From the IMG/VR virus record IMGVR_UViG_3300044635_000343, positions 1-25,131 of that record: a DNA stretch of 25,131 bases; one strand, given 5' to 3'. Below, piece by piece: positions 1 to 25,131 of the stretch. Below the pieces are notes generated by a model. That model was not told where the DNA came from and searched no databases. It worked only from the letters and a program-made list of their open reading frames with translations. A program made the position numbers and the translations under genes. Every line of letters begins with the position of its first letter. Positions within the stretch are counted from its first letter, which is position 1. Source of the DNA: a virus.

Positions 1-1
1 C

Positions 2-2200
2 CAATACACCGATTACCAACAACTCGGACTGAAAGTCATCCCTATACAATGGGATACTGAAACAAAGCAACCCGTATCACATCGCAACTGGTCTAATCCC
101 GATGACTTGCATCTACGCCCTACTGATAATGGGTTAATGATTCTTACAGGCAACAACTACGGATGCCTTGACTTCGACCTGAAGAATACAAAGGATAAAG
201 AACTATTCAGCAAGTGGATGGCAATTATAACCAACGAAGCACCCGAAATCTTCAGCAAGGTTTTCATTGAGCAAACCCGCAACGCAGGATACCACGTATG
301 GTTAAACTATGCAGCACTACCGAGCAAAACACCGCTTGCAGAATCGCCAGAGGGTAACGAGGTAATTGCCCTTTATTCTAATGGCCCGGTAGTTTACACA
401 TTTCCAACACCCGGTTATACAGAATTTCACCAAAGTATGGAAGATGTGCAGGAATTAACTGAAAGTGAGTATAACTACCTAATAGAAGTTTCACAATACT
501 TTAACGAGTACAAACCCAAGTACGACCCGACAAAGAAAGCAATCAGCTACCCGGCGGGGTATGAATCGCAGTTGGCAGAATATGACAAGGGTATTACAGA
601 TGAAGCATTCGACACTATTCTGCAATCAATAGGGCTGCTACCTATACAGGGCTACAAGTACGGTAAGAATGATAAGTTTCAAGCCTACCGCCGCAAGGGT
701 AGTGATTCGGCCGGCATATCCGCTAAAGTGTACTATAATGCACGAAGGGTTATGATATTCTCGGCATCCATGAGCAACTTCCCCCATTGGCACAACAAAG
801 ACCAGTATCCGGTGTGGTGTTTGCCGCCATCGTTTATTCTGTTCTACCACCTCGGCAGAGATTGGGATGCCGTAATTAAAGCCCTCGAAATCGAACCTGT
901 AAAACAGGGATACCCGTATAGTATTTTCCCACAAGTTATAAACAATTCTATACACGAAGTTGCAGCCGAGAAATCACTCAATACCGAGTTTTTGGCTACG
1001 GCTGGCCTGTTCACTATCGCATCACTTGCAGGTAACTGCTACTATTCCGAACTGGGTGAAGATGCAAAAAATATTATATTCTCTATTATCATAGCACCTG
1101 TATCGGTGGGAAAAACACCGGCATTTAAAGCTATGTGCGAAACGCCACTACGAGAACTTATGGCACGTGAGGATAAAGAATACGAAGCGGATGTAGCCCA
1201 CTGGAATAAAGAAAGAGCCGATGCCAACGCCAACAAGCAGCCATTCAACAAGGCACACCCCAAGCGGTTTATACCCTTTGCGGTTGATGGCACAACGGAG
1301 GGCTATATCGGGCTAATGCAAGACCAATCGGCGGGCATGGGTATCTACCATGATGAAGCAGAAACAATCCTAAACGCAGGAGCGCACAAAGTAAATAACG
1401 ATGCCATATCTTTTTTCACACAAGCATTCTCCGGTGGTAGGTACACTCAAATTAGGGCCGACCGGACAAAGGAAAGGGTAGTGAAATCCCTTAATATGTC
1501 TTTGTTGATGGGTACGCAGCCCGGCAGATTAAAAAACCTATTCGGGCAAGATCAGATACTATCCGGATTCGCCTCAAGATTCCTGCTTGTACAATCCGAT
1601 TACATTAAATTAAAGGAGGATGTAAAGCTATTTGCATCCACCCGGCAAATGTGCGAAGAGTGGAAAGACCTATTATTTGAACTCTATAAGCGAAATAAGG
1701 CAGTTTGCAGGGGTGAAATGGAACCGTTAAGGATTTATATTACCGATGAGGCAAAACCTATCCTTGAGGCTTATTACTGCCAACAAATGAAAGATGGCAA
1801 CCAAAGGAGGGCAAACAAGGTAGAAGATTACATTTTGGGTACGGAGGCGAAGATGTCGGCATATTACTTAAGATTCTGCCACCTCATAGCCATCATGCAG
1901 AACCCTATGGTACCGTTAATTAATGTTAAGGTAGCCGAGCAGGCATGGGTATTATACAGGTGGTATGCCGAATCAACGGTTAATATCCTATCTGGTATTT
2001 ACACCGAGAATGAATCCGGATTACCTGCAGACCTCCGCCTATTGGTAGACAACCTACCGACAAAGTTTACCATGAAGGAAGTAGTATCTTTGTGTACTCG
2101 GCTGAATATAAAGGAGGCTCGTTTCAAAAATGCCATGCGTAGGCCAGACTTCGCACGGATGTTTAAGAGGGTAGCGCATGGTAGCTATGAGAAAATGTGA
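2..2200 (+). CDS. Primase-polymerase / DUF3987 helicase-like replication protein (5' partial)
   Basis: The frame is open from base 2, so the true start lies upstream and 732 residues are visible. The N-terminal part resembles the bifunctional primase/polymerase (AEP) domain: a GLKVIP segment, a lysine/tryptophan-containing stretch, ILTG followed by the metal-binding-like LDFDLKN, and later RNAGYHVWL, which fits the s-x-H motif. A middle region (about residues 200-310 of the visible part) links to a DUF3987 helicase-like domain with a P-loop APVSVGKTPA (first glycine replaced by alanine), a Walker B-like GIYHDEAE, and TQPGRLKNLF further on. The expected role is priming and unwinding at the phage origin. 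A strong terminator follows, so it ends the replication transcript. A start codon inside the visible sequence, such as TTG at 107, would cut into the AEP domain and is unlikely. Confidence 0.85.
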   Translation, partial: QYTDYQQLGLKVIPIQWDTETKQPVSHRNWSNPDDLHLRPTDNGLMILTGNNYGCLDFDLKNTKDKELFSKWMAIITNEAPEIFSKVFIEQTRNAGYHVWLNYAALPSKTPLAESPEGNEVIALYSNGPVVYTFPTPGYTEFHQSMEDVQELTESEYNYLIEVSQYFNEYKPKYDPTKKAISYPAGYESQLAEYDKGITDEAFDTILQSIGLLPIQGYKYGKNDKFQAYRRKGSDSAGISAKVYYNARRVMIFSASMSNFPHWHNKDQYPVWCLPPSFILFYHLGRDWDAVIKALEIEPVKQGYPYSIFPQVINNSIHEVAAEKSLNTEFLATAGLFTIASLAGNCYYSELGEDAKNIIFSIIIAPVSVGKTPAFKAMCETPLRELMAREDKEYEADVAHWNKERADANANKQPFNKAHPKRFIPFAVDGTTEGYIGLMQDQSAGMGIYHDEAETILNAGAHKVNNDAISFFTQAFSGGRYTQIRADRTKERVVKSLNMSLLMGTQPGRLKNLFGQDQILSGFASRFLLVQSDYIKLKEDVKLFASTRQMCEEWKDLLFELYKRNKAVCRGEMEPLRIYITDEAKPILEAYYCQQMKDGNQRRANKVEDYILGTEAKMSAYYLRFCHLIAIMQNPMVPLINVKVAEQAWVLYRWYAESTVNILSGIYTENESGLPADLRLLVDNLPTKFTMKEVVSLCTRLNIKEARFKNAMRRPDFARMFKRVAHGSYEKM

Positions 2201-2256
2201 GTTGGTTACAATACATAACCGACTGAAATAATAGTATTCATGTGGTGTTTTGGTTT

Positions 2257-2286
2257 CCCCCGGCGTTTCTACGTTGGGGGTTTTTT
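2257..2286 (+). terminator. Intrinsic terminator after the replication gene
   Basis: Five C and five G form the base of a 10-bp stem (two G-T pairs inside) with a TTCT loop, followed directly by six T. It lies 57 bases after the stop codon and separates the replication transcript from the control region and late operon. Confidence 0.85.
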
Positions 2287-2356
2287 ATACGCATTTGCGC
2301 CCAAATTGGGGGTAATACTCAACATTATACCTAAATGTGTATAATAATGCCTGAAA

Positions 2357-2375
2357 TATCGGACAAGTTCCGATA
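2357..2375. repeat. Short inverted repeat TATCGGA/TCCGATA
   Basis: Two 7-base arms separated by 5 bases, with the first AAGTTC copy lying across the spacer and right arm. It could be a protein-binding dyad at the left border of the repeat cluster. Confidence 0.5.
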
Positions 2376-2454
2376 AATGCCTGTATTTATACCAATAGTA
2401 TGAATATGAGCGATAAAGCCAACTTTTGTGATTGATAAAACGAAATAAGTTCAG

Positions 2455-2488
2455 CAAAAGTTCAATAAGTTCAGTGGGTGAACTTTTG
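2455..2488. repeat. Perfect 10-base inverted repeat CAAAAGTTCA/TGAACTTTTG
   Basis: Arms at 2455-2464 and 2479-2488 are exact complements. The 14-base spacer contains a third copy of the core (AATAAGTTCA, overlapping the left arm by one base). It is the longest perfect dyad of the cluster, suited to a dimeric DNA-binding protein or a cruciform. Confidence 0.6.
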
Positions 2489-2518
2489 TAACTAATTGAT
2501 ACTCATAAGCTAACTGCC

Positions 2519-2544
2519 AATAAGTTCAAAAGTTCGAACTTATT
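2519..2544. repeat. Nested palindrome of the AAGTTC repeat
   Basis: AATAAGTTC at 2519-2527 and GAACTTATT at 2536-2544 are inverted copies. Between them is another AAAAGTTC, so the centre 2530-2541 (AAGTTCGAACTT) is itself a perfect 12-base palindrome. It sits at the left edge of the AT-rich stretch. Confidence 0.6.
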
Positions 2545-2687
2545 AGAGAATAATAATTTAATACTCTTATATATGAATATGTATAATATAAAGGAGATAA
2601 CGAACAAAAGTGAACTTTTTGAACTAATCGCTGATTGTCAATGTGTTACGTGATTTTTTGGCGAACTTTTGGTGAACTTTTTGAACT

Positions 2688-2720
2688 TTTGGTAGTTAGT
2701 GTGAATTATGGGTAACTTTG
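2688..2720 (+). promoter_or_regulatory. Bacteroidota-type promoter for the late operon
   Basis: TTTG at 2688-2691 and TAACTTTG at 2713-2720 match the Bacteroidota -33 (TTTG) and -7 (TAnnTTTG) elements, 21 bases apart. The first late gene starts at 2742. The -33 element lies inside the last GAACTTTTG repeat, so a protein bound to the repeats would be expected to affect this promoter. Confidence 0.6.
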
Positions 2721-2741
2721 TAATTAAATAGAGGTTTTTAG

Positions 2742-3011
2742 ATGGCAAAGGGAAAAAAGACTGGAGGCAGAACAAAGGGGGCAGTAAATCACTTTACCCG
2801 CTCAGTACGTGAGGTTATTACTGATGCGTTCCACGAAATGCAACTGAAGCCGGGGGTTAATATGTTGGAATGGGGAGAGCAAAACCCAACCGAATTCTAC
2901 CGCCTGGCATCCAAACTCATCCCGCTACAGGTAGCCAATGATCCCGACAACCCAATGCCGACTACCATCATCCAAATCATCCCCGACACCAAATCACACC
3001 CCATTGTATAA
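2742..3011 (+). CDS. Putative small terminase-like DNA-binding protein
   Basis: An 89-residue basic protein. The N-terminus (AKGKKTGGRTKGAVN) is the Gly/Arg/Lys-rich head found in many small phage proteins annotated as terminase small subunits or as DUF5681-like. The rest is helical, with the segment NPTEFYRLASKLIPLQV typical of these proteins. It is the first gene behind the late promoter and about 5 kb upstream of the large terminase. Small and large terminase genes are usually adjacent, so this distance is odd and reflects the block of glycan-type genes in between. The role would be recognition of phage DNA for packaging. This is assigned from N-terminal pattern and position only; a general DNA-binding protein is equally possible. 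Confidence 0.5.
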   Translation: MAKGKKTGGRTKGAVNHFTRSVREVITDAFHEMQLKPGVNMLEWGEQNPTEFYRLASKLIPLQVANDPDNPMPTTIIQIIPDTKSHPIV

Positions 3012-3062
3012 ATTGTGCATCTATTGTGGAAAACAAAAGTGCCGTCTTCAGATGAACCACTC

Positions 3063-3083
3063 CAAAGATATTTGCTATCTTTG
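3063..3083 (+). promoter_or_regulatory. TATCTTTG -7 element inside a perfect inverted repeat
   Basis: CAAAGATA (3063-3070) and TATCTTTG (3076-3083) are exact complements with a 5-base spacer. TATCTTTG also fits the Bacteroidota -7 element and lies 19 bases before the ATG at 3103. I see no good -33 element. It could be a promoter with an operator, an RNA hairpin in the leader of the first glycosyltransferase gene, or both. Confidence 0.35.
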
Positions 3084-3102
3084 TGAAACACGAGCAGAAA
3101 CC

Positions 3103-3762
3103 ATGCACATACATTACAACTTTGCAACACGTAGCAGACCGGAGAAGATGGCTGCCGCATTTGCTACTATTCAGGCATATTCACATTCTAAGAAGTACAC
3201 GGTTGGACTGACCGTAGATGATGATGATACCGTTACGCTCAATTCAAATGAGTTATCCGACCTGCTAAAGTTCCCCAATGTGTTTATCACAATGGGTAAG
3301 TCCAAAAGCAAGGTACACGCCATCAATCGGGGCATGGAAGGATGGAAGGGTGATATAGTTGTGAATATGAGCGATGACATGCGTTTCCTAAAGCAGGGCT
3401 ATGACATTGACATTATCAATGCCTTCGAGGGTAACTTAGACCTATTCATTCACTTTCCAGATGGCAGGGTTAATCACTTACTGCCTACAATGTCAATCAT
3501 GGGCCGCACGTACTATGAGCGGTTCGGGTACATCTACCACCCACAATATGAAAGCCTTTGGTGCGATAACGAGGCGATGGATGTGGCGAAGATGTGCAAT
3601 TCGTATAAATACGTAGATAAGCGGATATTCGACCACTATCACCCGGCATGGACTGGGGAGCCTGTAGATGCGCTGCTTAATCACACTCAATCGTTTTACA
3701 GAGCGGATGAAATAACTTATATCAGGAGATCAAAAGCCGGGTTCCCTAAACAGAATGTATGA
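3103..3762 (+). CDS. GT-A fold glycosyltransferase (GT2-like)
   Basis: A 219-residue protein. After an N-terminal helix (SRPEKMAAAFATIQ) and strand come VDDDD (residues 39-42) and VVNMSDDM (87-93), the latter in the place of the DxD-type metal/nucleotide-sugar motif. LWCDNEAMD (152-160) fits the acidic catalytic region of GT-A enzymes. The expected reaction is transfer of a sugar from a nucleotide donor in the cytoplasm; donor and acceptor are unknown. I start at the ATG at 3103, because the N-terminal strand-helix begins here and TATCTTTG lies just upstream. An in-frame ATG at 2938 would add 55 residues with two CxxC pairs but overlaps the previous gene by 74 bases. The stop overlaps the next start (ATGA). 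Confidence 0.75.
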   Translation: MHIHYNFATRSRPEKMAAAFATIQAYSHSKKYTVGLTVDDDDTVTLNSNELSDLLKFPNVFITMGKSKSKVHAINRGMEGWKGDIVVNMSDDMRFLKQGYDIDIINAFEGNLDLFIHFPDGRVNHLLPTMSIMGRTYYERFGYIYHPQYESLWCDNEAMDVAKMCNSYKYVDKRIFDHYHPAWTGEPVDALLNHTQSFYRADEITYIRRSKAGFPKQNV

Positions 3763-3992
3763 CACCGAAAGAGAAAGCAAAAGAGTTGGTTGAAAGATTT
3801 AGTGAATACTCACATACTGAATTTATTTCTTATAGAGGAGGCTACCAACTTGATACACAAATACAAAATGCCAAACAATGTGCATTAATTGCAGTAGATG
3901 AGATAATTAAATTAGTATCTGATGACTTAGACCTGTATTATAAAGATTGTATTTATTGGGAAGAAGTCAAATCCGAAATACAAGCACTATGA
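3759..3992 (+). CDS. Small hypothetical phage protein
   Basis: A 77-residue, mainly helical protein beginning MTPKEKAKELVERF, with QCALIAVDEII in the middle and a C-terminal YWEEVKSEIQAL. I associate this pattern with small accessory proteins scattered through Bacteroidota phages; no function is known to me. It overlaps the genes on both sides by ATGA junctions, so it is translationally coupled to the two glycosyltransferases. The region is AT-richer than its neighbours. Confidence 0.75.
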   Translation: MTPKEKAKELVERFSEYSHTEFISYRGGYQLDTQIQNAKQCALIAVDEIIKLVSDDLDLYYKDCIYWEEVKSEIQAL

Positions 3993-4531
3993 CCCTATCC
4001 ATCCTCATTTGCACCCTACCCAACCGCATCGGCTACCTTTCGCAGCTATTACAGGTACTGACACCGCAACGTACACCGGAGGTTGAAGTTTTAACTGAAT
4101 CGGATAATGGTACTATGAGTACGGGAAGAAAGAGAAATATACTCCTGCAACGCAGTACAGGGAAGTACGTGGTATTCATAGATGATGATGACATGGTAGC
4201 GCCTACCTACGTTAAAGATATACTAACGGCAGCCGAATCTAATCCCGATGCCATCGTATTTAATGGTACAATGACCACAGATGGCAGGGATGAAAGGAAG
4301 TGGTACATATCAAAGGATTACGGCTATGAGGCGAAGGGTGGGGCATATTACCGCTACCCTAATCATATCGTACCCATTAGAAGGGAGATAGCAATGGCAT
4401 TCCCGTTTATGGATATACGCATTGGGGAAGATTATGCGTGGGCTACTGCTATACATAACGCAGGGTTGATTAAGACAGAGGTGAAGATTGAGAAGGAATT
4501 ATATCATTATCAATTTAGAACTAATAAATAA
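3989..4531 (+). CDS. Family 2 (GT-A) glycosyltransferase
   Basis: A 180-residue protein with a compact GT2 layout: first strand LSILICTLPNRIGYLSQLL, the TGRKRNILLQRSTGKYVVF segment typical of GT2 enzymes, the metal-binding FIDDDDM (residues 63-69) and the later GEDYAW (146-151) that usually supplies the catalytic base. It transfers a sugar from a nucleotide-sugar; acceptor unknown. I chose the ATG at 3989 because it makes an ATGA overlap with the previous stop and places the first strand at the N-terminus. An in-frame ATG at 3947 would overlap the previous gene by 46 bases. It lacks the C-terminal extension and membrane anchors of large GT2 synthases, which fits a soluble enzyme. Confidence 0.85.
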   Translation: MTLSILICTLPNRIGYLSQLLQVLTPQRTPEVEVLTESDNGTMSTGRKRNILLQRSTGKYVVFIDDDDMVAPTYVKDILTAAESNPDAIVFNGTMTTDGRDERKWYISKDYGYEAKGGAYYRYPNHIVPIRREIAMAFPFMDIRIGEDYAWATAIHNAGLIKTEVKIEKELYHYQFRTNK

Positions 4532-4550
4532 TAACATGGCACAACAGACA
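4530..4550 (+). repeat. 21-base start-region repeat, copy 1
   Basis: The sequence around the ATG at 4536 (AATAACATGGCACAACAG plus three bases) recurs without mismatch at 5113-5133, and with one change over 17 bases at 4866-4882. Each copy covers the last bases before a start codon and the first codons of a different small gene. Confidence 0.7.
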
Positions 4551-4847
4551 ATAATACATACTTTAATTAAAAATGATATGTACGTGCAAATTAAACAAGG
4601 CATACAACTTCCAGAAGATTTTCTAATAGATGGAGTTATTAATAGAGATAAATATATTGTTGAGATGGGGTTTTATGATTTAGACAAATGGTATAATGAG
4701 CATCAGTTTCAGCCTACTGCTGAAATAGTCGGTGCTATTGTGATTGGTTCAAATCAATATAATTCTATTAGATACAGGGTTAGAACGGAACATGACAAAC
4801 CCTTTGATTTAGCAAAAACTATTATTGGAAAATTAATAAATAGTTAG
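4536..4847 (+). CDS. Small hypothetical protein (MAQQT cassette 1)
   Basis: A 103-residue soluble protein, beginning MAQQTIIHTLIKND, with no signal peptide or membrane segment. The C-terminal half (QPTAEIVGAIVIG, then YRVRTEHDKPFDLAKTIIGKL) looks like alternating strand and helix. I do not recognise the family. The start at 4536 is chosen because the same start region precedes the genes at 4872 and 5119. An ATG at 4488 lies inside the preceding glycosyltransferase gene. The gene is clearly AT-richer than the surrounding late genes, which suggests a separately acquired cassette. Confidence 0.65.
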   Translation: MAQQTIIHTLIKNDMYVQIKQGIQLPEDFLIDGVINRDKYIVEMGFYDLDKWYNEHQFQPTAEIVGAIVIGSNQYNSIRYRVRTEHDKPFDLAKTIIGKLINS

Positions 4848-4865
4848 GCACTTAAAACTAAAACA

Positions 4866-4882
4866 AATAACATGGTACAACA
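4866..4882 (+). repeat. Start-region repeat, diverged copy 2
   Basis: AATAACATGGTACAACA matches copies 1 and 3 with one substitution over 17 bases, and covers the start codon at 4872. Confidence 0.55.
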
Positions 4883-5117
4883 TAATAACAAATACATTAA
4901 ATACATACTTATATTAATAGCTTTTATTTTTTTTGGTTGCGAAAAAGTAAACACAAATAAAAAAAATAGCGGATTTGTAATTTCAACAGACGCAGAATTA
5001 CAATTAGTAGAAATAGATAGCTGCGAGTATTTTTTTGGAGATTGGGGAAATGCATCGGTATTAACGCACAAAGGTAATTGTAAATTTTGTGAACAAAGTA
5101 AACCAAAACTTAAATAA
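4872..5117 (+). CDS. Small phage-encoded lipoprotein
   Basis: An 81-residue protein with a type II signal peptide: a charged N-terminus (NNKYIKY), a hydrophobic core (ILILIAFIF, residues 12-20) and FFGC, with the lipidated cysteine at about residue 23. The mature part of about 59 residues contains IDSCEYFFGDWG and ends with HKGNCKFCEQSKPK, a His/Cys arrangement (HKGNCxxC) that could bind metal or form disulfides. It would be anchored in the inner or outer membrane of the infected cell. Known phage lipoproteins of similar size block superinfection (Llp of T5, Ltp of TP-J34), but there is no recognisable similarity, so this is only a functional hypothesis. Very AT-rich; one of three genes with the shared start region. 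Confidence 0.65.
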   Translation: MVQHNNKYIKYILILIAFIFFGCEKVNTNKKNSGFVISTDAELQLVEIDSCEYFFGDWGNASVLTHKGNCKFCEQSKPKLK

Positions 5118-5133
5118 CATGGCACAACAGACA
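5113..5133 (+). repeat. 21-base start-region repeat, copy 3
   Basis: Identical over 21 bases to 4530-4550. Here it spans the start codon at 5119 of a different small gene. Confidence 0.7.
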
Positions 5134-5328
5134 TCGGTGGAGTGGTTTGCTGATAAATTAGATGAATTAATACCATTTGTTAATGAAAAAACTGCTATTG
5201 CTTTTAATAAATTGGTTGCACAAGCCAAAGAAATGGAAAAGCAGCAGCATGGAAACACATGGGATGATAGTAGAGTGAACACTTCTATACCATTTGAACA
5301 ATACTACACCGAAACCTACGCCAAATGA
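5119..5328 (+). CDS. Small hypothetical phage protein (MAQQT cassette 3)
   Basis: A 69-residue protein: SVEWFADKLDELIPF, a helix rich in K, Q and E (VAQAKEMEKQQ), and a C-terminal PFEQYYTETYAK. I associate this pattern (T-VEW, AKEMEK, EQYYxET) with small proteins common in Bacteroidota phages; function unknown. The first five residues match the product of the gene at 4536, but the remainder is unrelated, so only the start region is shared. The stop overlaps the next ATG (ATGA at 5325). Confidence 0.7.
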   Translation: MAQQTSVEWFADKLDELIPFVNEKTAIAFNKLVAQAKEMEKQQHGNTWDDSRVNTSIPFEQYYTETYAK

Positions 5329-5924
5329 GATACTCCCAAAACAACGAGCAGGATATAATCTTCGCATACTTCCAATCCCGCAAAGGATTCTTCCTTGACA
5401 TTGGTGCGAACGATGGGGTTACCCTAAGCAACACCTACGCATTGCAGCTACAGGGGTGGAGCGGTGTACTTGTAGAACCGAGTGAGGAAGCGTTCAACCG
5501 CATCTTAGCTAACCCTATGGTACACAAATTCAATGTAGCCATTGGCGAAACGGATGGGCATTGTACCTTCCATGAGATGGGCAATCATTTGGGCAGGGGG
5601 GATGTATCGCTACTTAGTACAATTAAACGCAACGAAACTAAACGATGGCCGTGTACGGAGTTCAAAGAGCGCATGACCGAGGTATGGACATACAACACCC
5701 TGATAAAGAACTCCCCATTCAAATACTTTGATTTCATATCTATTGATGCCGAGGGCGTGGATTTCGAGATATTAGAACAAATTAACCTGAAGCATACGCA
5801 AATGATATGCATTGAGCATAATGGTAATGTAGACTTATTTCACCTTATTAAAGATTACTGCAATAAGGCAGGGTTAACGAAATGCTTATTAACTAACTTA
5901 GAAAACGTAATATGGGCAAGGTAA
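5325..5924 (+). CDS. FkbM-type SAM-dependent methyltransferase
   Basis: A 199-residue protein. FFLDIGANDGVTLSNT (residues 22-37) is the SAM-binding motif I; VLVEP (48-52) supplies the acidic residue for the ribose; FISIDAEGVDFEIL (137-150) is the signature region of the FkbM family. FkbM enzymes methylate hydroxyl groups, often on sugars of polyketides or surface polysaccharides. A glycosyltransferase follows with a 13-base overlap, so O-methylation of a transferred sugar is a reasonable inference. Start and stop both overlap neighbouring genes, which fits co-translation. Confidence 0.85.
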   Translation: MRYSQNNEQDIIFAYFQSRKGFFLDIGANDGVTLSNTYALQLQGWSGVLVEPSEEAFNRILANPMVHKFNVAIGETDGHCTFHEMGNHLGRGDVSLLSTIKRNETKRWPCTEFKERMTEVWTYNTLIKNSPFKYFDFISIDAEGVDFEILEQINLKHTQMICIEHNGNVDLFHLIKDYCNKAGLTKCLLTNLENVIWAR

Positions 5925-6640
5925 CATCCGGCAAAGTAATCGTATCCCTATCCGCATCCGGCAGGGAAAATTACAACGAGGCGCAATTAGGTCTAATCAG
6001 AAGTATAGACCGCAAGGCACCTGATTATGATACGCACTTTCGGAGTGTGGATGGGTATGTGGATGAATACCTCGAACGCAAGATTCACCTCGGTGACTGG
6101 CCCAATACCGAAAGATGGGGTAAGTCATGGAGTCATCAGAATATGCCATACCAGTTTAAACCGTTTATGGTAGCGGAAGCGCTTGAGATGGGATACCGGA
6201 AAATTATTTGGTGCGATTCGACTATTAGAGTACATCAGAATCCCGATCCGTTGTGGGCGTTAGCTGCTGAACATGGAATAGTAGCATGGAACAACGAAGG
6301 GCATCCGCTTGAGAAGTACATCCCCGACCATCAGTTGGAGTTTCTCAAGATTGATTCCGCTAAAGGGATGTATCAGATAATGGCGTGCTGCATTGTGTTC
6401 GATTTCGACCACCCCGCAACTATGCCTATCTTTGAGAAATGGATTGAGGGTGCAAAGGAGAATTGTTTCCACCACAATGAAAGTAAGAATCCGCATTACA
6501 TTAGCAGTCGGCATGACCAGGCACTACTATCAGGGTTGATGAATCTTGCAGGGATTCCGGTGCAGCCGTACGGAGGATTGGCATATCGGCATTATCTACC
6601 TGTTGAACCTTATTTTATTAACTGGGGGGTAAAAGATTAA
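5912..6640 (+). CDS. GT-A type glycosyltransferase, family uncertain
   Basis: A 242-residue protein. KVIVSLSASG is the first strand. GYRKIIWCDSTIRVHQNPDP (residues 94-113) has the strand-DxD-like layout of nucleotide-sugar binding, and ACCIVFDFDHP (158-168) and SSRHDQALLSGL (198-209) resemble the acceptor-side motifs of GT8/GT6-like or nucleotide-diphospho-sugar transferases. No membrane segment is seen, so it should act in the cytoplasm. It overlaps the FkbM methyltransferase gene and is probably part of the same modification pathway. The exact CAZy family cannot be told from reading; the strict DxD is reduced to CDST. Confidence 0.7.
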   Translation: MGKVTSGKVIVSLSASGRENYNEAQLGLIRSIDRKAPDYDTHFRSVDGYVDEYLERKIHLGDWPNTERWGKSWSHQNMPYQFKPFMVAEALEMGYRKIIWCDSTIRVHQNPDPLWALAAEHGIVAWNNEGHPLEKYIPDHQLEFLKIDSAKGMYQIMACCIVFDFDHPATMPIFEKWIEGAKENCFHHNESKNPHYISSRHDQALLSGLMNLAGIPVQPYGGLAYRHYLPVEPYFINWGVKD

Positions 6641-6643
6641 ATT

Positions 6644-6823
6644 ATGAATGCAAGAGAAGAAGTAATCCACAAGCGACAAAGAAAGCAGTTATGGTTGGAG
6701 GTGTATGTAGCTTATGTTGCTGCAGCTAACTCAACAGATAATGATGAAGCAGCTATTTGGGCAGATACGGCAATAGCAGCATTCGATAAAACATTTGCTA
6801 ACCCTAAACAACCCAACGAGTAA
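6644..6823 (+). CDS. Small hypothetical phage protein (59 aa)
   Basis: A 59-residue frame from the ATG at 6644 to the TAA at 6821-6823. It begins MNAREEVIHKRQRKQLWLEV, then AAANSTDNDEAAIWADTAIAAFDKTF, i.e. a basic helix followed by an Ala-rich helix. I take it as real because it fills the gap exactly, its stop overlaps the next ATG (TAATG), and the RxEVIxKRQRKxLW and AxIWAD patterns are ones I know from small phage proteins. Function unknown. Confidence 0.65.
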   Translation: MNAREEVIHKRQRKQLWLEVYVAYVAAANSTDNDEAAIWADTAIAAFDKTFANPKQPNE

Positions 6824-7437
6824 TGGACTTCACCAAAGAGCAATTCATTAACTTTTGGGGCAAGAGCGGATATTACGAAGCGTTTACCTATGGTATAGGC
6901 ATACAGGAAGTAATTAACCGAATTATCTATCCGTTTGGTGGTGTTGAAACCTGTTTAGAAATAGGATGCGGTGGCGGTGTATTTACTAAGGTACTATCAG
7001 AGCAGTTCGATGATGTAATCGGAATAGATGTAATACCAATACATGATGGAGTAAGGTATCATAATGTGAAATACATTGAGTTGGATAACCAAGATTACAA
7101 ATGCACAGGAATAGATGACAACTCAATCGACTTCGTATTTAGCTACGGAGTATTCTGCCATTTCTCAAATGATGCCATCAAAGAGTATCTACAATCTATT
7201 TACAGAGTGATGAAAAAGGGCGGTGATTGTGTGATAATGATTAGTAACTTTGACAAATTGAAAGCAGAGTTCCCCGATTTCGATGACTGGAGCAAGTACA
7301 ATTTAGGAGATAGAATGTTAATCGGACACTTCTACCAAGATGATAGAACGGTGGATATTATGAAACATAAATTCAAAATTGTTAGCCGTAACCTAACACC
7401 CGACCACAGGGATATAGTGGTACATCTAAAGAAATAA
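6823..7437 (+). CDS. Class I SAM-dependent methyltransferase
   Basis: A 204-residue protein with the usual small-molecule methyltransferase layout: CLEIGCGGGVFTKVL (residues 44-58, motif I), VIGIDVIP (65-72), then DFVFSYGVFCHF (103-114), the motif IV region of Methyltransf_11/25-like enzymes, and VMKKGGDCVIMI near the motif VI strand. It is not a DNA methyltransferase by motif, since no DPPY/NPPF or PCQ is seen. The likely substrate is a sugar or another small acceptor made by the neighbouring glycosyltransferases; this is inference from position. Confidence 0.8.
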   Translation: MDFTKEQFINFWGKSGYYEAFTYGIGIQEVINRIIYPFGGVETCLEIGCGGGVFTKVLSEQFDDVIGIDVIPIHDGVRYHNVKYIELDNQDYKCTGIDDNSIDFVFSYGVFCHFSNDAIKEYLQSIYRVMKKGGDCVIMISNFDKLKAEFPDFDDWSKYNLGDRMLIGHFYQDDRTVDIMKHKFKIVSRNLTPDHRDIVVHLKK

Positions 7438-7438
7438 T

Positions 7439-8017
7439 ATGGGCTATACACACGAAACAACACGCATAATAGACCCCTACTTACCACATATCCAATCGGT
7501 GGTAGATTTAGGAGCGCAAAACGATTACCGGGTGCCATTACCCGCACCTTACACTAAAGACAGTTACTATGCAGGCAAAGATTACGAAGCCATTGATATA
7601 TCGGGTGAGAACGGAAGCACCCCGTTGGACTTGTCCGTACTTCACAAGTTCAGCAAGCAGTTTGATTTATTGGTGGATGCCGGAACGAGTGAACACGTTG
7701 GCACCAATGGGAAGCATGACATCAAAGCCATATACAACTGCTGGAAAAATAAACACAACCTCGTTAAACTCGGAGGTTATATCATCTCCGAAAACCCCAA
7801 AACAGGCAACTGGCCCGGACATGGATTCAACTACTACACCGAAGAGTTCTATCGTAATCTGGCTGCAATCTGCGGTTATAACCTTATCAATGTTGGTAGC
7901 GTTGCTGCTATGGGCAATACTACTGACGGGTGGAATGTTTACGCAACTTTACAAAAGACTAAAGAAGATTTTTGTACGTTAACTGAATTTAAGACCTGTG
8001 GAATTAAAACAGATTAG
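7439..8017 (+). CDS. Methyltransferase-like protein (degenerate SAM fold)
   Basis: A 192-residue protein. VVDLGAQND (residues 21-29) is in the motif I position but lacks the usual GxGxG. YEAIDISG (49-56) fits the ribose-binding strand, FDLLVDAGTSEHV (75-87) fits motif IV, and LVKLGGYIISENPKTG fits the following strand. The overall order is that of a Rossmann methyltransferase, so it may be a divergent or inactive member, or a partner of the methyltransferase just upstream (one base between the genes). The last 20 bases overlap the large terminase gene. Confidence 0.65.
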   Translation: MGYTHETTRIIDPYLPHIQSVVDLGAQNDYRVPLPAPYTKDSYYAGKDYEAIDISGENGSTPLDLSVLHKFSKQFDLLVDAGTSEHVGTNGKHDIKAIYNCWKNKHNLVKLGGYIISENPKTGNWPGHGFNYYTEEFYRNLAAICGYNLINVGSVAAMGNTTDGWNVYATLQKTKEDFCTLTEFKTCGIKTD

Positions 8018-9164
8018 AGCAACCCCCGTATTCTACGAAAACGTAGCAGCATACAAAAGCGATGCGCCTATAATCTGTAATGAGGGCGGCTCACGTAGTA
8101 GTAAAAGTTACTCTATAGTACAACTCCTTATATCCATTGCAGCCGATAAGAATGCGAAAAACATCCGCATCTCTATTGTATCCCACTCACTACCACATAT
8201 CAAACGTGGCGCATACAGGGATTTCAAAACAATTATGGAGGAATGGCACCTGTGGGATGATAAGAAATTTAGCTACACCGATTTCATTTACCGATTTGAT
8301 AATGGCAGCTACATCGAACTATTCGGATTAGAAGATGAAGGCAAAGCAAGGGGGCCGGGTAGGGATATACTATTTGTAAATGAAGCCAACCTAATCCGTA
8401 AGGCGTTATTCGACCAGTTGGCAATGAGAACCACGGGTAAGATATTTCTCGACTGGAATCCTGCAGACTTCGTTTCATGGGTGTATGAAGTATCGGACAA
8501 CCCGATTAACAAACGCATACATTCTACCTATTTAAATAACCTCGGCAACCTTTCGCAGATTCAGATTGATACGATTGAAAGCTACAAACTACTACCCGAT
8601 GATTTCATGTGGAAAGTTTACGGACTTGGGCAGCGTGGCGCAGCAAAGGAGATTATTTATACTCAATGGCAAATTACAGATGAATTACCAGAAGGCGGAG
8701 ATGTGTTCTATGGATTAGACTTCGGTTACGTTCACCCTTTGGCACTTGTCAAGGTATGCCATTACCAAGGGGCGAATTATGTAAAGCAACTCATTTACAA
8801 ATCCGGATTAACCCCATCTGAAATAAGCAGGGAAGTAAAGGATCATATCAGCGACCGCAAGCCCGTGTACTGCGATGCAGCCGAACCTAAAAGCATTGAG
8901 GAACTTTACAGGGGCGGTATCAACGCACAAACTGCAAACAAGGAAGTATGGGCAGGGATATTGAAAGTGAAATCATATCCGTTATTCGTACACAAGGATA
9001 GCAAAGACATCATTCGTGAACTGCAATCCTACAAATGGCGCAAGGATAAAAACGATAATGTGATTGATGAACCTGTAAAGGAATCAGATGATGCACTTGA
9101 TGCAATGCGCTACGCCATATTCACCCACCTACATAAGCCAGCGTTCAAGGTGGCGGTATGGTAA
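7998..9164 (+). CDS. terL: Terminase large subunit
   Basis: A 388-residue protein with both terminase domains. ATPase: Walker A-like GGSRSSKS (residues 30-37; the glycine before K is serine), SIVSHSLPHIKRG, and Walker B ILFVNEA (124-130). Nuclease: YGLDFGYVHP (Asp241), YCDAAEPKSI (Asp293) and SDDALDAMRY (Asp364/365), the three acidic positions of the RNase H-like fold. It drives DNA into the prohead and cuts it. The start is GTG at 7998, because an in-frame TAA at 7980-7982 excludes anything earlier except non-standard codons. The length is a little short of many large terminases but complete. Packaging type (cos or pac) cannot be told. Confidence 0.92.
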   Translation: MELKQIRATPVFYENVAAYKSDAPIICNEGGSRSSKSYSIVQLLISIAADKNAKNIRISIVSHSLPHIKRGAYRDFKTIMEEWHLWDDKKFSYTDFIYRFDNGSYIELFGLEDEGKARGPGRDILFVNEANLIRKALFDQLAMRTTGKIFLDWNPADFVSWVYEVSDNPINKRIHSTYLNNLGNLSQIQIDTIESYKLLPDDFMWKVYGLGQRGAAKEIIYTQWQITDELPEGGDVFYGLDFGYVHPLALVKVCHYQGANYVKQLIYKSGLTPSEISREVKDHISDRKPVYCDAAEPKSIEELYRGGINAQTANKEVWAGILKVKSYPLFVHKDSKDIIRELQSYKWRKDKNDNVIDEPVKESDDALDAMRYAIFTHLHKPAFKVAVW

Positions 9165-9176
9165 GGGTTTTCGGTG

Positions 9177-9184
9177 TAATTTTG
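9177..9184 (+). promoter_or_regulatory. Possible -7 element before the portal gene
   Basis: TAATTTTG matches TAnnTTTG and lies 16 bases before the ATG at 9201, in the 36-base gap after the terminase gene. No convincing -33 TTTG is seen upstream, so this is weak. Confidence 0.3.
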
Positions 9185-9200
9185 TATAAATCATTTTAAT

Positions 9201-10574
9201 ATGGGTTTATTCGATTTCCTCAATCGCAAGGCAGCACCTGTTAAGATGCCTGTGCAGGTATCTGTTGAACGTGGACTCCTTACATGGGATGGGCAAAACC
9301 AATCAGAATTAGTTAGGGATAGTTACATAGGCAATGATTTAGTGTACGCCATCATTACCCTAATAACCCAAAAAGCAAAGGTTGCTCCGTGGTTTGTTTA
9401 CAGGGTTAAGAACAAAGCAGCACAGAAACGCTACATGGCTAAGATGCAGCAACCGGATGCGATTACTGACTATGCCAAACTGAAAGAACTGAAAGAAGAG
9501 GCATTCGAGATATACGAAGGCGATAGCAGGCTAAATGAATTACTGAAATACCCGAATAGTGAAGATACATGGAGCGATATTATAGAACAATGGGTAGGGT
9601 TTAAGAAGATAACAGGCAATGCTTTCATGTATGCAAAACAGGTCGGGGAGGAATCAGTAAACAGGGGCAAGCCGTTAGAACTTTATATGCTGCCATCCCA
9701 ATACATGGCAATCAAAGTAGATATTGAGCAATTCCCACCAAAGAAGGTAGCCTATCAGTTATACTATGGGCAGTATATTCCATTCAATACTATTGAGATT
9801 CTGCATGATAAATACTTCAACCCCGAATGGAATGCGACCGGTGGGCAGTTGTACGGATTATCACCGCTTAGGGCAGCATCTAAGGTGCTGACACGTTCTA
9901 ATGCAAGTAAGGAAGCATCTGTTGCGATGTTCGATAATATGGGGCCGTTAGGGGTGTTGTACATGGATGACCAACGCTTTGACCCGCTATCCGGCAGCGA
10001 ACAAGCACAGGCACTAAAGATGCAAATATCAGCCAACACAGGAGCCGCAAAGCATGGAAGCGCAGCCGTATCGGGTTATAAAGTAGGATGGGCGCAGATT
10101 GGACTTCCTGCAAAGGACTTGCAACTGATTGAAGCCGAGAAATGGGATAAAGAAGCCCTATGTTCAATCTACGGTGTACCTCCGGTGTTGTTAGGCAATA
10201 CCGATGCTGCTACCTACAACAATATGAAAGAAGCGGAGAAATCACTAACCATACGGGCGGTACTTCCCGAACTAACTGCCATACGTGATAACATTAACCG
10301 CAAGATGCAGACCGATTGGGGGTATAAGGGGTCGGATATATTCGTTGACTTTGACATGAGCATCTATTCCGAACTTGAAGCCAACAGAGCAGAGCAAAGT
10401 ACTTGGTTAAATACTGCATGGTGGCTGACACCGGAGCAGAAACTAAAGATTCAAGGACTTGCACCCGATCCGAATGTACCGATTGAAGATTATCAAAAGT
10501 TGTATATTCCGCAAGGTTTGACACCCGTTGATGATTTCACCAACCTTCCTTTGAATGTACCGCCAACTCTATAA
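9201..10574 (+). CDS. Portal protein (HK97 family)
   Basis: A 457-residue protein. DLVYAIITLITQKAKVAPW (from about residue 46) is the typical N-terminal helix of phage portals, followed by a wing region, and GVPPVLLGNTDAATYNNMKEAEK (split here: GVPPVLLG, then NTDAATYNNM) with LPELTAIRDNINRKM, the stem/clip region of HK97-type portals. It forms the dodecameric ring through which DNA is packaged and to which connector proteins bind. The position after the large terminase and before the MuF and protease genes is canonical. Confidence 0.92.
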   Translation: MGLFDFLNRKAAPVKMPVQVSVERGLLTWDGQNQSELVRDSYIGNDLVYAIITLITQKAKVAPWFVYRVKNKAAQKRYMAKMQQPDAITDYAKLKELKEEAFEIYEGDSRLNELLKYPNSEDTWSDIIEQWVGFKKITGNAFMYAKQVGEESVNRGKPLELYMLPSQYMAIKVDIEQFPPKKVAYQLYYGQYIPFNTIEILHDKYFNPEWNATGGQLYGLSPLRAASKVLTRSNASKEASVAMFDNMGPLGVLYMDDQRFDPLSGSEQAQALKMQISANTGAAKHGSAAVSGYKVGWAQIGLPAKDLQLIEAEKWDKEALCSIYGVPPVLLGNTDAATYNNMKEAEKSLTIRAVLPELTAIRDNINRKMQTDWGYKGSDIFVDFDMSIYSELEANRAEQSTWLNTAWWLTPEQKLKIQGLAPDPNVPIEDYQKLYIPQGLTPVDDFTNLPLNVPPTL

Positions 10575-11391
10575 CGCATATCGCAAACGATACAGGGTAC
10601 TTATCAAGCGTGAGTTGGATAAGCAATGTATGGCACTACTCAAAGGTGAACAGCCGGATGAGGAAAAGTTAAAGCAGCACATTCGCAAACTGCACTACGA
10701 TGCCGGGATAACGATGGCGAAGTATAACTATGACAAAATTCGCAAGTCGGCAGGTATCAAGGATTCCATGACACCTGAACAAAGATGGGCGGCAGTTATA
10801 AAACTATTTCTCGAACAGGGGTTGACAAGTTTAGTCAACGGCATTACATCTACTACAAAGGAAACTATCCGAAAGGTATTAATACAGGGTATGCAAGAGG
10901 GTTGGAGTATTATCCAAATGATGAAAGAGATTGAGAAATTAGGTATCAATGTTTACAGGGCTGAACTTATCGCACGTACTGAAACAACAAGAGCAGCTAA
11001 TCAAGGTGCAATGCTTGGGGCGGTATCAACTGGGTTACTAACCGTTAAAGAATGGATTGCAATAACGGATGATAGAACACGTAGAATACCACGCAATGAT
11101 TATGACCATTTGCACATGGATGGAAAGACTACACGAATTGATGAGCCGTTTACCGTACCCGGTTTACGCAGCATAGATATTATGGAGTTCCCCGGTGACC
11201 CGAATGGCAGCGCAGGTAACGTGTGTAATTGTAGATGCACGGTAGGATTCGAAGTAGTAAGAGATAGTAATGGGAAACCTGTTGACATACAGGGTGGGTT
11301 ACGTGGGCCGGCGGGTGATATGTTGAACCTATGGAATAACACCTTATTTTTGCAATTACAAACTTTGATAAATGAAGCATTACCAGGTTAA
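10555..11391 (+). CDS. MuF-like head morphogenesis protein
   Basis: A 278-residue protein. The N-terminal half is helical and basic. The C-terminal half carries the Mu gpF-like domain: RAELIARTETTRAANQGAM (residues 135-153), EWIAITDDRTR (166-176), DHLHMDGKTT (184-193) and the cysteine cluster VCNCRCTVGF (223-232). Such proteins sit inside the head or at the portal as minor structural proteins, sometimes as carriers of toxin domains; no extra toxin domain is seen here. The start overlaps the portal gene by 20 bases. Confidence 0.88.
   Translation: MYRQLYNAYRKRYRVLIKRELDKQCMALLKGEQPDEEKLKQHIRKLHYDAGITMAKYNYDKIRKSAGIKDSMTPEQRWAAVIKLFLEQGLTSLVNGITSTTKETIRKVLIQGMQEGWSIIQMMKEIEKLGINVYRAELIARTETTRAANQGAMLGAVSTGLLTVKEWIAITDDRTRRIPRNDYDHLHMDGKTTRIDEPFTVPGLRSIDIMEFPGDPNGSAGNVCNCRCTVGFEVVRDSNGKPVDIQGGLRGPAGDMLNLWNNTLFLQLQTLINEALPG
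11323..11352 (+). promoter_or_regulatory. Possible promoter before protease and capsid genes
   Basis: TTG at 11323-11325 and TATTTTTG at 11345-11352 resemble the Bacteroidota -33 and -7 elements with 19 bases between. The protease ATG is at 11372. An internal promoter ahead of the capsid genes would make sense, but the site lies inside the MuF coding region and could be chance. Confidence 0.35.
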
Positions 11392-12097
11392 AGATATTAG
11401 CAACGGCATAGAGGATATGGATATTCGTTCACGTAACGTGAAAACGGTATGGGCTATGTGCGGCAATGTGGATTTGGATAACGATGTGATAGTACCCGAA
11501 GCATTTACTAAGACTATACAGGAACGTGGGCCGCTTGGAAAAAATCTGATATGGTCTTTAGTTGACCATAAAAGTTCAATGAAGTACGCACTCGGTAAGC
11601 CGAAAGAATTATACGTGGAAGGGAATGCACTTATTGCCGTTACTGAAATTATAGAAACGGAAATGGGTGAAGATATGCTGAAACTTTATGAGGCTAATCT
11701 AATCAATCAGCACTCAATTGGATTCAGCACTATCAAATCCGAAATGGATAATTCTACTGGCATCCGCACAATTAAAGAATTGATGTTATACGAAGGTAGT
11801 GCGGTACTATGGGCAGCCAACCCCGAAACGCCCACGTTAGCCATGTACAAAGGAATGGAGCAAGCAGAGGTACAGGAAACGCTTAACGGTAGATTAGAAA
11901 AGCTACTAAAGGCGTTCAAGCATGGCACATTTACAGATGAAACTTTCTCCTTATTGGAGATAGAAATAAAACAAATACAGAAAGCAATTTCAGACATTAC
12001 CACTCAACCCGCAGCGAAAGCAGTCGAGCCGGATACGAACGCAGTTGTATTTGAAGCACTCAAACAATTTAATCACTCGTTAAAATCATTCAAATGA
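11372..12097 (+). CDS. Prohead protease (HK97 gp4 / S78 family) with C-terminal helical extension
   Basis: A 241-residue protein. NVDLDNDVIVPEAF (residues 32-45) is the conserved entry motif; SLVDHKSS gives the catalytic histidine (His66) and INQHSIGFS the catalytic serine (Ser115); LMLYEGSAVLWAANPET (138-154) is the family's last strand and turn. It processes the capsid and itself during head maturation. After about residue 165 a charged helical tail follows (LNGRLEKLLKAF, then LLEIEIKQIQKAI), longer than the bare protease domain. It may act as an internal scaffold, as do fused scaffold parts in related phages. The ATGA overlap with the capsid gene implies coupling. Confidence 0.88.
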   Translation: MKHYQVKDISNGIEDMDIRSRNVKTVWAMCGNVDLDNDVIVPEAFTKTIQERGPLGKNLIWSLVDHKSSMKYALGKPKELYVEGNALIAVTEIIETEMGEDMLKLYEANLINQHSIGFSTIKSEMDNSTGIRTIKELMLYEGSAVLWAANPETPTLAMYKGMEQAEVQETLNGRLEKLLKAFKHGTFTDETFSLLEIEIKQIQKAISDITTQPAAKAVEPDTNAVVFEALKQFNHSLKSFK

Positions 12098-13242
12098 CAA
12101 ACGAACAAATCGCTGCGGAGGTAAAATCCATTGGAGATAATCTTACGCAAGTGTTGGCAAATTCTGCCAATGCAAAAACTGATGCGGCCGAGGCTAAATC
12201 AGTAGTTACCGAACTTAAGAGCAAATTGGATTCAGTAGTATCTGCTGCTGACCTTGCCGAGTTCAAAGGAGTTATGCAAAATCAATTTGATGCCCTTACC
12301 ACTAAGGTAAAAGCCGGCAATCCTGATTCTGCAAAAAGTTTCAATGAAGTATTATCCGAGAAATTAGAAGGCCGTAACATCGAAGCCGAAATCAAAAAGA
12401 ATGGTCGTGTTTTGATTGAGATGCCCGAAGTGAAGACTATCACTTTGGCCACTAACCTTTCCGGTGATAGCGTTGCTACTTACAATAGCCGCCAAGCTAC
12501 CCAACCTGCGCAGTTGGTAAATATGCGTGATTTCGTTCCAACCGTTCAAAGCCCTACAGGTTTGTATGTAACCTATCGTGAGGCTACTGGTAATGCGAAC
12601 AACATCGCTGCACAACTTGAAGGTTCATTAAAGCAAGAGAACAACTATTCTCTGACCGAGGTAAAAACTGTTAATCAGTTTATTGCCGGATTCACCAAGT
12701 TTAGCCGTCAGATGCTTGCTTCTTTGCCATTCATGAGCCAAACGTTACCACGTTTGTTGACTCGTGATTTCTTCAAGGCAGAGAACGCTTCTTTCTTCTC
12801 AAGCGTATCAGGTGCTTCAACTGGTGTAACTACCACTTCTGCATCTACCAACCTCGGAGATTTGATTCAGTTGATTGGTAATCAGCGTGCTGCTGATTTC
12901 AGTCCTTCTGTAATCTTCGTGAGCAATGCACAATACAGCACTTTGCTAATTGAATCTTTCACCAATGGTTACTACTTGGGTGCAGGTTCTCTCGGTATCG
13001 GTGCTAACGGTGCTTTGAATCTTGTTGGCGTGCCTATCGTTGGCGTTAACTGGATTCCTACCAACCGTGCTTTGGTACTTGACAACTCATTTATTGAGCG
13101 TGTAGAGGTTAACGGTTTGAACATTGAGTTATCTTACGAAGATCAAAACAACTTCGTAACTAACATGGTTACTGCAAGAATCGAATGTTATGAGGCTATC
13201 AACTTGATGCTTCCTAACTCTTCTATTTACGCTACTATCTAA
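12094..13242 (+). CDS. Major capsid protein (HK97 fold)
   Basis: A 382-residue protein. Residues 1 to about 100 are a coiled-coil-like, Ala/Lys/Glu-rich stretch (ANAKTDAAEAKSVVTELKSK) that fits the delta/scaffold domain removed by the protease. The rest follows the HK97-type pattern: VPTVQSPTGLYVTYREATG, the long helix region with FSRQMLASLPF, and the C-terminal LVGVPIVGVNWIP and ALVLDNSFIERV. Codons such as GGT, CGT, GCT and AAC are used more than in neighbouring genes, as expected for a very highly expressed protein. A terminator follows immediately. Confidence 0.93.
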   Translation: MTNEQIAAEVKSIGDNLTQVLANSANAKTDAAEAKSVVTELKSKLDSVVSAADLAEFKGVMQNQFDALTTKVKAGNPDSAKSFNEVLSEKLEGRNIEAEIKKNGRVLIEMPEVKTITLATNLSGDSVATYNSRQATQPAQLVNMRDFVPTVQSPTGLYVTYREATGNANNIAAQLEGSLKQENNYSLTEVKTVNQFIAGFTKFSRQMLASLPFMSQTLPRLLTRDFFKAENASFFSSVSGASTGVTTTSASTNLGDLIQLIGNQRAADFSPSVIFVSNAQYSTLLIESFTNGYYLGAGSLGIGANGALNLVGVPIVGVNWIPTNRALVLDNSFIERVEVNGLNIELSYEDQNNFVTNMVTARIECYEAINLMLPNSSIYATI

Positions 13243-13245
13243 ATT

Positions 13246-13280
13246 TAGTGGGGAGGGGTAAAATCCTCCCCATTATTTTT
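13246..13280 (+). terminator. Intrinsic terminator after the major capsid gene
   Basis: GGGGAGG (13250-13256) pairs with CCTCCCC (13265-13271); with flanking pairs the stem reaches about 11 bp with an 8-base loop, followed by five T (13276-13280). It would make the capsid genes the end of an abundant transcript, with partial read-through to the tail genes. Confidence 0.8.
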
Positions 13281-13304
13281 CCCCCATGAAACATATTTCT
13301 AAGC

Positions 13305-14252
13305 GTGAGCGAAAACACCCCACCAAAAAGACTACGCATATTGTGGCACGTACAGAGCTACTTGCCAATGGCAAAATCTGGATCCGAATGGAACGCCCAC
13401 AACATCAACAAATGGCTGATGAGCAGAGGCCACCGGGTAAAGGTGATGACCTCAAAGATGAACAATGAGAATTACGAATACGATGGAATCCACGTATTCA
13501 ACCGCTCAAATGATTGGTACTTCCATCATGAATGGGCTGATATAATCTTTACACAATTAGACTTCGCAGGTGATGTAGCTATTGACTGCAAAAGCACAAA
13601 GAAGCCGGCCGTTTGGTTTGCACATAATACTTTCATGTATTCATCCGTTAGAACACACAGGGAGTTGAATGTAGTGTATAATTCGTACTGGAATAGTGAG
13701 GAATGCAAGTATGCTAACAACGGATTCGTACTGCAACCACCTGTTGACATTAACCATTACAGGGGTGAGAAAGGGGATAAGATAACCCTAATCAATCTCA
13801 ATCATAACAAAGGTGCTGAAATGTTCTACCGGATTGCCGAAGCTATGCCGGATAAGCAATTCTTAGCCATACAAGGCGGGTACGGGCAACAGATATACAA
13901 AGAGTTACCGAATGTAGAATACATGGCTAATCAGTCGGATATTCGAATCGCATATCGCAAAACGAGAATACTACTCATGCCATCGCACTACGAATCATGG
14001 GGGCGTACGGCAACGGAGGCAATGGCATCAGGTATCCCAGTTATTTGTACTAATCTCCCTGGGCTGCGTGAGAATTGTGGGGATGCTGCAACCTACTGCA
14101 AACAGGACAGATTAGATGAGTGGGTGGCAGCCATACGAAATGTGGAGGAAAACTACGAAATTTGCAGTAATAAGGCATTTGCAAGGGCAGAACAATTGCA
14201 GCCGGAAAACAATCTAATAAAATTCGAGCAATGGGTAACTACTCTTACATAA
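13305..14252 (+). CDS. Glycosyltransferase family 4 (GT-B fold)
   Basis: A 315-residue protein with a GT4 layout: the N-terminal Rossmann strand RLRILWHVQSYLP, FAHNTFMYSS in the acceptor half, then TLINLNHNKGAEMFYRIAEA at the domain junction and, in the donor half, ILLMPSHYESWGRTATEAMA (residues 222-241), which contains the E-x7-E pair Glu230/Glu238, followed by GIPVICTNLPGLREN. It should be an active retaining transferase using a nucleotide-sugar; acceptor unknown. The start is GTG at 13305, since a TGA at 13287-13289 closes the frame upstream and the first strand would be lost at later ATGs. It lies between capsid terminator and connector gene, which it overlaps by 22 bases: an unusual place for a glycosyltransferase. 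Confidence 0.85.
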   Translation: MSENTPPKRLRILWHVQSYLPMAKSGSEWNAHNINKWLMSRGHRVKVMTSKMNNENYEYDGIHVFNRSNDWYFHHEWADIIFTQLDFAGDVAIDCKSTKKPAVWFAHNTFMYSSVRTHRELNVVYNSYWNSEECKYANNGFVLQPPVDINHYRGEKGDKITLINLNHNKGAEMFYRIAEAMPDKQFLAIQGGYGQQIYKELPNVEYMANQSDIRIAYRKTRILLMPSHYESWGRTATEAMASGIPVICTNLPGLRENCGDAATYCKQDRLDEWVAAIRNVEENYEICSNKAFARAEQLQPENNLIKFEQWVTTLT

Positions 14253-14761
14253 TTGATTCTAACATCACGGAGGTAAGCTATGCCGAACCCGTAACGCTGG
14301 CAGAGGCGAAATTATACATTCGTGTTTCGCATACTTCCGAAGATGCGCAAATATCGGAAATGATACGTGCTGCCCGAATGATAATTGAGAAAGCCACAGG
14401 GCTATCCCTTATCACTAAGCAAGCAGAGGTATGGTTCTGCAACAAAGGTGGATGGTTTCAGTTCCCACACGGCCCGATAACTTCATCTATTACCCTGTAT
14501 GATGTAACCACAGGCACCGAATTAACGGATAAAACTATCATGGGGGGCAAACATCCGGTTATTACTTTCCCTGCTATTGATAAAATGCGGGCGGTGTATA
14601 ATGTTGGATTCACCGCATTACCTAATCCTTTGAAAACGGCAATACTTGACCAGGTGAATCACTTGTACGAGAATAGAGGGGCGTTCGATGAAACGATGGG
14701 GGTTTGTCAGAAGGCATGGCGCACTTGTCAGATGTACTCTAAAACATCACCAATCCTATGA
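14231..14761 (+). CDS. Head-tail connector (gp6-like adaptor)
   Basis: A 176-residue protein. EPVTLAEAKLYIRVSHTSED (residues 19-38) followed by ISEMIRAARMIIEKATGLSL is the classic start of phage gp6/gp15-like adaptors that dock under the portal. The middle is beta-rich (GPITSSITLYDV) and the C-terminus has the helix NPLKTAILDQVNHLYENRG. The ATGA overlap with the next gene fits the usual connector order. Confidence 0.88.
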   Translation: MGNYSYIIDSNITEVSYAEPVTLAEAKLYIRVSHTSEDAQISEMIRAARMIIEKATGLSLITKQAEVWFCNKGGWFQFPHGPITSSITLYDVTTGTELTDKTIMGGKHPVITFPAIDKMRAVYNVGFTALPNPLKTAILDQVNHLYENRGAFDETMGVCQKAWRTCQMYSKTSPIL

Positions 14762-15099
14762 GAATAAAAGGAAATAGCCCAAGATTTCTATCGGCTGAAT
14801 TACTCATTGAGCCTATGGTATTAATGGTGCCTACGACCACAACCGATAGTGAGGGGGGCTTTACGGTTACCTATGCGGCAGGCAGTACGATCTGGGGAAT
14901 GTATGTGCCATTAGGGCAAGACCGACAACTATTATCAGCGGAGGTAACTTTCACCGATTCGGCACGGGTGTATATCCGCTACCCCCTCACCTTCGATAAC
15001 ACGTATAAGATACAGATTAATGGGTTTGATTATACAATCCATTCTATAACGGATATGGAGAATAGGAAGGAATATTACGAAATAACAATATTTAGATAA
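14758..15099 (+). CDS. Head closure protein (SPP1 gp16-like)
   Basis: A 113-residue, mostly beta protein: TTTTDSEGGFTVTYAAGSTIWG, here seen as a TDSEGG turn followed by strands, then WGMYVPLGQDRQL and FTDSARVYIRY, NGFDYTIHSITDMEN and a final strand YYEITIFR. This is the pattern of phage head-tail joining stoppers that close the portal channel. Position between the adaptor and gp10-like genes supports it; its ends overlap both neighbours by a few bases. Confidence 0.78.
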   Translation: MRIKGNSPRFLSAELLIEPMVLMVPTTTTDSEGGFTVTYAAGSTIWGMYVPLGQDRQLLSAEVTFTDSARVYIRYPLTFDNTYKIQINGFDYTIHSITDMENRKEYYEITIFR

Positions 15100-15686
15100 T
15101 GGCTAAGGTAGAACTCGACTTATTGGGTGGCAAGGCGGTGAGGCGAATGTTTGCAATAGCAGCCGAAAAGGTAGGCCCGCAACTTGCAAAGGAAATGAAT
15201 GCCTCTGCTTTAACGATTGAGAAAGATGCAAAGCGGTTAGCACCTGCGAACTTTGGGAAGTTACGCCAATCCATAAAGCACAATATTGGTGAGCCGTTAA
15301 TGAAATCGGTATATTCAGAATTAGGTTATGCGCCCTATGTAGAGTTTGGCACGAAATCTAAAGCAATGACAAACCCAATCCATAAAGGGTTTTCAGCATA
15401 TGCCGCACAATTTAAGGGGAAGGGTGAGGGTGATTATGGAGATTTGATATTATCACTTCTTTATTATGTAAAGCGTAAAAAGTTAGCCGGAACATACAAA
15501 GTAAAATCAAAGAGAAGGGTAGGGAATGCTAATCAAAGGTTAGATGAGGATTTGAGAGTGGCAGAACGCATGGCATACTTTATACTGAAAAACGGAATTA
15601 AGCCACAACCTTTTCTTATACCTGCCTACCTCAATGAAAAGCCGAAACTTATTAAACGAATAGTAGAATTATTGAAGTTCAAATGA
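15099..15686 (+). CDS. HK97 gp10-like tail/neck protein
   Basis: A 195-residue protein. The N-terminal part has AKEMNASALTIEKDAKRLAP (residues 29-48) and GKLRQSIKHNIGEP, then SELGYAPYVEFGTKS (about 70-84), the signature of the HK97 gp10 family. Residues 85-170 carry a basic insert (VKRKKLAGTYKVKSKRRVG) before KPQPFLIPAYLNEKPKLIKR, which is the usual C-terminal motif, so the protein is longer than the typical member. It helps complete the neck or tail. Confidence 0.85.
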   Translation: MAKVELDLLGGKAVRRMFAIAAEKVGPQLAKEMNASALTIEKDAKRLAPANFGKLRQSIKHNIGEPLMKSVYSELGYAPYVEFGTKSKAMTNPIHKGFSAYAAQFKGKGEGDYGDLILSLLYYVKRKKLAGTYKVKSKRRVGNANQRLDEDLRVAERMAYFILKNGIKPQPFLIPAYLNEKPKLIKRIVELLKFK

Positions 15687-16099
15687 TAATGAAAAACCCT
15701 GCCATACCGATAAAACAATGGTTAGTTGCCCGGATACAAGCATACGCCTACATTGATGTGTACGATGGCATGACCCCAACGGATGCGGATGGGGAGTACA
15801 TTGTTATCAGTTCCCGAACTGCGAACCAGGGGGAAGGTAAAGATTGTTTCCAATTTGAGGTATCCGCAAATGTGGATATAGTAACTAAGGGCAGCAATTT
15901 CGGATTCAAACGAGCAGAGCAAATAGCAGAGTTGGTTGTGGGCGGTATCAATTCAGACACGGTGGTAACCCTTCCCATTGGTTGGGATTGTAAAAACGTG
16001 GTATGTGAATCCATCAACAACTTAGAGGACTTAGACCCTTCGGAAAATACTTTTCGTGTGATTATTCGTTATACCTTTGTAGTAACTCAAACAATATAA
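15683..16099 (+). CDS. Tail terminator / tail completion protein (gp17-like)
   Basis: A 138-residue protein: a short N-terminal helix (AIPIKQWLVARIQ), then the pattern YDGMTPTDADGEYIVISS, FQFEVSANVDIVTKG, FKRAEQIAELVVGGI and a final strand FRVIIRYTFVVTQ. This alpha-beta order is that of DUF3168/gp17-like tail terminators, which cap the tail tube at the neck. Overlaps the previous gene by an ATGA junction and stops one base before the major tail protein gene. Confidence 0.75.
   Translation: MIMKNPAIPIKQWLVARIQAYAYIDVYDGMTPTDADGEYIVISSRTANQGEGKDCFQFEVSANVDIVTKGSNFGFKRAEQIAELVVGGINSDTVVTLPIGWDCKNVVCESINNLEDLDPSENTFRVIIRYTFVVTQTI
16072..16079 (+). promoter_or_regulatory. Possible -7 element before the major tail protein
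   Basis: TACCTTTG matches TAnnTTTG and lies 21 bases before the ATG at 16101. No clear -33 element; it lies within the end of the tail terminator gene. Weak on its own. Confidence 0.3.
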
Positions 16100-16100
16100 A

Positions 16101-16541
16101 ATGGCATACACTTTCGTAAACGGCAGAGATATAATTCTGCAAATTGACTGGGATAATAACACTACGTTTCTCCCTGTTGCGTGTTTAACTTCTGTATCAA
16201 TGGATGTAAAAAGAGATGCCATTGATGCTGATTCTAAATGTGGCGACCAACAATTACCTGGTGATAGCGTTATGCAGACCATTTCGGTTAGCGGTAATGC
16301 AATCGACCAGACAGGTACCATTGACAAAGAAAGCTATGAGCGCTTGTATTCTTTGGTAGGTAGCAAGGCAGTAGTTGCTGCTAAGTTCGGCCCTGCATCT
16401 CCTGTATCCGGAGATATAGTTTACACAGGTAATATCTTTGTTACCTCTATAAAATTGGATGCAAAGGATAAAGACTTGATGAAGTTCGATGCAGAATTTG
16501 GTGTGCAAAGTGCGCCAATGACCCAAACTAAAACATACTAA
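16101..16541 (+). CDS. Major tail (tube) protein
   Basis: A 146-residue protein of the tail-tube fold: YTFVNGRDIILQIDW, LPVACLTSVSMDVKRDAIDA (residues 25-44), SVMQTISVSGNAID, a helix YERLYSLV, then GDIVYTGNIFVTSIKLDAKD and a final strand DAEFGVQSAP. This matches the phage major tail protein family (TP901-1/lambda V type). It polymerises into the tail tube around the tape measure. It uses codons similar to those of the major capsid gene, in keeping with high expression. Confidence 0.88.
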   Translation: MAYTFVNGRDIILQIDWDNNTTFLPVACLTSVSMDVKRDAIDADSKCGDQQLPGDSVMQTISVSGNAIDQTGTIDKESYERLYSLVGSKAVVAAKFGPASPVSGDIVYTGNIFVTSIKLDAKDKDLMKFDAEFGVQSAPMTQTKTY

Positions 16542-16544
16542 TTT

Positions 16545-16886
16545 ATGACACCATACGAACTACAGATTTCGGGGGGTGTTGTTAAATTGGAATGGGGTAC
16601 TTGGGCGATGCACCGCTACTGCGAACTGAATGGGGATATTCCTATCAGCAAGTTGTTAAGCCTATACAATGGGGAGGTGTTTTCTTTCAAGCATATTATA
16701 ACAATGGTACAGGCAGCAAGTGAGAGTGCAGGGCAAGTGATAGATGATAGGACTGCTGCCAGGTACATAGATGAAGCGGGCGGGGCGAATGGTAAAGCGG
16801 TGAATGAGTTTATACACTACACTATAAAGTGTATGACACCGGATGTACCAACGGATGAAAAGCCTGTGGAAGAAAAAAAAAGTTAA
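16545..16886 (+). CDS. Tail assembly chaperone, short product (gpG-like)
   Basis: A 113-residue protein. LEWGTWAMHRYCELNGD (residues 17-33) and ISKLLSLYNGEVFSFKHIIT fit the gpG-like tail chaperones in my experience of Bacteroidota phages, followed by AARYIDEAGGANGKAVNEFI and a charged tail ending EEKKS. It binds the tape measure protein before tube assembly. The stop at 16884-16886 comes right after an A9 run; a minor fraction of ribosomes is expected to slip there and continue into the next frame. Confidence 0.82.
   Translation: MTPYELQISGGVVKLEWGTWAMHRYCELNGDIPISKLLSLYNGEVFSFKHIITMVQAASESAGQVIDDRTAARYIDEAGGANGKAVNEFIHYTIKCMTPDVPTDEKPVEEKKS
16874..16880 (+). other. Slippery site for programmed -1 frameshift
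   Basis: A run of nine A (16873-16881) contains the heptamer A-AAA-AAA in zero frame, followed by AGT and the stop TAA. Slipping by -1 leads into a frame that stays open to 17194 and continues as KLREKTWDEILVLAIEAGM. The joined protein would be 216 residues (112 before and 104 after the slip). This is the standard arrangement for the lambda G/GT chaperones. Confidence 0.8.
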
Positions 16887-17194
16887 GGGAAAAGACTTGG
16901 GATGAGATACTTGTTCTCGCCATTGAAGCCGGAATGACCATCGAAGGTTTTTGGAGGGCTACATGGCGAGAATTTTTGCTTTATAGAAAAGGTTACGAAG
17001 CGAAGCAGTTAGCCGAATGGCAGCGTACACGAATGATAGCCTATATCATTTATTGCACTAACACCGAATCCGGCAAGCGAAAAGATATAGCAGAGTTCTT
17101 ACCTTTGTCAACGGATGAGCAACCGGATCGGGGCGAAAGATTAACGCAGGAACAATTTATAGAGAACATGAAGAAACTTAGTCAAGCAATATAA
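16880..17194 (+). CDS. Tail assembly chaperone extension (gpT-like), made by -1 frameshift
   Basis: This frame is open from the slippery run. Reading from 16880 gives KLREKTWDEILVLAIEAGMT and then EGFWRATWREFLLYRKGYEAK, the W-D-E, F-W and LYxKGY pattern of gpT-like chaperone extensions. It ends with FLPLSTDEQ and EQFIENMKKLSQAI. The first in-frame ATG is at 16934, which would drop the WDEILxLAIE part; together with the A9 run this argues that the segment is normally expressed only as a fusion to the preceding protein. It precedes the tape measure gene by one base, as usual. Confidence 0.8.
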   Translation, partial: KLREKTWDEILVLAIEAGMTIEGFWRATWREFLLYRKGYEAKQLAEWQRTRMIAYIIYCTNTESGKRKDIAEFLPLSTDEQPDRGERLTQEQFIENMKKLSQAI

Positions 17195-17195
17195 G

Positions 17196-18782
17196 ATGGC
17201 AGAAGAGAAACTCCGGATAACAATCACCGCCGATAATAAGGATGCGCTTGCAAAGTTTAATCAGACTATTGCAGGGTTGGATGGCATTAGTTCGGCAAGC
17301 GGTAAGGCGGGCGGTGCAACTGCTAAACTCGGCACCAACTTCACCGGACTATCACGGGTTATTCAGGATTTACCGTATGGATTTAATGCTATATCGAATA
17401 ACCTTACCCAATTAGTTCCGGCTGCGGGGGCGGCGGGGTTGGCCTTTAGTGGTATCGTTACTGCAATAACATTTGCACAGATTGGGTTCGGGGCGTGGAG
17501 TAGAACTATGGAATCGGTTGATGAAGGAATGAAGGCAGCAACTAAAAGTGTTACTGATTTTACCGTTAATTTACAAAACGTACGTAATGATATTTTAGCA
17601 GCAAGGCAGGGGGTAATGTCTAAAGATGAAGCGTTAAAAAGCTATAACGATTCGTTGGGTAAAACTATCGGTTATGCTTCTTCATTAGACGAAGCAGAAA
17701 AATTGATGGCAGCAAATACTAGTATTGTTGTTCAATCTCTTAATTTAAGAGCAAGGGCGCAGATTATGTATCAAAACGCTGCAAATGAATCAGCAAAATT
17801 AGTTACAGGCGAAGCGTATAATCTTAGTTTATTAGAGCAAGCCGGGGTTGGTGCAACTGCAATGTTTAGTGGGCTTGGAGGGATTGGAAGCGCGGCAGCT
17901 AGCAAAATGTCAAGTAAGTATAAGGAGGCAGCAGACAACGCAAAGAAGTTAACGGCAGAGGGCGATAAACTTACAATGCAGGCTATCGATTTAGATAAGA
18001 CACTTGCAGGCTCACGAACTAAACCGGATGCGGGGGGCGGTGCAACACAACAAGAAAAAATCAACGGTGCATTAGAAAACTACATGAATAATCTTAATGC
18101 GATTCTTCCATTGTTAGAAAGATTCAACGCTCAAAATGATAGGTTAAACTTCGGGCAGAAAGGCGGGCAACAAACTGAAATGGCTGCTCCCAATCGTAAC
18201 ACAGGCACACAGGATTTACAGAACTTACAATTACAGGTAACTGCTAACAATACTCTTAACAATGCACTTGCTATAAGGAACTCGGAACAAATGAAGTACG
18301 AAGAGCAATTAAGAGAATCGAAAGCGGCTGCACTTACAAATACTTTAATGAATAGTTTTACCGGATTATTTAATGCTATGCAGAACGGTGCAAGTTTAGG
18401 CGATGCGCTTGGGGATATGTTTAAGCAAGTTGCTATTGATATTGCAAAGGCAGCAGTTCAAGCGGCAATCTTTCAGGGTATTTTGATGGCGTTCGGGGGC
18501 GGCGGAGGATTATCGTTCGGGCAAGGATTCTTAGGTGGATTTAAGAAACTCCTCGGCTTCTCTGAAGGCGGCACCGTATCCGGCCCCCAATCCGGTTACC
18601 CTGTTATGCTACACGGTACAGAGCATATTGTACGCCCCGACCAGATGAAACAAATTATTGCATCGGCATCGCAGATGGGGGGGAGTGGTGCAAGCAAGGT
18701 AGTGGTAGAAGGTAGAATAATGGGGCAGGATATTTGGTTAAGTCAGCAACGTACTAATACATTCAGAGGGTTAACAAACTAA
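17196..18782 (+). CDS. Tape measure protein
   Basis: A 528-residue protein. The N-terminus (ITITADNKDALAKFNQTIAGL) starts a helical region; a hydrophobic Ala/Gly-rich segment follows at about residues 73-100. The middle is long, helical and rich in Ala, Lys and Gln. Towards the end are GDALGDMFKQVAIDIAKAAV, a glycine run, FSEGGTVSGPQSGYPVMLHG and EHIVRPDQM, the typical C-terminal end of phage tape measures. It sets tail length. At the usual 1.5 angstrom per residue, 528 residues would give a tail of roughly 80 nm, so a rather short siphovirus tail. Confidence 0.9.
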   Translation: MAEEKLRITITADNKDALAKFNQTIAGLDGISSASGKAGGATAKLGTNFTGLSRVIQDLPYGFNAISNNLTQLVPAAGAAGLAFSGIVTAITFAQIGFGAWSRTMESVDEGMKAATKSVTDFTVNLQNVRNDILAARQGVMSKDEALKSYNDSLGKTIGYASSLDEAEKLMAANTSIVVQSLNLRARAQIMYQNAANESAKLVTGEAYNLSLLEQAGVGATAMFSGLGGIGSAAASKMSSKYKEAADNAKKLTAEGDKLTMQAIDLDKTLAGSRTKPDAGGGATQQEKINGALENYMNNLNAILPLLERFNAQNDRLNFGQKGGQQTEMAAPNRNTGTQDLQNLQLQVTANNTLNNALAIRNSEQMKYEEQLRESKAAALTNTLMNSFTGLFNAMQNGASLGDALGDMFKQVAIDIAKAAVQAAIFQGILMAFGGGGGLSFGQGFLGGFKKLLGFSEGGTVSGPQSGYPVMLHGTEHIVRPDQMKQIIASASQMGGSGASKVVVEGRIMGQDIWLSQQRTNTFRGLTN

Positions 18783-18783
18783 A

Positions 18784-20823
18784 ATGGCATACGGAAAGAA
18801 ATACATATTTTCAGCTATCAGCAAATCGGGGTTAACCTACACGGCTGAAATGTGGGAAAACGGCTACACAGGGCCGGAGTACAATGTTAACTCCGGTATG
18901 AGTCCGTTTGTGCTAACCTGCGCAGGTTCTGGTGATGACCCATTTCAACCCATACTGCCAACGATATTTAACATCCGGGCAGATTTCACCGACTTTACAG
19001 GGCCTTACCCGGATTTAGTTTCTACGGATGACAGGAAGTATTACGTTCGGTTTGTTGCCAATAATGGAACGTACTTTATATGGCAGGGGTTTGTATTAAT
19101 GGATAGCATAGCCATACAATTTACAACTGGCAGAAACTTTGTTGATATAATTTGTGTAGATGGATTAGGGTTGCTCAAAACCGTACCATATCAACCTTCA
19201 TCCGCAACAATTAACACATCCGAATCGCTACTGCAAATTATCCGCAACTGCTTACTTAATATAGCTTATCCGGTTACAATCTATATCAATTCGGCTATCA
19301 ATTATTATGCTACCGCCCATAGTACGGCTGAATCTTATATCCGCAAAACTCACATATTCCCAACTACTTGGACTAACAATGATTATACGTTCAAAAGTTG
19401 TTACGATGTGTTACAGGATATTTGTGTGGCACATGGAGCGCAGCTATATCAATCAGGCGGTGAGTGGTGGATTACCTCGGTGAACGAAAGGGCATCCGAT
19501 ACGCTGCGTGTATTTCGTACCGATAGCACAAGCGCAACCGATACCTTGAGTACGGTTAACATTAACAGAAGAATTACCCCATACCTAAGTGATGTTAGTA
19601 CACCTTATTACTTTATTGATAATAGCCAAACTAAAGTAATAAAAAAGGGCTTTACATCGCTTGAGGTTATATCTGATTTAAACTATGCACAAAACACCGT
19701 TGACAACGGCAATATGTTTTTGCTTGACTACGGTACTGGCATACCCACTAATTGGAGTAGGTCGCTTGGAAGCGGTGGTACTTTTACAATGACTACGGTT
19801 GATGGTATCTATGGGGCGCAAATCACATCCGGTAGTACTAACACTACACTAAACGCTTTATCCTGTGGGGTTGTTAATGAGGGAGATATTATTACAATAG
19901 AGTATCAAACTAAATGCAATGTTATAGGTAATTTAGGTGTAGAAATAAAGATTACATCAGGAATGTCAACTACAAACTATGCAAAACTAATATCAGGTGC
20001 AGGGGCGTGGGGTGCAACTCAATACTATGATGATGAAATAACAAATACCACCTTTCAGACTCGAACAATAACAACACTACCTGCACCCGCTACAGGCAAT
20101 CTAACTATATCTTTTCGGGCTTTATCATCAGGAATAACATCCGTATTTATTGCTAATCTAAAAAAGACAGGTTCATCTACGTTAGCAAAAAAGCAAACTT
20201 TATACAATCAGACATCTAATAACCTTTATAAGAAGTCTATTAACTCGCCCATTGGCGGGCCATTCCCATCAACAAACGTATCGCAAATACAATCTATTTT
20301 ATCCGTTTCAGATAATGCACTTGTAACATTTTCTCGGTTTTCCGGTGGCCCCTCTTACGCCAATTTGACTGCGTTACTATTTAGCCAATTGTATAATATT
20401 TACGGCAAGGCAAATATTAACCTACAATTAACGCAATACAATTTATTCACCGGATCAAAAGTAATCGGGTTGGTTGATAACTTTGGAGTCGAAGACCCAA
20501 CATCCGTAATTAGCATAAATACTGCAAGGTTTACGTATAGCAGTTGCACATTAGATTACGTTAACAACACAATATCCGGTACTGCATTAGAGGTATCTAA
20601 TACTAATTTGCCCTACACGTTAGTAAGTTCTATACCACCTACACCGCCTACACCCTGCTTTAATTGGTACAATAATTCAGCAGCCAACTGGTTAGGAGAT
20701 TACGTGGCGTGTGATGGAACTTCTTACCCGGCTGCAACATTAACACCTGGGCAGTTTGTATGCGCACAGGGTACACCATTTACTTTAACAGGCACCGATT
20801 TAGAACAAGGCGCACAATGCTAA
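18784..20823 (+). CDS. Tail tip / hub protein with Cys-marked C-terminal domain
   Basis: A 679-residue protein just after the tape measure, in the place of distal tail and hub genes. The first 300 residues are beta-rich, with FDFTDFTGPYP-like turns (seen here as RADFTDFTGPYPD), YYVRFVANNGTYFIWQGFVL, the segment YDVLQDICVAHGAQLYQSGG and WWITSVNERASD. Residues of about 320-470 look like a beta-sandwich insert (GTFTMTTVDGIYGAQITSG, EGDIITIEYQTKC), perhaps sugar-binding. The last 55 residues hold four evenly spaced cysteines (625, 643, 660, 679) around DYVACDGTSYPA and PFTLTGTDLEQ. It probably anchors the fibres. No enzyme domain is recognisable. Confidence 0.7.
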   Translation: MAYGKKYIFSAISKSGLTYTAEMWENGYTGPEYNVNSGMSPFVLTCAGSGDDPFQPILPTIFNIRADFTDFTGPYPDLVSTDDRKYYVRFVANNGTYFIWQGFVLMDSIAIQFTTGRNFVDIICVDGLGLLKTVPYQPSSATINTSESLLQIIRNCLLNIAYPVTIYINSAINYYATAHSTAESYIRKTHIFPTTWTNNDYTFKSCYDVLQDICVAHGAQLYQSGGEWWITSVNERASDTLRVFRTDSTSATDTLSTVNINRRITPYLSDVSTPYYFIDNSQTKVIKKGFTSLEVISDLNYAQNTVDNGNMFLLDYGTGIPTNWSRSLGSGGTFTMTTVDGIYGAQITSGSTNTTLNALSCGVVNEGDIITIEYQTKCNVIGNLGVEIKITSGMSTTNYAKLISGAGAWGATQYYDDEITNTTFQTRTITTLPAPATGNLTISFRALSSGITSVFIANLKKTGSSTLAKKQTLYNQTSNNLYKKSINSPIGGPFPSTNVSQIQSILSVSDNALVTFSRFSGGPSYANLTALLFSQLYNIYGKANINLQLTQYNLFTGSKVIGLVDNFGVEDPTSVISINTARFTYSSCTLDYVNNTISGTALEVSNTNLPYTLVSSIPPTPPTPCFNWYNNSAANWLGDYVACDGTSYPAATLTPGQFVCAQGTPFTLTGTDLEQGAQC

Positions 20824-20827
20824 TAAT

Positions 20828-21517
20828 ATGACACCCGTAACAGGCCAAAAGCTAAACATATACCGCTACAACTCAATAGCAATGACTGACACGTTAATTG
20901 CGTGTGCAAGGAATTGCACCTTTAGCGTGAACGTAAACGAGATGGAAACCACAGGCATTGCTTCTGCATGGTTCAAAGAATCCCGCCCGGATGTGGCTTC
21001 GTGGAGTATATCCTGCGATGGGTTGGTTGTGTTGGATGACTATTCATACCTGTTTATGCTCAATAGTCAACTTGCAAGGGAGATAGTATCGTTCAAGTTT
21101 GTTATTGATAACGGTACTGCCGGAGGGTTGGTTATCGTATCGGGCTTAGTATGGCTGCAATCAATCTCATTACAGGGCAATAATAAGGATATAAGCACCT
21201 ACCAGGTAAACTATCAAGGTACAGGGGCGTACTCATTAGCAGGCACAACCATAACGCCTACAGGGGTTGTTATTAGCGGAACTACTACGCAGGTGCTGCA
21301 ATATACTGCCGGGGGTGGGGAAACTTCCATCGTTATACCGGGCGGGGCGGGTAAAACTATGCTCTATGGTTCACGTGGCGGTACATCGTTTGAGACCATT
21401 GTGTATTCGGGTACACCGGGTACAGGGGCGAAGTGGACTATCTCAAGTGGTACACTCGAAGTTGATGCCGGAGTACCATTCTTTACAGGGGAAAAAATTA
21501 TTATTTTAGTTCAATAA
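20828..21517 (+). CDS. Second tail-tube-like protein with C-terminal extension
   Basis: A 229-residue protein. Residues 1 to about 145 resemble a tail-tube domain: ARNCTFSVNVNEMETTGIAS, SWSISCDGLVVLDDYSYLF, VSFKFVIDNGTAGG, SGLVWLQSISLQGNNKDIST and YQVNYQGTGAYS. The order of motifs is like that of the major tail protein gene at 16101 (cysteine strand, S-x-SxxG strand, a central helix-like stretch, dKd turn, last strand). After residue 150 a Gly/Thr-rich beta extension follows. It may form the tail tip or a fibre adaptor. The assignment rests on pattern only. Confidence 0.6.
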   Translation: MTPVTGQKLNIYRYNSIAMTDTLIACARNCTFSVNVNEMETTGIASAWFKESRPDVASWSISCDGLVVLDDYSYLFMLNSQLAREIVSFKFVIDNGTAGGLVIVSGLVWLQSISLQGNNKDISTYQVNYQGTGAYSLAGTTITPTGVVISGTTTQVLQYTAGGGETSIVIPGGAGKTMLYGSRGGTSFETIVYSGTPGTGAKWTISSGTLEVDAGVPFFTGEKIIILVQ

Positions 21518-21526
21518 ACCTATACT

Positions 21527-22936
21527 ATGTTACAAAGATTATTATTAATTACCCTTACTCTCTGTTCGCTATCAGCATCCGCTCAATGGCAGCAAACAGG
21601 TAGTAAAGTACGTTACGTTAATGGGTTGGGTATTCCTACTAAGGATACGGCTGCCGGAGTTGCGGCTGATAGTTCGCAGATATTGATAAGGCCGGCTGAT
21701 TCTTCCCTGTATATTAAGTACAAGCGTACATGGGTGAAGGTTGGTAGCGGTGGTACGATTGGGGGGAGTGGTACAACGAATTATGTGCCTAAGTTCACCG
21801 CAAGTACAACACTCGGTAACTCACAGATAACCGATAATGGTACAAGTGTAGGCATTAACCAAACAAATCCAATTTATCGCTTACACGTTACATCGGGAGG
21901 TAGTGCAGTTGTGTTTACAAATGCAGGTACTTCGGCTATCATAGCGGCAACAGATTCGGTAGCTACTTCATCTTCTGAACTTTCGCTAAGAGGTAGTATT
22001 TTAACAATGACAGGTGCAGGTATTAATGGTGCAGAACACTTACGAATAAACGGGTCGGGTAATGTCGGTATCGGCTACACCGCCCCCGCTACGAAACTAT
22101 CAGTATCCGGAACAACCCTAATAAACACCAACACCGATAACGGAGTTGATAAATTGCAGGTGAGTGGGAGTATGAGTGTTAGCACACTTGCAACGGCACA
22201 GAATTTATCGGTTACGAATAATGGTACCATAACAAACGAATTAACAGTAGGTAAGACAATCTACTCTGGTTCATCAGCATCCGGTTCAGTTAATGGGTTA
22301 GTGGTAACATCCGGTAATGAAAAGGGAATTGTTATAAATACAACTAATAGTGGAAGCCCTGCGGATCAAACGAGGTTAACATGGCAGCATAATGGAGCAA
22401 CAAGGGGATTGTTTTATTATAGCGAAACAGCAGAAACATTTTCATTTCAGTCATCAGGCGCATCAAGAAAAATTCAAATAGCATCAGAGGCAGGAGTCGG
22501 TTTTTATATGACAGGCTCAAATACAAATGTAAGAATAGGTGATAATACTGCTGCCAATGCAAAACTATCTGTTGCAGGTACAACATTAATAAACACCAAC
22601 ACCGATAACGGAGTGGATGAGTTACAAGTAAACGGTTCAATATCCGGTATCGGATTCAAACAAGCCTACGTTACCAAAACAGGTGCATACACCGCCACGA
22701 ATGATGACTATGTTATTGATTGTACTTCCGGAACTTTTACCGTTACACTCCCTGCATCTTCGGGTCGCACAGGTAGAATACTAATTATTAAGAATAGTGG
22801 AGCGGGTACGATAACCGTTGATGGCAACGCATCCGAAACTATTGATGGGGCTGCTACTTATTCACTATCCGTACAATACGCCACCGTGCAAATAATGTCG
22901 GATGGTACGAACTGGAAAATAATCGCTAAATTCTAA
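21527..22936 (+). CDS. Tail fibre protein with an N-terminal signal peptide
   Basis: A 469-residue protein. Residues 1-19 (MLQRLLLITLTLCSLSASA) are a textbook Sec signal peptide with cleavage after Ala19, which is unusual for a phage fibre. After it come SSLYIKYKRTWVKVGSGG, then TTNYVPKFTASTTLGNSQIT, typical for Bacteroidota fibre-like proteins, and a series of Ser/Thr/Gly-rich strands containing a duplicated module (about residues 188-213 and 344-369). The C-terminus (YVIDCTSGTFTVTLP, then GAGTITVDGNASETIDG and VQIMSDGTNWKII) is the end domain often seen on phage fibres and knobs. Likely role: receptor binding. Confidence 0.8.
   Translation: MLQRLLLITLTLCSLSASAQWQQTGSKVRYVNGLGIPTKDTAAGVAADSSQILIRPADSSLYIKYKRTWVKVGSGGTIGGSGTTNYVPKFTASTTLGNSQITDNGTSVGINQTNPIYRLHVTSGGSAVVFTNAGTSAIIAATDSVATSSSELSLRGSILTMTGAGINGAEHLRINGSGNVGIGYTAPATKLSVSGTTLINTNTDNGVDKLQVSGSMSVSTLATAQNLSVTNNGTITNELTVGKTIYSGSSASGSVNGLVVTSGNEKGIVINTTNSGSPADQTRLTWQHNGATRGLFYYSETAETFSFQSSGASRKIQIASEAGVGFYMTGSNTNVRIGDNTAANAKLSVAGTTLINTNTDNGVDELQVNGSISGIGFKQAYVTKTGAYTATNDDYVIDCTSGTFTVTLPASSGRTGRILIIKNSGAGTITVDGNASETIDGAATYSLSVQYATVQIMSDGTNWKIIAKF
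22119..22614 (+). repeat. Duplicated fibre module with a 28-base exact repeat
   Basis: 22119-22146 and 22587-22614 are identical over 28 bases (both contain AACACCAACACCGATAACGG). The surrounding protein segments are near copies: KLSVSGTTLINTNTDNGVDK and KLSVAGTTLINTNTDNGVDE. This is an internal duplication of a beta repeat, a place where recombination can shorten or lengthen the fibre. Confidence 0.75.
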
Positions 22937-22944
22937 TAACTTTG
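22937..22944 (+). promoter_or_regulatory. Possible -7 element just before a small gene
   Basis: TAACTTTG, extended to TAACTTTGTAAT as at the promoter before 2742, ends 4 bases before the ATG at 22949. If used, the transcript would be almost leaderless. No -33 TTTG is seen. Confidence 0.3.
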
Positions 22945-22948
22945 TAAT

Positions 22949-23281
22949 ATGATAACTACCCTCATTACCGCAATCGCACTATCAACAACCGCACCGGTGC
23001 AAGTGCAAACAGACACTATCCCCTCTGCAATACAAGTCAAAGCAGTTGAATTTAACCGCCTTACCAAAGACACTATCACACAAATTACGTGGGTAGTATT
23101 CGGACTCGGTAGAGATACCGCACAGGGCTGCAATACCTACGTGGTAGCCTATGACAAGAGAGGGCGCAAGGTTACAGATGGTAACGTGCCTATCCCTGCA
23201 CATATCGTACAGCAATGGGGAACGGATAATACCCTCATAGATGATTACATTTTAAATTTTTATAAATTAATAAAGCGTTAA
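22949..23281 (+). CDS. Small hypothetical protein downstream of the fibre
   Basis: A 110-residue protein. The first 15 residues (ITTLITAIALSTTAP) are moderately hydrophobic. The conserved-looking part is TWVVFGLGRDTAQGCNTYVV, then YDKRGRKVTDGNVPIPAHIV and WGTDNTLIDDYIL. This YDxxGxxVxxGNVxIP...WGxDdxxI pattern is known to me from small proteins near the tail fibres of other phages; the function is not known. It could be a fibre accessory or tail-tip protein. Confidence 0.65.
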   Translation: MITTLITAIALSTTAPVQVQTDTIPSAIQVKAVEFNRLTKDTITQITWVVFGLGRDTAQGCNTYVVAYDKRGRKVTDGNVPIPAHIVQQWGTDNTLIDDYILNFYKLIKR

Positions 23282-23283
23282 CA

Positions 23284-23466
23284 ATGGAGCAACACGTTGA
23301 TAGTACTTCGGTACGTGGGTTACTTTTAACAATGTCATTGTGGTTATTTGCACACGTTACCGCCTCGCAGGTAGCTACCTACTGCACAATACTATCGGCA
23401 ATCGTTACTATCATTGTTAACATACAAAAGTTTAAGCATGGCAAAGACAAGCATCGGGCTGACTAA
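23284..23466 (+). CDS. Holin-like protein 1
   Basis: A 60-residue protein with two hydrophobic stretches (about residues 12-24 and 30-47, ATYCTILSAIVTIIVNI) and a strongly basic C-terminus (KFKHGKDKHRAD). Size, membrane segments and charged tail fit a small holin, and the gene starts the lysis cassette. It overlaps the next gene by 29 bases in a different frame. Holin versus antiholin cannot be decided by reading. Confidence 0.6.
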   Translation: MEQHVDSTSVRGLLLTMSLWLFAHVTASQVATYCTILSAIVTIIVNIQKFKHGKDKHRAD

Positions 23467-23689
23467 CGTAAACTATCCCGCCCCGAAATGGTATCGCAAA
23501 TCAAAGAGGGTTATCGGTTTACTATCCGGGCCTACCGTACTTGCGGTATTTCAGATATTTAAACTAACTGACCATCAAATGGCAAGCGTGGCTACGGTAA
23601 TAGCTTTTCTTCCTACATTATTAGAGGTATTTTCCGCAATACTTGCAAATGGCGAACAATATGTATCTACAGATGAAAAGTCCGAATAA
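23438..23689 (+). CDS. Holin-like protein 2
   Basis: An 83-residue protein: MAKTSIGLTNVNYPAPKWYR, a basic stretch (RKSKRV), then hydrophobic segments at about residues 26-42 (IGLLSGPTVLAVFQIF) and 50-70 (SVATVIAFLPTLLEVFSAIL), and an acidic end. It resembles two-segment class II holins found in Bacteroidota phages. The start at 23438 is chosen over 23414 because MAKTSIGLTN is the start I know for this family and a longer overlap is avoided. It may be holin or antiholin, paired with the previous gene. Confidence 0.6.
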   Translation: MAKTSIGLTNVNYPAPKWYRKSKRVIGLLSGPTVLAVFQIFKLTDHQMASVATVIAFLPTLLEVFSAILANGEQYVSTDEKSE

Positions 23690-24161
23690 TTCGGACAGTT
23701 GGGTAAAGTGGTGGTTACTTGCAATGGTTTTGCTATTCGTACTGATTATGACATCATGCAATAGTGTAAAGAAATCTCAAACCACTACGCAGGAACAAAC
23801 GCTCACTATCTATGTACGTGATACCGTGCATTTAAAGGTTATTGATACTTCACGTGTGATAACCGAACTACAGGAATTTAATACAAAGACTATCGAATTG
23901 TATGATACCGTGTATAAAGATGTGCCTGTATTACGCCAACGGATAATTTACACCAATGCATATCAGCAACGAACAAATACGTTAAATGGCATTATAAAGG
24001 ATAGTTTATCGGGCAGCGTGAGTAATACGCAGGCACTTAGCAAAGTAGAATCAACAAGCAGTAAGAAATCAAACAGAATACCCTTTATCGGAATTATAAT
24101 CGGAGGTATTGTAATAATTATAATCTATGGCATCCGTAAAACCTATCGTTTCTTTAATTGA
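23673..24161 (+). CDS. Putative unimolecular spanin (u-spanin)
   Basis: A 162-residue protein. N-terminus: a hydrophobic stretch LLAMVLLFVLIMTSC with the candidate lipidated cysteine at residue 29 (residue -3 is Met, a slight departure from the consensus lipobox). Then about 105 periplasmic residues (VRDTVHLKVIDTSRVITEL, YDTVYKDVPVLRQRIIY, Ser-rich linker), then a C-terminal membrane segment (IPFIGIIIGGIVIIIIYGI) and a basic end. A lipoprotein tail for the outer membrane plus a C-terminal inner-membrane anchor is the architecture of u-spanins such as T1 gp11, which fuse the two membranes at lysis. It sits between holin-like genes and endolysin. No similarity to T1 gp11 itself is claimed. Confidence 0.65.
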   Translation: MKSPNNSDSWVKWWLLAMVLLFVLIMTSCNSVKKSQTTTQEQTLTIYVRDTVHLKVIDTSRVITELQEFNTKTIELYDTVYKDVPVLRQRIIYTNAYQQRTNTLNGIIKDSLSGSVSNTQALSKVESTSSKKSNRIPFIGIIIGGIVIIIIYGIRKTYRFFN

Positions 24162-24696
24162 GTACAAGGCAATGTTTGATTCGATGCAAGTCGATGAAGA
24201 TAAAGCAGCCGAAATAGCTAAAGCCGTTGCACTAATCAACAAGGGCAAGCAGCGTTACTTATCCGTTACTGCAAAACTCAATCTCAAATGCCCTTGGTAT
24301 GCACTGGGGATAGTTCACTACTTAGAAGGTAGTTGCAATTTCTCAAAGCATATCCACAATGGCGATCCGTTAACCGCCCGCACCTGGCAAGTACCTGCAG
24401 GCCGGCCATTACTCCCTCCGCAATTCGGTAAGTCTTACACTTGGGAGGAATCAGCAGAAGATTGGTTTCGCTTAAAGAATTGGCACAAATGGCAAGACTG
24501 GGGCGTGCAAGATATGTTGTATCGTTTTGAAGCTAATAACGGATTTGGGTACCGGAAGCGGTCGGTTGCTACTCCTTACCTCTGGAGTTATAGCGACCAT
24601 TACGATAAGGGCAAGTTCGTAGCGGATGGCAAATACAATCCGGATGCCGTGAGCAAGCAAGTCGGGGCGGCAATTTTGCTTAAGGAATTGATGTAA
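24127..24696 (+). CDS. Endolysin, lysozyme-like
   Basis: A 189-residue protein. CPWYALGIVHYLEGSCNF (residues 55-72) carries a glutamate (Glu67) in the position of a lysozyme-type catalytic acid, followed by HIHNGDPLTARTWQVPAGRP (75-94), YTWEESAEDWF (104-114), LYRFEANNGFGYR (131-143) and YLWSYSDHYDKGKFVADGKY (151-170). This order of motifs is a phage muramidase-like family. It should cleave peptidoglycan glycan strands. There is no signal peptide, so export depends on the holin. It overlaps the spanin gene by 35 bases. The bond specificity is inferred. Confidence 0.78.
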   Translation: MASVKPIVSLIEYKAMFDSMQVDEDKAAEIAKAVALINKGKQRYLSVTAKLNLKCPWYALGIVHYLEGSCNFSKHIHNGDPLTARTWQVPAGRPLLPPQFGKSYTWEESAEDWFRLKNWHKWQDWGVQDMLYRFEANNGFGYRKRSVATPYLWSYSDHYDKGKFVADGKYNPDAVSKQVGAAILLKELM

Positions 24697-24718
24697 TTTT
24701 ACACTACAATTATAAATC

Positions 24719-25129
24719 ATGGCAGTATTTAATAAATTCGATTCGTTTGTGGAAGCAGTCGCAGAGAAGGTGCATAACCTCGGCTCTGACCAACTAACCA
24801 TTGCGCTCACCAATACTGCTCCGGTGGCAGGTAATAGCCTACTTGCAAATATTACGGAGATTACCTATACTAACCTTTCTACCCGTAACCTTACAACTAC
24901 CGCATCTTCGCAGACTGCCGGGCTTTATAAATTGGTGGTATCGGACACCACCCTCACATCCACAGGCGGTAGTACCGGCCCATTCCGGTACGTGGTAGTG
25001 TATAACTCTACCGCAGCAGGTGGGCCTTTGATTGGGTTTTTCGATTATGGTAGTAGCATCACACTACTTTCCGGTGAATCTTTAACGGTTGATTTTGACC
25101 AAGTTAATGGACTCTTAACTATACAATAA
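24719..25129 (+). CDS. Small phage structural-type protein, function unknown
   Basis: A 136-residue protein: MAVFNKFDSFVEAVAEKVHN, then a beta-rich body with LTIALTNTAPVAGNSLLANI, STGPFRYVVVYNSTAAGG, LIGFFDYGSSITLLSGESL and TVDFDQVNGLLTIQ. I know this pattern (FNKFDxFVEAV...HNL, FRYVVxYN, DYGSS, VDFD) from a widespread family in tailed phages, annotated as hypothetical and probably structural (tail or capsid decoration). It follows the endolysin after 22 bases, so structural genes continue beyond the lysis cassette. Confidence 0.7.
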   Translation: MAVFNKFDSFVEAVAEKVHNLGSDQLTIALTNTAPVAGNSLLANITEITYTNLSTRNLTTTASSQTAGLYKLVVSDTTLTSTGGSTGPFRYVVVYNSTAAGGPLIGFFDYGSSITLLSGESLTVDFDQVNGLLTIQ

Positions 25130-25131
25130 TG
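25129..25131 (+). other. Probable start codon of a further gene
   Basis: The window ends with TAATG: the stop of the previous gene shares one base with an ATG. The same TAATG junction is used at 6821-6825, so a following gene on the same strand is likely. Confidence 0.4.

Follow-up and report, generated by a model that had tools for sequence, protein, structure and literature searches.

The DNA analysed in this work is a contig of an uncultivated virus, and the whole stretch of 25,131 b is referred to as the window. The window begins inside a gene whose product matches Pfam DUF3987 (E 8.9e-30) and the PHROG category helicase/primase. The N-terminal part of this helicase has a fold match to the pRN1 PrimPol. 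The gene is followed by a hairpin, a field of short repeats, an ORF of 89 aa, and then the packaging and head genes. The features around the field are listed in Table 1. No record near-identical to the window was found in the phage collection, and the genome collection gave a single match, a 3-kb contig of a Sphingobacteriales MAG. This match and the promoter type described below suggest a Bacteroidetes host. One relative (L036) looks complete, with 35,276 b and contig ends that are identical over 123 b.

Table 1. Coordinates of the features at the repeat field and its flanking genes in the window.
Feature	Position	Strand	Basis or remark
PrimPol-DUF3987 helicase gene, start cut by contig end; proposed initiator	2..2200	+	Pfam, PHROG, fold match
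Predicted winged helix, proposed iteron-binding domain	2027..2197 (codons 676-732)	+	AlphaFold2, pLDDT ~83-91; aligned to known winged helices
Predicted recognition helix	2114..2137 (codons 705-712)	+	K709 and N710 (2126-2131) track the word
Terminator-like hairpin and T run, 3' of helicase gene	2257..2286	+	CCCCC...GGGGG then TTTTTT, read from sequence
AAGTTC/GAACTT copies (start positions)	2365, 2447, 2458, 2467, 2522, 2530	+	
AAGTTC/GAACTT copies (start positions)	2480, 2536, 2612, 2663, 2674, 2683	-	
Left iteron set	2365..2541		8 exact copies, 6 AAGTTC; takes in both dyads; positions match relatives
AT-rich core, proposed melting region	2542..2600		85% AT; AT-rich core retained in relatives
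Right iteron set	2612..2688	-	4 exact copies, all GAACTT
Late promoter	2688..2720	+	-33 TTTG in rightmost iteron, 21-b spacer, -7 TAACTTTG
89-aa ORF, first gene past promoter, phrog_11043	2742..3011	+	same protein with three words, so not the word reader

Several other genes of the window and its relatives were also recorded. Genes for predicted glycosyltransferases and methyltransferases form an unusual cluster between the 89-aa ORF and the terminase (3013-8017), and a family 1 glycosyltransferase (13305-14252; E 1.2e-16) is located amid the head genes. These genes perhaps modify the virion or the host surface. The DNA methyltransferase between the recombinase and the helicase is swapped in otherwise close phages (28% vs 99% identity), as seen at 17616-18422 of L036 compared with L006, L007, L008, L009, and L017. 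A short stand-alone DnaA domain IV protein with the DHTTV signature (Bac_DnaA_C, E 9.7e-22) is encoded by L047 at 13570-14004 on the minus strand, with relatives in the L017, L008, L010, L007, L038, L028, L045, and L016 contigs. Its possible roles are binding to the DnaA boxes of the host or competition with host DnaA. A 60-aa HTH_60-like protein (E 8e-4, under the curated cut-off) is encoded first in the reverse early operon of L047 (15284-15466, minus strand) and is a candidate early regulator.

The field consists of 12 exact copies of AAGTTC or GAACTT within 2365-2688, as read from the sequence, and the entire window has 32 copies against 11 expected. The chance level was obtained from 200 first-order shuffles of the window, where 6-mers with at least three letter types were counted per 330 b. 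No count in the shuffles was above 7, so the claim of the first-pass annotation that 12 copies are far beyond chance is upheld. The same annotation described opposing halves, perfect dyads, and an AT-rich core between the halves, and all of these were recovered. The two halves are opposed in orientation as given in Table 1. The dyad at 2455-2488 has arms of 10 b and the dyad at 2519-2544 has arms of 9 b, both without mismatch, and 2530-2541 is a perfect 12-b palindrome. The AT content of the core is in the top 0.04% among the 60-b stretches of the window. The layout of two iteron sets flanking an AT-rich region is the same in relatives. No second cluster of the phage's own word was found in the 12 contigs checked (two of ~35 kb), which gives one field per genome. 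GC skew had been suggested as a check of the origin, and its minima are located 1.9-2.7 kb away from the field, so the support from this check is weak.

The rightmost copy (2683-2688) runs on into TTTG (2688-2691), and 21 b separate this box from TAACTTTG (2713-2720). The pair TTTG/TANNTTTG is a Bacteroidetes-type -33/-7 promoter. The overlap of the right-end repeats with the -33 element of the late promoter, which had been noticed before, is thus confirmed, and its spacing is fixed in near phages. All 16 near phages examined have the -33 box in the last iteron with the 21-b spacing, and two of them (L029 and L042) have an imperfect last copy at the -33 box. Such a promoter was not found in any of the five distant field-bearing phages examined. 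Because the last iteron supplies the -33 box, a bound initiator should hinder the late promoter, and the helicase, as the proposed reader of the repeats, may also gate late transcription. A combination of origin and transcription switch, as had been suggested, is plausible as a dual role.

The stretch that follows the helicase gene usually bears a field in 40 relatives, and its word is often another. The words in these relatives are AAGTTC, TTCGCA, TTCTCA, TTTGCA, and ATTGCA. The repeat copies occupy matching positions with shared spacers, and the copies inside one phage agree, which means that all copies change together. Distant relatives, whose helicases are 45-58% identical, exhibit more words (for example GGTGTAAA, GGTGCA, GTAACTA, and GTGTTTC). 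A strong field lies within 1.6 kb 3' of the helicase gene in 67 of 73 loci, a count that includes near-copies of one another, vs none of 92 control stretches of the same loci. Two of the six loci without a strong field (L014 and L093) have short flanks, and the other four have sufficient flanks with weak fields only. A repeat that is not conserved in close relatives had been named by the first-pass annotation among the refuting observations. The word is not conserved and the field is, so this comparison would have misled. The change of word is the strongest evidence in this work.

Two other features of the fields were observed. The field spacers of near relatives (for example L042, L032, and L004) contain an additional short element, with the sequence ATTGATAATCATAGGCTAAC to the left and CTGATAATCAATGAGTTA to the right, that is kept whatever the iteron word. 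This element is degenerate in the window and could be a host-factor site. Small ORFs are inserted around fields that are themselves intact, namely after the helicase (L003, L020, and L025), between terminator and field (L010 and L015), and between field and 89-aa ORF (L036). The inserts include ORFs of 240-277 aa, a reverse-strand small basic ORF, and a helix-turn-helix-like ORF of 60-70 aa.

The protein families common to close relatives were compared between phages with TTCTCA and phages with TTCGCA. The helicase exhibits consistent differences at three columns, which lie in a span of 12 residues close to the C-terminus. The splits in a few other families are scattered and lack this focus, and most of them involve three sequences per class. 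The residue pair 709-710 is KN with AAGTTC, FD with TTCGCA, FN or HN with TTCTCA, VD with TTTGCA, and ID with ATTGCA. These words in a common orientation are tGAACT, TGCGAA, TGAGAA, TGCAAA, and TGCAAT, where N at residue 710 pairs with A at word position 3 and D pairs with C. The pair was chosen from the data in two classes and then tried on others, so only the later classes and two predictions are independent. Both predictions were made from the helix only and both were borne out past inserts of ~800 b, where L003 (FN) has ten TTCTCA copies and L020 and L025 (VD) have a TTTGCA field. AAGTTC fields are also present in four distant KN relatives that are ~52% identical (L116, L117, L118, and L120).

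Of the 581 columns tested, 709 has the highest and 710 the second-highest agreement between same residue and same word once overall identity is partialled out. The match of KN to AAGTTC is seen in 49 of 49 sequences, among them relatives only ~52% identical. The agreement of N/D with A/C is 30/30, and 6/6 for independent pairs (p 0.03). On a tree built on helicase residues 1-640, AAGTTC requires at least four changes on well-supported branches, and the data reject its origin in one clade (AU p 2e-5). The word is not completely determined by the pair in distant groups, where ET and EV helices occur with several words. When the rule was fixed beforehand, neither the rule helix nor an AAGTTC field (at most three copies each) was found in any of 15 new contigs, and no AAGTTC field appeared without KN. 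The reverse rule from TTTGCA to VD was tried and fails at long distance, where L202, one of the new contigs, with a DV helix has eight TTTGCA copies within GTGCAAA. These comparisons support the earlier view that a single protein binds the repeats. That view placed the reader possibly outside the window; the likely reader is instead the C-terminal winged helix of the helicase within it.

The AlphaFold2 models of the helicase consist of the PrimPol domain, an AAA+ part that resembles MCM, and a winged helix at the C-terminus. Residues 709-710 in the model fall within the third helix (705-712), which is the usual recognition helix. In VIA-align the C-terminal domain matched winged helices, with MCM and ORC among them, at Z of ~6, a strength that is common and denotes the fold type only. 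Foldseek with the C-terminal model returned only common winged helices, none below E 0.001, and the helicase sequence gave zero matches against solved structures. The joint change of helix residues and word indirectly supports binding of the iterons by the predicted C-terminal domain.

The alpha protein of phage P4 is a primase-helicase with a C-terminal origin-binding winged helix that uses iterons at ori and crr, and the second repeat site crr is needed. The window helicase would be similar to alpha as a primase-helicase with a predicted C-terminal winged helix and with iterons. It may have a P4-type three-in-one layout, with PrimPol and AAA+ assigned by fold and the winged helix by prediction, and the P4 origin-binding domain was absent among the matches listed by Foldseek and VIA-align. 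The two systems differ in protein families, and no crr-like second cluster is present in the 12 contigs.

SaPI Rep and SCCmec Cch2 are described as using a C-terminal domain to bind iterons immediately 3' of the respective gene (PMC7581432), and PICI origins as having two iteron sets around an AT-rich region 3' of pri-rep (PMC6092414). The window is similar to SaPI and PICI replicons in the position of the field directly 3' of the initiator-helicase gene, at the frequency given above, and in the two iteron sets that flank an AT-rich region (PMC6092414). Binding of the iterons by the C-terminal domain is known in SaPI (PMC7581432) and is proposed here. However, those elements are satellites with DUF927 or D5-type helicases, whereas the present element is a whole phage with DUF3987, its iteron sets are opposed around the core, and its last iteron overlaps the late promoter. 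The contig encodes its own terminase and a Mu F-like head protein along with other late genes, so the locus would work like a PICI replicon, yet the element is no PICI. In SCCmec Cch2 the isolated C-terminal domain likewise binds short direct repeats just 3' of the helicase gene (PMC7581432), but there are only three 5-nt iterons, the helicase family is another, and PrimPol is not fused. The PrimQH-type primases also combine DUF3987 with a C-terminal winged helix, and the window protein may be akin to them; their paper names no origin or iterons, and the present data offer that domain a candidate target. Geminiviruses likewise have iteron words that vary among close relatives, and each word has to fit its cognate Rep (PMC12548392), although this Rep is a rolling-circle initiator of another fold in ssDNA plant viruses.

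We propose, with a probability of about 0.8, that the field is a phage iteron-type replication origin that is read by the C-terminal domain of the upstream PrimPol-DUF3987 helicase itself. The sequences themselves show a field of conserved architecture, a word and helix residues that change jointly, and the overlap with the promoter; binding, melting, helicase loading, and promoter control are inferred. The helicase would grip each AAGTTC/GAACTT copy by the recognition helix, notably by K709 and N710. With the iteron sets in opposed orientation, helicase rings would come to lie at either flank of the AT-rich core, the core would melt, and the fused PrimPol domain would prime synthesis. The initiator on the last iteron probably blocks or times late transcription. 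The locus is best described as a probable iteron origin that is conserved and would work in a known manner, although its setting is new, and the sites and their likely reader change jointly with unusual clarity.

The field might instead serve the late promoter alone, as an operator to which the helicase domain or some other phage protein binds, with replication starting elsewhere. The fixed -33 box in the last iteron of the 16 near phages and the position of the field between early and late genes agree with this explanation. However, 8-12 sites across 300 b with an AT-rich core exceed the needs of an operator, a replicative helicase-primase is the leading candidate for the reader, and the five distant field-bearing phages show no such promoter. 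An operator role is likely as an added function and is not likely as the sole function, and we regard this explanation as improbable.

The remaining explanations concern the reader and are less probable still. Helix and field could change together merely as neighbours that recombine in one cassette, with no mutual recognition. The helix codons are only ~0.1-0.6 kb from most fields, and the C-terminal columns taken together exceed the average score. However, two sister classes split at 44 nucleotide columns, of which 40 are in the field and four in the 2.19-kb gene, where two alter helix residues. The stretch of 227 b from helix to field has 66 variable columns, none of which splits these classes, so linkage alone is insufficient. 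The agreement also persists over ~800-b inserts and in ~52% identical lineages, and columns closer to the field than 710 score lower, which makes this explanation very unlikely. We give slightly less weight again to a different phage DNA-binding protein as the reader (for example at a packaging site), for which the DnaA domain IV protein, the 60-aa HTH protein, and the 89-aa protein were considered. The DnaA domain IV protein does exist in relatives (Bac_DnaA_C E 9.7e-22) and the 89-aa ORF adjoins the field, but the three proteins do not follow the word and were rejected. The 89-aa protein is 100% identical across phages with three different words, and the 60-aa proteins of L008 and L002 differ by one residue outside the HTH. 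The recognition region of the DnaA domain IV protein is identical in L008 (TTCTCA) and L010 (TTCGCA), and a DnaA-box origin with this reader was rejected on the same ground.

A helicase-read iteron origin would give the DUF3987 helicase family, annotated only as of unknown function or as predicted helicase, a target site and a DNA-binding domain. A more tentative reading, which we would sooner doubt than accept, is that a large phage family shifts its origin specificity in near-digital steps, where one or two recognition-helix residues and all 8-12 iterons switch and the -33 box is kept. The residue code in this tentative reading would pair N/D with A/C, and K, F/H, V, or I with the next bases. 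Possible driving forces of such switching, if it is true, are incompatibility with sister phages or escape from satellites. The phages provide a natural series of matched protein-DNA pairs with more than 10 words, in which the whole site set has changed along with two residues, which opens a DNA recognition code and the evolution of origin specificity to direct tests. The finding would also offer a simple rule for locating origins in many uncultivated Bacteroidetes-type phages.
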